Part shown: positions 1 to 64,000 of the stretch, in pieces
How the letters are laid out: every line of letters starts with the position of its first letter
Position numbering within the stretch: position 1 is the first letter of the stretch
NCBI RefSeq assembly: GCF_000172155.1
Contig: NZ_ABIZ01000001.1
Coordinates: forward strand, 4,621,105-4,685,104
DNA: 64,000 nucleotides
DNA from: Verrucomicrobium spinosum DSM 4136 = JCM 18804
Lineage (GTDB): Bacteria > Verrucomicrobiota > Verrucomicrobiia > Verrucomicrobiales > Verrucomicrobiaceae
Reading direction: 5' to 3'
The notes under the pieces: generated by a model
Told to the model about the DNA's origin: nothing
The model's input: only the letters and a program-made list of their open reading frames with translations
The model's database searches: none
Program-made: the position numbers and the translations under genes

Positions 1-154
1 CGCCAGGCAAATTCGTCCCTTGCAGGTGGTCAGCAACTTTTGCACCAGCATCGGTGGTTGCACCGTTGCCATCCTTGCTTTGCGCGCTCACGGTCAAGGA
101 CGTCAGGCCCATTGTGAGACACAGACTGCTCAAAATCAGTTTGAATGCGTTCAT
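1..154 (-). CDS. exported protein, 5' end only (partial)
   Basis: The ATG at 154 overlaps the stop of the upstream gene as ATGA, so it is probably translationally coupled and the last visible gene of the operon. About 51 codons are visible before the window edge. They begin with a clear signal peptide (Lys-5, a hydrophobic stretch, then SLTVSAQ-SKDG), followed by a polar Gly/Thr/Asp-rich segment. The function cannot be read from this fragment. Confidence 0.7.
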   Translation of the reverse strand, partial: MNAFKLILSSLCLTMGLTSLTVSAQSKDGNGATTDAGAKVADHLQGTNLPG

Positions 155-2112
155 GGTGCACTCGGTGTTTTTGTGGGGGCCGGGATCGTTCCTGCGCTTT
201 GTACCGGAGGGCTCGGCGGTTCTGTAGCCTTTGAGGCCGTTGCACCCGGGCCAGGACCTTGCTTGGGAGCACTTCCGACACGCCACGCTTCCTCGATATC
301 GGGATTGGGCAATCTCTGACGATTGGCATCTGGAACCTGTCCCTCATCCTTTCTAAAATAAACTCGACCGTTAGTCACATCAGCCACTGCCGGTGCCTCT
401 TGCATTTGCTTAAGCATGTATTGGGACACTTCCGCTACCGCGGGTTTGCTTCCCGCCTTTTGCAGCGCCATTGCATCTCCGGCATCTTTTGCCCATACGA
501 AAAATGCAACACTCAGCGGTGTTGTCCAATCATCAATAGTTCCGGCGGCTCCCTGCGGAGCCTTAAATACTACCGGTCTTTGACTCGACGCCGAGGACCT
601 AAAGTACTTTAGAGACTCTTCATAACCCCGATGCTTGCCTCCTGAAGTCAGCAGCAACGGTATCTGACTGGAGCTTGCCGAAGTGGGAGAGAAGAGGGAG
701 CCAGCGTGAAGATGCACGGCAGCATACCTTGTAGGATCCTCCAAAATCAGAGCCTGTCCGAAGTCGGCTCCACTGCCATTGGCAAACAGATAATATGGCG
801 AACCAGGCCATCCCAGTTCCCGAATCGCATTGCCCACGACCCGCCACAGTTCTGGATTCACGAGTTTAGCCACCTTGGCTATTCGCACCACATCCTGTGG
901 ATCCGTATCAATCCCTAGGCCCAGCTTTTTGACATTCACAGCAATCACCCCAATGCGTTCTCTCTCCCACAAAGCTGATCTGAGGTCTGTGTTTGACTTA
1001 AGGCGGCCAATCAGAGCCTCATCGTCATTTTCCCAGGTAAGCCAGAGCTGCACCATTCGCACGGGAGCCCCCTCCTTCACCCTGCCAGGAACTCGAAAGT
1101 AGATCTTGGAGGATGTCGCGAGCTCTACAAGGTTCAACTCCGCTGCGGCTATGGCACAATCGGGTCTTTTGGGTCTTTCTTGATGCAGCAGCTTCCATGC
1201 ACCGGGCAACTCGTCCCCCGCAACCCATGATTGAAGTGTGGCCGAGGGAGCCTTTTCCAACGTTGCACAATCCATCTCGGTATGAATATGAAACCACCGT
1301 GATTGAGCAATTCCACCCGACAGTACAAAGCTCAAGGAATTCTGCGCGTAACGATCCAAATAGGCACGCCCCACACCCTTGCCGTCTATCAGCAGGAAGT
1401 TTATCTTGTTTTCAACTTTGGTGCGCCGGAGATCTTGAAAGAAGAACAGGTTCTCCTGGTACGACTTCGCCAGCGTCGACACGACTATGCCTGGAGGATA
1501 CTCAATGCCCCTCGGCACAAACGGATACCGTGGCACATCGCTCGTGCACCAGAACCCCCACAGCCAGGGTTGACGCATCATAATGCGATGCATCCAGACG
1601 GCTCCAGAACCGCTGGCAAAGCATACCCCTTTTAGATTTGCCCCGTATGCTTCCTCTGCAAGCCTGTAAATCCTGTTCGAAAGATCCCCCGTCGTCTCGG
1701 ACAAACGCCGGGCAGGCTCCTGTGGATCAAATCCAACTGAAATTATTCCTAGTTGGTGTTGCTGAGCAAATTTGACCCAGTGGGGATCTTCGAGAGGCAC
1801 CCTGGGCTTGGCCATCTCCGAGGCAACAACGATATATGCCTTGGGCTTCGCAGTTGCTGGAACCCAGAAAAATTCTACTCTCTTGAAGTAATCGTTTGCC
1901 CCAAATGCCTTCCGTTCAATTCGATATGGCAGAGCATTTGCCCGCATCTCTTGCATCGCTTCTGGACCCTTCGGTTGTGCCACAGCGGGTGTCGTTGCTG
2001 GCGGCACGGTTGCAGCAGGAAGGCTCTTTTGACCCAATGCCGTTTGCTGCGCCGGCAATCCAGGCACCACCACCAGCAAGGTCGAAAACAATGCGCTCTG
2101 AAAGATCTTCAT
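151..2112 (-). CDS. exported protein with two degenerate alpha/beta-hydrolase-like halves
   Basis: A 653-residue protein with an N-terminal signal peptide (MKIFQSALFSTLLVVVPG) and a Pro/Ala/Thr-rich linker. Two similar halves each carry a nucleophile-elbow-like turn (CFASGSGAVW near 190, LFANGSGADFG near 470), consistent with tandem alpha/beta-hydrolase folds. The expected G-x-S-x-G is imperfect, so the halves may be non-catalytic. The C-terminus is a Pro/Thr-rich tail. The ATG at 2112 was chosen because it overlaps the stop of the upstream gene as ATGA; an in-frame start 21 bases earlier would overlap it by 25 bases. It follows another hydrolase gene and the ABC transporter. No substrate can be named. 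Confidence 0.75.
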   Translation of the reverse strand: MKIFQSALFSTLLVVVPGLPAQQTALGQKSLPAATVPPATTPAVAQPKGPEAMQEMRANALPYRIERKAFGANDYFKRVEFFWVPATAKPKAYIVVASEMAKPRVPLEDPHWVKFAQQHQLGIISVGFDPQEPARRLSETTGDLSNRIYRLAEEAYGANLKGVCFASGSGAVWMHRIMMRQPWLWGFWCTSDVPRYPFVPRGIEYPPGIVVSTLAKSYQENLFFFQDLRRTKVENKINFLLIDGKGVGRAYLDRYAQNSLSFVLSGGIAQSRWFHIHTEMDCATLEKAPSATLQSWVAGDELPGAWKLLHQERPKRPDCAIAAAELNLVELATSSKIYFRVPGRVKEGAPVRMVQLWLTWENDDEALIGRLKSNTDLRSALWERERIGVIAVNVKKLGLGIDTDPQDVVRIAKVAKLVNPELWRVVGNAIRELGWPGSPYYLFANGSGADFGQALILEDPTRYAAVHLHAGSLFSPTSASSSQIPLLLTSGGKHRGYEESLKYFRSSASSQRPVVFKAPQGAAGTIDDWTTPLSVAFFVWAKDAGDAMALQKAGSKPAVAEVSQYMLKQMQEAPAVADVTNGRVYFRKDEGQVPDANRQRLPNPDIEEAWRVGSAPKQGPGPGATASKATEPPSPPVQSAGTIPAPTKTPSAP

Positions 2113-2978
2113 GGCCGATGAAAAGTTTCCCATTTTTTAGCCAGTTTCGGAGATGGAAACCAAGAAGCGAACGTGGGGTGAGTGCTGACGTCCTTCGGGT
2201 CCAGTTCCCTGCAGGTGCCAATATCCCTCCATACCCCTGAAGGACGCAGTTTCGACAAGTGGCTTGCAAGCAGCGATTCAAAGTATTCTCTCGCAAAGGA
2301 TTCGAACTCCGAACTTCGCTTATGGGACGCCTGCGGAATGCTGATCCAAGTCCACTGTCTACCAAGCTCCCTTCCTCTTTGGAAGTGCTGGAGTGAAGCC
2401 CAATAGCAGGTGGCATCAAATTCGCCACATGCCACCAGTGCTGGGGCATATTTTTCAGATGGGGCGGCCGGTTCCCATCTTACAACTCCACATCCGCTCC
2501 AACCCACCACTTTGTCAGGGTAAATCTCGGCAAAGGAAGCTGTGAATCTGGCACCTGCTGAGAAGCCGTACACCAAGAGAGGAAGGTCACCTGCGCCAGC
2601 TTGCTTGAGTGCCTGGATCACCAGGGCTCCAGACCCCAGCGTTGCGTCGGAATAGCAAGCCAGCGGGTAGGATTGCTTCGACACAAACCAGATGCCACAA
2701 AGCAAGATCTGGTTCCGAAGAGCATATTCCTGCCACTCCTTTTCAAGCAGCCACTTGCCGCCGTTTCCGTTCTTCCCGGGGCACAAAATGATTGCCGCCT
2801 TCGGTTTGTATTCTGACTTGAGATAGAAGAAGTCCGCCTTTTGGATGTGGTCGTTGGGCACCAATTGCAGATGCTCTAGAACTGGAGGTGCGCACTCAGC
2901 CGTTTCCAGCCCTGAGAAGCTCCACCATGATGCGAGCGCACACAGCACCACTCGCGCTGCTGTACCAGATCGTTTCAT
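2109..2978 (-). CDS. exported alpha/beta hydrolase (esterase/depolymerase-like)
   Basis: A 289-residue protein starting MKRSGTAARVV with a signal peptide ending near ECAPP. The nucleophile elbow is canonical (VYGFSAGARF, Ser near 150), and a late PQASHKRSS segment could supply the catalytic His. This layout recalls the PHB-depolymerase/feruloyl-esterase group of alpha/beta hydrolases. The ATG at 2978 overlaps the stop of the ABC transporter gene as TAATG, which points to coupled translation. The substrate is unknown. Its place next to a larger two-domain relative suggests that both act on the same extracytoplasmic material. Confidence 0.75.
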   Translation of the reverse strand: MKRSGTAARVVLCALASWWSFSGLETAECAPPVLEHLQLVPNDHIQKADFFYLKSEYKPKAAIILCPGKNGNGGKWLLEKEWQEYALRNQILLCGIWFVSKQSYPLACYSDATLGSGALVIQALKQAGAGDLPLLVYGFSAGARFTASFAEIYPDKVVGWSGCGVVRWEPAAPSEKYAPALVACGEFDATCYWASLQHFQRGRELGRQWTWISIPQASHKRSSEFESFAREYFESLLASHLSKLRPSGVWRDIGTCRELDPKDVSTHPTFASWFPSPKLAKKWETFHRP

Positions 2979-4645
2979 TAGTGAAGGGAATTCTTGTTTC
3001 GTGCCAGCACCACCCAGGCTATCCCCAAGCCCACGACAACATGGACTATCAGTAGAACCCATGACGCATTGTACTGAGCTATTGCGGTCTTGGTTGTCTG
3101 CTGGACAATATCATAGTGCCTGAAGGACTCGAAGGTCCTCAGGTAGCCACTCCATCCCCAGTACGCTGCAATAAAAGGTCGTGTCAGAAGGGTTAGCCAG
3201 GCTGGAAGCGCCAGCACGGCACCAGACAGTGGTAGCTGAAGACCAACGAGATAGATGGCCAGCAACGACGCCCTCTCCGGCGAACGTGAAACAGCTGAAA
3301 ACATCAAACACGTCGAACTCATGGCCAGAGTCGACAGGAAGAGTATCCAAAACTGAGCTCCAAGTTCCCCTGGGAAGCCGCACATGGTTTTCACGAACCA
3401 AGTCATCGACAAGCTTTGCACCAGACTCAGTACAGTCACAAAGACCACTTTTGTCCCGATGTAAGCAAAGGGGGACAGACCCGATCTCAGCTCCTTGTTC
3501 AGAACATCCCTTTCTTTGGCAATCTCCCTGGCTCCATTATTGGCCCCTATCAGCGTCAAAAGGATTACCTGAAACATGCTCAGGCCAGCGACCAGCGAAG
3601 ACACATGAAAAGACTCCTTCATCAAATGGAGCCTCTCGGTAAGTCCATCCACCACACTGGTTTCAATCCTTAGCGAGAGACTTCTGACTTCAGGGAGCCC
3701 ATTCGAGGCAAAGACGGCCACGAGAACCGGAAAAGTGATCAACAGCATTAACTGAAGCCACATCTGCCCCTTGTCTCTAAAGAAAAGAGTGGCCTGCCTT
3801 TGAAGAAGTACACAAAACTGTCTGATCACTCCTGCCGGTGCTGCGGTACGCAGTGCAGTTGGTCCTCCCCCTCGATCTGAAGTCCCGGATTCCAATCGTG
3901 TTGCCACGAGTTGGTCGGCTCTCCCATATACCTCTTCCCACGAACTCGCACCAAATGACGGAAGGACCTGGTCTGGTGGACCGTCATAAAGCAGACGCCC
4001 TCGGTTGAGAAACAGTACCGTGTTGGCAAACTGCAGGTTGGCTACCGAATGAGTCACGAGAACCACCGTCTTGCCTGTCTGCTGCACCAACCCCGCCATC
4101 CATTGCATCATTTCAAGTTCGGCATGGGGATCCAGCCCACTGGTCAATTCGTCCAGTAGTAGAAACTGCGGGTCACTTACCAATTCCTCCGCCAGCGCCA
4201 GCCGTCGCCGTTGTCCTCCAGAAAGAGTGGCCACACGCTGATGTAGGATCGCAGATAGTCCTGACAATTCCACAATCGACCTGAGCCAGGCCGCCCTGTC
4301 ATTCTGTGAAACTCCACCAGGCAGCCGTAGACTCATGGAATTGCTCAGAACCTCCTCAACCGAGAGATTCTCATGAAATGCCGCGAACTGAGGCAGGTAT
4401 CCAACTGCAAGCGGTAGGGCCGTGCGAAGCTCAGCGGGATCATATCCTCCAACCCGCACAAGACCCGAAGTAGCAGAAGTCAAACCGGAAAGCACCCGCA
4501 AGAGCGTACTCTTACCGCACCCACTTGGACCAACCAAAACAGCGAAAACACCTCCTGCAATTTCAAAGTCCAGATCCTGCAGCAGCAGCTTGGCGGGGTC
4601 TTTTGAAGCTGCAAAGCTGAGCTGATGCACACTAACTCCTGTCAT
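2978..4645 (-). CDS. ABC transporter with fused ATPase and permease (ABCG-like, ABC-2 type)
   Basis: A 555-residue half-transporter. The nucleotide-binding domain is N-terminal: Walker A GPSGCGKST at about 39-47, signature LSGGQRRRLALAEEL, Walker B FLLLDELTSGLDP, and a switch His in VLVTHS. The C-terminal ABC-2 permease domain has about six hydrophobic segments from residue 300 on. This NBD-TMD order is that of ABCG-type exporters, which work as dimers. A TTG at 4675 is in frame, but the ATG at 4645 places the usual short beta-strand just before the Walker A region. It lies between an exported helical protein and two exported hydrolases, so it may export a product of, or for, that pathway. 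Confidence 0.88.
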   Translation of the reverse strand: MTGVSVHQLSFAASKDPAKLLLQDLDFEIAGGVFAVLVGPSGCGKSTLLRVLSGLTSATSGLVRVGGYDPAELRTALPLAVGYLPQFAAFHENLSVEEVLSNSMSLRLPGGVSQNDRAAWLRSIVELSGLSAILHQRVATLSGGQRRRLALAEELVSDPQFLLLDELTSGLDPHAELEMMQWMAGLVQQTGKTVVLVTHSVANLQFANTVLFLNRGRLLYDGPPDQVLPSFGASSWEEVYGRADQLVATRLESGTSDRGGGPTALRTAAPAGVIRQFCVLLQRQATLFFRDKGQMWLQLMLLITFPVLVAVFASNGLPEVRSLSLRIETSVVDGLTERLHLMKESFHVSSLVAGLSMFQVILLTLIGANNGAREIAKERDVLNKELRSGLSPFAYIGTKVVFVTVLSLVQSLSMTWFVKTMCGFPGELGAQFWILFLSTLAMSSTCLMFSAVSRSPERASLLAIYLVGLQLPLSGAVLALPAWLTLLTRPFIAAYWGWSGYLRTFESFRHYDIVQQTTKTAIAQYNASWVLLIVHVVVGLGIAWVVLARNKNSLH

Positions 4646-4696
4646 GGAATCGTGAAAGGGGGTGTAGGGACGCAATGGCTGTTCGACACAACTGGA

Positions 4697-6730
4697 TCAA
4701 TCAGCTCTGCCAGAATTGCTGTTCTTGGTCCCCTCTGGCGATTCCGCCCCTTTGGCACCACGCTCAGCAACTGCTGATACTGGCGCAGGTCTCCCCAGAA
4801 TCGTGTTAGAGATGCGTTGAATCCCTTCATTGGCAATTTGGCTGGGAGGATATTGCCGTTGGGCATTGAGCATCCAGGTCAAAGCAAAGCCGTCATCCCC
4901 ACGCCTTTCGGCATCGCGGGCTTTTGAGATGGATGCAACGAAGTCTGTCGCACGCACCGAGACGTCGGCACGAAATTTGTTAAGCTTCGAATCTTCGGGC
5001 CAATCTTGTGTAGCCAGCTCCAAAGCTTCCCAAGCGCCGAATGGATCTCGACTGCGGTCGAGAAGACTGGCCTTTTCATAAGCTAGTTCAGCACCTTTTA
5101 CTTTTTCCAGTGCACTCTTCAATTGCTCTTCCCGTTTGGGGTCTCCATGTACCGCCCCGGCGAATTGCAACTGCTTCTCGAAAATGAGCCTGAAGTTTGC
5201 ATCCTTGACCGCACGGTCAAAGTCGTCAGCCCCCTGGTTTTTGGTATCCTGTGATGCAAAAAACTGCTTGGATGCCGTCTCCAGATCGGGATTTCCAGGC
5301 CATGTCGCCGCCGCCACTCGGAACTCCTCCATTGCTTTGTCGAGTTGCCCCTGTTGCGCCGCAAGCTTGGCCATACCGAGACGCATCTGACTCTCACGTT
5401 TTACACCGTCCACCAAGGCCCTTGGCTTCGTGCCATCAAAGTCGACAACATCCTTCTCAAGTGCTTTCAAAGTGGTCTCCAGCTTCACAAAGTCCTTCGC
5501 TTCAATCATTGCCTGCACCTGCTGAAGCTTCTCGTAGTACTCAGCGGTTTGCAGCTTTTGAGCCCTCAATACAGACTGAAATGCCGGATGATACTGAGAC
5601 TTGAAAAAAGCTTCGCGTAGGATTTTGGATCCTGAAGCAACTTTTTGCTGCTGTACTTTGAACTTGAACACCTCAATATCACTCTCCGTTTGACGAATGA
5701 TTTCCGATGACAACGCCGCCTGCTGCGCCAGTTCTGGAGGCAGGTCCCCGTCCCCGAACAGAATCCTGTAGAAATCCGCAGAAACTCTCGCATGATAGTG
5801 ACGCCTTCCTTGAAATAGGACGTCGACGAACTTTTTGAAATCAGCCTTGGCCTTCTTCTCAAGCTCTTCCATTTCCTTTTCATTGAGACGCATGCGGGCC
5901 CTCGAATCTAGGGAATTAAAGTATTCCTCTGTGAGCTGCAATTTCCCCATCACTCCGCTCACCGCATCTGACGCATCTTTCGGGCTCGGGAGAAATGCCT
6001 TGTTACCATTGTTTTTGTCGCCTTGATTGCCCTGCTTGCTTCCCTGACCCTGAGGTCGACCATTTATGGCATTGCGGCGGGTCCGATCCTCCTCCTTACG
6101 CCACACATCATCTGAGATCATGTCGGCATTCCGACTCGCAACCTTGACCTTCTGCTGAAGCGCCCTGTTGGCGGCATCCAATTCAGCCTGGTTGTTGCGC
6201 ATGTCCCAGAAGCTCAATACGCGGTTGGCAAGCTGCCGGCTGATCCCAGCATCCCACGGATACTCGCTTAAGGTGTAGAGATTCCCGACAGCTACTGCGG
6301 CCTGCCGCTTGTCACGGAGCAAATTCACCGTTTGCTTGAACAGATCCTCGTATGCCTTAACTTCCTGAGCATCCACTTCGGCGGAGTTGAGGTAACTTTC
6401 CAGTTCCGGTGGAATGAGATTCTCAGCTCCACTGAGCATGTCTGCGGCCATTGCTTTTTGCTGCATAGTTGCAGCTCCGCCTGCGCCACCTTGGGCCGCT
6501 GAGCCATCACCAGGCTTGCGATTGTACAGATAGTCGAGTGTCGTGCCTGTCGCCCCCCCATTGGGACTGCCTTGTGGAGATGGGGTGTTGCTTTGCGGTG
6601 CAGCACCTTGAGACGTGGCTCCAGACTCCGGCGCAGGTGCGCCAGACGGTTGTTGCGCAGCAAGGCCAAGGCTGAATCCCGCACAGATCACAAGCCCAAT
6701 AGCCCTACTTCTTCTTGAATCTTCGCGCAT
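4697..6730 (-). CDS. large exported alpha-helical (TPR-like) protein
   Basis: A 677-residue protein with a signal peptide (AIGLVICAGFSLGLAAQQ), then a low-complexity Pro/Gly/Ser/Gln linker of about 70 residues. The rest is a long, charged, Ala/Lys/Glu-rich helical body with TPR-like spacing near the middle and end (for example MAKLAAQQGQLDKAMEEF). No enzyme motif is visible. The first 26 bases overlap the end of the upstream gene, and the ABC transporter follows 51 bases downstream. It may be a periplasmic scaffold for that transporter, but this rests only on position. Confidence 0.7.
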   Translation of the reverse strand: MREDSRRSRAIGLVICAGFSLGLAAQQPSGAPAPESGATSQGAAPQSNTPSPQGSPNGGATGTTLDYLYNRKPGDGSAAQGGAGGAATMQQKAMAADMLSGAENLIPPELESYLNSAEVDAQEVKAYEDLFKQTVNLLRDKRQAAVAVGNLYTLSEYPWDAGISRQLANRVLSFWDMRNNQAELDAANRALQQKVKVASRNADMISDDVWRKEEDRTRRNAINGRPQGQGSKQGNQGDKNNGNKAFLPSPKDASDAVSGVMGKLQLTEEYFNSLDSRARMRLNEKEMEELEKKAKADFKKFVDVLFQGRRHYHARVSADFYRILFGDGDLPPELAQQAALSSEIIRQTESDIEVFKFKVQQQKVASGSKILREAFFKSQYHPAFQSVLRAQKLQTAEYYEKLQQVQAMIEAKDFVKLETTLKALEKDVVDFDGTKPRALVDGVKRESQMRLGMAKLAAQQGQLDKAMEEFRVAAATWPGNPDLETASKQFFASQDTKNQGADDFDRAVKDANFRLIFEKQLQFAGAVHGDPKREEQLKSALEKVKGAELAYEKASLLDRSRDPFGAWEALELATQDWPEDSKLNKFRADVSVRATDFVASISKARDAERRGDDGFALTWMLNAQRQYPPSQIANEGIQRISNTILGRPAPVSAVAERGAKGAESPEGTKNSNSGRAD

Positions 6731-7187
6731 AGATAATCCCTCCTTTGCCGACTTCCAGTTCTGCGGTGTACCCCTGCCCCTTTACAAACACGACATTGTT
6801 TTGGTCCGGTGGTACAAGCACAGCTAAGTTCTTTTGTGATGTCTCCTCGCGAAACGAAAACAACCGTCCCTCGGAGATGGCCGAACCAAGATCTGCATCG
6901 ACCACAAGATTTGCCTGAAACCGACCGCCAAGAACCCGCTCGTATCCAGCCATATAGTCTTCCACAGGGAACCGCTCCAGCGTCCGGTAGGGATCCCCGG
7001 TGAACGTAAGGACGTAATACCCGATGCCTAGAATGGCGATTGTGGCAATGGCCCCCACCACTGCCCACACGGCAGCATTCCCTCTAGGCTTGGATTGCAT
7101 ACCTGTTTGAAAATGAGCAAACGGCGGCGTCACCATTTGAGGCGGTGACACTTTTTCGTGCTGATGCTCGGGGCCGGAGTAGTCCAT
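6705..7187 (-). CDS. single-pass membrane protein, first gene of the exported-protein operon
   Basis: About 160 residues: a Pro/Gln-rich cytoplasmic N-terminus, one transmembrane helix (AVWAVVGAIATIAILGIGYYVL), and an extracytoplasmic domain of about 95 residues ending in a basic KKK. The ATG at 7187 is preferred; a TTG at 7223 is also in frame. Nothing is recognisable by family. It overlaps the next gene by 26 bases. Because 7188-7299 holds no gene, the operon promoter is probably there. Confidence 0.6.
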   Translation of the reverse strand: MDYSGPEHQHEKVSPPQMVTPPFAHFQTGMQSKPRGNAAVWAVVGAIATIAILGIGYYVLTFTGDPYRTLERFPVEDYMAGYERVLGGRFQANLVVDADLGSAISEGRLFSFREETSQKNLAVLVPPDQNNVVFVKGQGYTAELEVGKGGIIYARRFKKK

Positions 7188-7299
7188 CGCCCCAGATGCT
7201 AGTAATTTAAATCCTGATGGCAAGCATTCTATTCATAACTTTTTGGAAATCACTGCCTCCTCCAAGACCTTCAGACGTGATTCGCAAAACTGCCCATGA

Positions 7300-7590
7300 C
7301 TAGGACCTCTTCTTCCCCGCCCACCGCTTCTTCTGGGCCTCAATAATGCGCTGACGTCCCTCTTCGGACATCACTCGCTTCTTCCTGGCTGCCTTTTTCG
7401 CCTTGGGAGCTTTCTCCTCAACTTCCAAAACCACCTTCGCCGGCCGACCACGACGCTTGGCAACTACGGGAGCATCACTGGACTCGCCAAGGATCGCAGC
7501 CAAGTCGGTTTCCAGTCGCTGGATCTTTTCAGCGATGGCGAGGGCTTGTTTGAGGGCTTCGACAGACGGTTTGGATGAGGTATTGGCCAT
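7300..7590 (-). CDS. small basic AT-hook-like DNA-binding protein
   Basis: A 96-residue, very basic protein. An N-terminal helix (KQALAIAEKIQRLETDLAAIL) precedes a KRRGRPAK AT-hook-type element, a Lys/Ala-rich stretch (KAPKAKKAARKKR) like histone H1 tails, and a final EEGRQRIIEAQKKRW motif that resembles NUMOD3-type DNA-binding repeats. It probably binds the minor groove as a nucleoid-associated or accessory regulator. It stands alone and is followed by the divergent 5' region of the exported-protein operon. Confidence 0.65.
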   Translation of the reverse strand: MANTSSKPSVEALKQALAIAEKIQRLETDLAAILGESSDAPVVAKRRGRPAKVVLEVEEKAPKAKKAARKKRVMSEEGRQRIIEAQKKRWAGKKRS

Positions 7591-7692
7591 GGAGGCAGTG
7601 TAGTCACAAAGTATGACGCTCCAAGCAGAATCTTAGGGAGGAAAGAGCCAGGCAAAAGTTCGCTTGCACTCTCTTCGTCCACACTGCGGCCC

Positions 7693-7896
7693 CTAGCCGA
7701 AGATGTCATCGAGAGAACACTTTAGACGCTCCATGACTGTCTGAAGCCTCCCGAGGGTGATACTCTGCTGGCATTGCTCAAGCCGAAAGATGGTGGATGC
7801 AGGAAGGCCAACCTTCCTAGAGAAAGCAGCATAGGTCATCTCCCCTCGCTTTTTGCGAAGAAAGGCAGCTAGCTTCTCATCCAATTCTGATGCCAC
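7693..7896 (-). CDS. XRE-family helix-turn-helix regulator
   Basis: A 67-residue single-domain protein with a Cro/C1-type HTH: LRKKRGEMTYAAFSRKVGLP, ASTIFRLEQCQQSITLGRLQ, then LKCSLDDIFG. The length is that of a bare HTH with no sensor domain. It is transcribed away from the GYF-FHA-PrsW gene at 8019 and could control it and itself from the shared 120-base gap. Confidence 0.78.
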   Translation of the reverse strand: MASELDEKLAAFLRKKRGEMTYAAFSRKVGLPASTIFRLEQCQQSITLGRLQTVMERLKCSLDDIFG

Positions 7897-8018
7897 CCGC
7901 AGAGAATTAGCGAGAAGCCATTCCGGATACGGAATATTTGCCTTGACCGGGGAATTTCCTAGAGGTTATTCGACCCATGCCTCGCCGATCAACCGGAAGG
8001 CCCACAAAAAGTTCGGCC

Positions 8019-9587
8019 ATGGAGATCTTCATCCTCAGAGACGGCGAAAGTACCGGCCCCTACTCTCCTGGTGAAGCCAGAGAGCTTATTGACTCACAGC
8101 AGTTCCCCGCATCCACACCGGCTTGGTACGGTCGTCTGACAGCCTGGATGCCGCTTGAGAAGGTGCTCGAACACATCGATCTCCCTTTCCCGGCACCGGA
8201 AATACCGACTCTCCCTCAGGGATCTGCTTTTCTGGTCTGCATCAGCGGCCCGGACAAAGGAAAACGGGCATCTCTCAAGGAGGATTCCCCGGTCACCCTC
8301 GGCCGGTCCGCTTCCTGCAGCATCCTCTCGGACGACTCGGACGCTCTCGACGAACACATCCGGATTTCGGTCGCCCAGAAAAAGGTCACCGTTGAACCCC
8401 TGGGGGCAGCAACGGTATTCTTGGATGGTCAGCCGTTCGCCGGCGGCAGCTTTTCCGCCAAACAACAGCTCCGTATTGGTCGATCCCTCTGGCAGGTCGA
8501 AGCTTCTCGCGACTTCAAAGCCAGTGCCGAAAAGATGCTCGGCTCGGTCGCCAGCAAGATCAGCTCCGCCGCGGGTCTTGAGGAGCTTCAGGATTTTCGT
8601 TCTGCCAATCTCTTCTCGGCAGTCTTCAAGAAGCGCACGGACGAAGAGTTTGAGGTACACTTCGCTGCCGGAACCCCCTCAAACACCCCTGAACTGGCGC
8701 AAATCGACACCCGCTGGCCTCAACCGTGGGCATTCCTGCGAGCGTTCCTTCTCTCCATTGGTGCATTCATTGGCCTCTACTACACCTGCTTCCATTTCGA
8801 GAACCTCAAGCTCATCCCAGGAGTCATCATCGTGGGAGCTTTTGCAGTTCCACTCTCGATCCTTGTTCTCTTCTTCGAGATCAACGTCCCTAGGAACATT
8901 TCCGTCTATCAGGTCATCAAGTTGGTTCTCACGGGAGGCATGCTCTCCTTGCTGGTTTCAATGTTCCTCTTCCAATGGTCGGACAGCATCGGCCTCTCTT
9001 GGATGGGCGCTTCCGTCGCTGGAATCGTAGAAGAGTCCGGAAAGTTGGTCGCCTTGATCATTGCGGCCAGAAAACTGCGGTTCCCATGGACTTTAAACGG
9101 TCTGGTACTGGGTGCCTGCGTCGGAACCGGATTCGCAATTTTCGAGACCGCTGGCTACGCATTTGACGCATTGATCACCGGTTGGGCCACGCACAGCGGT
9201 TTCCAAGGGGTGGTCATGATGACTGAGACCCTGCTGGTTCGCGCCATCTTCACTCCTCTAGGTGGACACGGAATCTGGACTGCGATGGTTGGAGCAGCCC
9301 TCTGGAGGGTAAAGAGAGACAATCCCTTCAAGTTCGAGATGCTCAAGGATCCCAAATTCCTCCGAGTCTTCATCGTTGCCGTTCTTCTTCACACCATCTG
9401 GAACTCGCCTCTGGATCTGCCGTTCATGACCAAATACATGGCAGTCGGCTTCATTGCGTGGGTGGTGGTGCTCAGCCTGGTCCAGATGGGATTGAGAGAG
9501 GTGCGGGAAGCTCAAGCCATCACAACACCGTCAAACGAGGCGTCAACACTTCCTGATTCCTCTCTCCTTCAACCCGATCAATCATGA
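8019..9587 (+). CDS. GYF-FHA-PrsW fusion: intramembrane protease with two peptide-binding domains
   Basis: About 522 residues. Residues 1-55 match a GYF_2-type domain (GPYSPGEARELI, then W-Y-G). Residues 65-150 look like an FHA phosphothreonine-binding domain (VTLGRSASCSILS, then LRIGRSLWQVE). After a linker come about eight transmembrane helices of the PrsW/CPBP-related protease family: VAGIVEESGKLVAL carries the Glu-Glu pair, followed by FAIFETAGYAF, a Gly-His pair in TPLGGHGIWTAM, and LLHTIWNSP. In Bacillus, PrsW cleaves an anti-sigma factor. Here the two N-terminal domains would recruit proline-rich or phosphorylated partners. The start is uncertain: an ATG at 7977 is in frame, but 8019 begins exactly at the GYF domain. 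Confidence 0.82.
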   Translation: MEIFILRDGESTGPYSPGEARELIDSQQFPASTPAWYGRLTAWMPLEKVLEHIDLPFPAPEIPTLPQGSAFLVCISGPDKGKRASLKEDSPVTLGRSASCSILSDDSDALDEHIRISVAQKKVTVEPLGAATVFLDGQPFAGGSFSAKQQLRIGRSLWQVEASRDFKASAEKMLGSVASKISSAAGLEELQDFRSANLFSAVFKKRTDEEFEVHFAAGTPSNTPELAQIDTRWPQPWAFLRAFLLSIGAFIGLYYTCFHFENLKLIPGVIIVGAFAVPLSILVLFFEINVPRNISVYQVIKLVLTGGMLSLLVSMFLFQWSDSIGLSWMGASVAGIVEESGKLVALIIAARKLRFPWTLNGLVLGACVGTGFAIFETAGYAFDALITGWATHSGFQGVVMMTETLLVRAIFTPLGGHGIWTAMVGAALWRVKRDNPFKFEMLKDPKFLRVFIVAVLLHTIWNSPLDLPFMTKYMAVGFIAWVVVLSLVQMGLREVREAQAITTPSNEASTLPDSSLLQPDQS

Positions 9588-9958
9588 ACTGCCTTGGCAA
9601 GATCTCACTGGCCTTTTTTGGCGTCATCATCCTCTTCATCGCTCTTGCAGCCGGATCCACAACGCACACGGCAGTCCGCACTGTCGAACGTGGAGGTTCC
9701 GGATCAGGAGCAGCGATAGCCTTCCTACTTTTACTAGGAGCGGGAGCTGTGGCTTTCGTTGTCTACTCTGCTCGCCGCTCGAATGCACAGGATAAACGAC
9801 GTCAAAAGTCCAAGGACGAACGCCAAGAGCTGCAACGGGCCGAGGAAATCGTCAGACAGTACGGTAGCGACGGAGAGAAACACGCGGTTGCTTCCGGCAA
9901 GGTCGACGCCCGAAGTTTGGCTCACGACATTCTCGTAAGGGCTCGCCAAAGGCGCTGA
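9584..9958 (+). CDS. small membrane protein coupled to the PrsW fusion
   Basis: A 124-residue protein with two hydrophobic helices (IILFIALAAG and AAIAFLLLLGAGAVAFVVY) separated by a Ser/Gly/Thr loop, then a basic charged cytoplasmic tail. The start overlaps the stop of the PrsW gene as ATGA, so the two are co-translated. It could be a substrate or stabilising subunit of the protease. No family is recognised. Confidence 0.65.
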   Translation: MNCLGKISLAFFGVIILFIALAAGSTTHTAVRTVERGGSGSGAAIAFLLLLGAGAVAFVVYSARRSNAQDKRRQKSKDERQELQRAEEIVRQYGSDGEKHAVASGKVDARSLAHDILVRARQRR

Positions 9959-10029
9959 CCCCCTCCCCTCATTCCAGCACAACAACTGGTATAGCAAAGT
10001 GCAGACAAAAACCACTGCACTCAAAAACC

Positions 10030-10596
10030 ATGATGAAACACATCGTTACCACCATCGCACTCACCATTCTGGCATCCTCAGCCTTCAGCCAATCCGTTCT
10101 CAAGGACGAACTGAAGTCACTGAAGGATAAAAAAGAGGCGGCGTACCAGCAAGCCGAACAGGTGAAACTGGATCAACTCGCCAACGTCAACAAGAAGTAC
10201 TACGAGGTCTTGAAGCAACTCCTGCTCAAGGCCAAGGTCTCCAACGCCAAAGACAACGAACTGATCTGGGGCATCAAGCGCGAGCTTGCTGACCTGGGAC
10301 ACTTCGAACCGGAAGACTGGTGCTACGGGACCTGGATTGTTGGCCCACGCCCTGAAGATCCACACACAGTGTTCAAGCTCGACTTCGACGGAGCAGTCTA
10401 CCGGGTCAACAGGGATACCGGCAAAGCCTTTGAAGACATTGGCTCGTCGAAACTGGAGATCCTGAGCGACGCCAAGGTGAAGTTCAAGAGCTATCGCATT
10501 GTTTACGAGGTTCAGAAGATCTCAACAGGCAAGGCGAAGTTCTCATTGTTCACCGAGCAGGGCAAAACAAGCGAAATGCCGGCAGTCCGTCAGTAG
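10030..10596 (+). CDS. exported protein with an N-terminal coiled coil
   Basis: A 188-residue protein with a signal peptide ending at SSAFSQ. A helical region (LKDELKSLKDKKEAAYQQAEQVKLDQL) is followed by a small beta-rich domain from about residue 95 (WCYGTWIVGPRPEDPHTVFKLDFDGAVYRV). Such proteins are common and mostly uncharacterised in Verrucomicrobiota and Planctomycetota. It is monocistronic, 72 bases after the PrsW pair, and convergent with the next gene. Confidence 0.65.
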   Translation: MMKHIVTTIALTILASSAFSQSVLKDELKSLKDKKEAAYQQAEQVKLDQLANVNKKYYEVLKQLLLKAKVSNAKDNELIWGIKRELADLGHFEPEDWCYGTWIVGPRPEDPHTVFKLDFDGAVYRVNRDTGKAFEDIGSSKLEILSDAKVKFKSYRIVYEVQKISTGKAKFSLFTEQGKTSEMPAVRQ

Positions 10597-10635
10597 GGCT
10601 CAGTATGGAGGGGGCGGCGCAAGCCAAACCCTTTT

Positions 10636-11382
10636 TTAGCTGACCGAGCACGCAGTTCTTGGAATGTCTCCAATCAGTTCAATTTCGCCGTTAGACTCAA
10701 ATTCCTTTATCGGCCTTATCACCAACGGGAACGCCTTGAGACAGGCAAGATCGGTGGACCACTCGGACCAGACTAGCGCAGCGCCCAATAGACTCAACGA
10801 CTCAGACGCAGTCTTCCCAGTTAGGTGACAGTCTACACTGCATGCCCTCTCCCATTCTAGGAACCACATTGCTGCGGTTGCTCCATCTTTGATCGGACAA
10901 CCGCACCTGCCATCACGATTATGCGCAGCCCCACTGACAAAAGCCTCCCATAGTAGCAGCGACGGAATTTTACTAGATCTCCACTTCGAGACATCAAGTG
11001 TTGCATAGACCTCTGTTTTCAGGTGGTCCATTCTCTTCAGCAGCCACGCACACTGATGGAGGCCAATCAACCCAACGTAGCAGCCTACCTTTCCAGACCA
11101 CGATGGCGATTCATTTTCAGATCTCCGTTTACTCAACATACCTGCGTCCACCGGAACAGGGATATAGCCAGGCGATTCAAACCCCAAGGCTACGGACCTT
11201 CCAGATCTTAGATCAAATTCAATCCATTCTGCCAACTTTTCAATGCTCCGATGACCTCTAACTTCATCGGAGTGGGTACTCAGAGCGCTTATCCGTGCCC
11301 ATCCAAAATTCTTCTTCAGTGTGGATCCCACGTCACAGGCGTAGATGACCCTTTCCGGCAGATCTTTCTCGTCGTTCATCAT
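10636..11382 (-). CDS. hypothetical protein, possible RNase H-like fold
   Basis: A 248-residue soluble protein opening IYACDVGSTLKKNFGWARI, reminiscent of the first acidic strand of RNase H-like/DUF429 proteins. A second acidic strand candidate is VALGFESPGYIPV, and there is a Cys pair (DGRCGCPIKDGA). I do not recognise the family with certainty. Codon use looks less biased than in the housekeeping genes at the right of the window. It is transcribed against the module that begins at 11.5 kb. Confidence 0.5.
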   Translation of the reverse strand: MMNDEKDLPERVIYACDVGSTLKKNFGWARISALSTHSDEVRGHRSIEKLAEWIEFDLRSGRSVALGFESPGYIPVPVDAGMLSKRRSENESPSWSGKVGCYVGLIGLHQCAWLLKRMDHLKTEVYATLDVSKWRSSKIPSLLLWEAFVSGAAHNRDGRCGCPIKDGATAAMWFLEWERACSVDCHLTGKTASESLSLLGAALVWSEWSTDLACLKAFPLVIRPIKEFESNGEIELIGDIPRTACSVS

Positions 11383-11470
11383 CCTTTGATAGTTGCACCC
11401 AATAATCGATCAAATTCAGTTCGCCTGCCGCAAGCTAAGACAGATTCGGCCGACCTGCAAATGCGGTTCT

Positions 11471-11490
11471 TTTAGTGGTATAATACATTG
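11471..11490 (+). promoter_or_regulatory. extended -10 promoter for the DNA-metabolism module
   Basis: TGGTATAAT lies at 11476-11484: a TATAAT hexamer with an upstream TG. The -35 region at about 11456 (TGCAAA) is weak, as is usual with extended -10 promoters. Transcription would start near 11491 and give a leader of about 60 bases ending in GGAAGG before the ATG at 11553. Confidence 0.55.
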
Positions 11491-11552
11491 AACGCGAAAG
11501 GGTTAGCCTCCAGCACCAGCTGAACAGGTCAAAATCCTCTCCGGAAGGCGTC

Positions 11553-11765
11553 ATGAAGGCAAAGCACCGTCATTACAGCCCTCCCATCTCGCGGTTTCTC
11601 GTCTCCGTCCTCTACCATGAGGCCCAAGCCAAAGGCATTCCGATGACCAAACTCACGGATCAGCTTCTGCGCCAGGCTCTTACCGGCTCCTCAGGATGGC
11701 AGACTGCGGAAACCCTCCGGGAACAGGAGGCTCAGTACCAGATTCCGCCGGCGAAAGCTGCGTAG
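11553..11765 (+). CDS. small hypothetical protein, first gene of the module
   Basis: A 70-residue basic/amphipathic protein (MKAKHRHYSPPISRFLVSV, GIPMTKLTDQLLRQAL). The strand-helix-helix pattern could be a ribbon-helix-helix type DNA binder, which would suit an autoregulator at the head of a mobile module. A GGAAGG Shine-Dalgarno sits 6 bases before the ATG, and a good promoter is upstream. It is followed by a strong terminator hairpin. Confidence 0.55.
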   Translation: MKAKHRHYSPPISRFLVSVLYHEAQAKGIPMTKLTDQLLRQALTGSSGWQTAETLREQEAQYQIPPAKAA

Positions 11766-11790
11766 GAACCACCCACATCCCAAGGAATGA

Positions 11791-11820
11791 AGCACCGGCC
11801 CCACCACAGGCCGGTTTTTT
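11791..11820 (+). terminator. rho-independent terminator / leader hairpin 1
   Basis: ACCGGCC (11794-11800) pairs with GGCCGGT (11809-11815) and is followed by TTTTTT. It lies between the 70-residue gene and the next ATG at 11859, and is the first of a series of such hairpins across the module. Confidence 0.8.
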
Positions 11821-11858
11821 CATGCTCTGGATCCACCCCACACCCACAAAACACCGCC

Positions 11859-12386
11859 ATGGCAGTCAGACTATCCGCCAACTACAGCAAAAAGCTTGGT
11901 TTGCCCCAATACAGCAGCCACAGCTTCAGTGCCTCCGTCGAAGTCGAACTCACCGATCTCAATCAGGTCGAATCCGAATGTCAGAAGCTCTACCAGCTTC
12001 TTCAGCAGTCGGTCGACCAGGAGATTCAACAGGTCGGCTTCGTTCCCGATCCCAAGCAGTACGGCCAAAAGGGTTCCTCATCTGGTCTCCGCAATGGCTT
12101 CCACCGCAACGGGAATAACCAGAACGGCCGTCAGTTCAGGGTCCACAATGGTTCACAAGACCGCTGGGCCTGTACGGATGGTCAACGCGGGTTCATCCTG
12201 CGCATCACCAACGAGAACAACCTCGACAAGCAGGAGATCGAAGCTCTTGCCCATCGTCTCTACGGCCTGGGCGTGAAGCATCTCAACAAGATGCAGGCTT
12301 CCCAGCTCATTGAGGAACTCCTCACCCTGGCTGGCAAACCCCGTCAGTCCAGGTGGCATCAACAACCTCAACAACAGGCGGCATGA
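11859..12386 (+). CDS. hypothetical protein of the DNA-metabolism module
   Basis: A 175-residue protein. Its N-terminus (RLSANYSKKLGLPQYSSHSF) is followed by a helical region of alternating Glu/Gln. A Gly/Asn/Gln-rich linker leads to a C-terminal domain with a helix-hairpin-like segment (AHRLYGLGVKHLNKMQASQL) and a Gln-rich tail. No enzyme motif is present. The stop overlaps the start of the nuclease gene as ATGA, so the two are expressed together. A single-strand-binding or adaptor role for the nuclease is possible but not shown. Confidence 0.6.
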   Translation: MAVRLSANYSKKLGLPQYSSHSFSASVEVELTDLNQVESECQKLYQLLQQSVDQEIQQVGFVPDPKQYGQKGSSSGLRNGFHRNGNNQNGRQFRVHNGSQDRWACTDGQRGFILRITNENNLDKQEIEALAHRLYGLGVKHLNKMQASQLIEELLTLAGKPRQSRWHQQPQQQAA

Positions 12387-13204
12387 CCAATCTCGCTGTT
12401 TCTCCACCCCAAAAGGTTGAGCGCAGCGAGAATGAGATCCTCACCGGCTTGCAGCAAACAGTTTCAGCCTCACGGCTCACCTTGTTTCTGCAATGCCGGT
12501 TGAAGTTCTACTACCGCTACGTGCTCAAACTGCCCAAACCCAAACCTGCTTCACTCCATGTCGGCAATGTGGTTCACGCCACCTTGAAAGCATGGCACAA
12601 GGCGAGATGGATCGGGACACCCCTCACCCTCAAAGGACTCCATGACGAGTTCTCGAAAGCGTGGGACGACCAGAACAAGGAAGAACCCGTCGACTGGCAG
12701 GGAGAAGAAGAAGACGAAAGGCTCACCGCTTGGCGTCTTTGCGAACTCTACTACCGCCAGTCCGGATTCGAACACGCTGAAAAACCCGATGCTGTGGAAG
12801 TACCGGTCGAAACCGATCTGTCCTCCCATGGTCTTCCGCGGTTGATCGGTGTCCTTGATCTGGTCCAGCAACGCAAAATCATCGACTACAAGACTTCGTC
12901 CACCACACCCAACTCTGAGAAGGTGGCGCACACTCACGAAGTGCAGACCAGCATCTATGCCATTCTCTTCCGGGAAGCCGCAAGCATCCGGGAAGAAGGC
13001 ATTGAACTGCATCATCTGGTCAAATTGAAGAACCCAAAGCTCTGTATCACCCAGCTTCCTCCGATGACCGACAGCCAGCAAAACAGGCTGTTTCATCTTC
13101 TGGAAGCCTACCTGGAAGGAATCGACCGCAAGGACTTCGTTCCTTCACCAGGCATGGGCTGCGCGAGCTGCGAGTTCTTCAACGAGTGCCGCCACTGGAA
13201 TTAA
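12383..13204 (+). CDS. RecB/Cas4-like PD-(D/E)XK nuclease with Fe-S cluster
   Basis: A 273-residue nuclease. The pattern is a Cys in SRLTLFLQCRLKFYYRY (C38), a His in NVVHATL, the catalytic core LIGVLDLVQQRKIIDYKTS (Asp, then Asp-Tyr-Lys), and a C-terminal CASCEFFNEC. The one plus three cysteines match the 4Fe-4S fold of AddB/Cas4-type exonucleases. The expected product is a 5'-3' or end-processing DNA exonuclease. No cas genes are nearby; the neighbours are a ligase and a sliding clamp, so it probably serves replication or recombination of the element. It starts at the ATGA overlap. Confidence 0.85.
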   Translation: MTNLAVSPPQKVERSENEILTGLQQTVSASRLTLFLQCRLKFYYRYVLKLPKPKPASLHVGNVVHATLKAWHKARWIGTPLTLKGLHDEFSKAWDDQNKEEPVDWQGEEEDERLTAWRLCELYYRQSGFEHAEKPDAVEVPVETDLSSHGLPRLIGVLDLVQQRKIIDYKTSSTTPNSEKVAHTHEVQTSIYAILFREAASIREEGIELHHLVKLKNPKLCITQLPPMTDSQQNRLFHLLEAYLEGIDRKDFVPSPGMGCASCEFFNECRHWN

Positions 13205-13230
13205 TCGAACCATCACCACCCCAAAACCGG

Positions 13231-13280
13231 AAGAGAAGCCAGCCATCTGCCCTCGTGGTGGAGGCTGGCTCTCTTCTTTT
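13231..13280 (+). terminator. terminator / leader hairpin 2
   Basis: AGCCAGCC (13237-13244) pairs with GGCTGGCT (13263-13270). The stem is extended by AAGAG/CTCTT with a one-base bulge, and the 3' side is T-rich. It starts 27 bases after the nuclease stop and ends just before the next ATG at 13289. Confidence 0.75.
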
Positions 13281-13288
13281 ACCCGCCT

Positions 13289-13561
13289 ATGAAGATCATT
13301 CCCCTCCTCATGTTGTGCTGTCTGATGCTGGTCACAAGTCCGGCAAAGGCAGGCTGGTTTCCCGAAAAGAAAGACGATCACAAAGAACGGCTCGTCTTCA
13401 TGGAGAACCAGCTCCAGTCACAACGAAAAACCTCCGATGGTTGGGCCATTGCCGCCGGCATGCTCTGCATCGGATGTGTTTTCCTCTTCGTTCTTGGAAC
13501 CGCCCTTGGATCAAAAGCCCGCCATGCAGCATCCCAACCTCAACGACAGCCGCTGGATTGA
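13289..13561 (+). CDS. small exported/membrane protein
   Basis: A 90-residue protein with an N-terminal signal (MKIIPLLMLCCLMLVTSPAKA), a charged segment, and one transmembrane helix (AIAAGMLCIGCVFLFVLGTAL) with a basic C-terminus. It overlaps the next gene by 38 bases. It may be part of an element-encoded envelope function. No family is recognised. Confidence 0.55.
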   Translation: MKIIPLLMLCCLMLVTSPAKAGWFPEKKDDHKERLVFMENQLQSQRKTSDGWAIAAGMLCIGCVFLFVLGTALGSKARHAASQPQRQPLD

Positions 13562-14036
13562 TGAAGACAATCCGGAAGTGCTTCCGCCAGCCCGGACCAA
13601 CAACTGGGCCACCCGATGTCGCCAGTACTTTTCCAAGTACTGGAACCCCAGGTCTGTTCAGCCGCCTCAAGCGGATCCGGACTTTCCACAGTATTCGGCT
13701 CCTGAACGGGCTGCAGAAGTCCTCCGGTACATCTTCAACCTCATCGAGCACTGGCTCTCTCCTCTCGGCACCCTCCGGGAATGGCTGCGGATTAACGCCC
13801 GCATCGCCATTTTTCTGTTGGTACCGATTCTTCTGGTTGTGCCACTGATCACCTACGCGCTTGGACAGTTGAATGTCTGGGCAGCGTTGATCGCGACGAT
13901 GACCTCGCAGGTAGTCATCTTCCCTCTCTCAGCCCTGCTTCTGGTAGGACTGATCATCGCCCTCATCCACGTGAGCAAAACACTGGTGGGGCGCAACACG
14001 CAGGGACGCAGACCGCCACCGAACTACTACGAATAG
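13524..14036 (+). CDS. two-helix membrane protein of the module
   Basis: A 170-residue protein with a polar N-terminal half and two strong hydrophobic segments (AIFLLVPILLVVPLITYALG and VVIFPLSALLLVGLIIALIH) before a basic Pro-rich tail. The ATG at 13524 lies inside the end of the preceding gene, which suggests coupled synthesis of two interacting membrane proteins. The function is unknown. Confidence 0.6.
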   Translation: MQHPNLNDSRWIDEDNPEVLPPARTNNWATRCRQYFSKYWNPRSVQPPQADPDFPQYSAPERAAEVLRYIFNLIEHWLSPLGTLREWLRINARIAIFLLVPILLVVPLITYALGQLNVWAALIATMTSQVVIFPLSALLLVGLIIALIHVSKTLVGRNTQGRRPPPNYYE

Positions 14037-14072
14037 AGGGACTCCCCTCACCCGCAACCCCAACCCAAATCA

Positions 14073-14108
14073 GACCCGCATGCCTTCACCGGCGTGCGGG
14101 TCTTTTCA
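14073..14108 (+). terminator. terminator / leader hairpin 3
   Basis: GACCCGCATGCC pairs with GGCGTGCGGGTC (12 bp with one wobble) around a TTCACC loop and runs into TCTTTTCATTT. The ligase ATG follows at 14118. Confidence 0.8.
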
Positions 14109-14117
14109 TTTCAAGCC

Positions 14118-15176
14118 ATGCAAACCACTCTTTACTACCGCCAAGGATCATCCGACAAAGTCTACACGGTGAGCATCGTCCCGCAGGGTCTTCGCTTCGC
14201 CGTCAACATCGCATACGGCCGCAGAGGCTCCACCCTGCAGACGGGCACCAAAACCGACGTTCCCGTTGCCCTGGAAGATGCTCAGATCATTTTCCAGAAG
14301 ACGGTGAAGGAAAAGACCACCAAGGGCTACATCGAAGGAGAAGCAGGAACCCGATACACGGAGACCGGCAGCGTCCGTAAAAATACGGATATCCTTCCCC
14401 AACTCCTGAATCCCATCACGGAAGAACATGCACAGAAGTACATTGAAGATCCCGCCTATTGGATGCAGGAAAAGCTCGATGGTCGGCGGATCCTCCTCAA
14501 GAAGACCGCGAACCAGGTCACGGGCATCAACCGTCTGGGACTGGAAACGGAACTGCCCTTAACAATTGTTAAGTCAGCAATGGAACTCCCGGGTGACTTC
14601 CTTGTGGATGGTGAAGCCGTTGGCGACACTCTTCACGTCTTCGACCTCCTGGAACTTGCAAATGGAAACCTGCGTGATCAGCCCTACGGGCAGAGAATGC
14701 TTAAAGCCATCCAGTTGTTGGCAGGCAGCATCTACAACATGCACCTCAAGCATGTCCCCACGGCTACTCTGACTGACAATAAACGGTCGGTGTTCGCCGT
14801 GATGAAGGCCCGGGGCAAAGAAGGTGTGGTCTTCAAACACGAAGACTCTACCTATATTCCAGGCAGACCGGCTTCAGGTGGTTCCCAGCTCAAGTGCAAG
14901 TTCTACGAGACGGCTTCGTTCATCGTCGGCAAGATCCATCCCAACAAGCGGAGCATTTCATTGCTGCTGTTTGAAGGCGACAGGATCAAGCCAGCGGGGA
15001 ACGTCACCATCCCGGTAAATCACGACATTCCAAAACCCGGGGATGTGGTGGAATGCCGGTACCTGTACGCATTCAAGGAGAGCGGCTCCATCTTCCAACC
15101 CGTCTACCTGGGCAGAAGGGATGACATTCGCGCTGCTGAATGCGTGGTGGGACAACTGAAGTATAAAATGCACTAA
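14118..15176 (+). CDS. WGR-domain ATP-dependent DNA ligase
   Basis: A 352-residue protein. Residues 1-75 form a WGR-type domain (TLYYRQGSSDKVYTVSI, then IAYGRRGSTLQTGTKT). Next is the nucleotidyltransferase core: WMQEKLDGRRILL supplies the AMP-accepting Lys (K119, motif I KxDG). It is followed by FLVDGEAVG (motif III), GVVFKHEDSTY (motif IV) and LKCKFYETASFIVG (motif V). A C-terminal OB-like domain ends the protein. The family seals DNA nicks using ATP, while bacterial chromosomal ligases normally use NAD. An ATP ligase in this context is typical of phages and large mobile elements. The WGR domain may guide it to DNA ends. Confidence 0.88.
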   Translation: MQTTLYYRQGSSDKVYTVSIVPQGLRFAVNIAYGRRGSTLQTGTKTDVPVALEDAQIIFQKTVKEKTTKGYIEGEAGTRYTETGSVRKNTDILPQLLNPITEEHAQKYIEDPAYWMQEKLDGRRILLKKTANQVTGINRLGLETELPLTIVKSAMELPGDFLVDGEAVGDTLHVFDLLELANGNLRDQPYGQRMLKAIQLLAGSIYNMHLKHVPTATLTDNKRSVFAVMKARGKEGVVFKHEDSTYIPGRPASGGSQLKCKFYETASFIVGKIHPNKRSISLLLFEGDRIKPAGNVTIPVNHDIPKPGDVVECRYLYAFKESGSIFQPVYLGRRDDIRAAECVVGQLKYKMH

Positions 15177-15251
15177 AACGAGTACATTGAATTGGGCTGC
15201 CCCTGCATCTAGTATACAGGGACAGTTCATCCCTCTCCAATCCCGAAAGAC

Positions 15252-16109
15252 ATGCACAAGCTTGACTTCCTTGAGGTAGGTAAAATCGACCAGGTGCCGA
15301 CAGCTCCTCGACTGTATCAAAAGTCGTGCCGCGAAGCACACGCACACTTCACGTACAACGTCGGACTGGTCGCGGGTCTCGCAGTACTACCAGGCTTTTC
15401 CTTCTGGGCGGCACAGATTTGGCAAGAGTGTTCCACTGAAGCACATCGCCAGATAATGGGCAAACACCGAAAAGTGCCGACCCACAACCAGGACACCATG
15501 CTGCGTATTGGCCTCAGATCCCGTGAACTCATGGCACGAGAGTTCAATATCAGCAGCGATCAACAAATCGACCACTTAAAAGAACGAACAGTAACGTTTG
15601 AGGAGGTAATTTCGCACTCCGCCTACTTGCACGGAGTGGTAGAAAATCTACTAAAGTCCATTTGCGTCCAGATGTGGGGGGCATTTGAAGTTCTGTGTGA
15701 AGACGTCCTGAACGGATCGCTTTGCTCACTACCGACTATCTTCGGTCATGTAGCTCCAGAGGACATGAAGTTCCGAAGCAGGAAGGCAATCCGCAAGTCG
15801 TTTACAAAGGCGTTCGCGAGCGACCCAAAAATCGACTCAATATTATCCGACCTTCGCATCGACGCTAGCGCAGCCATCCGTAATTTGCTTGTACACAAAG
15901 CAGGAGTTTGCGACATCGACTTCCTCCAGGACACAAGAGGTTGCCAGACGCTGACGCAGTACGCGAACATTACACCTGGAACAGCACTAAAGTTCGATGG
16001 GCCTTCTACGTTCGCAATTGTAAATCCGATTGTCCACTTGGGACACGAGTTGCTTATTGCGACAGACAACTGGATCTCATCCAAATTGCCCTCACACCCA
16101 AGTACCTAA
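15252..16109 (+). CDS. HEPN-like protein (possible RNase), probable cargo gene
   Basis: A 285-residue, mainly helical protein. Near residue 215 it carries IRNLLVHKAG, the R-x4-H motif that marks HEPN ribonucleases and their relatives, within a long four-helix-like region. HEPN proteins often act as toxins or abortive-infection effectors. It lies between the ligase stop and the hairpin that belongs to the clamp gene, and its base composition is lower in GC than its neighbours. It therefore looks like a cargo gene inserted into the module. No antitoxin gene is adjacent. Confidence 0.6.
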   Translation: MHKLDFLEVGKIDQVPTAPRLYQKSCREAHAHFTYNVGLVAGLAVLPGFSFWAAQIWQECSTEAHRQIMGKHRKVPTHNQDTMLRIGLRSRELMAREFNISSDQQIDHLKERTVTFEEVISHSAYLHGVVENLLKSICVQMWGAFEVLCEDVLNGSLCSLPTIFGHVAPEDMKFRSRKAIRKSFTKAFASDPKIDSILSDLRIDASAAIRNLLVHKAGVCDIDFLQDTRGCQTLTQYANITPGTALKFDGPSTFAIVNPIVHLGHELLIATDNWISSKLPSHPST

Positions 16110-16132
16110 TCCTAGCTACAACTTCGCTTTTA

Positions 16133-16165
16133 AACCCATGTCCTCTCAAGAGGCATGGGTTTTTC
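16133..16165 (+). terminator. terminator / leader hairpin 4
   Basis: AACCCATG-TCCTCT pairs with AGAGG-CATGGGTT (one-base bulge, CA loop) and runs into TTTTTCATTTT. It lies 24 bases after the HEPN gene stop and ahead of the clamp ATG at 16201. Confidence 0.8.
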
Positions 16166-16200
16166 ATTTTCAATCTCAAACCCAGAAAGGAAACCACACC

Positions 16201-17661
16201 ATGACACCCATAACCTTGCCCGTCGCAGAGCTTAAATCGGCTCTCAGCGGCTTCAGCAAGATCATTCCAAAGAACAGCACCCTCCCCGTCCTGCAATGCC
16301 TCAAAATCGAGCGCACACAGGAAGGTTGGATTTGTCTCACCGCCACCGACCTCGACAGGTTCGTGACGCTCAGACTCGAACAACCGGCCAAAGGTGAACC
16401 CGCCTCGCTTCTCGTCCCCTTCGACAACCTCCAAAAGGTGGTGAAGACCTGCGACAAGAACCAACGGATCCACCTGGAAGCCGGCCCCAACAACCACCAC
16501 AGCATCAAGTTTGATCTCGTCGGCCAGATCGGGGAGACCAAATCCAAAGCTCCCCCGGTCGAGGAATACCCGGAAATCCCAAGGATTAACGGAGAACCGA
16601 CACCGGTCTCTGAATCGCTCAGAATGGCGATTCTAGACGCCATGACCTGCGCCTGCACTGACGACACTCGACCGCCGCTGAAAGGCGTCTGCGTCGACGT
16701 AAGCAAGCATGATGCACACTACGTTGTCGGGACGGATGGGCATCACCTCTACAGCTGCAATTCTTTCAATCTGCCATTCAAGAAATCCCTGCTCATACCA
16801 AGGCACAAGTTCCTGGCGTGGAAGGATTTCAATCTCGATGGCGAATGGAAAATGAAGGTCTCGGACACTTCGGACGCCAAATCTGAAGTCAGTCTACAAA
16901 TCAGCAGCAGGAGGTGGCGCTTCATTACCAAACAACTTCCCGGCAACTTCCCGAACTGGCAACAGTGCGTCCCGGATCCTACTTTGGCAAAAACTCACCT
17001 CGAACTGGTTCCCGACAACCTGCAAGCGGTAGCGCAGGTCATCCAGAGCATGCCGTGTCATGATCCCAAGCATCAGACCATCGGCATTCAATGGAACGGG
17101 AAAGAGGTCGCACTCCTGACCAAACAGGAACCCACCGATCCATGGAGTCGCATCTCGATTCCAGACGCCAAAGGAACAGGACCAGATGTGACGATCTTTT
17201 GTGACCGTCGCTACCTATCCAAAGCCCTGGAGTACGGCCTCACCACTATTGGGCTCATTGATGAAATCTCTCCACTTCGACTCTACCGCGGTGGAAGACA
17301 GATGATCATCATGCCTGTGCGAACAATAGGCGCAGTTGAAGAAGTTCAACCTCCACAGCCTGCCCTTACTCATCGCAAAACAGCAACGTCACAAACGTCG
17401 CCCACACCTCAACCACCCAAACCAGAAAGGAATCCCATGCCAGCCCCCACAAACACCCCTCCTGATCATGAACAAGCCCCAGGCATTGATCAGATCGTTC
17501 AGGTCATCGGAGAAGCTCGTGACACCATCGTGAATGGCCTTAACCGGCTCCAGGATGCGTCCAAGCAACTCCGACAGCTCCAGAAGGGTCGTCGCAATGC
17601 TGAACGCGGTCTGCAATCGGTACGAGCCACCATTCAATCCCTCACCCGCCTGAGGATCTAG
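16201..17661 (+). CDS. DnaN-like DNA polymerase III beta sliding clamp with C-terminal extension
   Basis: A 486-residue protein. Residues 1-380 follow the three-domain beta-clamp pattern: ELKSALSGFSKIIPKNSTLP with VLQCLKIE, TATDLDRFVTL, YVVGTDGHHLYS in the middle domain, and a third domain ending in IIMPVR, close to the usual MPMR(L) clamp terminus. About 100 extra residues follow: a Pro/Thr/Gln linker and a helical coiled coil (IVNGLNRLQDASKQLRQLQK). Clamps encircle DNA and tether polymerases, ligases and nucleases. Here the ligase and the Fe-S nuclease are close neighbours. The true start is 16201, after an A-rich AGAAAGGAAA leader. Confidence 0.85.
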   Translation: MTPITLPVAELKSALSGFSKIIPKNSTLPVLQCLKIERTQEGWICLTATDLDRFVTLRLEQPAKGEPASLLVPFDNLQKVVKTCDKNQRIHLEAGPNNHHSIKFDLVGQIGETKSKAPPVEEYPEIPRINGEPTPVSESLRMAILDAMTCACTDDTRPPLKGVCVDVSKHDAHYVVGTDGHHLYSCNSFNLPFKKSLLIPRHKFLAWKDFNLDGEWKMKVSDTSDAKSEVSLQISSRRWRFITKQLPGNFPNWQQCVPDPTLAKTHLELVPDNLQAVAQVIQSMPCHDPKHQTIGIQWNGKEVALLTKQEPTDPWSRISIPDAKGTGPDVTIFCDRRYLSKALEYGLTTIGLIDEISPLRLYRGGRQMIIMPVRTIGAVEEVQPPQPALTHRKTATSQTSPTPQPPKPERNPMPAPTNTPPDHEQAPGIDQIVQVIGEARDTIVNGLNRLQDASKQLRQLQKGRRNAERGLQSVRATIQSLTRLRI

Positions 17662-17683
17662 CGGAACGACCATACCTGAAACG

Positions 17684-17727
17684 GGAAAGGGCTGGACGTG
17701 CTTCGTGCATATCCGGCCCTTCCTGTT
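17684..17727 (+). terminator. terminator / leader hairpin 5
   Basis: GGAAAGGGCTGGA pairs with TCCGGCCCTTCC (one wobble, one bulge) and is followed by TGTTTTC. It sits 23 bases after the clamp stop and 6 bases before the next ATG. Confidence 0.7.
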
Positions 17728-17732
17728 TTCAG

Positions 17733-18026
17733 ATGACATCATCACATCAAATGGAAACCGAACCCAAATTCGAAATGGGCGGTCTTTCCCTCACTCCAGG
17801 CGCCCTAAACCTCCTTGATCCCGAAGAGGTGTTGAACTCACTGAACCGGCATCAACGTGGAGACTGGGGAGACTGCGATCACGAAGACGCCCAGGCAAAC
17901 GATCTTGCATTGGTAGAAGGAACCAGAGTGTTCTCCGTCTACCACGACAGGCGGGATCAAAAATTCTGGATCATCACCGAAGCAGATCGATCCATGACTA
18001 CGGTAATATTGCCAGAGGAATACTGA
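17733..18026 (+). CDS. small conserved element protein
   Basis: A 97-residue acidic protein with a recognisable pattern: LNRHQRGDWGDCDHEDAQAN, ALVEGTRVFSVYHDR, and FWIITEADRSMTTVILPEEY at the C-terminus. Proteins of this layout are common on plasmids, phages and integrative elements, and their function is unknown. Its presence supports a mobile origin for the module. Confidence 0.7.
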   Translation: MTSSHQMETEPKFEMGGLSLTPGALNLLDPEEVLNSLNRHQRGDWGDCDHEDAQANDLALVEGTRVFSVYHDRRDQKFWIITEADRSMTTVILPEEY

Positions 18027-18031
18027 CGACT

Positions 18032-18048
18032 CCGGACACTTCGGACGG
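18032..18048 (+). repeat. left inverted repeat flanking the nuclease cassette
   Basis: CCGGACACTTCGGACGG matches the reverse complement of the repeat at 19357-19373 in 16 of 17 positions. A shorter copy, CTGTCCGAAGTG, lies at 18119-18130. The pair brackets the minus-strand gene 18150-19226. Confidence 0.6.
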
Positions 18049-18149
18049 TTAACCTGCACTCCATTTAGAATTGGGCACACCTTACGAAGTGACGCCTATT
18101 TCACTGGGGCTCAATGACTGTCCGAAGTGCTCACGGTTGAGGACGGAAT

Positions 18150-19226
18150 TCAATTCTGTACTGCAACATCAACGGGCAGCACTGAGAACAGAGTGTCTGC
18201 CAAGTTGGCTAGGAAGCCGATAGCTTCATCACGGCCTCCCTCCCTGTTCTCAAAGAATTTACCAAAATACCATCCTCCTTCTTCGTTGACACGTTCAACA
18301 GAACGATCTCGAAGACGATTCTCCACGCCCTCAAGAAGGGATGATCCATTAACCACCCAAATACCGGCGTAGAACTGCTTCCTTGTTCCGTCACCCCCTT
18401 GCCCAGGTGTCTCCAACATCAGCATCCAAAGCTTACCTGTCACATCTGAGTAACGAAATGCCCACCCAACGTCTTTGAAGTCAAAAGCAATTCCAGGCAC
18501 AGCTTTCGACAGCCGGGAATTAATCTCGCCGATCAAGAAGGCATTGTAGCCTCTTAGCAAATTCTGCGCCGCCTTTATCGTCAACAGATTCTCCTCAACA
18601 GATCTCGCCTGCTCTTCGGTTATAGTCATGTTCTCTCCTTGTAGTTCATTCATGTGAAGACATAGTTCACGGGCAAACACAACCCATTTTGAGGCTTCTT
18701 GTACTCGCTTGATGGAATCAAGGGCCTTCCCAATACGGCCAGACAGGTACCCTAGCGATCTCCATTTCCAGTTTGATTTTTCACCAGGACGTCCATCCCG
18801 GGGTGAAAGCAGAACGTACTTCCATGAGACGTTTGGGAATCCACTCCTCAACCCTCTTTCGTAGGTGTCGAGGTCATTATAAAGGTCAGCACGGACTTTT
18901 GTTTCCATCAAAATTCCCCAATCATGGCCGACAACAACAATATCGAGCCGACCGCCTTCTATTGGAAACTCACGCATTACCGACACAGGACCGTAGGCAA
19001 TCAGTTCAGAGTCCAAGTCAACAGTTCCCATGAGAACTGAAAGAAACAACGTACCCAGCCCGTGACCTTCGTCTGGCTTGAGAAAGAACGCCAACAGGTC
19101 AGACAACGGATTCTCGTAGTGACCTCTGCCGGCTAAAGAAAAGAGCGTCTTCTCTGGGGAGACAACTCCTGCGCGCTCAACCAATGAACGTAAGCTCTCA
19201 AATATTTTGGGTGCATCAGTCTCCAT
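18150..19226 (-). CDS. PD-(D/E)XK nuclease superfamily protein (PDDEXK_4-like), cargo gene
   Basis: A 358-residue protein. Its N-terminal part holds NPLSDLLAFFL, then the nuclease core GRLDIVVVGHDWGILMETKV (Asp, then Glu-x-Lys), followed by LYNDLDTYERGL. This is the arrangement of the PDDEXK_4 group found in defence islands. The C-terminal half is of unknown fold. It runs against the module, lies between short inverted repeats, and separates the 97-residue gene from the hairpin of the DUF932 unit, so it was probably inserted. The ATG at 19226 is preferred over a TTG at 19250. Confidence 0.72.
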   Translation of the reverse strand: METDAPKIFESLRSLVERAGVVSPEKTLFSLAGRGHYENPLSDLLAFFLKPDEGHGLGTLFLSVLMGTVDLDSELIAYGPVSVMREFPIEGGRLDIVVVGHDWGILMETKVRADLYNDLDTYERGLRSGFPNVSWKYVLLSPRDGRPGEKSNWKWRSLGYLSGRIGKALDSIKRVQEASKWVVFARELCLHMNELQGENMTITEEQARSVEENLLTIKAAQNLLRGYNAFLIGEINSRLSKAVPGIAFDFKDVGWAFRYSDVTGKLWMLMLETPGQGGDGTRKQFYAGIWVVNGSSLLEGVENRLRDRSVERVNEEGGWYFGKFFENREGGRDEAIGFLANLADTLFSVLPVDVAVQN

Positions 19227-19356
19227 GCAACAACGGCATACCTTCGCCAAAACTCAGTGTCCAGTCCCACAACCAAAATTCTGCTCAAACGTCTACGTCT
19301 TTTGATACCATTGACGCTGTTCCATCACCCAGATCTAGAACAACTTGGAAAAACCT

Positions 19357-19373
19357 GTCCGAAGTGTCCGGAC
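19357..19373 (+). repeat. right inverted repeat flanking the nuclease cassette
   Basis: GTCCGAAGTGTCCGGAC, itself a palindrome with 5-bp arms, is the inverted partner of 18032-18048. It could be a recombination site or an operator. Confidence 0.6.
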
Positions 19374-19452
19374 GGCCCTTCTGGACCTTGCCGAAGCCGC
19401 AGGAAAATTTCGGCGATCCTCCGTCGGATCATCCCCTCATCTCTCACTGTCA

Positions 19453-19486
19453 TCCATGTTCCCCTTCAGAGAAGCATGGGTTTTTC
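19453..19486 (+). terminator. terminator / leader hairpin 6
   Basis: CCATG-TTC pairs with GAA-G-CATGG and is followed by GTTTTTCATTTTCA. That 3' flank is nearly identical to the one after hairpin 4 at 16133 (GGTTTTTCATTTTCA). The DUF932 ATG follows at 19520. Confidence 0.65.
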
Positions 19487-19519
19487 ATTTTCAGCCAAAA
19501 CCACAACCCTAGACCACCC

Positions 19520-20296
19520 ATGCATATGCAACTACTCGAACAACCCAAACCAAAACGTCCCACCCCGAACCTGATCCTTCACTGCGGAGCTCACAAAGCT
19601 ACGCTGGATGAAGTTCAGGATGTCAGAACACCCAGGTCGACATCTAGCTGGTGTCCCATCCCGCACAACCGACTGATCGACACCGTCCAGAAGACCCTGG
19701 CCAGTACCAATCTCCGCATCGGCACCCAGGCCCACAGCCTCAGCCATGAAGGTCATCGCTACTTCGGTCTGATGGAGATCTTGGGACCAAAGAACGATGA
19801 TGACTACTGCTGGGTGTTGGGACTCAGAAACAGCCACGACAAGACCTTCCCAGCAGGTATTGTCGCCGGAGCCAGCGTTTTTGTCTGCGACAACCTTTCC
19901 TTCTCTGGAGAGGTCAAGTTCGCCCGAAAACACACCCGATTCATCGTCAGAGACCTCCCCGGGATCACGGAGAGAGCCATCGGTCAGCTCATGGCGAAAT
20001 GGCATGACCAAGACAAACGCATCGGAGCCTACAAGGAAGCTGACATCGAAGACACCACCGCTCATGACCTGATCATTCGGGCCACTGACGTTGGAGTGTG
20101 CAGCAACCGACTCATCCCCTCTGTGCTGAAGGAATGGCGGGAACCACGATACCCGGTCTTTGAAGATCGGAGCGTCTGGAGCCTCTTCAACGCCTTCACG
20201 GAAGCTCTCAAAGACGGCAGTCTCGCAGAGCTCCCGAGAAGGACCGAAGCCCTCCACGGTCTGCTGGATGTCCATGTCGGTCTCGGGCTGAACTAG
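19520..20296 (+). CDS. DUF932 family protein
   Basis: A 258-residue protein with the DUF932 pattern: YFGLMEILGP, WVLGLRNSHDKTFPAGIVAG, SVFVCDNLSFSGEVKFARKH, then SVWSLFNAFTEALKD. DUF932 proteins are widespread on phages and plasmids. They are thought to act in DNA transactions, but no activity is firmly established. It is the last gene of the module and ends inside a long bidirectional terminator. Its final 14 codons are duplicated in altered form at 29.25 kb. Confidence 0.85.
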   Translation: MHMQLLEQPKPKRPTPNLILHCGAHKATLDEVQDVRTPRSTSSWCPIPHNRLIDTVQKTLASTNLRIGTQAHSLSHEGHRYFGLMEILGPKNDDDYCWVLGLRNSHDKTFPAGIVAGASVFVCDNLSFSGEVKFARKHTRFIVRDLPGITERAIGQLMAKWHDQDKRIGAYKEADIEDTTAHDLIIRATDVGVCSNRLIPSVLKEWREPRYPVFEDRSVWSLFNAFTEALKDGSLAELPRRTEALHGLLDVHVGLGLN

Positions 20297-20353
20297 CTAA
20301 AGAAAAGGGATCCCTGCCAGCCTACGGCTTTTAGGGGTTCCTTTTCTTTAGCT
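20251..20353 (+). repeat. direct repeat copy 1 (DUF932 3' end plus terminator)
   Basis: 103 bases covering the last codons of the DUF932 gene and the following hairpin. It is about 90% identical to 29254-29355. Coding differences between the copies are synonymous (GGT/GGA, CTG/TTG, GTC/GTG). The match begins abruptly at CCTCCA. Confidence 0.85.
20295..20353. terminator. long bidirectional terminator after DUF932
   Basis: AGCTAAAGAAAAGG pairs with CCTTTTCTTTAGCT, giving a stem of at least 14 bp extended by GGGATCCC-like pairing. There is an A-run on one side and a T-run on the other, so it can stop transcription from both directions. Confidence 0.8.
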
Positions 20354-20502
20354 TTCAAGTGGCTACGCGCCAGCACTAGACCGCGTGACTTTCACTTCCT
20401 CCAAAATGGGGCTACACCCGAAGCCATAATTCCGGGAGCCAGGAATTTATCGACATGCCGCCAACCTAAGAGGTACCAAGTCGCCTAATCAGCCGAGATT
20501 CC

Positions 20503-21405
20503 CTACAGAACATGCGAGGTTCCTTCTTCATTTGTTTGGTTGCATCCATCTACCGGTCTCTCCGCAACGCTGATTCCAAGCCATCCAAGTAGATTAGCGG
20601 GGGGCGTGCCAAAATCAAAGGTCAACTTATTACCGTTGATCCTGATACCTTGAACTATCTTATACTCCGCACCAGGGAACCGATCAGATACTTCGTTTGC
20701 CAATCCAGCAAAAAAGTTGTGCGCATCAAATAAGGTTGGAGCGAATGCTTGCGCAACAAAGTTGGCAAAGTCATGACTGAGACGAATATAATAGTCGTCT
20801 GTCAAGTTGATAAGATCCAAACGCCCGTCACCCTCCTTCAATCTGGACTTATCCCACTTTTTGTAACGCTCTACTAGCCATCTGGAGTCAGCCTCAATCG
20901 ATAGCCTAACGGATGAGGCATCAACATTTCTCGAATAATTTCCCACAGGAAGACCGCAATGCTGTGTGAAATTTCTTAAATCTTGAAAGAAAGCAAAGGC
21001 CCAACTACTGGACTCCAAATGCTGCAAGCATTCCTGGAATTTCACTTCATCTGGCGAGCCTCTATGGACCTGAATCCAATCTTGTCGAAAGTGATCAATC
21101 ACAGACTTTGCTGAGGATTGAAAGTTCAGAAGTAGCCTGTCGAGTTCCAACATTTCATCTTCAACAAGGTCCTTTGTCGGCGTGAGAAGCGACCGCACAT
21201 AATTGCCCCATTGCTCGTAGTTTCGACGAAGGATCGCAAACAATTTGAAACGGTTTCTCGCATGAGCACCCACTTTTGTGTATTCTTCAATTTTCGCCTG
21301 CTCTGCATCGGACAACTCTCGAACGGCCTTGACGTCGAAGTTTGAGCTTTCAAAAATCACCCCTGCGAGAACTGGAAATTTCCACTCAGTCGGATTCGGT
21401 TTCAT
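20503..21405 (-). CDS. HEPN-like protein
   Basis: A 300-residue soluble helical protein. Near residue 150 it has FFQDLRNFTQHCGLP, in which RNFTQH fits the HEPN R-x4-H motif. The protein is long for a bare HEPN domain, so other domains may surround it. It is a low-GC orphan, convergent with the DUF932 gene. It may be a stand-alone defence RNase, but this depends on the motif alone. Confidence 0.55.
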   Translation of the reverse strand: MKPNPTEWKFPVLAGVIFESSNFDVKAVRELSDAEQAKIEEYTKVGAHARNRFKLFAILRRNYEQWGNYVRSLLTPTKDLVEDEMLELDRLLLNFQSSAKSVIDHFRQDWIQVHRGSPDEVKFQECLQHLESSSWAFAFFQDLRNFTQHCGLPVGNYSRNVDASSVRLSIEADSRWLVERYKKWDKSRLKEGDGRLDLINLTDDYYIRLSHDFANFVAQAFAPTLFDAHNFFAGLANEVSDRFPGAEYKIVQGIRINGNKLTFDFGTPPANLLGWLGISVAERPVDGCNQTNEEGTSHVL

Positions 21406-22525
21406 GGCTGCTTTGTCACAAATGACTCGTGCAGTGTCCCTCGCACCGAAGCACTTGTCAAGCTACTGGAATGCCCGCGATAGAATCGATTTCCATCCCG
21501 ATACACTGATGACATCTTAGTCGGGACTGCCAGTCTTGGCACTACCTGCGCAACGCGTTTTGCACTATTACGTGGAGCACATCGATCTCCTTGTTCACGC
21601 ACATTCCTTAGTAGAACTCTGACTTCATTCGGCTAGACCCCAGAATACCGGGTCCGTCTACGCCACCATATACTTCACCCACCTTTAGAGCCGGACAAAT
21701 TTCGAGTCTGAGAACGGTATTTACGTCCAAGGGCGACACTACACCTCCACCGGCTTGACTGAGGTTTGCGAGACGTACACGGAGGCCGTGATCAATGAAT
21801 GGCGGGCAGCGCATCTTCTCCACTCGCAGCTCACCCGCGAGACGGTGGAGCGAATCGTTGCGCTCACGAGGTTTTGATTGATAGTCTTCCAATCGTTGAG
21901 CCCGCTTCAATTGCCTATTAAAAAGTCCCATTTGAATTCGTGGTTCCATAGAGCTTGACGGTACAGTCCCGCCCATGGTTCTGGAAGTATTGGCGCGGAG
22001 CATCGCATTGGCTGCAAAGCCTCCTTCATTGACACTATAGCCACCTCAAACACCCGAGGCCCGCGACTAGTCGCCTCGCACTTCATAGATGCCGCGCGGC
22101 GCCTGCCAAGGAAAGGCGCCAAGGCATCCGCATTATTCGACATCTGCTCATTGATAATTGGCCAAGCAGAGCGACCGCGTGTCTTCCAATTCGCCGGGCA
22201 TCGCTTCACGAGAATCCCTCGTTCATCTGCTTAGGCTTGACCTCCCGCGTCAGCGCTGGGAGCGCACTCTTGAAAACCTTGCATGAGCGCTTTATTGCCG
22301 CCCCGAACTGCTGACTTAAGACCTAGAGCTGAGTGCTCCGGCTACAATTCGTCCCCGAACTGTCAAGAAACGTCGGTTCACGCCCCGCCGAATCCGAGGC
22401 CATAGATTGTCATGCAGGAAAAGTGCGGTCATTATACGACAAGTCCGCAGAGTAAATTGCCTTTTGAACCGCAATTCGCGGTCTTCAACCTTGTAGCAGT
22501 AAATCTAGTAGCTCCACGGTTCACG
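21406..22525. other. decayed region without a convincing gene
   Basis: About 1.1 kb of low-complexity coding debris. The only stretch that reads like protein is 21689-21877 on the plus strand, a stop-bounded run of about 62 codons without a start (GIYVQGRHYTSTGLTEVCE ... VERIVALTRF). It could be the tail of a lost gene. I recognise no family. Confidence 0.35.
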
Positions 22526-23206
22526 TTAAACCAATCGAGAGTCGGAACGCCCCACCGCATCCACAGTGCTCACTCGCACTGCACCGCCACTCACAGCGCT
22601 TGCTGTGACGCGCATGAATGGTTGGACAGGTGCCGACCGGTGCATTTCAGGGATTAATAAACCATGTGGCGGGCTATAGCTTCGTCGAAGCACTATCTTC
22701 TGGATCTTGACCGTCTCCTTTCCTGCGAAGATATAGCCGAACCTTTTGGCAAGTCTCTTCGCTTTTAATGACACTTGAATTTCCGACGCTTGGAGTCCAT
22801 CCATGAAGTGCGCTTCAATTCCAAACGGAACGATCAAGCGATGCTTGACCAGGAATTTCCCCGACCATGTAAGTGCAAATGGCAAAATTGCATCTGTGGA
22901 CTGGCCTTGAACAAAAAACGGTTGGAGGCCAGGCGAAGCCGGATCTCTCATGCTGAGCGGCGAGTCAAATGTCACATTGATCTCTGACACCTCGATATCC
23001 TGTTCAGATGAAGAAGTCACTCCAAAGTAAAACAGCCCCATGCCATTGTTCTGATCCAATACGTGCGCGTCCGACTCTTTCACTGCCTCACCTCTTGGCA
23101 AGAGCAGCTTTAGCCTTGTTCGGTTTGCAACGAGTTCCCAGCCTGCCACAACAGGCGTAGCCAGCGTTTTACAGGCGGAAAGAAAGATTGTTCCAGGGTC
23201 CATCAT
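22526..23206 (-). CDS. hypothetical protein
   Basis: A 226-residue protein with two adjacent ATGs at the start, a beta-strand-rich composition (FYFGVTSSSEQDIEVSEINVTF, FLVKHRLIVPFGIEAHF) and no recognisable motif. The strand pattern resembles immunoglobulin-like or sandwich folds. It stands alone between decayed regions, so it may itself be a relic, but the frame is intact. Confidence 0.4.
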   Translation of the reverse strand: MMDPGTIFLSACKTLATPVVAGWELVANRTRLKLLLPRGEAVKESDAHVLDQNNGMGLFYFGVTSSSEQDIEVSEINVTFDSPLSMRDPASPGLQPFFVQGQSTDAILPFALTWSGKFLVKHRLIVPFGIEAHFMDGLQASEIQVSLKAKRLAKRFGYIFAGKETVKIQKIVLRRSYSPPHGLLIPEMHRSAPVQPFMRVTASAVSGGAVRVSTVDAVGRSDSRLV

Positions 23207-23484
23207 ATAAATTTTCCAAAAGTTGTTGGTTCAAAAATTGATCGCAGCGCCATCGCTGCCATTTTCGGAGCATGCGAATCTTCGGCAATTAGGCAGAGGG
23301 GAAATGTGCTGGCAAGTGATAATAGTACGCTACAAAACAGGTTGAGAGGCCGCAATTTTTTGGGCATCGGATGCGCGAGTTCACCATGTTGGCAGTGAAG
23401 TGGGGCAAGAGGTGAGCATCCCCATTGGCAGAAATATACTCGCCCTCCCCCCTGTTTTGGAAGCCGACCTAGTGCATGGTCCGG

Positions 23485-23880
23485 TTAGTGTGTGTGCAAT
23501 GAAACTTGGTAAGCTTTTGTTAGTTCAATGATCCGTTTGAGTTTCTTAGGGCCTTTCGTCCAGATGTAGGCGCCGCAGGTCTTGTTGTATTGCTTAACAA
23601 ACTCCTTGAGGAAGCGCACCAGCTCCCGGTTGGACCGGTGCACCGATTGTTGCAGCCCTTTGCGTGTGAGGATTGAGAAGAAGCATTCTGCCAGAGTGAC
23701 CCAGCTGGCGTACGTGGGGGTGTAGCGGAAGCTCACCAGCGGTGCTTCTCCAACCACTCCTGGGCCAGGATCCCTTTGTGAGTGTTGAGGTTGTCCATCA
23801 CCACGCACAGACGCACTCCAGGGTACTCTTCCACCACCTGGTTCATGAAAGCGATGAAGTCCGCGGATTCGCGGGTTTAG
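23485..23880 (-). pseudogene. IS630-family transposase remnant (frameshifted)
   Basis: Two minus-strand frames together give the DDE end of an IS630/Tc1-mariner transposase. The first holds RLCVVMDNLNTHKGILAQEW with the second catalytic Asp, and stops after KHRW. The second resumes with VSFRYTPTYASWVTLAECFF, where the catalytic Glu would lie, and runs to the C-terminus. The N-terminal half and the reading frame are lost, so it is inactive. It directly abuts the 3' end of the ATPase gene and probably removed whatever followed. Confidence 0.75.
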
Positions 23881-24028
23881 GCACAGCTTCCCGTATTTGT
23901 TTTTCGCCTTGGCGGTGATACTATGGAGACAATGGCCGGAAGCTCTTTTCCCCTTCAACACTATCCCACGGATCCGCCCCGCTTTTCGCATTGGTGGGCC
24001 GTCGTCGATTCGACCGGCGTTCAATGCT

Positions 24029-26392
24029 CTACTGCCCACGCATCAGACTATAACGAGCGCATTGATCGATAAGGAACTTCAGACCAGAAACGAAGTCCTG
24101 CGCTTGCGGGAAGGTCACTTCCAAGCGCCCTGGATTGTCGTGGCTAAGAAAGTTGATGAGATCTCCCGTTCCGAACACGCGCCCCACGGCCGTCTGGACA
24201 GCGGCTTCAGTTGTGGCTGCTGCGGCGTCGGCTTTGACCGCAGCGGCGAGTTTCTTTCGGATGTCATCTTGGATTCCAGCCGCCGCGAAATCGCCGCTGG
24301 TGTATTTGCCGTCTATCTTGAACTTCACTTTGCTTTCCAGCTTCACCGCCGCCCGCTTCAAAAAATCCTCCAGCACCAACCGGAGTGGTCCGCCCAACGC
24401 TCTGTAGGAGGCTTCATTGAGATTTGCATTGATGAACGCCCACGAATCGTCACTTACCGAAAGAGTGGGCCCGCGCTCGACTGTCCAACCTTCTACCTTC
24501 GTGAATTTCCACGTTCCTTGAATGCCGCGGGCGCGGGAAAGCGATTTGAGAAGATCGAACCAGTATTCGTCGTGGGTCGTAAGTAGAATCTGATACTCGT
24601 GGAATTCGTCAAAGAGCAGCTCGCCGACTCTATGGCGATGGTCTTTGTCGATGCTGGTGAGCACATCGTCCAACACGAGCATTGTGCCGGTAGGATTGAA
24701 GATCTTCACCGTTGCAAGGAAGATACAAAGGCCGAGCGAATCGAGATGCCCCTCGCTCAAAAACGCCCGAGGATCCTTCGGGTCTGCAAGCTCCAAAAAC
24801 TGGATCGCCAGCTTCAATCCGCCAGCGGCAGCCCGGGAATCTGGTTTGAGCTCAAGCCCGGTGCATTCCGATCTTTCGTTCTGCTCTTCGCTGTCATGTA
24901 GCTTTTTGTAGAATGCAAGCACGGTGCCCGAGATTCGGGCAAACACCTCCTCGATTGCGAATTCCCTGCTTTTTTTGAAGGCCGCATTTGCAAATTTTGC
25001 CCGGCGAGCAACCTCGGTCGCGCGGCCATCTTCATCACAAGCGGCACGGATAACCTCGGCAGAAGCGATGGCGCGTTCCACGAAGGCGATAGCGCCTTCG
25101 AGTTTTGAAGAATCTGGCGCCACCAGCGCTTCCTTCTTCGTTTTCAGATCGGCGAGGCAGCCCGCCCGGAGAGTGGTTAGATCCTGAAGGCTGGCAGGAG
25201 GAGTCAACTCGTCCGAAGTCTTCGCGGCCTCAAGGAGAGCTTCCGCATCGGCCTTGGCGACCTTCAGCGACTCTACCGCATCGCGAAGCAATTGTTCCGC
25301 ATGGCCCAGATCTCTGGCAATCAGGGTGACAATTGCGCCCAGACTCGTTCTTACCTTCGCTAAGGATGTGTTCCGGGCGCTCTGCGCTTCCTTGAGTTCG
25401 CGTAAAGCGGCGCTCCGAGTATTGAGACGCAAGACCAATGCGCCAACCGTTTCCGGCAATGTTTGTTCGCAAAGCGGACATGACTCTTCGTCCGGATGCG
25501 CGGCGAAGAAAGTGAGGCCGCCATCAATGATGTCGCTTTTCGCGGCATCGGCGATTCCGGCGGAGACCTCTTTCAGCTTCTTCGACTTACTCGCCAGCTC
25601 TTCCAGGTCGGTTTGCAAGGCGTGGTCCGACGACATTTCAAGGACGACAATCGCTTTGGACAATGCGTCGATTTTTTCCTTGTTCGCCTCCGGTCGCTTC
25701 TCCTTCAAGGCTTGCAAGGCCTTTCCGGCACCGTCCCAGTCGGAAACTTTTCCAACAGCTAGTCCATCAATCACCGTGGAGACCTTCGCCAGAATGTACT
25801 TGAGATTCTTCGGCGCGAATTGGGAAGCGGCGTCATCGAAGGCGGCCAGCCTCGCCTTGTAAGCCTCGCCTGCCGTTCTCGCTGTGCCGGCGCTCTCCTT
25901 CTCTGCGGTCACAAATGCTCCTTGGAGCGCATCGATTTCAGAAATGCCGAGGAGTTGAACGAACTTCTTGTAGCGGTCGGAGGCGTTGTTGGAGATGAAT
26001 TCGAGAATCTGCGCGCGGCGTAAAATGAAGGCATTTACGCCCGGATGCCCATCAAGGTAGGCTTTACCTTGTGGCCGCTGGCAGAAAGTGGGGGCGTCCG
26101 TTCCGAGCGTTCTGCTAACGACCGCTCTCGATGGCGAGAGCGTAACGGAAACTTTTGGTGTTCCCCCGCGCCGGATGTGGCATACCGCCTCATCATGGTT
26201 AATGCCCTGTGTGCCCGAACCGACGAACCGCCCAACCTGTCCTGAAAAGAGATACTCAAAGCCATCCACAAGGCCACTCTTTCCCTTGCCGTTTGACCCT
26301 AGGATCACGATATTTTTCCCCCCGAGATCAAATTCCGTGTTCGGCAAGCCCCGGAAGTGCTCAAGGCTAACAAGTTTTACTGATTCACTCAC
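24029..26392 (-). CDS. RecF/SMC-like ABC ATPase with zinc-hook-type CPLC
   Basis: 787 residues. Walker A is at 32-40 (GSNGKGKSGLVDGFEYLFSG). A coiled-coil middle is interrupted by ESCPLCEQ (CxxC at 305-308), as in Rad50-type zinc hooks. The ABC signature LSEGHLDSLGLCIFLA is followed by Walker B MLVLDDVLTSID and a His switch in LLTTHDEYW. A C-terminal domain of about 200 residues is unassigned. It starts with GTG at 26392, placed by a strong AAGGAGG site inside the preceding gene. The architecture resembles ATPases of Lamassu, ABC-3C and related defence systems. Such systems need an effector subunit, and none is left downstream. Confidence 0.82.
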   Translation of the reverse strand: MSESVKLVSLEHFRGLPNTEFDLGGKNIVILGSNGKGKSGLVDGFEYLFSGQVGRFVGSGTQGINHDEAVCHIRRGGTPKVSVTLSPSRAVVSRTLGTDAPTFCQRPQGKAYLDGHPGVNAFILRRAQILEFISNNASDRYKKFVQLLGISEIDALQGAFVTAEKESAGTARTAGEAYKARLAAFDDAASQFAPKNLKYILAKVSTVIDGLAVGKVSDWDGAGKALQALKEKRPEANKEKIDALSKAIVVLEMSSDHALQTDLEELASKSKKLKEVSAGIADAAKSDIIDGGLTFFAAHPDEESCPLCEQTLPETVGALVLRLNTRSAALRELKEAQSARNTSLAKVRTSLGAIVTLIARDLGHAEQLLRDAVESLKVAKADAEALLEAAKTSDELTPPASLQDLTTLRAGCLADLKTKKEALVAPDSSKLEGAIAFVERAIASAEVIRAACDEDGRATEVARRAKFANAAFKKSREFAIEEVFARISGTVLAFYKKLHDSEEQNERSECTGLELKPDSRAAAGGLKLAIQFLELADPKDPRAFLSEGHLDSLGLCIFLATVKIFNPTGTMLVLDDVLTSIDKDHRHRVGELLFDEFHEYQILLTTHDEYWFDLLKSLSRARGIQGTWKFTKVEGWTVERGPTLSVSDDSWAFINANLNEASYRALGGPLRLVLEDFLKRAAVKLESKVKFKIDGKYTSGDFAAAGIQDDIRKKLAAAVKADAAAATTEAAVQTAVGRVFGTGDLINFLSHDNPGRLEVTFPQAQDFVSGLKFLIDQCARYSLMRGQ

Positions 26393-26618
26393 CCTGCACC
26401 TCCTTCTCCTTCGGGTTCTCGATCGCCAATGCTGCTAGGATGTCCGCGGAAATCACGACGGGTTTCGCGAGGAGAGCTATGAGAGCAGCCTTAGCGGCGT
26501 CAGGCATCGTGGCGTCGGCGGACAAGCGAGCGGCAAATTCGCCTCCAAGTCCCTGATAAAGAGAGCCTTTTAGGTTTTCAGGGCCGGTTTCACCGGATGG
26601 AGGGATCTCAACGGGCAT
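26385..26618 (-). CDS. small partner protein of the RecF-like ATPase
   Basis: A 77-residue acidic protein (MPVEIPPSGETGPENLKG, ALIALLAKPVVISADILAAL). It overlaps the ATPase gene by 8 bases and carries that gene's Shine-Dalgarno in its last codons, so the two are made together. It could be the small or middle component of a multi-subunit ATPase system. I recognise no family. Confidence 0.65.
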   Translation of the reverse strand: MPVEIPPSGETGPENLKGSLYQGLGGEFAARLSADATMPDAAKAALIALLAKPVVISADILAALAIENPKEKEVQGE

Positions 26619-26776
26619 ATACCTATCGCATTTACAGGACGGGAAGAAAAAAGTCAATCACCTCTCATACGGTCGGCCGTGGCCTGATCCAGCGCGACGT
26701 AACGAGGCATGAAGAAAGTTTCGATATGGGGGACACACATGTCGCACGCCGCTTCGAGGCTCGCCGCTAATCTACC

Positions 26777-27154
26777 TCACCAAATGCCATCAAGCTCTCG
26801 AGCTGAAAGCACCTCCAACCGCCTTTCAGGATTCAGAGCAATGCACTGCCTGAGGAAGCCCTTCGCCTTCTCGATTCGTCCCGCTTTCGCCTCAGCTTTG
26901 GCACAAGCAATCAGGACGTCACATACAGCAGCTTCAACATCATCACTTCCCGGCACCTGGTGGGCGACACTTGATACCAAAAGCAAGGCTTTGTCCAACT
27001 CCCCAACCCCAACAAGTATCTTGGCATGCAGTAGCAGCACCGACACTGTGACCTTCGCCTCAGTCGGCATGTCCTCAAGTGTATCAAACGCCTGCTGCCA
27101 CATCCCTAGATCACAATAGCCCTCGGCCCGTATGAGTCCGTCGTTGTGGTTCAT
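26777..27154 (-). CDS. small tetratricopeptide-repeat protein
   Basis: A 125-residue helical protein with about three TPR-like units (AEGYCDLGMWQQAFDTLEDM, LLHAKILVGVGELDKALLLV, AKAEAKAGRIEKAKGFLRQC). The whole protein is repeat, which suggests a protein-binding adaptor. Its start overlaps the stop of the upstream fragment as ATGA. Confidence 0.65.
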   Translation of the reverse strand: MNHNDGLIRAEGYCDLGMWQQAFDTLEDMPTEAKVTVSVLLLHAKILVGVGELDKALLLVSSVAHQVPGSDDVEAAVCDVLIACAKAEAKAGRIEKAKGFLRQCIALNPERRLEVLSARELDGIW

Positions 27155-27387
27155 TTCAGTGCTGCGGTGAGGACTTCCGTCGTCCAGGCATAGAGCCCCG
27201 GCTCTTTGGATTCCCTGGAGCCCGCCACATTCAACTTGGCGACGTGGTGCGCTTCAATGAAGACACGTAGTTGCCCTACAGCATCGACCAGCCCAGCGTG
27301 AAGGTGCAGATGAGGTTTCCTGGTCTTCCGTGCCACGGCCAACGTCTTCGCAGATCCGCCCGACGCTTTTAGCGACCTGAGATCCAC
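27151..27387 (-). pseudogene. C-terminal fragment of a YpsA-like (putative molybdenum carrier) protein
   Basis: About 78 codons starting with GTG, in an open frame that begins some 25 bases further upstream. SLKASGGSAKTLAVARKTRK, PHLHLHAG and VAKLNVAGSRESKEPGLYAW match the last third of the Rossmann-like cpYpsA/SLOG-related family; intact proteins are roughly twice as long. The N-terminal GGQTG nucleotide-binding part is absent, so this is a truncated gene, though still open and translationally coupled to the TPR gene. Confidence 0.6.
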
Positions 27388-27388
27388 C

Positions 27389-27724
27389 TCAATGTGAAGT
27401 TTTTCCGTCGGCCTTTAAGTCGGCGAAAACCTGATATTGGTCGTTTACTAGAAGTACCGTTCTTGCGTTGGGGGGAACTTCCCCGGATCTACAATAGACT
27501 ATTCCGAGAAAGTTGATGCTGCTATCCGCAAAAGTGGTGTTCCCGTAGTTGTCGGCAACTCGTGCTTCGACCTCTTGCCTCCCTTGTTCTTCTGTGAGAC
27601 ACCAACAAATTACAGGCAATGACAATTCTACGGTTTCGTGGCTCTCGCCAAAAATCGCCCAGGTATCAGGTTGAGCAGGGATGATTTGATGAATCTTTCG
27701 GTTGTGTGGTTTGTTCGCTTTCAT
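27389..27724 (-). CDS. hypothetical protein
   Basis: A 111-residue protein starting MKANKPHNRKIHQIIPAQ, with a mixed strand pattern (VELSLPVICWCLTEEQGR, TVLLVNDQYQVFADL). No known motif is visible. Its stop lies 2 bases from the start of the YpsA fragment and the three genes 26777-27724 read in one direction, so it may once have led that operon. Confidence 0.4.
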   Translation of the reverse strand: MKANKPHNRKIHQIIPAQPDTWAIFGESHETVELSLPVICWCLTEEQGRQEVEARVADNYGNTTFADSSINFLGIVYCRSGEVPPNARTVLLVNDQYQVFADLKADGKTSH

Positions 27725-27748
27725 CAAGTGGAATCTTCTTGGTTAGAG

Positions 27749-28762
27749 TCAATTGAAGAGTTTGGCAAGCCGCCACCGCCACCGCTTATCGTGAACGAGT
27801 CGTTCCTTGTGAAGATGATTGCAGAGTATATCCTTCTTGGTGAACTGCGACAATGGCTCCCAATCTGAGCCGAAAACATATGTGGCATTGTCCAATTCGG
27901 TGCTCTCCAACACAAACAGTTTACGCTTGTTGAAGCCAAAAGCAAAATAGCCCCGGAACCCGCCCCGACCCACGGCAATCAGGTCAGGGCCGAACTCCGC
28001 CAACCTCCGAAGTCTTGAAAAAACCACGAGTTGTTCGTCGGGACTCAAGTGCTTCGTAGACTCTGAAAGATGTTTTTCCGCCCGCTCCCAAGGGAACTCC
28101 CCCTTCGGCAACAGTTCCCAGTTTAATCGCCGAACTTTCGGTGCAAGCAGAGTGTGTCCACGTTCATCGAAAAGGTCAAATTCACCGAACAACTCAAGAA
28201 AGAGGTTCAACACATGGATATTTCTCGCTTCGTCTTTTGGAGTGTATGTACAAACTGAAGAGCAAAGATGGAGTGTTCCATCAATATCCTGAATATGAAT
28301 TAATTCTTCCTGCGGAGGATTTATTATCCGGGGCCATCGCCTATATGGACGGGACACAATTCCTGAATGGGAAGTGCCATGCCAGTCCTCCCAGCTGCTG
28401 TAAACCATTCTATAAACCGTTTCCTTGTCGCCGGACTTGTCCAGTGTCTCGGATGCTTGCGAATTAGAGATTGAATGAGTGCCAAGGGGTGTGGGTAAAA
28501 ATGATGTGTCCGTAGTCGGCTGCGACGGGCACCCAATCTCCACGAGTCGTTGACTGCCAATTTCCGGCAAGCCCAGCGAGAGCATGTACCGCTCGCCCTC
28601 CTTTAAAAACGGTCGGATGAGCGAGAGACTACGCGCTGCGGACCCTTTGATTCTTCGGGACATAACGGGAACGACTACTTGTTTGGTTAGGGGCGGAGAC
28701 AACTGATAAAATGTGAACGAGTATCGATCAAACCAGACAATACTGTGCAGCCCCTTCTGCAT
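27749..28762 (-). CDS. hypothetical protein of the accessory insert
   Basis: About 337 residues if the ATG at 28762 is used. That ATG lies inside the palindrome at 28758-28789, so a later Met at 28663 (MSRRIKGSAARSL) is also possible. The C-terminal third (GRGGFRGYFAFGFNKRKLFV, VFGSDWEPLSQFTKKDIL) has a repetitive strand-turn pattern. I do not recognise the family. It is about 50% GC, like the rest of the insert. Confidence 0.5.
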   Translation of the reverse strand: MQKGLHSIVWFDRYSFTFYQLSPPLTKQVVVPVMSRRIKGSAARSLSLIRPFLKEGERYMLSLGLPEIGSQRLVEIGCPSQPTTDTSFLPTPLGTHSISNSQASETLDKSGDKETVYRMVYSSWEDWHGTSHSGIVSRPYRRWPRIINPPQEELIHIQDIDGTLHLCSSVCTYTPKDEARNIHVLNLFLELFGEFDLFDERGHTLLAPKVRRLNWELLPKGEFPWERAEKHLSESTKHLSPDEQLVVFSRLRRLAEFGPDLIAVGRGGFRGYFAFGFNKRKLFVLESTELDNATYVFGSDWEPLSQFTKKDILCNHLHKERLVHDKRWRWRLAKLFN

Positions 28763-28789
28763 TGCAATCTTTTTTGTTTGCAATGCAGA
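28758..28789. promoter_or_regulatory. 11-bp perfect inverted repeat at a gene start
   Basis: CTGCATTGCAA is separated by 10 T-rich bases from TTGCAATGCAG. It covers the probable start codon of the gene to its left, so it could be an operator or a start-masking RNA hairpin. On the plus strand no T-run follows the stem, so it is unlikely to be a terminator. Confidence 0.5.
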
Positions 28790-28879
28790 GGTAAAATCGG
28801 GCTGACCGGGCCGGAGAGGGTCGTTAACTGCCCGACTTCACCGGTTTGACAATAGTTCATTCCAGGTCGACAAACCTGT

Positions 28880-29110
28880 TGAGCGGTCCAAGGTTCCTTT
28901 ATAAAAGAGACGCCCCGCCCCACTCGCCGCGCCGAAGCTGCTGAAAAGATCGAAAAGAAGCTGCAGTCAATCATTAGAGACATCGGGAAAATCTCATCCT
29001 TCAATGGAAAGGCGCGATTCATGGACAAGGTGCTTCAGGTTAATATGCTTGCCCACAATCTGGCCTGGGACCTCCGCTACGACGCAAACGAGGAAAGGCC
29101 CTCGACATGA
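28880..29110 (+). pseudogene. C-terminal gene fragment
   Basis: An open run of about 76 codons after a stop, with no proper start. It ends in a convincing helical C-terminus (AAEKIEKKLQSIIRDIGKIS, ARFMDKVLQVNMLAHNLAWD, LRYDANEERPST). It looks like the tail of a lost protein left beside the repeat at 29254. The family is not recognised. Confidence 0.4.
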
Positions 29111-29253
29111 CCTTATCCCCCGCCTAATCGCAAGGTGAGCGGGCCGACACTCCTTCCGCAATGACGCATTTTGCGTTCAAGGCCAGTGAAAACCCACACT
29201 TCCGATCCAAGACTCCTCGGGTTTCCAAGCCAGTCCAGTTCCTAGACAAGGTC

Positions 29254-29355
29254 CCTCCATGGATTGCTGGATGTCCATGTGGGACTCGGGCTGAACTATC
29301 TCAAGAAAAGGGATCCCTGCCAGCCCGCGGCTTTAGGGGTTCCTTTTCTTTAGCT
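29254..29355 (+). repeat. direct repeat copy 2 (relic of a second DUF932 3' end)
   Basis: 102 bases matching 20251-20353. It would encode LHGLLDVHVGLGLN, exactly the DUF932 C-terminus, but with different synonymous codons. The stop TAG has become TAT and one stem base of the hairpin is deleted. In this frame a stop lies just upstream, so only the tail remains. Confidence 0.85.
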
Positions 29356-29490
29356 GGCAGCCATCGCTAAATGTCCACTTGCAGTCCAGTGCCCGACCTG
29401 CTAGACCAGTGACCGATTTTCATCTTCAAGAAGAAAAAACACCACCTTCACCTCGAACAAACACCACACTTCACTACGGCCCCTTCAAGC

Positions 29491-30162
29491 ATGCACTTCG
29501 TCACAAAATGGCTAAAAGCTCCAACGATTTCTGACGTTGCTCAGCACAGATCGTTCGAGGAGCAACGAAAGAGAGCTCGAATCCTTATCATTGACGATGA
29601 TCCTAACGCATTTCCTGTAGAACTACTTCAAAAGGAGGGCTACAACCTCACTCACTGGTTCAAGGTAGAGAACTACAAACCACTTGAGTCCGGAGAATAT
29701 GACATCGTCGTTCTTGATATCCAGGGGATACTTCCCGAAAACAAATCAAATGAAGATGGGATCGATCTCTTGCGACATATCAAAACCTACAATCCAGCTC
29801 AGATCGTGATTGCATACTCTGGCAAGAAACACGACCTAAACAAATCAGATTTCTGGAAACTTGCTGACGACTATCTCGGCAAGCCATCGTCAATAATGAT
29901 CTGCAAACAAAAGATCGACGAACTACTCACAAGCAGATTCTCTATAGACTATTACTGGTCCGTAATAAAAAACCTACTTCAATCACAGGAGGTTAGCGAG
30001 AAGGACATCAGCAAACTGGAGACAAGAATGGCCAAGAGTCTAAAGAAAAAGAAACCTTTAACGAAAGACGACATATCTGAGACTATCAAGCTCAGTCGAG
30101 AATCACTTGCAGCCGTCTCATTGGTCGTCGGTTTAATTACCCGTCTATACAGCACACCGTGA
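29491..30162 (+). CDS. receiver-domain protein (response-regulator-like)
   Basis: 223 residues. From about 27 to 145 it is a CheY-like receiver: RARILIIDDDPNAF (acidic pocket at 35-37), DIVVLDIQG (phospho-acceptor Asp76), the switch residue region IVIAYSGKK, and YLGKPSS with the conserved Lys. The C-terminal 75 residues are helical (ISKLETRMAKSLKKKKPLTK) with no DNA-binding domain, so output is by protein contact or the receiver is itself a partner. It is translationally coupled to a histidine kinase. Low GC and its place beside CBASS-like genes suggest a defence or signalling role of the island. Confidence 0.75.
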   Translation: MHFVTKWLKAPTISDVAQHRSFEEQRKRARILIIDDDPNAFPVELLQKEGYNLTHWFKVENYKPLESGEYDIVVLDIQGILPENKSNEDGIDLLRHIKTYNPAQIVIAYSGKKHDLNKSDFWKLADDYLGKPSSIMICKQKIDELLTSRFSIDYYWSVIKNLLQSQEVSEKDISKLETRMAKSLKKKKPLTKDDISETIKLSRESLAAVSLVVGLITRLYSTP

Positions 30163-31235
30163 ATAGAAGCATTGAGATTCTCCGGACTATATGCCCTCTG
30201 CCATTCATAGCAAGTGGACAGGAATACGATGGAAACACACAAAAACAGCCTTCTCGCTGTCTGAAATGTGTTCACAAGGCCTGCACTAGCGAGTCTGCAT
30301 CGCCCCTTGAACACAATGTCTGCCCTGAAACAATGTCGTACTACACTACATCATGGCTTGGGACACAGATCACATTCAACGGGTTAATCGTGGAGGATCG
30401 AAACAAAAAAGCGCCAACGCAGCTAAAAGTGGATCTCCGAAGGCTTTGCATAACGCATCACAACGCTCAGACTATCATCGGGAATATTCAACTTGTCGGC
30501 CATTTACTGAGTCGTGAATTGGACCTTGCAACCAAGGAAACGGTGAGCTTCCTCCACGACATTAGATCTTCTCTCTCACTCGTCATGTCAAACTGCGAGG
30601 CCCTGATATCGTCATCAAGTGGCAATGACTTCAGCTCAAAGCTGCATTCGTCGAGCCAACCTCTGAGGAACCTATATGGTTCAATCGGTTTACTTACCGA
30701 ACAATTGAACCTTGCAGATATTATCACGAACCCGCAGTCCATCACGTTTGGAAGGAGGTCCCAATGCTCCCTGCATGGATTTTTGTTCAGAATTGTAAAG
30801 TTGTTTGAATCCAGAGCAAGCGAGAAAAGGGTCTGGCTTCAACTCGGAGAACTCAAAGGAGAGATCTTCCTATCGCTCTATCAGTCATTCCAGTTTGTCC
30901 CCCTGATTCTCTTAGACAACGCATTGAAATACTGCAACCCTAAATCGAACGTCTATATTCAAATTTCGCATGCAGTTGGCGATCTTCGTATAACATTCAC
31001 GTCTTACGGAGAAATTGTTCCAGACGACTTTCATGAAAAAATATTTGAAAGACACGTCCGAGGACCTAACGCCCTGAGTAGCCAGATCCAAGGATCGGGA
31101 CTTGGTTTGTCCATTGCCAAAGCGGTAGTTGAGGCGCATGGCTATGCTATCTTCTACTCCTCAGCGCCGCAATCTCAGCAAAACTTTTTCACGATTGTCG
31201 TTCCGAAGGGTTCTTTTGTTAAGACAGGGCGTTGA
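30159..31235 (+). CDS. soluble histidine kinase with Cys-rich N-terminus
   Basis: 358 residues starting at a GTG that overlaps the receiver stop (GTGA). There is no transmembrane segment. The N-terminus has clustered cysteines (C12, C34, C37, C42, C55) that may bind metal. FLHDIRSSLSLV (H133) fits an H-box. The HATPase_c domain has LDNALKYC (N box), an F-box-like DFHEKIFERHVRG, and GSGLGLSIAKAVVEAHG. A cytosolic kinase with no recognisable sensor domain, encoded after its receiver, is unlike ordinary two-component pairs. It recalls defence kinases such as Detocs in principle, but lacks the TPR sensor and the known effector. Confidence 0.75.
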   Translation: MNRSIEILRTICPLPFIASGQEYDGNTQKQPSRCLKCVHKACTSESASPLEHNVCPETMSYYTTSWLGTQITFNGLIVEDRNKKAPTQLKVDLRRLCITHHNAQTIIGNIQLVGHLLSRELDLATKETVSFLHDIRSSLSLVMSNCEALISSSSGNDFSSKLHSSSQPLRNLYGSIGLLTEQLNLADIITNPQSITFGRRSQCSLHGFLFRIVKLFESRASEKRVWLQLGELKGEIFLSLYQSFQFVPLILLDNALKYCNPKSNVYIQISHAVGDLRITFTSYGEIVPDDFHEKIFERHVRGPNALSSQIQGSGLGLSIAKAVVEAHGYAIFYSSAPQSQQNFFTIVVPKGSFVKTGR

Positions 31236-31382
31236 CGATGGATGACATATAGTAAGAGGCAAAGCTGATCACTGACAGTCTCCCTTTTCGCAAGTGTGAA
31301 GACCTCAATACCCCGACCCGACACCTTTAATGCGAACTCATTTCCCAAGGCAATGTGCCCAATCGCTAATGTTCGACCTACA

Positions 31383-32069
31383 TTACCGTAAAGTCGAATC
31401 AGGCGTTCCAGAAGGTTTCAGTCTTTGATCGCGATCACTTTTGAGAACCCCGGGAAGAAATGCATCAATCTCCTCATCAGCGAAGGTTAAGTCCTCCTTG
31501 GTCTTCAGAGCAGCCTGGGCCTTGGCGTATGCTTTGCTAGTGGTGGCTGGAGCACTTTCGTAGATTTTCCCCAGATCCGCAGTGATCGAGTCACGTTCCT
31601 TCTGGAGTGTTTCGATAGGCCGCTCCCCCATCACGATATCAACGAGCAAAGTCAAATACCGCTCCCGAATCATCCAAAGCGCAGCGCCTGTTTGCTTATG
31701 CTTCTGAGCAAGCTGCCCATGGTCGTAGCTCTTTGTGTATGTGTTTAGCCCGAGAAGAGCAGTGGAAACCAAACCACCCACGATGGATGACCATTTCCCA
31801 GCATCGAAGGCAGCAGCTATAAATCCCCCCGCAGCCACAGCTGAGCACACAATCTGGCAGAGTTTGATCTGCGCCCAGGCGTCAAGCAACAAGTCTGCGC
31901 ACTTCTCATGCGTCTTATGGCTGTAGACGACACGGCCATAACATTCCCGGATCTGCCCTTCAAAAACACGACGGGAGAAAGGGGTGTCGTCAGTTCGAGA
32001 ATGGAGAGCAGCAGATGCTGCACCTGTTTCGCCTGGGGTACCGCTTTCTTCGGGATGGGACGGATTCAT
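31383..32069 (-). CDS. SLATT-domain two-helix membrane protein (CBASS-like effector)
   Basis: 228 residues: a charged N-terminal helix region (FEGQIRECYGRVVYSHKTHEKCADL), two hydrophobic helices (IVCSAVAAGGFIAAAF and IVGGLVSTALLGLNTYTKS), then long charged helices ending in a basic tail. This is the SLATT layout (SMODS- and SLOG-associating 2TM effector). Such proteins are predicted to form membrane pores once a nucleotide signal is made. It lies 84 bases downstream of the SMODS synthase and is transcribed with it. Confidence 0.78.
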   Translation of the reverse strand: MNPSHPEESGTPGETGAASAALHSRTDDTPFSRRVFEGQIRECYGRVVYSHKTHEKCADLLLDAWAQIKLCQIVCSAVAAGGFIAAAFDAGKWSSIVGGLVSTALLGLNTYTKSYDHGQLAQKHKQTGAALWMIRERYLTLLVDIVMGERPIETLQKERDSITADLGKIYESAPATTSKAYAKAQAALKTKEDLTFADEEIDAFLPGVLKSDRDQRLKPSGTPDSTLR

Positions 32070-32153
32070 GAGATCTTGACGGTCTGCTGTATTGAATGTT
32101 TTCGAATCAACTTCACCTACTTCCGAGTAGCTGTTTTAGCAAGGATGCCCTGC

Positions 32154-33449
32154 CTATCGGTCTTCGATTGGAACGTGGATTCTATCCTTCGCTACTACTA
32201 CACCATCTTTGATGGCATAGCATTCGACAATGTGATCTCCCTTGAAGTTTGTTGTCTCTGTCTTTCGCATACGGCCTCCATCAGGCCAGATCTGCCCGCG
32301 CACACAGTCCCTACGCTTCGCGACTTCACCGCGATTTAGGACCTTCCATTTAATAGTGTATGGTTCAGAGACCGTGATCTTGTTCACCCAAAATTCCAGG
32401 CTTTTGCTCGCCAAGAGTGGAATTTTTTTAGCAAGCATGTCGCGAAGGAGATTTATCCTATAGCCGGACTGCTTCACTTCACAATCAAGCTTCAACGTAT
32501 ATCGAATGTCGACCGGATATTTATCCTCGATGAACTCCTCGGTATCCCGCCAAGTCGAAGCAGCTTTCGTGATGGACTCCTCCATAGCCTCTTTGGGGAG
32601 GGGGAAGGGCCGCCCATATACCTTGCGCCACTTCTCGTTCGCGTTCTTCTGCTTCTCAGCGTTTATGGCTTCAACAGACAGCGCATACGCTTTTCTAGCT
32701 TTACGCTGAAATTTTTTCTTAACCCTGACCCACTGACGACTGCCCGGAGCAGCGTAGCGGTCCTGCTCAGGAAGCTTCCAAAGATAGTGAAAAAAATCAC
32801 GACTGAGCCAGTCGTAGTAAAGAAAACTCCTGCTATCGTATTCGGTTGTTTGGCAAAGGAAATTGTAAGCCAAAGTGTCAACCAGAAGTCCACCCATCTC
32901 CAAGCCATGTTTATTACGCCATGCCCGCGCCATCTTGCAAAGACGCTTCAGATTGTTGTTTTTGTCAGTATCCTTGGCAGAAATCTCGGCCATCTCTTCA
33001 CGCGGCTTAGTGATCTTCCAACTGGACTCGCCTTTGGTGTCTGGATACTTAAAGCTACCATCGACCTGCTCAAAGACGGGTTGAACTTCTACATGGAAGT
33101 TGGTGTAGGTAACGGTAACGACGAGCCTATCCACTTTTACAACTGTTGAGGGATAGCGGGCCTTTATTGCGTCCTTGGTGTGCTGAAGCAATCTCAGCTG
33201 TCCGCCATCCTCATATGCCGCCCACTTCCCTTGGGGCATAATGTAAAGCATGTCGAGGTCTGACAATCCGTTGATGCCAGTTTTCCGACCAAATGAACCA
33301 ACCTGAAGGCTGTTGGCGGTTTTGGATTCGGTCTCACGAAATTTCTTGTTGAGCGCCGCAGTCAATTCACCGTAGCGCAGGCTGATAGTCTCTGCATTCT
33401 GGATGGTAAGATTATCTAGGAACTCGTTAAAGGTCTCCGCTACTTTCAT
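32154..33449 (-). CDS. SMODS (CD-NTase-type) nucleotidyltransferase with AGS-C sensor domain
   Basis: 431 residues. The polymerase-beta-like core has GSFGRKTGINGLSDLDMLYI (Gly-Ser at 51-52, Asp pair at 64 and 66) and a third acid in HVEVQPVFE, the signature of second-messenger oligonucleotide synthases. A helical middle follows. The last 90 residues (SLEFWVNKITVSEPYTIKWK, CVRGQIWPDGGRM, HIVECYAIKDGVVVAKDRIH) match the AGS-C sensor fused to some SMODS enzymes. With the SLATT gene it forms a two-gene CBASS-like system in which infection would trigger nucleotide synthesis and membrane permeabilisation. The ATG at 33449 begins at the domain edge; a longer in-frame start adds 35 unlikely residues. 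Confidence 0.85.
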   Translation of the reverse strand: MKVAETFNEFLDNLTIQNAETISLRYGELTAALNKKFRETESKTANSLQVGSFGRKTGINGLSDLDMLYIMPQGKWAAYEDGGQLRLLQHTKDAIKARYPSTVVKVDRLVVTVTYTNFHVEVQPVFEQVDGSFKYPDTKGESSWKITKPREEMAEISAKDTDKNNNLKRLCKMARAWRNKHGLEMGGLLVDTLAYNFLCQTTEYDSRSFLYYDWLSRDFFHYLWKLPEQDRYAAPGSRQWVRVKKKFQRKARKAYALSVEAINAEKQKNANEKWRKVYGRPFPLPKEAMEESITKAASTWRDTEEFIEDKYPVDIRYTLKLDCEVKQSGYRINLLRDMLAKKIPLLASKSLEFWVNKITVSEPYTIKWKVLNRGEVAKRRDCVRGQIWPDGGRMRKTETTNFKGDHIVECYAIKDGVVVAKDRIHVPIEDR

Positions 33450-33687
33450 TGTTAGGTGGCAGATGATGATGTTGTATCGCTTAAGACGAAAGGCGGCTGG
33501 GGAGGCTAATGATGCCAAAGGTCCTATTTGCGATATCGCAGGTGAGTCCACCACCAGCGAGTGCGAATATTTGAAACGAATGACAGTTTCTATCCATCAC
33601 TCGTGGCATGAACGCCCCCAACCAAGTTTGCCGTAGTAAATGACGAGGTCCCGGCACCACTTCTGTGGCGCCGGGTATAGTCTTTGG

Positions 33688-33864
33688 TTAGGTCTGGTGC
33701 TCGACGACAGGCGCAGATCCGGAGCCTTTCACCAAGGTGATAGCATCCAAACAATCTTGCTTGTTGTGGTACCCTTCACTGCTGACTGCGAGCGTTTTTC
33801 CATTGGAGGCATTCAGCCACCACCTCCACTCGCCCTTGTTGTCTTTGTAATAGTAGTACTTCAT
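33688..33864 (-). CDS. DUF1508 / YegP-type mini-protein
   Basis: A 58-residue protein: MKYYYYKDNKGEWRWWLNAS, NGKTLAVSSEGYHNKQDCLD, then AITLVKGS. It matches one unit of the DUF1508 fold (aromatic strand, W-R-W-x-L, G-Y-x-x-K-x-x-C-x-x-A-I). Many family members are short and of unknown role. It lies alone in an otherwise gene-poor stretch. The rest of 33865-34345 shows no gene to me. Confidence 0.8.
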   Translation of the reverse strand: MKYYYYKDNKGEWRWWLNASNGKTLAVSSEGYHNKQDCLDAITLVKGSGSAPVVEHQT

Positions 33865-34345
33865 GTGCGCACTGCCTGCTCAAAACGCTGTGCTCGGGAT
33901 CTGACACCACTGTCCACCCGAACACCTGCTTCTCTCACAGGTCTTCTTAACTGCCCTTTCGTTTGACGTGGGGGCACAGAAGGTGCTAAAACTGAAGTCT
34001 CTTACCTCCTCAGTTTCCCAACGTTTTCCCACCGAGGACAACGGCAGAGAAACTTGGATGACCGCACTTGGCGAAAGCTGGGTGCGGTCTTTCTATGTAC
34101 AACCTTCCCTTCTGCTATTCCTCTGTCGAACCCGCTTGGAAGCGGACTCCGCAAGTGAAACACAACCGGTAGTGGTAGGTACCGAGGATTTTGCCTATAT
34201 GTAGCGCCGTCGCAACTTTTTTTTCAAAAAAAAATCAACTACGTTGAAGAGGCAACTCTGCGCTTTTTAAATATACGCATCATGATTTGATGATTCGTTC
34301 TGTTCTAAAGAACACTTCCGCGCGAGTCTTCGAAAAAATCATGCC

Positions 34346-34716
34346 GGGTCAAATGGAAGGCGGAGCGTAAAGACACCATCATCATTAGTGGATATGTCCC
34401 TAACGGAAGGTGCTTCGAAGAGCTCATCGTGGGCCGTAGGTGTGGCTGAAAGCTCGACTACGTAAGCAGCGTTCGTGCGGACTTTACGGCGTTACAGAAG
34501 GGCAAAGGTCATGGACGCCATCCGGCCGCTCATCGTGAAGACCTGCCCTTTCAGCAACTTGCCTGAGACTGGCAAGAGCCGTTGGGACGCAGCTTGGACG
34601 GAGAGAAGAAGCGAGAATGCCGGTGGGTGGATCCGAAGGTGAAAGCGACAGTTGCCTTCGTGGAATGGACCGAGGACGGGAAGCTCAGACACTCAAGGTT
34701 CGTCTCAATATCTTGA
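34346..34716 (+). pseudogene. dead C-terminus of a LigD-type ATP-dependent DNA ligase
   Basis: Three plus-strand frames in succession give the ligase OB-fold end: VKWKAERKDTIIISGYVPNG, FEELIVGRR, a stop, then KLDYVSSVRADFTALQKGKG; in the next frame VMDAIRPLIVKTCPFSNLPE; and in the next LGRSLDGEKKRECRWVDPKV, AFVEWTEDGKLRHSRFV and a stop. An in-frame stop and two frameshifts mean it is not functional, and the catalytic part is gone. Such ligase genes often neighbour SRAP genes, and one follows here. Confidence 0.82.
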
Positions 34717-34737
34717 CGCCCGTGGTACACCTGAGAC

Positions 34738-35445
34738 ATGTGTGGCCGCTTTCGCTTTCGGGGAGAACTGCGGGAAGACGAACTCAAGCATATCCCCGGG
34801 CTGGAGATCCGTAGCGCCTTTCCGCCTCGCTACAACATCGCTCCTACCCAGATGTCTCCTGTGATCCGGTCCACAGTAGGAGGAGGGCACGAGGTTGAAG
34901 CCCTGCGGTGGGGTTTGGTGCCTTTCTGGGCAAAGGATCAGTCTTTTGGCAGCAAGGCCATCAACGCCCGCTCCGAGACGGTAACGGAAAAGCCGGCGTT
35001 TCGTGCCGCATTCAAATCCCGGCGGTGCCTGGTGCTCAGTCACGGCTTTTTCGAATGGGAGAATCTTCCCGACAAGAAGAAGCAGCCATGGCTTTTTACC
35101 CTCCCCGGCCAGGGCCTCATGGTGTTCGCGGGTCTATGGGAGTCCTGGAAACCTAAAGATACTGCCCCAGACACTCCACGGACAGAGACCTTCACCATCC
35201 TCACCACCACGGCCACCACCAGGGGAGCGTGGATTCACGATCGATTTCCCGTGATCTTGGAACCCGAAGACTGGTTGCATTGGATGGATGATGCCATCAG
35301 TCCCCAGGAGCTTGCCCGACTAGTGGAAAAAGTGCAAACAGGCAGGGCAGCCACTGAAATGAACCAGTGGCCCGTGACACCGAAAATGAACACGGTGAAA
35401 TACGAAGCGCCTGATGCCGTGAAGCCCCTATCTCAGGATCAATGA
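34738..35445 (+). CDS. SOS-response-associated peptidase (SRAP/YedK/HMCES family)
   Basis: 235 residues starting MCGRFRF. The catalytic Cys2 becomes N-terminal after Met removal. Other family hallmarks are YNIAPTQ, LRWGLVPFWAKD, INARSETVTEKPAFR, CLVLSHGFFEWE and TTTATTRGAWIHDRFPVIL (with the active-site His). The family covalently binds abasic sites in single-stranded DNA and protects them. It is full length and intact, directly after the dead ligase tail. Confidence 0.93.
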   Translation: MCGRFRFRGELREDELKHIPGLEIRSAFPPRYNIAPTQMSPVIRSTVGGGHEVEALRWGLVPFWAKDQSFGSKAINARSETVTEKPAFRAAFKSRRCLVLSHGFFEWENLPDKKKQPWLFTLPGQGLMVFAGLWESWKPKDTAPDTPRTETFTILTTTATTRGAWIHDRFPVILEPEDWLHWMDDAISPQELARLVEKVQTGRAATEMNQWPVTPKMNTVKYEAPDAVKPLSQDQ

Positions 35446-35502
35446 ACGTTACCAGTGAAAATGATTAGAGCGAATCTGCTCAGAGTGGACTAGCGCTTTC
35501 GA

Positions 35503-36840
35503 TCACACTTCCACGTCATACGAGCATTCAGCTTCGCCGCGCTCTTGACGACGAATCTCTTCTTTTAGCCGACGCCAGTGCTCTTTCACCTGCTTCTTGA
35601 TTCCGCCGTCTCCCATGATGCGGGCGGCCTCAAAAGCGTAGCTAAGAAAGTTGTGACGGCCCAGGTATGAATAGCGGATGTATAGCTGCTTCACCCGTAA
35701 ACGAGGAAGATGAGGAAACTCAGGGACCTCGGCACATCTGCGCATGATCGCTTTGGCACGTCTCACTCCCCTTCTCATCTTGCGACAATACCGGGCAAGA
35801 GATCCAGGGCGTATCCGCTTGTGGCGACCGTCGAAGGTAAACCCCAGATATTGCAGAGGTTTGGGAGTCGTTAACAAGCTGTTAACCATCCTGAAGTCGA
35901 TGCGCTCAGTTTTCTTGTCGTTAACCTGTAGAAAGAGTCTCGTGCACCACTCCAGCACCAGTCGCTCAGCTTCGTCACGAGCCTCGGTATTGGGCAAGAC
36001 TAAAAGGAGATCATCACAGTACCGGCGATACAGCCCCCCATGGGAATCCGCAAACGACTTCATTGCCTCGTCGAACTCCAAAACGTAGATGTTCGCCAGA
36101 ACTGCGCTGATGGGCGATCCCTGAGGAATACCCATCCTCGATCGGTTCACCTCGACTAGCCCTCCACCTCTGACCTTGTCTCGGAACTCAGCCGGGGTGC
36201 AAATTCGCTGTCTTCTTGTGCTGTGGTTGTCGTGAGCGTCTAAACCCATGACCTCACGGAGCTGAACACGGTTCACGCTTGCGTGTTTCGTGATCGCCTT
36301 GAAGACGGCATAGTGATCCGCAGGTAGTGTTTCCACTCCCATGCACCGACACCATGCACGCTTCAGATGCCGATGGTCTAGTCTGTCAAAGAACTGAGAG
36401 AAGTCCATCGCGAGTACTGAGCACGGCCCTCTCCTGCGGATATCCTCGAACACATCATTCGCAAAGTGTATGTTTTTGAGCGCGACGTCTCTGCCTCCTT
36501 CCCGTCGTCGCAGACTCCTGAATGCAGTCACAACATCCTGAAGTCCCAGTTCACACAAGTGTAGCTCGTAGCACTCGCTTAGAATCTGTGAGTACCATCC
36601 GAAAATGTGGCTATCGGCGTGAGCCGCGTACGCGATCCTCCTTTGTTTTGGTGTTGATTTCTGGATTCCCCCGCCCTCTTTCTTCTGAACCTTCACGGTC
36701 TCCACAACGTGGTGGATTAAGGGGTAGAATGAGTGGCAGGATACTTCCGCGGCATCGGTAGCTAGAGCCCTCGCGGCGGCCTCGTTGATCGGATGGTCGA
36801 AGTGGAGGTAGGTTCGCGGATTGAATTTAAACTCTGGCAT
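35503..36840 (-). CDS. DRT2-like (unknown-group) antiviral reverse transcriptase
   Basis: 445 residues. It opens PEFKFNPRTYLHFDHPINEA. Reverse-transcriptase motifs: LAMDFSQFFD (146-152, first catalytic Asp), MGIPQGSPISAVLANIYV, YRRYCDDLLLVLP (YCDD at 274-277), VNDKKTERIDF and LQYLGFTFDG, with a basic thumb region after them. There is no maturase X or endonuclease domain, so it is not a group II intron protein. YCDD, the length, and the structured non-coding DNA just upstream favour the DRT2/UG2 class, in which the enzyme copies an upstream RNA into concatemeric cDNA. The class is inferred. The ATG at 36840 was taken over a TTG at 36858. Confidence 0.82.
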   Translation of the reverse strand: MPEFKFNPRTYLHFDHPINEAAARALATDAAEVSCHSFYPLIHHVVETVKVQKKEGGGIQKSTPKQRRIAYAAHADSHIFGWYSQILSECYELHLCELGLQDVVTAFRSLRRREGGRDVALKNIHFANDVFEDIRRRGPCSVLAMDFSQFFDRLDHRHLKRAWCRCMGVETLPADHYAVFKAITKHASVNRVQLREVMGLDAHDNHSTRRQRICTPAEFRDKVRGGGLVEVNRSRMGIPQGSPISAVLANIYVLEFDEAMKSFADSHGGLYRRYCDDLLLVLPNTEARDEAERLVLEWCTRLFLQVNDKKTERIDFRMVNSLLTTPKPLQYLGFTFDGRHKRIRPGSLARYCRKMRRGVRRAKAIMRRCAEVPEFPHLPRLRVKQLYIRYSYLGRHNFLSYAFEAARIMGDGGIKKQVKEHWRRLKEEIRRQERGEAECSYDVEV

Positions 36841-36858
36841 CTGGAAAAAATTTGCCAA

Positions 36859-37135
36859 CTGACGACGGAGGTGACGACCATGTCCCGGGAGTTGTCGTCG
36901 TCAGTTAGCGTTTAAATTTCGTCTGGCACAGTCGCTAGGTGCCCCAGCACGGGTCGTAAGCAATCTGAATCTCATCTGGGAGAGGCATAAAGCCCCCCGC
37001 AACCGATGCTGCGGGCGACCACATTGGAGCTCAGTGTATGCTGTTTTGCAATTGCAAAACTACACGCTCCAGTGCACCTAAATTTCGACACACATCTTTA
37101 AACATTGTTGAACGAGAATTATTTTTCTCGTGTGG
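36859..37135 (-). ncRNA. structured RNA upstream of the reverse transcriptase (candidate template RNA)
   Basis: 277 gene-free bases that fold strongly on the RT strand. In transcript order they hold: TAGGTGC pairing with GCACCTA over about 140 nt; inside it a long hairpin GGAGC/GCTCC with GTTTTGCAATTGCAAAAC, an 18-nt perfect palindrome, at its tip; a GCCCGCA/TGCGGGGGC hairpin; and, just before the RT, AACTGACGACG pairing with CGTCGTCAGTT. A 9-base direct repeat, CGAAATTTA, frames the inner part (37079-37087 and 36913-36921). ACGAGAA/TTCTCGT at about 37113-37133 may mark the promoter or 5' end. Exact ends are not determined. Confidence 0.6.
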
Positions 37136-37230
37136 GAGATGCTGCTACTGGAACCTATCCACCCTCCAACTAGGTTAAGGATTGGCCAAGTGTGGTCACC
37201 GAGGGCCCGCGATGGCTAGGCAGATCAAGC

Positions 37231-38487
37231 TCAAAGCCCGTCGAACCCAGGGACAAGGTCGACGGCGGCTCGCAGGGACTGAATCTCAGCATGGGAATAG
37301 CCATCATTCGATTCCGTATCGCTGTGTCCCACGATCTTCATTCGGATCTCTTGAGCCACCCCCTTGTTTAACATGGCAGAATTGAAGGTATGCCTTAGAG
37401 AATGGAACGATTTGGAGTGACTTGATCGCCCCGCCTCCCCCTCGATCCGCAACTTCACCTTGCCCCGGGACACCCCCGCCTTCTCCATGATCTTCACGAA
37501 CTTGGCAGACAGTCCGCGATTACCACTGACGCTGATTCGACACAGCGACGGAAAGCAGTAGTCATCAGAATCGGCATTGGGAGGCATCTTCGCGAAATGC
37601 TTCTGAAGTTCCCGATGCATGGGAAGCAAGACCTTGGCCTTTTTTCCTCGTCGGCTACTCTTCTCAGGAATGTACGAGATGCTTCCTTCAGCAATATTCA
37701 GATTCGACATCCGAAGTCTCGCAGCATCGCCCAGTCTGAGCCCTCCAAACGCCCCCAGAAGTATCACCCCCCTCCATTCGTTCGAATAAGCGGCCGTCAC
37801 CAGGGCCTGCACTTCCTTCGGAGTGAAAGTTTCCCGTTCCATTCCATCCTCCTCAGGAAGGTCTTGGAGAGTTCCTGCAGGCAGGCTTCGAAGCAATCCT
37901 TCTTTCACTGCAGCAGACAACGAAGCCCTGAGGTCTTTGATGTAACCGTTGCACGTCTTTGCGGTCCGACCTCCCTTGTGGAGCATCTCACGAAAGCTCC
38001 TGAGATTCTGTACTGACAGATGCTCCAAAGGAAGCTCTGCCTTTTCTCCGAGGAACTCAAGGAAGGAATCCACGCTATGCTGGTAGCGCGTCACCGTGGC
38101 CTTCTTGGTGGTTGGAGTCTTCAATGCAATCCATTCATTGAGCCACCCTTTGATCGTCCAGACCTTTAGCGACTCACCGGTCGCCTCCTTAACGATCTCC
38201 GCCAGAAGTGAACGCCCTTCGTCGATCGTCAGCCTTTTCTGCATTGCCAGTTCTGCAGCTCTCCTGAGAATTCCCAAGATTCGCTTGCTGCCATCCTCTC
38301 CTGCTCCGCTCTCCCTCAGGGCATCGTCCTCCAAAACATCAGCCGCCTTCTGCGCCTTTGAGCGGTCTGTGTGCTTGGTGACTTTCCTCTCGAGCTTCCA
38401 CTGCCGGTTGCCCGCACCGTCAACCAGCGGCGTCCGGTAAGCTGCATACCAAAAGCGAGAGCCTGGACGTTTGAACACAGAAGCCAT
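37231..38487 (-). CDS. tyrosine recombinase / phage-type integrase
   Basis: 418 residues: an N-terminal Arm-type start (FKRPGSRFWYAAYRTPLVDG), a SAM-like core-binding domain near 130-220, and a catalytic domain with LGAFGGLRLGDAARL (Arg I), SFHSLRHTFNSAM (His-x-x-Arg), KIVGHSDTESNDGYSHAE (second His, nucleophile Tyr). Full length and intact. It ends the island next to a tRNA 3' remnant 110 bases away, as expected for an enzyme that integrates at a tRNA gene. Confidence 0.92.
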   Translation of the reverse strand: MASVFKRPGSRFWYAAYRTPLVDGAGNRQWKLERKVTKHTDRSKAQKAADVLEDDALRESGAGEDGSKRILGILRRAAELAMQKRLTIDEGRSLLAEIVKEATGESLKVWTIKGWLNEWIALKTPTTKKATVTRYQHSVDSFLEFLGEKAELPLEHLSVQNLRSFREMLHKGGRTAKTCNGYIKDLRASLSAAVKEGLLRSLPAGTLQDLPEEDGMERETFTPKEVQALVTAAYSNEWRGVILLGAFGGLRLGDAARLRMSNLNIAEGSISYIPEKSSRRGKKAKVLLPMHRELQKHFAKMPPNADSDDYCFPSLCRISVSGNRGLSAKFVKIMEKAGVSRGKVKLRIEGEAGRSSHSKSFHSLRHTFNSAMLNKGVAQEIRMKIVGHSDTESNDGYSHAEIQSLRAAVDLVPGFDGL

Positions 38488-38594
38488 AGTGTGGGAACAT
38501 TATGGGAACAATCCATGATGTCCAGCAAAGTTTGAAGAGATCCCCTCCCCGGGAGTCGCGGCATAACCCACTCACTATCAACGCTGTATATCGA

Positions 38595-38622
38595 ATCCTG
38601 GGTTCGATCCCCAGCCCACGCA
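38595..38622 (+). tRNA. tRNA 3'-end remnant (attachment site half)
   Basis: A T-arm (stem CTGGG/CCCAG around TTCGATC at 38598-38614) is followed by the acceptor strand CCCACGC and a discriminator A. The matching 5' strand GCGTGGG and a D arm are missing upstream, so this is only the 3' piece that remains at one end of an element integrated into a tRNA gene. The isotype cannot be assigned. Confidence 0.7.
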
Positions 38623-38942
38623 CTTTTCCCGTCCAAACTGGATTGAGGAAATACTTTACGGGGCGCTTCCAAAGCTGGCAGTCCTGTTCGCTGAAACAAT
38701 TTGTTCGAGCGGCAACTCAACTCCGGTTCGCGCGGGTCAGATACTCTGCCCACACCAGTTCCTATCCAGAATCCACATGCCGGGTTCATTGAGACCGGGC
38801 GATCCGTGGCGGATTCCCGTTGATCATGTGGGAGTTGGGAGATCTTCCAGAAAGCCATGCAATCGTCACATGGCATCGGATTCGCAGTGTGCGGCACAAG
38901 CAGTGACTTGCGCGGCCGTGTGATTCCTGCTGGGATTCTGCC

Positions 38943-40012
38943 ATGCAGCCAAGCGACTCCGGCTCTCATAGGATGGCAGGCATGATCTCGATTCCCCTCT
39001 TGCGGCTTGGATCACGAACCTCTCACTCTTTGATGCTTTTGGCATTGGCATGGGCAACCGGCACCGCAACCTTGTTCCTCGCTGGCACCAGTGACGCCCA
39101 GGCGCAACAGACTGCCATGGGAACTGCGCGCCCGCCCCATCTCGTGGTCTTCCTGGCGGACGACTATAGTTTCCTCGATTCCGAGTCCGAGGGGGCGAAA
39201 GACGTTAGCACCCCGAACCTCACAAAACTGGCCGCGGCAGGGATGACGTTCTCGCATGCCTTTGTCGCCTCACCCAGTTGTGCCCCGAGCCGGGCCGCAC
39301 TGCTGACCGGGCTCACCCCGGTCCACAACGGGGCGGAAGTTAATCACTCCAAGCCGGGAGCGGCGATCAAAAAGCTGCCCGCCTATCTGAAGGAGATTGG
39401 GTACGAGGTCGTGGCCTTTGGCAAGGTGTCCCACTACAAGCACACGGCCGACTATGGGTTCGATCACTTCGAGCACGACACATTTCACGATCCCGAGGGC
39501 ATACCCTCAGCGATCCGGTGGCTGAAGCAGCGCAAGAGCGACAAGCCGCTGTGCCTATTCGTCGGGTCCAACTGGCCTCATGTCCCCTGGCCTGCGCCAC
39601 CGGCGGATGCCGATCTGAGCAAGGCGGAGCTCCCCCCTTCCCAAGCCGATACGCCGGAAACCCGTCGCGCACGGTTCGCCTACGGAGCGGCGGTGAAGCA
39701 TCTGGACGATGAACTTGGGCAGGTCATGACGACAGTGAAGGATACCTTGGGCATCCAAGTGGCCTTCATGATGACCAGCGATCACGGAGCCCAGTTCCCC
39801 TTCGGCAAGTGGAACTGCTATGACGCAGGCATCAGGGTTCCCATGATCGTGTCCTGGCCCATCGCCCCGCACTTGAGCTGTACGATCTGAAGAACGATCC
39901 GCACGAGCTCAACAACCTGGCCGCAGATCCCGAGCAGGCGGAGCGGGTGAAAACGCTGCGGACGGAGCTGGATGAATGGAGGAGAGAGCAGCGGGAGTTG
40001 ATGAATCCTTGA
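38943..40012 (+). pseudogene. sulfatase with internal deletion and frameshift
   Basis: Starts with a signal peptide (about 38943-39110). RPPHLVVFLADDYSF supplies the first metal-binding Asp pair. SPSCAPSRAALLTG carries the formylglycine-forming C-x-P-S-R motif, and MTSDHGAQFPFGKWNCYDAG supplies Asp-His and Lys. After IRVPMIVSWP the frame breaks and stops at 39890. The normal sulfatase C-terminus (LYDLKNDPHELNNLAADPEQ) resumes at once in another frame and ends at 40012. Roughly 150-200 residues are missing compared with a usual sulfatase, so it is most likely inactive. Confidence 0.85.
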
Positions 40013-40038
40013 GCGGACGTGCGGGGGCGGAGGAAACA

Positions 40039-40275
40039 CGGGGAGCGCACGCATCCCTGCGTGCTGTTTGCGGCATCTTGCCGCGAACGTCAGGCAGCAC
40101 ATGACATCGCATCCGTCTGAGGTGGAGGTGTTGATGGTGGTGGGGAGAAAGCAGATGCTGTCGGCCTTCCCACCTGAGGATCATCGTTGGATGTACCCAG
40201 GGTTGACTCGCTGGAAGCCGCGTCACCGTTGGGCTTGTGGCCACATCCTCTTCAAGGAAAGAACTTCAATGCCCT
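40039..40275 (+). repeat. dispersed repeat, copy 1
   Basis: About 175 bases (40039-40215) from GGGAGCGCACGCATCC to CAGGGTTGACTCGC are closely similar to the reverse strand of 46515-46688. The following 46 bases (CGTTGGGCTTGTGGCCACAT onward) match 46325-46367. No protein is encoded, so it looks like a decayed mobile or REP-like element. Confidence 0.75.
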
Positions 40276-40514
40276 CCAGGCCCAATCCAGTTGCCACGTC
40301 AGGATCCGCACACGGCATGCGGAGCGCTTGCCCTACAGCGTCTATAACCGATCAACGTCGGAACAGATCTTCCGGAGGGATCAGTCGCGACGCTCCTTCA
40401 ACCGTCTAATGACTTTGATGCCTCCGGCATTGGGCAATCCGGACTGGGACACCATCAGATCGTCAAAGTCGACAAGCCAACTTCCCGATGAGTAGCTGTG
40501 CTGGGTGCCAAGCT

Positions 40515-40751
40515 CAGTAAAAGGAGGCAGGGACATTCCTGTCCCGGTCCGCCCCAAGCGTCCCAACGCATCGCCATGCAGCCCCGTGGTCAAACCATCG
40601 TGGGTTGTAGGGCGAGCGCTCCGCTTGCCACGAATGGCCCCTGATGAGGCAACCGGAGCGGTCGCCCTACAGCCCGGGGAGACTTGGACGGAGGGACGTG
40701 TGGCAAGTTTGTGGCGGCCCCGGGCAGGAATGTCCCTCCCTCCCTTTACTG
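40515..40751. mobile_element. MITE-like element with about 32-bp terminal inverted repeats
   Basis: CAGTAAAAGGAGGCAGGGAC at the left end is mirrored by GTCCCTCCCTCCCTTTACTG at the right end, with a few mismatches and a shared CATTCCTG core. Inside, TTGTAGGGCGAGCGCTCCG and CGGAGCGGTCGCCCTACAG form a second inverted pair. It has no coding capacity. Confidence 0.7.
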
Positions 40752-40827
40752 ACACTTGACCCAAAGGCGAGCCCCGGGGCCACAGCTCAGATCTTGTGTC
40801 TTGCAGTCTTGTGTCTCCTTGTTCCCC

Positions 40828-42192
40828 CTAAAACACCGCGTCCAGCGCCAGGGTCACCAGCAGGCCACTGATGCCGACGAGGGTCTCGGTCAGGGTCCAG
40901 GTGCGGAGGGTTTGGGAGACGGAGAGGCCGAGCGTTTCCTTTACGATCCAGAAGCCGGCGTCGTTCAGGTGGGAGAGGAACAGCGAGCCACAGCCGATGC
41001 CCACGACGAGCAGCTCCGGGTTGACGCCCGGGGAGTTGACCATGAGCGGAGCAACGAGACCGCAAGCGGCCGTGATGGCCACGGTGGCGGATCCGGTGGC
41101 CACACGAATGAGCGCGGCACAGAGCCAGCCAAAGACCAAGGTGGGCAGGTGAAAGGCCAGGGCCATCTCGCCAATTGCGTTGGCCGCACCGCTCTCACGC
41201 AGCACACGGTTGAAGCCGCCGCCACCGCCTACGACGAGCAGGGTCATGCCCACCGTAGCGATGGCCTTTTCCCCCACCTTAAGGGATTCCTCACGCTTAA
41301 AGCGGAAAAGGATGGAGGCAAAGATGACAGAAAGGCCGAGCGCCACCGTGGGATTGCCGATCACGCCAGCGATATTCTTGAGTTGCTGGGGAGCATCATG
41401 CCAGAGCTCGACGGCCGTCTGGCTGAGGAGGAGGATCACCGGGAGGCTCAGTACAGCCACCGTGGCGCGCAGGGAGGGCTTGGGACGTTCGCTCTCGGTG
41501 GAGGGAGCCGCTACCGGCGGGGGCGCGGAGGCTTGCACGTTCTTTACCGCCCACTTGGCAAAGATGGGACCGGAGATGGCCGCCACAGGGATGGCTGCCA
41601 CCAAGCCCCAGAGCATCACCTTGCCGAGGTTCGCATGCAGCGCCTCAATGGCCACCAGCGGGCCTGGATGCGGCGGCATGACGCCGTGCATAATGGAAAG
41701 CACCGCCAGCATGGGGATGGCGAGCTTGAGGAAAGGCTCCTTCGTCTCCTTTGCCAGGGTGAGGAGAATGGGTGCCAGCATGACCAGGCCCACGGCAAAC
41801 CAAGTGGTAAGCCCCACGGCGAGCGCCAGGATCATGAGACACCAGTGCACCCGCTTGGGACCAAAGATCTTAACCAGCCGCACGGCCAGCACCTCAGCCC
41901 CGCCCGAGACGGCCAGCATGCCGCCCAGAATCGTGCCAAGCCCCAAAACGCCAGCGATCCCGCCCAGCGTAGCCCCCATCCCGTCTTGAAACGCCGTGGC
42001 CACCTTCGCTGGCGACATCCCTGCGCCCAGGCCCATGAGGAGGGCAGCGAATAACAACGCCAAAAACGCATTCAGCCGCAGCCAGGCGATCAGCAAGATC
42101 AGCACGGCAACTGCCCCGAGGGAGAGATACAACAGGTTGATAGATTCCGGACTCACGGCGCTGATAAAGCCAGTACCGCCGCGCGCCGTCAA
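40828..42192 (-). CDS. gntP: GntP-family gluconate:H+ symporter
   Basis: About 454 residues with 12-14 hydrophobic segments. Family segments seen: FAALLMGLGAGMSPAKVATA, TILGGMLAVSGGAEVLA, LIMHGVMPP-like SIMHGVMPPHPGPLVAIEAL, and LFLSHLNDAGFWIVKETLGL near the end. The family takes up gluconate or related sugar acids with protons. The start is unclear: TTG at 42192 or GTG at 42156; no good ribosome site favours either. It is monocistronic, between repeats and a 475-base gap. Confidence 0.88.
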   Translation of the reverse strand: MTARGGTGFISAVSPESINLLYLSLGAVAVLILLIAWLRLNAFLALLFAALLMGLGAGMSPAKVATAFQDGMGATLGGIAGVLGLGTILGGMLAVSGGAEVLAVRLVKIFGPKRVHWCLMILALAVGLTTWFAVGLVMLAPILLTLAKETKEPFLKLAIPMLAVLSIMHGVMPPHPGPLVAIEALHANLGKVMLWGLVAAIPVAAISGPIFAKWAVKNVQASAPPPVAAPSTESERPKPSLRATVAVLSLPVILLLSQTAVELWHDAPQQLKNIAGVIGNPTVALGLSVIFASILFRFKREESLKVGEKAIATVGMTLLVVGGGGGFNRVLRESGAANAIGEMALAFHLPTLVFGWLCAALIRVATGSATVAITAACGLVAPLMVNSPGVNPELLVVGIGCGSLFLSHLNDAGFWIVKETLGLSVSQTLRTWTLTETLVGISGLLVTLALDAVF

Positions 42193-42669
42193 TAAAGTAA
42201 CGGTTTACTTTTATTGAAAGTTTTCACGCACACGATCGGGGGTTGGTGCAGATGAGCGAGTGTCCCGTATCCGGAGGACAGCAAGGAGTGGTTGTGCCTC
42301 GAACTTGCGATGCAAGGTGCTTTCTTTGTCGAGACATCCAGCGACAACTGCTTTCGTGAGAACGCGGTCAAAATGCGCACCTTGATCTAAACTTGAGGTT
42401 GGCAACCCGCATAGACGTGCGAGCCCTGCCGCAATCTCACGAGACTGCTACAAACGCTCCGGCGAGGCGGCGTTTGAGCCAGTCGCACCGTCCGTTGCAA
42501 AATCCTCCCTCCTCACAGGCCGTGCTTGCAATTCACTCCTCCATCTTTTGCCGCATCCGTGATCGCTTTTTCCAGCGATACACTGGAGACTGACCCGGGC
42601 TGATTTCCTGATCCGCTTAAATGAACAGCGGGCGTCCCGCCCCCACCAACCTACCTGAGGCACCCATCC
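42193..42669. other. gap without a recognised gene
   Basis: Between the divergent gntP-like and pssA genes. I see no coding region, tRNA or clear hairpin. It presumably holds both promoters. Confidence 0.5.
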
Positions 42670-43539
42670 ATGTCAGACACCGCTGAACGCGAGCCCCGGA
42701 TTTTCGTCCTGCCCAACTTGATGACGGCGGGCAACCTGCTGTGTGGCTTTCTTGCCTCACTCCACATTGTAGGCCGCTTCCAGCCAGACGATGGTCACCA
42801 GCGGTACATCTGGGCCATTGGCCTCATCCTGCTGGCCTGCTTCTTTGATCTCCTGGACGGCCGGCTGGCCCGCATGACGGGACAGTCCTCCTCCTTTGGG
42901 CGCGAGTTTGACTCGCTGGCGGATGTGGTGAGCTTTGGCGTAGCCCCTGCCCTGCTCATGCATGACATTGTGCTGGCCGAGTTTGAGCAATCCATGACTG
43001 GTCTGGGCTGGCTGATCGCCTGCATCTATCTGGTCTGTGGGGCCATGCGGCTGGCGCGGTTCAACTGCCTCGCGGCCATGCCTCATCAGGGGGGATCCAC
43101 CCACTTTCGGGGCTGCCCCATTCCTGTCGCAGCAGGGGTCATCGTGTCCCTCACCTTGTTTCTGCTCTGGCTGGATGGGTCCAATCGCGAGATCGGACGC
43201 TGGCGCTATGCCCTGCCGGTGCTGATGCTCATCCTCTCCTACCTCATGGTGAGCAATGTGGAATACCCGTCGTTCAAGGCGGTGAACTTCCGCACCCGAC
43301 GCTCGTTTCACTGGGTGCTGGTGAGCATCCTAGTCCTCTTTTTCACTGTGCGGTACTGGCAGTGGATGCCGATGGTGCTCTTCGTCTCCTACCTGGCCTA
43401 TGGGCTGGTACGCCCGTGGATTTCCCGCCGGTGGCGGCAGCAGCTTGAGGAGGAGGACGAGGAGGAAAAAGCGATCAAGCCGGCCACCCCCGCCCCGGCT
43501 CATGACGCGGGCACAGATGACCCCGCATCCCTGATCTAA
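42670..43539 (+). CDS. pssA: CDP-diacylglycerol--serine O-phosphatidyltransferase
   Basis: 289 residues of the CDP-alcohol phosphatidyltransferase family. The catalytic signature D-G-x2-A-R-x8-G-x3-D-x3-D is complete (LLDGRLARMTGQSSSFGREF, then DSLADVVSFGVAPA). About eight membrane helices and a charged, Glu-rich C-terminal tail follow. NLMTAGNLLCGFLA at the start and MRLARFNC are typical of PssA. It makes phosphatidylserine at the inner membrane, the precursor of phosphatidylethanolamine. Confidence 0.92.
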   Translation: MSDTAEREPRIFVLPNLMTAGNLLCGFLASLHIVGRFQPDDGHQRYIWAIGLILLACFFDLLDGRLARMTGQSSSFGREFDSLADVVSFGVAPALLMHDIVLAEFEQSMTGLGWLIACIYLVCGAMRLARFNCLAAMPHQGGSTHFRGCPIPVAAGVIVSLTLFLLWLDGSNREIGRWRYALPVLMLILSYLMVSNVEYPSFKAVNFRTRRSFHWVLVSILVLFFTVRYWQWMPMVLFVSYLAYGLVRPWISRRWRQQLEEEDEEEKAIKPATPAPAHDAGTDDPASLI

Positions 43540-43597
43540 TACCCGCTCCCTTATCCGGCCAGACGGCCGCAGGTGGATTGAGATCCGATGTCAAGTT

Positions 43598-44107
43598 ATG
43601 AACACGCTTCCCTCCCTGGAAGAGCAGCAGGAGCATTTCCGCCGACTGTTGAGCAGATTTTCCACCGCCATGCTGGTGACGCATGGACAGACGCATTCCT
43701 TTCACGCACGACCGATGGCGCTGGCACAGGTGGAGACCAACTGTCGCATCTGGTTCCTCACCCGTCGGGAGTCTGCCAAGGCGCACGAAATTGAGACGGA
43801 CACTCGCGTGCTCGTGATCTGCCAACGGGAGCATGATGCCTACCTTACGCTCACCGGGCGGGCCACCCTCGTGGAGAACCGCGCCAAGACAGAAGCCATC
43901 TGGAAAGAGCCCTTTCGCGTCTGGTTTCCCGACGGCGTTGAGGACCCCGATCTCGTCCTGATCTCCGTCGTTCCTGAGAATGGAGAGTTCTGGGACAATT
44001 CCGGTTTTCGCAAGATCAACTCCTTCATGGAGTCGGCCGCAGCCTACGTCGCCGGACGACAGCCTCGCATCGCGGAAGGTGAGGAGCACGGCGTCGTTCG
44101 TCTTTAA
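43598..44107 (+). CDS. pyridoxamine-5'-phosphate-oxidase-like (general stress protein 26) flavoprotein
   Basis: 169 residues with the split-barrel FMN-binding pattern: TAMLVTHGQTHSFHARPMAL, RIWFLTRRESAKAHEIETDT, ITDP-like EDPDLVLISVVPENGEFWDN. The family binds flavin or related cofactors and is linked to stress. It is followed by two other stress-type genes in the same direction. Confidence 0.82.
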   Translation: MNTLPSLEEQQEHFRRLLSRFSTAMLVTHGQTHSFHARPMALAQVETNCRIWFLTRRESAKAHEIETDTRVLVICQREHDAYLTLTGRATLVENRAKTEAIWKEPFRVWFPDGVEDPDLVLISVVPENGEFWDNSGFRKINSFMESAAAYVAGRQPRIAEGEEHGVVRL

Positions 44108-44216
44108 AAGCGACCACTTCCCCCTTCAATACCGTTCTTGAAGTCGCAGGCAGGCAACGGACGGTCCTTCGCGGACTGACGCACTTGCCAAGTTAACCCC
44201 TACTCCATACGCGAAT

Positions 44217-44816
44217 ATGAAAACCGCCACGATTACCGACGCTAAAGGCCTGGCAGAGCACGTCGAGAGAGAGAAGCGCCAGGAGGAGCTGTTGCATCAG
44301 CATCATGAAGATCCCGTGACGGGCGAGCCCGGAAGCCACCCCCTCGGCGCAGGTCTGGGGGCCACCGGCGGAGCGGTGGCGGGTGCCATTGCCGGGGCCA
44401 TCGCCGGGCCGGTCGGCTCTGCGGTGGGAGCCATTGTTGGCGGTGTCACCGGCGGGCTTATGGGCAAGGAGGTGGCCGAGTCCCTCGACCCTCAGGATGG
44501 AGTACAGGCCATTGCGCCGGAAGGCTGGGAGGAGTGGTGGCGCGATGCTTATATCAGCGAACCGTACCTGGATCCCAGTCTCGGTTTTGAGGAATATCTG
44601 CCCGCCTACCGGCTCGGTTATGAAACGTACGCGTGGCAGCGCGGCACCTTGTTTGAGGATATCGAGATCACCCTGGAGAACCGTTGGGAAGAAACTCGCG
44701 GCACTTCACGCCTCCCTTGGTCCGTGGCAAAAGAGGCCATTAAGTCCTCCTGGCGCGTGCTCGATGAACGGGGCGCGAATGGCTTTGACTCGCCAACGCC
44801 TGCCACAGCTCTCTAG
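44217..44816 (+). CDS. glycine-zipper stress-associated protein
   Basis: 199 residues. The central region is a glycine zipper (GAVAGAIAGAIAGPVGSAVG, then AIVGGVTGGLMGKEVAESLD) flanked by an acidic/His N-terminus and a C-terminal soluble domain with EEWWRDAYISEPYLDPSLGF and YRLGYETYAW. Proteins like this are common near stress genes in soil bacteria. The function is unknown. Confidence 0.7.
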   Translation: MKTATITDAKGLAEHVEREKRQEELLHQHHEDPVTGEPGSHPLGAGLGATGGAVAGAIAGAIAGPVGSAVGAIVGGVTGGLMGKEVAESLDPQDGVQAIAPEGWEEWWRDAYISEPYLDPSLGFEEYLPAYRLGYETYAWQRGTLFEDIEITLENRWEETRGTSRLPWSVAKEAIKSSWRVLDERGANGFDSPTPATAL

Positions 44817-44904
44817 CCCCTGCACTGAATCCAATCCAATCCCTGCACCCGAATTCCGCGGGCGCGAGACCATTTAGAATCAACCCAGACCTATTTCGCA
44901 TTCC

Positions 44905-45363
44905 ATGAAAACGCCTCCTCTTCTCATCGTTGCCGACCGCGGCGTGATCAAAACCTTCATGGCCAATGGGCAGCAGGCCGGATCAGTGCCACAACTTGCC
45001 GACACCATCCGCATCGACGAGGCCCACCAGAAATATCAGGATATCTACACGGATCAGGCAGGCTCCTTTGCCAAGCGCGGCACCGGCCATGTGGGCAACT
45101 CCACCGCTGAGCGCATGCATGTGGACACGGAGAAGGAGACGCGCATCATCCGCCTGATCGGCGAACATGTGACCGAGCTTCTGGACCTGCATCGCCCAAA
45201 GAAGTGGGGCTTTGCCGCCCCTTCAGACATCAATGGAGCAATTCTCTCCCATCTGTCCCAGGCTTGGACCAACGCCATAGAGGTGAATCTCACCAAGGAT
45301 CTTACCAAAGAAAGCCCGGCCCACCTGCGCGATCACTTTCTCGCCGCCCGCGGCGCAGCCTGA
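44905..45363 (+). CDS. host-attachment-protein family (baeRF-like)
   Basis: 152 residues: LLIVADRGVIKTFMANGQ, AGSFAKRGTGHVGNSTAERM, LGF-type WGFAAPSDINGAILSHL and a closing DLTKESPAHLRDHF. This matches the family annotated as required for attachment to host cells, now viewed as release-factor-related (baeRF). The biochemical role is uncertain. It is third in the stress cluster. Confidence 0.75.
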   Translation: MKTPPLLIVADRGVIKTFMANGQQAGSVPQLADTIRIDEAHQKYQDIYTDQAGSFAKRGTGHVGNSTAERMHVDTEKETRIIRLIGEHVTELLDLHRPKKWGFAAPSDINGAILSHLSQAWTNAIEVNLTKDLTKESPAHLRDHFLAARGAA

Positions 45364-45425
45364 TCCCAGGCCCGTCCCCGTTTCTCCCCCAGGCACGTAT
45401 CCTAATAAAACACCCCTGGTTCGCC

Positions 45426-45980
45426 ATGACGTCCTACCATCATCGCACCCCTGTACCGCGGCCCGCTTCGTTGAAACAACTCGCCTATCTGCGGTATATG
45501 AATGTCTCCTACCCAGCCGACATCGGCGAGCTGGAGGCCAGGAACATGATCAACGAGGTGGAGCATGCCTCGGACTACGATGGATGGCACCGGCTTGTGG
45601 AGAAGAAATGCGCCTGGCGCACGGATCGCTTCATCCTCCACCCACGTCTGTTCCTGCATGAGTTTCAGGTGTACTATCATCAGGACCTGCCGGTGCAACT
45701 GCGCGCGCATCTGGTGCATCACCTGTCGGCCACGTTGCGCTGGCCCACCTTGGGATCGGTAAGGGAGTGCATGAAAGCGCTTACGAAAGCCGAGCCCAAC
45801 TGGTGGCACAGCCCTTTCGTGAACGACCGCTTCATGGAGTACTACCAGGAGTGGGACAAGAATCGGCGCGCGAAGTCCGAGCCAAAACCAGAAGCCCTGT
45901 GGGACCAGCTCAAGGGAGCGATCTCGGTGTTGTCTGGGCTGACGCCGGATCTGATGCAGTTAAAGCCGGGCAAAGCATGA
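45426..45980 (+). CDS. hypothetical protein
   Basis: 184 residues, soluble, rich in aromatic and basic residues (SLKQLAYLRYMNVSYPADIG, RFILHPRLFLHEFQVYYHQD, WWHSPFVNDRFMEYYQEWDK). The ATG at 45426 is preferred, because an upstream extension would run through the end of the previous gene. No family is recognised. Confidence 0.6.
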   Translation: MTSYHHRTPVPRPASLKQLAYLRYMNVSYPADIGELEARNMINEVEHASDYDGWHRLVEKKCAWRTDRFILHPRLFLHEFQVYYHQDLPVQLRAHLVHHLSATLRWPTLGSVRECMKALTKAEPNWWHSPFVNDRFMEYYQEWDKNRRAKSEPKPEALWDQLKGAISVLSGLTPDLMQLKPGKA

Positions 45981-46027
45981 GGGGGCGCAAGTGGGGTCGA
46001 GGTCCCGGCCCCTTGCGCGAGTTATCT

Positions 46028-46260
46028 CATGAACCCGGAGGGTTCGCCCATGCGTAGCCATGGGTCGACCGAGTAGAGCGAGGACTATCCATGGTAGGGG
46101 GGAGGCGCACTGCTACCGCGGAGCGGTAGGCCCATAGCACCCAAGGATCTGCCAGTTGCATCGCGGGAATATCCTCAGCGGTCGGCCATGCGATGGGACT
46201 ACCGCTCCGCGGTAGGAGTCCCATCGACGACGTCCTATTCATGGTGAACCCTCCGGGTTC
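46028..46260. mobile_element. MITE-like palindromic element
   Basis: The ends TGAACCCGGAGGGTTC and TGAACCCTCCGGGTTC are inverted partners and each is nearly palindromic. Inside, CTACCGCGGAGCGGTAGG and CTACCGCTCCGCGGTAGG form a second pair with flanking CCCAT/ATGGG. It has no coding capacity. Confidence 0.65.
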
Positions 46261-46324
46261 TAATTTCCTGAGGTGTGCGTCGTTCATCAGAGTGTTGTAG
46301 AGGTGGCACGATTGCAATTCGTCA

Positions 46325-46688
46325 ACGTTGGGCTTGTAGCCCCATCCTCTTCGAGGAAGAACTTCGCCTGAGTGCGTGGAGGGCGTCACTTCCTTGGTGA
46401 CCACCCCAAATCGCGCGCGATTGGGATAGGCGCCAGAGGAACCAACTGCTGCTCAGTCCGCAGTTAATCCCCGAAGGGGATTTGTAGCACAGCCCAGTGG
46501 TTGGACGAGCCTCAAGCGAGTCAACCCTGGGTACCTCCACGGACGATGATCAGGTGGGAAGGCCGACAGCATCCGCTTCCTCCTCCCCGCTATCAACACC
46601 TCCACGTCGGTTGGACCAGATGTCATGCGCTGACTGACGTTTGCGGTAAGATGCCGCCAACAGCACGCAGGATGCGTGCGCTCCCCGA
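46325..46688 (-). repeat. dispersed repeat, copy 2
   Basis: 46515-46688 is the inverted copy of 40039-40215. The short block 46325-46367 matches 40228-40273 in the plus direction, so this copy is rearranged. About 85-90% identity by eye. Confidence 0.7.
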
Positions 46689-46770
46689 GCTTCCCAGGCA
46701 CAGGCCATCTGAAGCCTGTCAGTCTATGCGTCACCACCCCAGGTTCCTTGGCAGCCACAAATTTCCCGGT

Positions 46771-47155
46771 CTATAGCCCAATGCCATCAGGGAAAACGCA
46801 TCGTCTTGCTCGTTTGCCTTGGCGCGCCTCGGAGCCGCGATGGTGCAACCGCCACGACTGTAACTGGTGAGCCCCTTTCAGAAGGGCCGAAGGTCCGGGT
46901 TCATACCAGCCTGGGGCAACGCCCCAGGGATAGATGGCCAAACTACCCTTGAGGGCTGTAGGCCCGGTGTCATCAAGTCTGCCTATGACGAGCATCCCTG
47001 AATGACGTCGGGCCTACAGCCCTCAACATCTAAAACGAGCGCCTGCCTTGGGCGTTGCCCAAGGCTGCAATGATGCCGGACCTTCGGCCCTCAATACTTT
47101 CACAAAAGGGAGATGCTCGACCTCTCCACTTTTCCCTGATGGCATTGGTCTATAG
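46771..47155. repeat. 385-bp four-level nested palindrome
   Basis: Four inverted pairs lie in mirror order: CTATAGCCCAATGCCATCAG (46771) with its partner ending at 47155; AGGGCCGAAGGTCCGG (46883) with 47076; AGCCTGGGGCAACGCC (46908) with 47045; TTGAGGGCTGTAGGCCCG (46949) with 47009. The centre is near 46988. The rest of 45981-47217 holds no gene. Confidence 0.8.
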
Positions 47156-47217
47156 CCGGTGCCCCTCAAGCCAACCCAAGGCCGAGCAACCTGCGTTGAC
47201 GTTGCGTTTTGCCCCCC

Positions 47218-49824
47218 TTACGCCTTCCGCGGGATCCACCCCGTAGCGATGTCCCACAGGCCGGTGACATGCTCCCAGCGCCGCACCGCGACGTCCAGCA
47301 TGAACATCACGAGCAGGGCCATGACGAGGTAAGGCCAGAGCTCCACATAACGACGGGCCTTGGTGGTTCCAAGATCCAACGCGGTGCTCTGGTCCATGTA
47401 GGTGCCGCCGGTGAGTCTGCTGACATCCCGAAGGAGTTTCTCGTTCACCGTTCCGAGACTGACCTCGCTGCTGGGATTGTGCACCCAGCCTGCGGTCACC
47501 ATTTGGGCACCGCTCTGGGCCCGCACGAGGTACACGCCCGGCTGCTCGGGGCGAAAGGTGCCTTCGTACAATCCTGGCCCATCCTGGCGCAATGAAAGCG
47601 CCTGCACCGGCTTCAAGGGAGCGCCGAGAGATTCCGCTGAGACATAGAACACCTCTGCGGTGACACGGGCTTCATTGCCCCGCGTACCGGCATCCTCCAG
47701 TACATCCACACTTACGCGGGCCTCTTCCCCGGCGGTTTCACAGCGCAGGTCCATATTCTGACCCTGCGGCGGACGGGCGGTCTCCCGCAATACTTGGGAC
47801 CAAAACTGGCCGAAGCCATTCCACCGGCTGATCCAAAGGCTGGCCCAACGGCTCTTCGCATCACTGGTGAAGGCGGTCACCTTGCCCAGGCCATAACGCC
47901 AGTGCGCCAGGAGCGGGTCGCCCAGATCCGTGACCAGCGGCACTTGGGCCGTGCTCTTCCGCAGGGTCTTCACATAGCCCAGCAGCGGGGGCGACTCGAA
48001 CTTGTCCCAGCCCGCGAGGATGGGATGGCGCTCCACCAGCTTCGGCTCAAAGGCATCTTCCCGGATCATGCGTCCCGTGTGCACTAGCGTATCCTGGGTG
48101 AAAATGCGCACAATGTTGGCGGCATCCAGCGTGGTGTAGGACTTGCCACCCCCCAAGCTGGCGATGGCTTGCAAGAGGCCCACATGCGCCCCGTCGCCAA
48201 TTGCCACCGTGGAGATCGTCACGCCCTCCGCGCGGCACTGGGAGGCCAGGGCCTCATACCCCTGACCGCTCGTCTGACCATCGGTGAGGATGATCATGTG
48301 CTTGATCTTGGCCTTCGTCCGCTGAAGGGCGTTGCGCGCCTCGGTAAAGGCGGGGTGCAGGTTCGTGCCCCCGCCGCTGGTCAGCCCGGCGATCTGCCCG
48401 GCCACCGCACTGCTGGAGGTCAGCCGCGTCATGGGTACCACGACATGGGCTTCACTGTCGAAGGCGTACACACCGATGCTGTCGTTGCGGGTGAGAACCT
48501 CCGCGGTGGCGATGGCGGCACTCTTGGCCATCTCCAGCTTTTCACCAGACATGGAGCCGGAACGGTCAATCACCAGGGCCAGGGCGCTGCTTTGTTTTTC
48601 CTCTTCATCCGGAGCCTTGAGGCGCACAGGCAGGACTTCCTCAATTGGGGTGCGATAGTAGCCACCGACACCAAACGAGTTGGGGCCACCCAGCATGATG
48701 AAGCCGCCGCCTAGTTTGTCCACATAGTCACGAATGGCCACCATCGCCGTCTCCCCCACCTGGTGGGCGGGCACATCGGAGAGGATCACACCGTCGAATC
48801 CGCTCAACTCCTGCGGCGTATTCGGGATGCTGTTGGGTGCGCGCAGCTCCAGCTCGATCCCCTCTTTGGCCATGGCCTGCACGAGATACTGGCCTTCATT
48901 CATATCGCCCTCCACATAGAGCAAGCGCAGGCGTCCGCGCACGTCCACCAGGGTCAGCGCCTCATTGTTGGCCGGGATGGCATCGCCCGCAAATCCCTCC
49001 AGCACCGCACGGTACTTGTAGATGTTCCGGGTATCCGGGTGTCGCACAAAGGTTTCCGTCACCGTGCTGCCGCTTACCACCTTCACCTTGCGGCGCTCCA
49101 CTTCCACGCCGTTTTCAAACAGCTTCAGCAGCCCCGCGCCGTCCATGGTGCTCTCCACCTCCACCTTCAGCTGGAGGGCGGCACCTTCATGCAGACGGCT
49201 CTGGCTGGGCAGGAACTGGCGTACACGCACATCTGGCTTCCGGGGACCTGCTACGGGCACGGCATGAAGATGCACATCCGCCACCATCGCGGCGCGGGCA
49301 GCCTCCATCAGGCTGCCACGGGTCTCATGCCCATCCCCCACAAACACCACGTGACGCGAGGTGCCGGCCGGGAAAAGGGAGCGCGCGTACTCCAGCGCCC
49401 CGGCGTAGTTGCTCTGGGCTCCGTGGGTCTTCAGGGCATCAGCCCATAACTTATCCCCACCCACCTTCAGTTCCGCCTCGGAGTAGAGCCGGGCCTCATC
49501 GCCGAATCCCGTGGTGTACACCTCCACATCACCCGGGAGGGCTTTGCGAATGTCATCCGCCTTCTGCAGGACCGTCTTCACCCCTTCCGCACCCAGGCTC
49601 TGGCTGTTGTCCAGCGCCAGCACCACCGCACGCTGGCTGCTCGACACCACCTTGGCAGGGCCTGCCAGGGCGACCAGCGCCAGCATGATGCCCAGAGCCC
49701 GCACCAGCAGGAGGAGTTGCTTGCGCCGGGCTGACATCGGGTGCGCCGACCGACGCTCCGCCCACAGCAGGAACGCAAGGGCGGGAAAGATCAGCAGCAG
49801 TAGATAAGGTGACTCCCAGTCCAT
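47218..49824 (-). CDS. large VWA membrane protein (BatA/glutamine-amidotransferase-like)
   Basis: 868 residues. Two N-terminal membrane helices (SPYLLLLIFPALAFLLWAER and LVRALGIMLALVALAGPAKV) are followed by a first VWA-like part (AVVLALDNSQSLG), a class-I amidotransferase-like segment near 270-370 (LRLLYVEGDMNEGQYLVQAM ... GFIMLGGPNSFGVGGYYRTP), and a second VWA domain with a full MIDAS (ALVIDRSGSMSGEKLEM). A C-terminal membrane helix closes it. This architecture recurs beside MoxR/DUF58 genes. It is the last gene of the operon. Confidence 0.82.
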   Translation of the reverse strand: MDWESPYLLLLIFPALAFLLWAERRSAHPMSARRKQLLLLVRALGIMLALVALAGPAKVVSSSQRAVVLALDNSQSLGAEGVKTVLQKADDIRKALPGDVEVYTTGFGDEARLYSEAELKVGGDKLWADALKTHGAQSNYAGALEYARSLFPAGTSRHVVFVGDGHETRGSLMEAARAAMVADVHLHAVPVAGPRKPDVRVRQFLPSQSRLHEGAALQLKVEVESTMDGAGLLKLFENGVEVERRKVKVVSGSTVTETFVRHPDTRNIYKYRAVLEGFAGDAIPANNEALTLVDVRGRLRLLYVEGDMNEGQYLVQAMAKEGIELELRAPNSIPNTPQELSGFDGVILSDVPAHQVGETAMVAIRDYVDKLGGGFIMLGGPNSFGVGGYYRTPIEEVLPVRLKAPDEEEKQSSALALVIDRSGSMSGEKLEMAKSAAIATAEVLTRNDSIGVYAFDSEAHVVVPMTRLTSSSAVAGQIAGLTSGGGTNLHPAFTEARNALQRTKAKIKHMIILTDGQTSGQGYEALASQCRAEGVTISTVAIGDGAHVGLLQAIASLGGGKSYTTLDAANIVRIFTQDTLVHTGRMIREDAFEPKLVERHPILAGWDKFESPPLLGYVKTLRKSTAQVPLVTDLGDPLLAHWRYGLGKVTAFTSDAKSRWASLWISRWNGFGQFWSQVLRETARPPQGQNMDLRCETAGEEARVSVDVLEDAGTRGNEARVTAEVFYVSAESLGAPLKPVQALSLRQDGPGLYEGTFRPEQPGVYLVRAQSGAQMVTAGWVHNPSSEVSLGTVNEKLLRDVSRLTGGTYMDQSTALDLGTTKARRYVELWPYLVMALLVMFMLDVAVRRWEHVTGLWDIATGWIPRKA

Positions 49825-49873
49825 GTAAGTTCGTCTTCCCGGATCAAATTTAGAAACTTCTGTAATGCATCTA

Positions 49874-51748
49874 TCAATACACCGCCTGGCGGTGGAACAA
49901 CCAGCTCTCCACCAGCAGCACTCCCAGCACGAGCCAGAGGAGTGAGGTGCTCCAGTTGCCCCCGCGGGCCCAGCGCTCGCTCACCTCCTGGCCCCCGCCA
50001 GCCTCCGCCTTGACCTGGGCGGGGACGTTGGTCTCCTGCGAAGAAATCAGCAGACTGGCCAGGGTGCGGCCATCACCGCCGTCCACCAGACCCACTTGAG
50101 AAAGCTCCAACCAGCCCCCTTTGGCATCCTGGGAGGTTTCCTCGAATCTTGTCCCCGTCCACGCGTGCCACTTCACCAGACCCGCTGGCATTTCCACCAG
50201 GTCCCCAGGGCGCACGGCCTTCAGGGAGGCCAGGGCGTCGTTGTTCTCCGCTGCCCAGTAGATGGCGTTGCCCACCAGCAGCGGGAAGGCGGAAAGCAAC
50301 GCGAGCTGCTCACTGCGGCCCGGGGTAAAAGCGACCACCACCAACCGTTGCCCGCCAGACTCCCCGGCGGCCAGCACGGGCTCATTGCCCGCCATCCAGA
50401 GGGTCTCCAGCGTGTCGCTGACATTGAGCACCGTCGTCTGTGTCACCGCCACCCGGCCACTGGCCACCCGGTACAGCACTGGATGCTCTGGCTGCACGGC
50501 CCGCACCGCTTCATAGGGCACGCCTGAGCCCAGCTTCTTCGCATGCACCGGGCCAGAGCTGTTGGGAGGATTCAGCACCAGTACGGGGCGATCTGTGGGC
50601 CAGGCCGCAGGCACCCAGTTCTCGAAGACATAGACGTCCGCCTTTTCCTTCATTGGCCAGTCTTTCACCCCGCCCTTCAGCACCTGGATGCGGTCCTCCG
50701 CCAGCATGGAAGTGAGCGCCAGCTCTACGAAAGGGTCGGGCGAGTCTGAAAACCATGCCACCACGAGCGGTTTGGTTTCTGGCAAGGGCGAGACGGCCAC
50801 GTTGTCCCAACCCAGACAATCGCCAGGGGTGCGAACTTCCATCTCCAGACGCTGCCCCTTGCCCCCTTCCAGCGGCAGAATCAGGCGGTTGCTCTCGCCC
50901 GGCTTCAGCGTCATCTGGCGCAGCTGCACCGGACGACCGTCGAGGCGAGCCTCCAGGGTGCTCTCCACCGGGTTGGCATTGGCGCGACCAGCCGTCACCT
51001 CCACAAATACCTCGAACCGGTTCCGCGCCAGGGGTGCCGGGCGGATCTGGAAGCCCGTGATCCCGCAGTTCACCGGGCTCTCCAGTGCGACGTTCAGCAG
51101 GCGCATTTTCGGCGGCTTCACTCCTTCGGCAGGGGCTTCAGCCGCCAGCGGAGTCTGGGGAGAGACCTCATCCGTGATCTGCCAGATTTCTGAAGGTGCA
51201 TCCAGGGCCGCAAGCCGCCGGGCCACGAGCAGCGCTTCATCCGCACGATCTTCCATCGGCACCGGTTGGGTCTGCTGGATCATGCGCAGCAGTTCCCGCC
51301 GGTTGGTGCTGCGGGACTGGGTCACCTCTGCCTTGGCATCGTACACGATGAGCGAGGTCACCACATTCTCTGGCAACGCACTCAGGCGGTCCTTGAGCTG
51401 GGTCTTCGCCTCCTCCATACGGGTGCGCCCCTTGCCATCCGTCGCCGCCATGGAGGCCGAGCGGTCCAGCAGGATCACGAGGCTCTTGGGCGTCTCCCCA
51501 CCGCCCTCGCGGAAAGGCTTGGCCAGGGCCATCACTGCCAGCAGCACGACGAGCAACGTCATCAGCAGTGAAAGGATGCGCTTGAACCGCCTCAGCCAGG
51601 CTGACTCCTGGTGCTCCTTCGCCAGCGTGCGGAAGAAGAGCAACGTGGACACCTGCACCCGCTTGGCCTTCCGGCGGAAGAGCCAGAGAGCGATGGGGAT
51701 GAGCGCCAGCCAGAGCCAGTGGAGAAAGTTGGGAGAAAGGAACTTCAT
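49874..51748 (-). CDS. BatA-domain VWA membrane protein
   Basis: 624 residues. The BatA N-terminal domain (MKFLSPNFLHWLWLALIPIA, then WLFRRKAKRVQVSTLLFFRT) with two membrane helices is followed by a VWA domain with MIDAS (LVILLDRSASMAATDGKGRT). A long beta-rich extracytoplasmic region and a final membrane helix (LLWLVLGVLLVESWLFHRQ) follow. It sits 58 bases after DUF58. By analogy with Bat systems it probably forms a MoxR-remodelled complex at the membrane. Confidence 0.85.
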   Translation of the reverse strand: MKFLSPNFLHWLWLALIPIALWLFRRKAKRVQVSTLLFFRTLAKEHQESAWLRRFKRILSLLMTLLVVLLAVMALAKPFREGGGETPKSLVILLDRSASMAATDGKGRTRMEEAKTQLKDRLSALPENVVTSLIVYDAKAEVTQSRSTNRRELLRMIQQTQPVPMEDRADEALLVARRLAALDAPSEIWQITDEVSPQTPLAAEAPAEGVKPPKMRLLNVALESPVNCGITGFQIRPAPLARNRFEVFVEVTAGRANANPVESTLEARLDGRPVQLRQMTLKPGESNRLILPLEGGKGQRLEMEVRTPGDCLGWDNVAVSPLPETKPLVVAWFSDSPDPFVELALTSMLAEDRIQVLKGGVKDWPMKEKADVYVFENWVPAAWPTDRPVLVLNPPNSSGPVHAKKLGSGVPYEAVRAVQPEHPVLYRVASGRVAVTQTTVLNVSDTLETLWMAGNEPVLAAGESGGQRLVVVAFTPGRSEQLALLSAFPLLVGNAIYWAAENNDALASLKAVRPGDLVEMPAGLVKWHAWTGTRFEETSQDAKGGWLELSQVGLVDGGDGRTLASLLISSQETNVPAQVKAEAGGGQEVSERWARGGNWSTSLLWLVLGVLLVESWLFHRQAVY

Positions 51749-51806
51749 TCAGAACAGAGTCGAAAGAGGCGGCAGAAAAGAGGATCCATCACGGGGCCAG
51801 GGCAGT

Positions 51807-52715
51807 TTACGCGGAGGCCAGGGAACCGCCCCTCATCAGGAGATCGAGGAAGCGATCCTCGAACGGTTCATCACTGCGGCAGGTGTAGAAGTCGATCTGG
51901 CGGCCCGCACAGGCGGAGCTCAGGTTTTCGGCAAACGCGTCAAACATCTCGGCATAGAGCTTCACCTCGCGCTTTGTGATCCAGAAGCGGCGACGCTCGC
52001 CGGTCTCCACATCGGCCAGCTCCACCTCCCCATCCAACTCGGGCCGCTGCTCCCACGGGTGGATTACCTGCACAAAGTGGGTCTCGCCGGGCCAGCCTGC
52101 GGCGCGTTTCACCGCCTCCACCGCTGTTCCCACCTCACGACCAAAGAAGTCGGAGATGACAAAGATGCTACCATACCTCTGCCGGGTGGGCCGGAAGTCC
52201 GTGAAACACTTTTCCAGATCGGTCACGCCGCCGTACGCCCACTTGGTCACGGCCGTGATGATCTTCTCGATGTTCCCCTGCCCCCGTAGCGGAGGCAGTT
52301 CCTGCCGCGTGGTGTCACTCATGGAGTACAGGCTCACGCGATGCTGGCCAGACAACCCTAAATAGGCCAGGGCAACGGCGAAGCGGAGCGACTGTCGGCG
52401 TTTTTCGATGAAGGGCTTCTCCATGGAGGCGCTGGTGTCCACCACGATGTGGATGTGCAGCTCCTGCACCTCCTCATAAAGACGGACAAAGAGCTTGTCC
52501 AGCCGGGCGTACAGCCGCCAGTCGATGGCGCGGAAGTCTTCCTTGGGTGTGTAGTGCCGATAGTCCTTGAACTCCCGGGTGTATCCCGTCGCCGGACTGC
52601 TCTGCATGCCCCGGCGCATCAACTGGCGTCGCTTGCGCAGCCGGAGGGCCAGAGTGCGCAGACGGTCCAGGAAATGGGCGTCAAAGAGATCCTCGCGGGT
52701 CAGGGTGGCGGTCAT
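51807..52715 (-). CDS. DUF58 domain protein
   Basis: 302 residues: GMQSSPATGYTREFKDYRHY, YTPKEDFRAIDWRLYARLDK, then the VWA-like IVVDTSASM. These are the hallmarks of DUF58 proteins that always accompany MoxR ATPases. It lacks the N-terminal membrane helices of longer versions. It overlaps the preceding gene as ATGA. Confidence 0.92.
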   Translation of the reverse strand: MTATLTREDLFDAHFLDRLRTLALRLRKRRQLMRRGMQSSPATGYTREFKDYRHYTPKEDFRAIDWRLYARLDKLFVRLYEEVQELHIHIVVDTSASMEKPFIEKRRQSLRFAVALAYLGLSGQHRVSLYSMSDTTRQELPPLRGQGNIEKIITAVTKWAYGGVTDLEKCFTDFRPTRQRYGSIFVISDFFGREVGTAVEAVKRAAGWPGETHFVQVIHPWEQRPELDGEVELADVETGERRRFWITKREVKLYAEMFDAFAENLSSACAGRQIDFYTCRSDEPFEDRFLDLLMRGGSLASA

Positions 52716-55700
52716 GGATGGGGAACGGAGACGGGAGAAGAAGGAGAGGAAGGGGCGGCAGCGGGAGCGGGCGAGTTCGCGGAAACAGCAGGTGACCCCA
52801 TCGGAGCACCGCGCAGGCAGACCAGGGCCCGCTCACTGACGGGCAGGATCCACACGCCCGCAGCCACGGCGGTGGTGGAACCACAGAGAGTCCCACCGCC
52901 CCGCTCGTTCTGATAAAGCACGCCTGAAGGCAGATAGGTGCGCCGGTTCTGGAGTCCGCCAGACACCACCCGGCGTGAAGAGGTAATAACCATCGTACTG
53001 GACTGCTGCGCGGGGGCCGTCTCGTCAGCAAAGGTCCTGGCCCAGGCATCCGCCTCTGGGGGCAGTGGCACGTCAAACAAGACACTGCCACTGCGCAGGT
53101 CGGACATGCGCAGCCGCGTGCCCAGGCTGGCGTACAACCGTGAGCCATGCAGACTGCCGGACGGCAGGACATCCGCGCGTGCTGGCTGGCCTTCCGGAGT
53201 GCTGCTCTCAACCAAGCCAAGGGAAGTTTGCACGCCATTGCGTTGTGGCGAGGTGCTGCCAAAACCGGAACCGTTAAAACAGACCAGCTGCCCCTCCCCC
53301 ACCCCAATGACCATCCCGCTGTGCGAGAGCTGACCCAGCGGCAGCCCCATGGCGCTTACCATGCCGGTGCCGTTGCCATTGACCATCCACACCCTGCCCT
53401 CGTGCAGCAGGGCATAGGGCGAATAATAACCTTGCCCTTGCAACAGTGCTCTCAACCCCGTCGCGTAGCCCCAGCCTCCGCTGGCTACGCCCATGCCCCC
53501 CCGCATACCCATCATATGCAACCCGGAGATGAAGCCGCCAGAAATCTGGATGCGCGACGGCGAGAAGGCCACCAACTGACGGGGCGGAGGGGGTGCCAGG
53601 GGTGTGGCAGTATCGCCTTGGGACTGGAGATCGATGGGAAATCCCGGCACATCTCCGGTGGCCAGACGCCACAACACCTGCCCGCTGTCCGCACGGAGCA
53701 GCGCCGCAGACTGGGCAAAGACGAAGACCCGGCCATGCTCCACACTCAGACCGGACTTGAGCTTGATGTAGGCATCATAGCCGCCCCAGCTGTTGTAGGG
53801 ATTGGGAGCCGGTATCGGTGGAGACGGCACCAGCGTCTGCCACAGGAGCTTGCCAGTGACAGGGTTCATGGAGGAAACCGTGGAAACTCCCGGCTGCCAG
53901 ACAAAAACATGCCCCTCATCCTGGTGCAGCCGGCTCATGGCAGGCGGCCCCGCCGCGGAGCCGTCCACTTCGGAGAGCTGGTTGCGCCAGAGCAGCTCCC
54001 CGGAGCGGGCATCCACACAGGTGACCTTCTCATTCTCCAGCAGACAGAGGCGGTTTCCACGAACCGACATCTCCAGCGGGACGCGGACGTCTGGCTGACC
54101 GGAGCCTCTCACGATCACCCTTGACGCGATCGTCGTGGTCAGGGCCCGTCCGCCGGACGATGAGACAGCAGGGACGACCTTGCTGCCACCGTCCGGGCTG
54201 ATACGCCAGCGTAACTTGCCGGTGCGGATGTCCAGGGCATGCACGTTGCTGCGATCATCCACCACATAGGCCAGGCCAGCGGCATCGTCCGTCAGCACCC
54301 GGGTAATCAGCATCCCCTGATCCACGGCGAACCCCCAGCCCAGGGAGAAAGGCGGCAGACAAGGTGCTGGGCCCGATGGCGATCGTGTGGCAGCGGCTTC
54401 AGAGGGGCCTTCACGAAGTGATTCCCTCGCACCCGCCACACTGAGCTCCATCCCATCCGGAAAGGTGATCCACTGATTGTCGCTGAGCTTGCCAAAGGCG
54501 GAGAAGGCATCTTCAGCGGCTTTCTTATCCCCCATTCGTGAGCTGAGGTATGCCACCAGCCAGTCCATCCAGCGGCGCTGATCACTGGTGAGATCCGCTT
54601 TCTCCAGCGCGGACGCCTCGCGGCGCGCCAGAGCCCAGGTGCTGGGATCCGTCGCGCTCAGGCTGGACATCACGCTGCGCCACTGACTGGCCACGAGATG
54701 CTCCTGCAGGGATTCCCGCACCGCATCCGTCAGCTTCCAGTCATGCGCCCGGCCCAGGATCTCGCGCAGGGCGAACCGCAACCGCTCCTCCTGTCCGGTC
54801 TGGGCCAGGAGGTTGGTCCACTGCGACCAGTGCGACATTTCTGCCGGCTCCAGACGCGTGAGCCGCTCCGCGCAAGTGAGCGCCAGGGCCAGGGACCCCC
54901 TCTCCAGGCAGATGGGCACCATGCTGCGCAATCCCGAGACCTCGGTGACCTTGGACGCATCCAGAGCCTCAAGGAACTGCATGGCCAAATCCTGCCGCCC
55001 CGCTTGATGGTACAATAATGCCAGACGCAGGCGGTGATCTTCACGATGGGCAGTATCCGTCTCCAGCAGCTTGCGGAGACCTGCCTCTGTCTCCATGGCG
55101 CGGGTACTGTCTGACGCCATAAGGTCGAGCCGGAGCTTCTCCAGCATCAGGGAGCGGTCCGCCGCCAGCCCCTGCCGGGCCAGTGCCAGCTTCAGCATCT
55201 CTTCGGCTGCTTTTTCCGCCTTGTGGGCGGAGGCCTGGCCGACGAGCGCAAGCCAGCGGTTGAAGCTCATTTCATCCTCGGGAAGTTTGCCACCAGGTGC
55301 GAGCAGGCCCGCCTCCTTCTGCACCGCCAGTTCCACCATCTCCCGCGCCTCGGCGTGCTGCATGACCGCGTCGATCCAAGCTTGATAGCGGGCGTCCGTA
55401 TCACAAAGAGCCCGGGCAGCTTCGAAGGCTGCCGCCACGCGGGCGTCATCCCCGAGTTTTTCCTCGATCTTGGCCAGGAGCAGGTGCCCCTCAAAAGCCG
55501 TTGGCTGGGCCACCAGCCAGGGCTCCACCAGCTTTTTAGCGTTCACCCAGAGCTGCTTGCTCATGAGGAATTGCGCAATCTCCAGTCGGGCGTCTGGGGT
55601 GAGAGTCTTGGTCCAGTCCCCTTCAAACAGGGCCGCCACTTCATCTGTGCGACGTTGGGTGAAGTAGAGCTCGCCCAACTCCCGGCGCAGATCCCACCGG

Positions 55701-57055
55701 TCCGGGGATTTGCCTAGTGCCGTCTCCAGGAGCAGGCCAGCATCCTGTAGCTGATTGCGCCGGCGCAACCAGCGGGAAAGCTCCACACTGCGTCCCACCT
55801 GATCGGCCATTTCCAGTCTGGACAGCAGCGTCTTAAAAGCCTCATGCGCTCTGGGGCCAAGGTTGTTGGCGAAGAGCCAGCGTACTTGACGCAGCAACAG
55901 ATCCTGACGATCGGGATGCGCGGCCATCAGCTTCTCCAGCCACTGTAGCGCAGCGGCATCCGTCCCCTCTTTTTCCCACAGGTCCAGGAGACGCTGCTCC
56001 ACCTGCGGAGTACCGGGCAGAGCTTCCATGGCCTCCCTGAGCACTTGCAAGGCCTCATGGCCGCGATGGGCAGCATCCAGCACATCCGCGAGTGTCAGCG
56101 CGTTCATGGCGGTGCGCCCGTCTTTGGCCTGCCAGCGGCTTCTGGCCGCCTCCACCATCAGGTCGCGCCCATCGGAGCCCGTAACGTCCAGGCGCAGCAT
56201 GAGAATCTCCCGCCGCCGCCAATAGTCCGGCGCGAGCTTCTCCAACAGCGCATCAAGCAGGGAGCCTGCCTCCTTCGGCTTGCCATCGGCAGCCAGCAGT
56301 TCTGCCTGTAGCATGGTGGCGTCCACTTGGTTGTCCGTACCCAGGCGGGCGGCATCCACGCCTTCCATCATGCGAACGGCCGTCTTGGTCAGCTTCTGGC
56401 CCGCGGCCTGCCGGGCCCAGCGCAGACGCTGCTCCGGAGTCAGAGCCCCCTCCTCGATGAGGCGGCGCGTTTCTTCCAGCACCAGATCTTCGCGCCCCTG
56501 GGTGGCGGCCACTTTCATCAGTTCACCAAACCATTGCGCCTTCCGCGCGGCGGACTTCTCGAGCCGCACGGCAGAAGCCATGGCCTCCACGGCCTTGGGA
56601 TTGCGCTCCTCCTGGAGCATGCGTCCCAACTGCCAGGCCAGCAACGCGCTGTCGGGATGGCGTGCGACTGCTGCTTTCAGGAAATCACCCGCCTTGCGGT
56701 CCTGGAGCAGGGTGTAAATGCGCGCCAGCACCAGACTCGCTCCGGCATCATCAGGGTACTGGGCAAGATGGGTATTGTAGAGGCTGAGGAGTTCCTCCGT
56801 GCGTCCGGCACTGCGATAGAGCTCCACCAGCTTCTGGAGCGGGACCTCCACGGAGGGGTCGTAATGCAGGGCGGTGCGCAAGGTGACAGACGTCTTGTCA
56901 AAATCCGCCGTCTCCTCCGCCGCTGCCGGGGCCCAGGTCAGGCTTAGTCCAAAAACCAGGCCCACCGCAGAGACGGTCACCGCGGCCAGACGCAGCCCGG
57001 CCGCCTTCCTGCGAAGGCCGCCGCGCCCCATCATCAGCCGTTCCCCGTACCGCAT
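52712..57055 (-). CDS. giant exported TPR plus PQQ-like beta-propeller protein
   Basis: 1447 residues with a signal peptide (LAAVTVSAVGLVFGLSLTWA). From about 50 to 880 it is helical repeat of TPR character (LVELYRSAGRTEELLSLYNT, WLRRRNQLQDAGLLLETALG). From about 930 it turns into a PQQ-type propeller (YVVDDRSNVHALDIRTGKLR, VDARSGELLWRNQL, VLWRLATGDVPG). It ends with a Pro/Ser tail. Inserted between MoxR and DUF58, it is probably a periplasmic or outer-face scaffold of the same complex. Such a fusion is unusual inside a MoxR operon. Confidence 0.82.
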   Translation of the reverse strand: MRYGERLMMGRGGLRRKAAGLRLAAVTVSAVGLVFGLSLTWAPAAAEETADFDKTSVTLRTALHYDPSVEVPLQKLVELYRSAGRTEELLSLYNTHLAQYPDDAGASLVLARIYTLLQDRKAGDFLKAAVARHPDSALLAWQLGRMLQEERNPKAVEAMASAVRLEKSAARKAQWFGELMKVAATQGREDLVLEETRRLIEEGALTPEQRLRWARQAAGQKLTKTAVRMMEGVDAARLGTDNQVDATMLQAELLAADGKPKEAGSLLDALLEKLAPDYWRRREILMLRLDVTGSDGRDLMVEAARSRWQAKDGRTAMNALTLADVLDAAHRGHEALQVLREAMEALPGTPQVEQRLLDLWEKEGTDAAALQWLEKLMAAHPDRQDLLLRQVRWLFANNLGPRAHEAFKTLLSRLEMADQVGRSVELSRWLRRRNQLQDAGLLLETALGKSPDRWDLRRELGELYFTQRRTDEVAALFEGDWTKTLTPDARLEIAQFLMSKQLWVNAKKLVEPWLVAQPTAFEGHLLLAKIEEKLGDDARVAAAFEAARALCDTDARYQAWIDAVMQHAEAREMVELAVQKEAGLLAPGGKLPEDEMSFNRWLALVGQASAHKAEKAAEEMLKLALARQGLAADRSLMLEKLRLDLMASDSTRAMETEAGLRKLLETDTAHREDHRLRLALLYHQAGRQDLAMQFLEALDASKVTEVSGLRSMVPICLERGSLALALTCAERLTRLEPAEMSHWSQWTNLLAQTGQEERLRFALREILGRAHDWKLTDAVRESLQEHLVASQWRSVMSSLSATDPSTWALARREASALEKADLTSDQRRWMDWLVAYLSSRMGDKKAAEDAFSAFGKLSDNQWITFPDGMELSVAGARESLREGPSEAAATRSPSGPAPCLPPFSLGWGFAVDQGMLITRVLTDDAAGLAYVVDDRSNVHALDIRTGKLRWRISPDGGSKVVPAVSSSGGRALTTTIASRVIVRGSGQPDVRVPLEMSVRGNRLCLLENEKVTCVDARSGELLWRNQLSEVDGSAAGPPAMSRLHQDEGHVFVWQPGVSTVSSMNPVTGKLLWQTLVPSPPIPAPNPYNSWGGYDAYIKLKSGLSVEHGRVFVFAQSAALLRADSGQVLWRLATGDVPGFPIDLQSQGDTATPLAPPPPRQLVAFSPSRIQISGGFISGLHMMGMRGGMGVASGGWGYATGLRALLQGQGYYSPYALLHEGRVWMVNGNGTGMVSAMGLPLGQLSHSGMVIGVGEGQLVCFNGSGFGSTSPQRNGVQTSLGLVESSTPEGQPARADVLPSGSLHGSRLYASLGTRLRMSDLRSGSVLFDVPLPPEADAWARTFADETAPAQQSSTMVITSSRRVVSGGLQNRRTYLPSGVLYQNERGGGTLCGSTTAVAAGVWILPVSERALVCLRGAPMGSPAVSANSPAPAAAPSSPSSPVSVPHP

Positions 57056-57071
57056 GTGCAGGGTAGTTTCC

Positions 57072-58256
57072 TTACGCCGCCTCCATGGCCGGTGTCGCGA
57101 CCTGCTTGATCAGATCCTCCACCAGGGAGTCCACCTTGATCTGCTGGGCCTCGCCTTCGAAGTTCAGGATCACCCGGTGGCGCAGGGCCACCAGGGCCAC
57201 GCGCTGGACATCCTCCGTACTCACCGCCGTGCCACCCCGCACCGCACACCACACGCGCGCTCCACGAATGAGGGCCTGCAAACCACGGGGGCTCGCCCCG
57301 TAGGAGACATAGCGCCCCACCACGGGCAGCACCCCAGGCTGATCTGGATGTGTGCCCAGCACCAGCTTGGAGGCATAGGCCGCCACCGGATCCGCCACAG
57401 GTAGCTGGGTCATCACATACTGCAGGCGCATGAGCTCGGTCCCGCTGAGCACGGATTCCAGCTTGGGTTCCTCGAACCCGGTGGTGCGGCGGCTGATCTC
57501 CACCAGCGACTCCAGTGTGGGGAAGGGCACCTTGATCTTGAACATGAAGCGGTCCAGCTGCGCCTCGGGCAGCGGGTAGGTCCCCTCCATCTCCATCGGG
57601 TTCTGCGTGGCCAGCACGAAGAATGGCTCCGGCAGCACATGGCGCTCCCCGCCGGTGGTCACCGCACGCTCCTGCATCACTTCCAGCAGGGCCGCCTGCG
57701 TCTTGGGCGTGGCGCGGTTGATCTCATCCACCAACAGCAGGTTCTTGAAGACCGGCCCTTTTTCAAAGTGCAGCACCCGACGACCGTGAGAGTCTTCATT
57801 CACAATGTGCGTGCCAAGGATGTCTGCCGGCATGAGGTCCGGCGTACACTGCACCCGTCCCGGCTCCAGACCGACCACCTGGGAGAGCACACGGACCAGG
57901 AAGGTCTTGCCCAAACCGGGAACCCCCTCCAGCAACACGTGACCGCCGGAAAAGATGGCCAGGAGCGTATCCGTCAGCAGATCGTCATAGCCCACGATGG
58001 CCTTCTGGATCTCCGTCTTCAGCTTGTTAAAAATGGTCCGGAAACCTTCCAACTCCTCCTCAAGGGGACGCTGCGGCAGCGTGCGGATGTCGATGACATT
58101 GGCAGGTGCCTCAGCTCTCTCGATCGGCACATCGTCCGACACGATGCCGGACTCGCCAGCACCGGTAGTCAGTCCATCGGGCTTGCCGCCTTTCTTTGGA
58201 GGGCGTTTCTTGGAACTCTGGTTCTGGCTGCTGGCGGATGAAAGGTCGTCACTCAT
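57072..58256 (-). CDS. MoxR-family AAA+ ATPase
   Basis: 394 residues. A polar N-terminal extension of about 80 residues precedes the AAA core: GGHVLLEGVPGLGKTFLVRV (Walker A), LLLVDEINRATPKTQAALLE (Walker B), VLATQNPMEMEGTYPLPEAQ, LDRFMFKI. MoxR ATPases act as chaperones for VWA-protein complexes, and all expected partners follow downstream. The long basic N-terminal tail (SKKRPPKKGGK) is not typical. Confidence 0.94.
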   Translation of the reverse strand: MSDDLSSASSQNQSSKKRPPKKGGKPDGLTTGAGESGIVSDDVPIERAEAPANVIDIRTLPQRPLEEELEGFRTIFNKLKTEIQKAIVGYDDLLTDTLLAIFSGGHVLLEGVPGLGKTFLVRVLSQVVGLEPGRVQCTPDLMPADILGTHIVNEDSHGRRVLHFEKGPVFKNLLLVDEINRATPKTQAALLEVMQERAVTTGGERHVLPEPFFVLATQNPMEMEGTYPLPEAQLDRFMFKIKVPFPTLESLVEISRRTTGFEEPKLESVLSGTELMRLQYVMTQLPVADPVAAYASKLVLGTHPDQPGVLPVVGRYVSYGASPRGLQALIRGARVWCAVRGGTAVSTEDVQRVALVALRHRVILNFEGEAQQIKVDSLVEDLIKQVATPAMEAA

Positions 58257-58312
58257 GTTTCTTCAGGATGGAAAGGGAGGTGGGAAGATGGCGATAGCGG
58301 GGCGGGGCGGTT

Positions 58313-60184
58313 TCAGTTGCCCTTCTCAAACCGCTTTCTCAGTTCTGTAAAATAACGTCGCACCTGCTCGCGGCGGGCCGGGGGCAGGGCCTGGTCATCC
58401 AGGGCGTTTTCCTCTGCAGCGATGGACTCCAGCGTGGTGGCCTCAGCCTTGCGACCGGCAGCCTCACTGCGGGCCTGGCCTTCCACCGCACGTACGGAGG
58501 AGGCACCGTCAGCATTGCGCTGCGCATCCACCGTGGCTTGCACGCCCGCCTTGGCCTGGGCGGTGGGGGTGTTCCCGATGGCGGAAGTACCGTTGCCCGC
58601 CTGTAGTCCGCCGGGATTGGCCCCTGGCATGGAGCCCAGCATGGCTGCGGCACCGGGTGCCTGGCCAGGCGTCATGCCTGGGATGGGGGCGATCAGCATC
58701 GGCTTGTTGCCATTGTTGCCTCCAGGCGGCTGGTTGCTGCCGGGCACGATGGCCATGGGCTGCCCCGTACCGGGAACGGGGCTCATCTGCCCCATTTGCT
58801 GCTGCCCCTGATTGGGGTTGCCCTGCTGATTGCTCCCCGGGGGCGACATGGAAAGGCCGGGAATCTGCATGGGCTGCATCTGCGGCGCATTCTGCATGGT
58901 CATCATCTGCTGCTGGCCCTGCTGTCCTTGTTGACCCTGCTGCCCCTGGGCTCCCTGATTCTGTTGCGCCTGCGATCCCGCGAGCTGTTTCATCCCCTGC
59001 CCGCTCTGGCCGGCGATGTCACTGCCGGACTGGCGGAGCTGTTGGGCCAGCTTTTCCAGCTGCTCACGTGATTTCTCGCGTGCGGCCAGGGTTTTCATTT
59101 TGTCTGCCAGCGACTGGAATTCATCCCCAGCCTCCTTGGGAAGCGCCTGGGAGAGGTTGCGATCCGCCCCCAGCACATGCTGCCCCACCGTGCGGGTCTT
59201 GTCCTCCGCCTCGGCGGCCTTGCCGATCTCCTTGAGCGTTTCCGCGAACCGCTCCTTGGTCTCCAGCGTCAGCTTTTGGTCGCGCAGCTTGTCCGCCAGA
59301 TCCTGGGCCTTGTCCCCGGTCTTTTCCGCTGATTTGTTGGCCACGGCATCGCCCAGTTCGGCCGTGTCCGCATGCTTGCGCATCTCCGCCACCATCTGGG
59401 CGGAGGCCCAGGCGTCCTCGCCAGCCTTGAGCTTGTCTGCCAGCTGCTCAGCCTCACGGGCGCGTTTTTCCAGCTCAGAGAGCACATCACGGGCGGTCTT
59501 GGCCTCATTCTGCTGCAACGCCTTCGCAGTTTCCTGAACCTTCTGCTGCAGGGCTTCAGCATCCTTCTTCTCCTGCTCCGTCAGAGACTGCATCTTGTCC
59601 ACGTCCAGCTTCTTCTCGGCAAGTTCGCGCCCCTGTTCCACGGCCAGGCGACGGCCTTCCGCGGTCAGCTCAGGGTCAGGCAGACCGATCACCGCCCCGG
59701 AGGGAAGAAACATCATGGCCAGCGCCGCCACGGGCAGGAGTGGCAGCCAGCGAACGTCTGGCAGCGGGATGTCACGCCCCAGCTTCCCCAACGCCTCCGG
59801 CAGCTGGCGGCGGTTGCGCTCCACATGCAGGCGCTGCCCCTCTGTGAGTTGCGGTTGCCCCTCGAACCACCAGCCATTCGCAAACGCATCACTGCGGGAG
59901 GCTTGTCGGTCCCAATAGGAGAAGGCGGCATAGGGCGCGGGCCGCTTGTACCACGCCCAGCCGAAGCAGCCCAGCACCCAGAGCCCCAGAGCGATGAAGC
60001 CCACGGTGGCCCCCGCCCAACCCTGGCCAAGGAGACGAATCACCATCAACAGGACAAGGAGTCCGGCCGCATATTTCCAAGTCTGGAGCAGGTGCAGCAG
60101 ACCTTTCCGGAGGACCAGCCGCCCTTGCAGCGAACTGGCGGCATTGGCGAAAGTGAGCGAGGAAGCTGGGGGTGTTTCAGTCAT
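58313..60184 (-). CDS. membrane protein with long coiled coil and Gln/Gly/Pro-rich tail
   Basis: About 623 residues. Two N-terminal membrane helices (YAAGLLVLLMVIRLLGQGWA, TVGFIALGLWVLGCFGWAWY) and a third near 170 are followed by a coiled coil of about 200 residues rich in Lys/Glu/Ala, then a low-complexity Gln/Gly/Met/Pro region (QGAQGQQGQQGQQGQQQMM) and a charged end. This layout matches the DUF4175-like proteins often found before MoxR in such operons. The ATG at 60184 is chosen over a TTG at 60304, which would overlap the previous gene. Confidence 0.75.
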   Translation of the reverse strand: MTETPPASSLTFANAASSLQGRLVLRKGLLHLLQTWKYAAGLLVLLMVIRLLGQGWAGATVGFIALGLWVLGCFGWAWYKRPAPYAAFSYWDRQASRSDAFANGWWFEGQPQLTEGQRLHVERNRRQLPEALGKLGRDIPLPDVRWLPLLPVAALAMMFLPSGAVIGLPDPELTAEGRRLAVEQGRELAEKKLDVDKMQSLTEQEKKDAEALQQKVQETAKALQQNEAKTARDVLSELEKRAREAEQLADKLKAGEDAWASAQMVAEMRKHADTAELGDAVANKSAEKTGDKAQDLADKLRDQKLTLETKERFAETLKEIGKAAEAEDKTRTVGQHVLGADRNLSQALPKEAGDEFQSLADKMKTLAAREKSREQLEKLAQQLRQSGSDIAGQSGQGMKQLAGSQAQQNQGAQGQQGQQGQQGQQQMMTMQNAPQMQPMQIPGLSMSPPGSNQQGNPNQGQQQMGQMSPVPGTGQPMAIVPGSNQPPGGNNGNKPMLIAPIPGMTPGQAPGAAAMLGSMPGANPGGLQAGNGTSAIGNTPTAQAKAGVQATVDAQRNADGASSVRAVEGQARSEAAGRKAEATTLESIAAEENALDDQALPPARREQVRRYFTELRKRFEKGN

Positions 60185-60296
60185 GCAAAAAACACTGGCT
60201 TTGAAGAGTCTATACGGCTGGCGAGCGGTTGTCTTGTCTTTCTGAGAGCATGGCGGCGGCCAGTCAGTGCTAATTGTGGGAAATCCTCTACCAACC

Positions 60297-62327
60297 TCAC
60301 TCAAGATCGCCCAAGATGCCCTCGATCCGGCGTTTTACCTCCGGGTCCTCACTCTGCTTGAAGGCCTCCTGCAGAGAGGTGCGGGCCATCTCGCCAAAAG
60401 TAGCCAGCTCCCCGCTGGCCTTTTCCCGCACCTTCCAGTCGTCATGGCCCAGCTCTCGAATCAGCTGACCCATCCGGGCCAGCGTGCTGTCGGCGATCTT
60501 CGGCACCGGGTTGACCACGCGGACCACCTCCTTCACCGGGAGTTGCCAGGAGGTACCGCCGACCTGGAAACCCAGCACCATCTCGCGCAGCTGGCCCATG
60601 ACCGTACCGCCCCCCCACAGGTCCATCTGGAACCACGCCGAGTCATCCGTGCCACTGGCGGGCACGTCCTCGGAGACGTTGCGCATCTCTTTGATGCTGG
60701 CGGGATCCAGCGGCACCACGCCGCCGGAGGTCACGATGTGCCAGATGGGGTCTGCTGGAGCCGCCACTAGACGCTGCTCTCCAGCCAAATCGACGAAGCT
60801 CGTGGCAGGCTCGCCATCGTCCGATTCAAGGCTCTCCTCAGACACCTGCGGCCCCTTTGCCGCCACCACCAGCGAGCGCACCTGTACCCCAGGCAGGGTC
60901 TGCGCGCCAAACTGGGCGGTGGCGAAGCTGAACTCCCCCTGACTGCCCATCCAGACCCGCAGGCGGGAGCCGTCCTTAAAGGTCACACTCGGGGCAGCGC
61001 CCTCCTCCGCATTCGAGGTGAGCGCGGCCACATCATTGAGCGCCACCTTCCGAACCCCCCAGGTAGTGGCGAGCGTCATCTCCGGCGGCTTGGAGTCCAG
61101 AAGAGCCCAGCGTTCGCCGTTCCAGGTCTCCATCAGCGCCGCCACGCCTTTGGGCCATTCTGCGGCTCCCGTGGCGGCGGTGGTCCCCATGACCAGGCGA
61201 TCCACGTCCGCAATCTTCAGAGACATCTGGAGGCCGCTGCTCAGGGAGAACTTCAGTTCCTCCGTCTCCAGCTCTCCCCGCAGCACCTGACCATCATTCA
61301 AATAGAGGCGGCTTTCCCTGCCTTCGAATCGTCCCCCAGTGAGCGCCACTACCTGCGCCCACGGCACCACCACCTTCCCCAGGCGATGATGGAGCGTGAG
61401 CTGCCCGCAGGTAGCCCGCCCCCTCAGTCGCGTGCCCTCCCCCATGCCCAGCACATCCACCGGCTCCCGCTTGATGCCCAGAATCTCCTCCGGGAACCAC
61501 GAGGCCAAATCCGACGCACCGGTGCCAGCGGACCTCACGTTGACCAGCGTCGCACCGCTGCCCTTGGGCAGATCGCGTAGAAAACGCACCAGGGCAAAGG
61601 GGCGGAAGAGCTTCTCCAACTCCGGGGCGTCCGGGCGCAGGGAGAGCTTGGCCTGGGTGATCGTGTGCAGGATCGAGGCCGACTTCCCAGCCGGTACCGT
61701 GATGCTGTAGAAAAACGACATCTGGTACTGGTTCTGCGAAGCAATGCGTGGTTTCACCGAACTCCGCGGCGCACAGGCAGTGAAGAGATAGCCCCGGTAG
61801 TTGGTGGAACCAGGGACGATGGCGATGCCGCTCTCCCCTTTTTCAAAAGCGCCGTTATTGGCCCGGGCCGCATCGGTGAGAATGCTCTTCACCTGTCCGC
61901 TGAAGTTGTGCCGGATCTCCACATTGGTCGCGATGTCGCGGCCGGAGGTGTTGGTGAACATCTCCATGAAGCGCATGCCGCCCTCCTTCTCCAGCATGCG
62001 GACATAGCGGGTGACCTGCAGCCCCTGCATGGGCTGCTGGCCCATCAGCACCATCTCCTTCCCGTCTGAGGTGCCCATGGGCTGGTTGCAGTAGAACTGC
62101 TCTGATCCCACCATCAGCATCATGGCCCCACTCAGGATGGAGTTGCCCCCGCCCTGGCGGGAGATCATGCCGTTCTGCTCCACGTACCAGTCATTGCCCA
62201 GCTTGTCCGTACGGGGCTGCGGGTTCACTGGTACGAGCCCGCTGAGCTGGGCGTTCGCCGACCCGAGCGTCCAGCAGAACACCAGTCCTGCGGCAGCCGC
62301 GCCTTTCATCCACTGCGTCATGTGCAT
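60297..62327 (-). CDS. exported protein with beta-repeats
   Basis: 676 residues with a signal peptide (GAAAAGLVFCWTLGSANA). The N-terminal half is beta-rich (MFTNTSGRDIATNVEIRHNF). The second half has repeated short strands of the form D-G-x-x-L-x-G-x-L (LYLNDGQVLRGELETEELKF, VTFKDGSRLRVWMGSQGEFS), and the C-terminus is helical and HEAT-like (GQLIRELGHDDWKVREKASG). It shares the D-G-L-G repeats with the gene before it, so the two are probably paralogous parts of one complex. Confidence 0.7.
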   Translation of the reverse strand: MHMTQWMKGAAAAGLVFCWTLGSANAQLSGLVPVNPQPRTDKLGNDWYVEQNGMISRQGGGNSILSGAMMLMVGSEQFYCNQPMGTSDGKEMVLMGQQPMQGLQVTRYVRMLEKEGGMRFMEMFTNTSGRDIATNVEIRHNFSGQVKSILTDAARANNGAFEKGESGIAIVPGSTNYRGYLFTACAPRSSVKPRIASQNQYQMSFFYSITVPAGKSASILHTITQAKLSLRPDAPELEKLFRPFALVRFLRDLPKGSGATLVNVRSAGTGASDLASWFPEEILGIKREPVDVLGMGEGTRLRGRATCGQLTLHHRLGKVVVPWAQVVALTGGRFEGRESRLYLNDGQVLRGELETEELKFSLSSGLQMSLKIADVDRLVMGTTAATGAAEWPKGVAALMETWNGERWALLDSKPPEMTLATTWGVRKVALNDVAALTSNAEEGAAPSVTFKDGSRLRVWMGSQGEFSFATAQFGAQTLPGVQVRSLVVAAKGPQVSEESLESDDGEPATSFVDLAGEQRLVAAPADPIWHIVTSGGVVPLDPASIKEMRNVSEDVPASGTDDSAWFQMDLWGGGTVMGQLREMVLGFQVGGTSWQLPVKEVVRVVNPVPKIADSTLARMGQLIRELGHDDWKVREKASGELATFGEMARTSLQEAFKQSEDPEVKRRIEGILGDLE

Positions 62328-62410
62328 GCTATGGGGGTAATGTCTAAGTTGTGAGCGGGTGACCTGTGGAGAGATGGCAGTTGCGGCAGGATCGCATGGG
62401 GTGTCAGGCT

Positions 62411-64000
62411 CTAGGACTTGGCCTTTCGGACGATCTCGGTGATCAGCCCCACCGGCAGGGATACCGTCTGCTTGTCGAGCTTCCAGGTGAGGTTTTCGTT
62501 CAATATTTCCCCGCGCACCTTGGTGCCGTTGCCCAGCTCCAGGGCCGCTTCACCGCCCGCACCGAAGTCCCAGAACACTCTGGCCACGGCATCAGGTTTC
62601 AGGGTCAGCACGCCCGTGCTGGTCCGCACGCGAAGCGTCTCATCCTCCTGAAGAATGCCCACCAGCAGGGATCCGTCGCGCATCCAGCAATATTGATTGA
62701 GAGCATCTCCCGTCGTGGGCTTGGCGCTTTCCTTCGGTTCCGGTCCACCAGCCATCTCCTTCAAGGCGGCCTCCACCGCGCCCCAGCGCACCACTTGGGG
62801 CAGCGCAATATCTGACGGGCCGTCACCCACCACCTCGCGTCGGATCGCCCCACTTCCCAACACGCCCTGAATGCGGCTGCCATCCGTCAGGGTGGCAACC
62901 ATGCAATACGGAGGATCGGGACGTCGCCCCAGCGTCCACAGTTCTTCGCTGCGGACCTTGATTCTCCCGAATGATGCGACCAAGTCCACAGCCACCGGGT
63001 CACCCTTGGCAAGCCATCGCAAGGACCCGTCCATATATTGAACAAACTCAGCGGCCGTCTCTGGCACGCGACCGTCCTCTGTTGAGACTGGCCACGTGAG
63101 CAATTCCATCGCATCGGCATCCAGCGCGAGTTCCCCCAGATCCCCTTTCAGCGCCCCTTTGATCAAACGGACTCGACCCGTCAGCACGGTGCCATCCCGC
63201 AGATACAGCCGGTGATCCCGCCCCCGCCCGGCTCCGCCGCGGATTGCGGCGATGTTGGCACTCAGCACCTCTTTCTCCCCTGAAGCCAAGGTCAGCACCA
63301 CCTTCTCCACCGAGATGTCGCCAGGGATCTGCTCGTCCTTGCTCATCCAGAGGAGTCCCTTGTCCGTGCGTTTGATGTCCAGCTTGCCCGTCAGCGCATC
63401 CAGCGCCAGCAGACGGCCCGCACGCGGAAAGCTGGGCACGCCGCCCTCTGTGGTGGTGGCCCCCAGGGAAGAGGGCTTGAAGTTCACCACCAGCGCCGCC
63501 ACGTCAGGAGGGACCCCAGGCTCAACCAGTTTGCCGTCTTTAATAAAGAGATCGAAGGTCTTCTCCAGCTTCACCTTGGGGTCCAGTCCGGCCGTGCCCA
63601 CCCAGTGGAGAAAGGCCACCTTCCCATTGGCAGGCACCGCCCCCTCATAGCGGAGACGCAGCGTGGATCCTGTATCCTGCAGGACCGCGCGCCAGGGAGC
63701 ATCTGGCTGTCCCCAGATAAAAAGCGGCACCGCGGGAGTCCCTTGCTTCTCAGCCATGACGATGGCAGACCAGGTGCCGTCTGGCAGACCATTGCCCAGA
63801 TCCCGCATCTCCCCACCCTGGCTCAGTGTGCCGCTGAACCTCACCCCGCCCTGACTGCCGACTGGCGTGGAGTAGTCGAGCTGGAGGTTGTTCTCCTGGC
63901 CCTCCGTGTTGGAGATGGTGTCGATGACGAGCAGCGCATTGCGCTTGTCATCCCGGCGCACCAGACGGTCCACTTTAAAAGGACGCACCTCGAACCCCAT
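62411..64000 (-). CDS. exported protein with D-G-x-L-x-G repeats (5' end outside window)
   Basis: About 529 codons visible; the gene continues past the edge. The ATG at 64000 may be internal. Its short-strand repeats (LYLRDGTVLTGRVRLIKGAL, ATLTDGSRIQGVLGSGAIRR, CWMRDGSLLVGILQEDETLR) match those of the next gene. It ends in a basic KAKS. As first visible gene of the MoxR operon, its promoter is outside the window. Confidence 0.68.
   Translation of the reverse strand: MGFEVRPFKVDRLVRRDDKRNALLVIDTISNTEGQENNLQLDYSTPVGSQGGVRFSGTLSQGGEMRDLGNGLPDGTWSAIVMAEKQGTPAVPLFIWGQPDAPWRAVLQDTGSTLRLRYEGAVPANGKVAFLHWVGTAGLDPKVKLEKTFDLFIKDGKLVEPGVPPDVAALVVNFKPSSLGATTTEGGVPSFPRAGRLLALDALTGKLDIKRTDKGLLWMSKDEQIPGDISVEKVVLTLASGEKEVLSANIAAIRGGAGRGRDHRLYLRDGTVLTGRVRLIKGALKGDLGELALDADAMELLTWPVSTEDGRVPETAAEFVQYMDGSLRWLAKGDPVAVDLVASFGRIKVRSEELWTLGRRPDPPYCMVATLTDGSRIQGVLGSGAIRREVVGDGPSDIALPQVVRWGAVEAALKEMAGGPEPKESAKPTTGDALNQYCWMRDGSLLVGILQEDETLRVRTSTGVLTLKPDAVARVFWDFGAGGEAALELGNGTKVRGEILNENLTWKLDKQTVSLPVGLITEIVRKAKS

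What the first reader, a model, noticed from the sequence alone, without database searches (positions are those of the whole stretch)
35503..37135. DRT2-like reverse transcriptase with a strongly structured upstream RNA
The RT has YCDD, no maturase or endonuclease domain, and 277 gene-free bases upstream. These fold into an outer 7-bp clamp, a long hairpin tipped by an 18-base perfect palindrome, a GC-rich hairpin, and an 11-bp stem next to the start codon. In DRT2 systems such an RNA is copied by rolling-circle reverse transcription into a concatemer that encodes a stop-free toxic protein. A Verrucomicrobiota version with this RNA shape would widen the known family.
Basis: partly seen in the sequence, partly recalled or inferred. 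Interest (0 to 1): 0.85.

Follow-up and report, generated by a model that had tools for sequence, protein, structure and literature searches.

The report
DRT2 reverse transcriptase, shrunken RNA template
A Verrucomicrobiota bacterium carries an anti-phage reverse transcriptase of the DRT2 family, but its partner RNA seems to have lost the long hidden toxin gene that other DRT2 RNAs carry and to keep only a 20-30 base template, so it probably makes short repeated DNA instead.

Summary
The reverse transcriptase (RT) is real, intact (YCDD) and belongs to DRT2: PADLOC Drt2 at 6e-153, and full-length alignment to solved Klebsiella DRT2 at 1e-106. It forms a fully supported clade with three other Verrucomicrobiota RTs (L013, L014, L015). 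The upstream DNA does fold strongly (z -4.6). Most other DRT2 loci I fetched, including a second Verrucomicrobiota clade, have a ~100-150 nt template with an endless frame, usually with a rebuilt promoter. The window clade scores at chance on that scan. In these four loci the handle hairpin lies only 33-35 nt from the scaffold pseudoknot, against 136-139 nt in Neo-type Verrucomicrobiota DRT2. The segment between holds a small hairpin (CUCC-N5-GAG in three of four), flanked by short direct repeats in L013 and L014. Between L013 and L014 it is the only hypervariable stretch, although the RT is under purifying selection. My best explanation is a DRT2 variant with a compact template that makes short tandem-repeat cDNA by template realignment, as telomerase and DRT10 do. 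Only four loci support this, the window's own repeat boundaries are weak, and nothing was tested experimentally. A long but unrecognised template remains possible.

The parts
35503..36858 (-). DRT2-family reverse transcriptase (likely start ATG at 36840), YCDD motif at residues 280-283
   Evidence: PADLOC Drt2 6.3e-153; PDB 9c0i/9lje (DRT2) 1e-106 over residues 12-437; RVT_1
   Evidence: local dG -21.2, 0/300 shuffles as stable at that place; same outer GGU/GCU pairs and CCC/GGG base as L013/L014; both-sided pair changes at 5 of 8 positions
36958..36990 (-). 33-nt presumed template segment UUAUGCCUCUCCCAGAUGAGAUUCAGAUUGCUU with hairpin UCUC-CCAGAU-GAGA; possible A...A' repeat UGC...UGC (25-nt period)
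   Evidence: same place and length as in L013/L014/L015 (35/35/33 nt); shared CUCC-N5-GAG with L013/L014, P 0.0008 in shuffles; UGC repeat not significant (P 0.88)
36952..36957 (-). pseudoknot 5' strand ACGACC
   Evidence: complementary to GGUCGU in the terminal-stem loop; position matches GCGGC/GCAGC/GCGAU of relatives; 5 of 5 positions with both-sided changes
36938..36951 (-). tower-like hairpin CGUGC-UGGG-GCACC
   Evidence: position after the pseudoknot as in canonical DRT2 RNA; inference from sequence (coordinates)
36896..36906 (-). terminal scaffold stem, 5' arm AACUGACGACG
   Evidence: 11-bp stem; relatives have AACCGGGA/UCCCGGUU etc.
36874..36879 (-). pseudoknot 3' strand GGUCGU
37026..37070 (-). 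long hairpin tipped by the 18-nt palindrome GTTTTGCAATTGCAAAAC, upstream of the handle; promoter/operator DNA or a 5' extension of the RNA, not assigned
   Evidence: present in the sequence and in the fold; no clear counterpart in L013-L015

Best explanation
This is a DRT2-clade anti-phage RT with a compact ncRNA. The RNA keeps the DRT2 plan (5' handle hairpin, template, pseudoknot, tower, terminal stem, then the RT gene), but the template between handle and pseudoknot has shrunk from about 100-150 nt to about 20-30 nt, with a small hairpin inside. The RT most likely copies this short template and realigns the cDNA 3' end on a short repeat next to the pseudoknot (A-B-A', as ACA-1/ACA-2 in DRT2 or A/A' in DRT10 and telomerase). 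The product would be short tandem-repeat, hairpin-forming cDNA (about 25-nt unit in the window, 23-nt units in L013 and L014) rather than a neo gene. Sequence-supported steps: family, clade, scaffold, short handle-pseudoknot spacing, absence of Neo signals. Inferred steps: repeat synthesis, the exact unit, phage triggering, and toxicity or signalling by the DNA itself.
For: RT family and clade 100/99 with L013, L014, L015. L013/L014 carry the handle loop CUGAAACAGGG found in canonical Verrucomicrobiota handles, but 193 nt instead of 320-323 nt upstream of RT codon 12. The handle-to-pseudoknot segment is 33, 35, 35 and 33 nt in the four members, against 136-139 nt in L034, L041, L062, L070 and L177. 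The handle-position hairpin beats shuffles (win 0/300, L013 and L014 0.7%, L015 4%). CUCC-N5-GAG is shared by win, L013 and L014 (P 0.0008). Helices show both-sided changes: handle 5/8, pseudoknot 5/5, terminal stem 5/8 positions. L013 vs L014: segment 18/32 identical against 431/469 in the flanks (P 3.5e-7), while RT dN/dS is 0.17 (dS 0.25). L014 has a 7-nt repeat CCAAACC at mirrored positions (P 0.006), and AAAC recurs at the same places in L013, both with spacing 23, not a multiple of 3. Junction promoter plus endless frame (hexamer matches of at least 11 of 12) in 64 of 92 loci (2% of shuffles), but at chance in the four clade members.
Against: Only four loci, two of them close relatives. 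The window's own A/A' repeat is not above chance (P 0.88) and neither is L015's. L015 has four tandem copies of handle-like hairpins, so its boundaries are ambiguous. The window handle hairpin forms in the 296-nt fold but not in the MFE of other lengths. Neo promoter loss alone is not specific: some relatives outside the clade (L062, L063, L177), two of them with canonical-length templates, also score at chance. Conservation between L013 and L014 extends about 190 nt upstream of the handle, so the RNA may be longer than assumed. A covariance model of canonical 3' domains does not find the window. The pseudoknot test taken alone is weak (P 0.05-0.31). The segment and motif comparisons were made after looking at the sequences.
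Confidence: 0.52

Rival explanations
1. [quoted passage not shown]
For: An 87-nt choice (ACA...CTT|ACG) is a multiple of 3 and open in the canonical phase (SNLNLIWERHKAPRNRCCGRPHWSSVYAV); L013 and L014 also have an open frame of about 96 nt in that phase. The reverse complement of the palindrome arm reads TTGCAAAAC, somewhat like TTGACAAAC of Neo-type loci. Canonical DRT2 also have a hairpin ending about 33 nt before the pseudoknot inside the template.
Against: No junction promoter above chance; no in-frame ATG in that frame; no similarity to Neo of the other Verrucomicrobiota clade; L013/L014 frame changes are not synonymous and a TGA closes the frame at the -35-like box; the 11-nt handle-loop match in L013 sits at the compact position.
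Confidence: 0.15
2. DRT2 RT whose RNA is copied in some other way: a single-pass short cDNA, or a template elsewhere in the conserved ~190-nt upstream block, without tandem repeats.
For: Weak A/A' repeats in the window and L015; conservation upstream of the handle in L013/L014; strong extra structure upstream of the handle in the window.
Against: DRT2, DRT9 and DRT10 RTs all make repetitive DNA (PMC12632851); handle and scaffold bracket a segment of near-constant length as in DRT2.
Confidence: 0.25
3. The upstream RNA has decayed or the RT has been repurposed; the locus no longer works as a defence system.
For: The canonical DRT2 covariance model does not detect it; Neo signals are gone.
Against: RT is intact with YCDD in all four members; dN/dS 0.17 between L013 and L014; scaffold pairs are kept by both-sided changes; the locus lies among other defence genes.
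Confidence: 0.08

Closest known systems
KpnDRT2 / DRT2 (UG2) systems with neo gene (PMC11100668, PMC12039810; PDB 9c0i)
   Same: RT family over its full length, YCDD, ncRNA directly upstream, handle - template - pseudoknot - tower - terminal stem order
   Different: template about 20-30 nt instead of 111-129 nt, no junction promoter, no conserved endless frame, repeat units not multiples of 3 (23, 23, about 25)
Verrucomicrobiota DRT2 clade L034/L041/L062/L070/L177 (this work)
   Same: phylum, RT about 41-45% identical, handle loop CUGAAAYAGG shared with L013/L014
   Different: they keep a 123-126-nt template with a conserved Neo frame (S-x-x-x-Y/F-S/T-A/V-S/N... G-L/F-D-L/F)
DRT10 (UG17) (PMC12632851)
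   Same: proposed A-B-A' template right after a stable stem-loop, poorly conserved template sequence, short tandem repeats
   Different: RT is not UG17 (RT_UG17 2e-20 against Drt2 6e-153), no dedicated SLATT partner, different RNA scaffold; protein priming not known here
Telomerase
   Same: conceptually, repeated copying of a short template with realignment next to a pseudoknot
   Different: not shown to be related in RT lineage or RNA; analogy only

Membership tests
DRT2 (UG2) | RT sequence belongs to the Drt2 family | tested here: met
   PADLOC Drt2 6.3e-153 / 3e-148; PDB DRT2 1e-106; next best family 2e-20
DRT2 (UG2) | YCDD active site, no extra domain | tested here: met
   YCDD at residues 280-283, only RVT_1 in Pfam
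DRT2 (UG2) | ncRNA directly upstream with 5' handle and 3' pseudoknotted scaffold | tested here: met
   handle, pseudoknot and terminal stem with both-sided changes; covariance model R1 alone did not detect it; expression of the RNA not tested
DRT2 (UG2) | template of about 100-150 nt, multiple of 3, stop-free frame across the repeat junction | tested here: not met
   handle-to-pseudoknot only 33 nt; longer alternatives not supported
DRT2 (UG2) | -35/-10 promoter rebuilt across the repeat junction | tested here: not met
   best score at the shuffle mean in win, L013, L014, L015; some canonical-length relatives fail too
DRT2 (UG2) | matching ACA-1/ACA-2 type motifs flanking the template | tested here: inconclusive
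   CCAAACC repeat in L014 (P 0.006), AAAC in L013, only UGC in the window (P 0.88)
DRT2 (UG2) | phage-triggered concatemeric cDNA and growth arrest | not testable with these tools
   needs experiment
DRT10 (UG17) | RT of the UG17 family | tested here: not met
   RT_UG17 1.9e-20 against Drt2 6e-153
DRT10 (UG17) | A-B-A' short template after a stable stem-loop | tested here: inconclusive
   clear in L014, plausible in L013, weak in the window
Retron / group II intron RT | RT groups with retron or group II intron RTs | tested here: not met
   best retron model 1e-11 and group II-type RTs of the PDB about 1e-6 or weaker, against Drt2 6e-153; by profile and sequence score, not by a tree with those families

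The most novel reading that the evidence does not exclude
A Verrucomicrobiota branch of DRT2 has abandoned the neo gene: its RNA carries a fast-evolving ~23-25-nt template, and the RT works as a short-repeat (telomerase/DRT10-like) DNA synthesiser whose DNA product, not an encoded protein, is the effector or signal.
Probability: 0.42. Interest if true: 0.75.

Novelty: new variant of a known kind. Interest (0 to 1): 0.55.

Why it matters
DRT2 is known for hiding a toxic gene in an RNA. A natural DRT2 with the same scaffold but almost no template would show that the same RT-RNA machine can change its output from a gene to short repeats. It would link DRT2 to DRT9, DRT10 and telomerase-like synthesis, and it gives two closely related RNAs (L013, L014) whose differing short templates make the template test direct. 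The Neo-type Verrucomicrobiota loci found alongside indicate that the gene-making version also occurs in this phylum.

Tried and rejected
(2) 87-nt template open in the canonical phase: kept as a rival; the opening alone is not unusual and no promoter accompanies it. (3) Hairpin ACGAGAA-AAAUAA-UUCUCGU (37112-37131) as handle with a ~150-nt template: no stop-free frame. (4) Variable L013/L014 stretch as the tower hairpin: the tower lies after the pseudoknot at the canonical distance, 47-51 nt to the terminal stem. (5) Covariance model R1 from 32 canonical 3' domains: RNAalifold kept only the 5-bp pseudoknot; no match in the window clade. (6) Further members of the clade: none found beyond L013-L015 in IMG/VR, plasmids, phages, the own family (68 genomes) or about 1,560 genomes of the phylum searched in all. 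(7) Rfam: no relevant match. (8) No sigma-70-like promoter or terminator in 36800-37300.

Full report
What is there. The ORF at 35503-36858 (-) encodes a 451-aa RT (445 aa from ATG 36840) with YCDD. It hits PADLOC Drt2 at 6e-153, with the next family (UG17) at 2e-20, and aligns over residues 12-437 with the solved DRT2 RTs at 1e-106. Pfam shows RVT_1 only. The genome is an 8.2-Mb single contig with one such RT; its relatives are Verrucomicrobiota. A tyrosine recombinase (37231-38487, -) lies upstream and an SRAP gene (34738-35445, +) downstream; a CBASS-like pair (SMODS cyclase and 2TM SLATT effector) and a PDC-M43-like response regulator/kinase pair lie nearby, so this looks like a defence island.

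Relatives. Two alignment-driven scans and several genome searches gave about 90 usable DRT2 loci. In a maximum-likelihood tree the window RT groups with L013, L014 (Verrucomicrobiaceae) and L015 with support 100/99. A second Verrucomicrobiota clade (L034, L041, L062, L063, L070, L089, L177) and L045 lie elsewhere.

Canonical anatomy as yardstick. Published DRT2 RNAs run handle, ACA-1, template (111-129 nt in close KpDRT2 relatives, always a multiple of 3), ACA-2, pseudoknot and scaffold. The repeat junction rebuilds TTGACA-17-TATAAT and an endless frame (PMC12039810, PMC11100668). I wrote a scan for junction promoter plus stop-free frame. At 11 or more of 12 hexamer matches it rings in 64 of 92 loci against 2% of shuffles. 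It recovers Neo frames in the Klebsiella-type loci. With boundaries set by hand, in-phase endless frames appear also in L034, L041, L062, L070 and L177, with protein-level similarity such as SALMYSASITM...GLDLV. So Verrucomicrobiota have DRT2 loci that fit the Neo model.

The window clade departs from this. Win, L013, L014 and L015 score at or below the shuffle mean. L013 and L014 carry the handle loop CUGAAACAGGG seen in canonical Verrucomicrobiota handles, but 193 nt rather than 320-323 nt before RT codon 12. The hairpin there ends 33-35 nt before the pseudoknot strand, with segment lengths 33, 35, 35 and 33 nt in the four loci; canonical Verrucomicrobiota handles end at 136-139 nt. It shares the outer GGU/GCU pairs and the CCC/GGG base with L013. 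Downstream, pseudoknot, tower-like hairpin and terminal stem follow at the canonical spacing (47-51 nt from pseudoknot to terminal stem), with both-sided changes at 5/5 pseudoknot and 5/8 terminal-stem positions across the comparison set.

The short segment. It contains CUCC-N5-GAG in win, L013 and L014 (P 0.0008 for the window segment) and another hairpin in L015. Between L013 and L014 it is the only hypervariable stretch: 18/32 identical against 431/469 in the flanks (P 3.5e-7), while the RT has dS 0.25 and dN/dS 0.17. In the control pairs compared, the strongest dip inside the RNA is usually at the tower, not in the template. In L014 the segment is bracketed by CCAAACC...CCAAACC, in L013 by AAAC...AAAC, both 23 nt apart, next to handle and pseudoknot as ACA-1 and ACA-2 are. 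In the window the matching candidates are UGC...UGC (25 nt apart) or GCUU...GCUU (32 nt apart), neither above chance (for the former).

Mechanism. The simplest reading is the DRT2 machine with B cut from about 110 to about 20 nt, hence A-B-A' repeat synthesis as described for DRT10 (PMC12632851). Units of 23, 23 and about 25 nt are not multiples of 3, and the window unit has a stop codon, so a Neo-like protein is unlikely. In DRT10 itself, repeat addition tolerated a 10-nt B and was undetectable with a 20-nt B, so the longer B here would need DRT2-like rather than DRT10-like handling. What the DNA does (toxicity, sequestration, signal) is unknown; by analogy with DRT9 and DRT10 the DNA itself would act. 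This last step is inference.

Limits. The argument rests on four loci, two of them close. Boundaries in the window and L015 are not proven. The palindrome hairpin (37026-37070) and the clamp are unexplained; L013/L014 conservation upstream of the handle suggests a longer RNA or a promoter region. My literature search covered open-access papers only; no paper in it holds both DRT2 and Verrucomicrobiota, and one preprint notes that Neo annotation was harder in divergent DRT2 clades, which may have other mechanisms (PMC11100668).

Noticed in passing
window 31383-33554 (-): CBASS-like pair: SMODS/AGS-C oligonucleotide cyclase (PADLOC Cyclase 3e-194) and 2TM SLATT_4 effector (1.6e-74).
   Followed up: partly
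window 29491-31235 (+): Response-regulator and HATPase_c pair with weak matches to PADLOC candidates PDC-M43A/B.
   Followed up: partly
window 37231-38487 (-): Tyrosine recombinase directly upstream of the RT RNA; no tRNA in the window and no att-like direct repeats of 14 nt or more in 35380-38700.
   Followed up: partly
L034, L041, L062, L070, L177: Second Verrucomicrobiota DRT2 clade with canonical 123-126-nt templates and a conserved Neo frame.
   Followed up: yes
L015, about 35-135 nt upstream of the pseudoknot (same genome as L175): Four tandem 23-24-nt copies of a handle-like hairpin (GCCUGUYU...GGAGGC) upstream of the RT.
   Followed up: no
L077 upstream of RT: Geomonas DRT2 seems to have an extended 7-nt repeat GUUAACA in place of ACA-1/ACA-2.
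   Followed up: no
window 37039-37056 (approx.): 18-nt perfect palindrome GTTTTGCAATTGCAAAAC just upstream of the presumed RNA start; could be an operator.
   Followed up: no
L013:4391-4828 and L014:4391-4828 (-): Downstream of the RT in both genomes lies a secreted-looking protein of imperfect FRDAQGRMTGT repeats.
   Followed up: no
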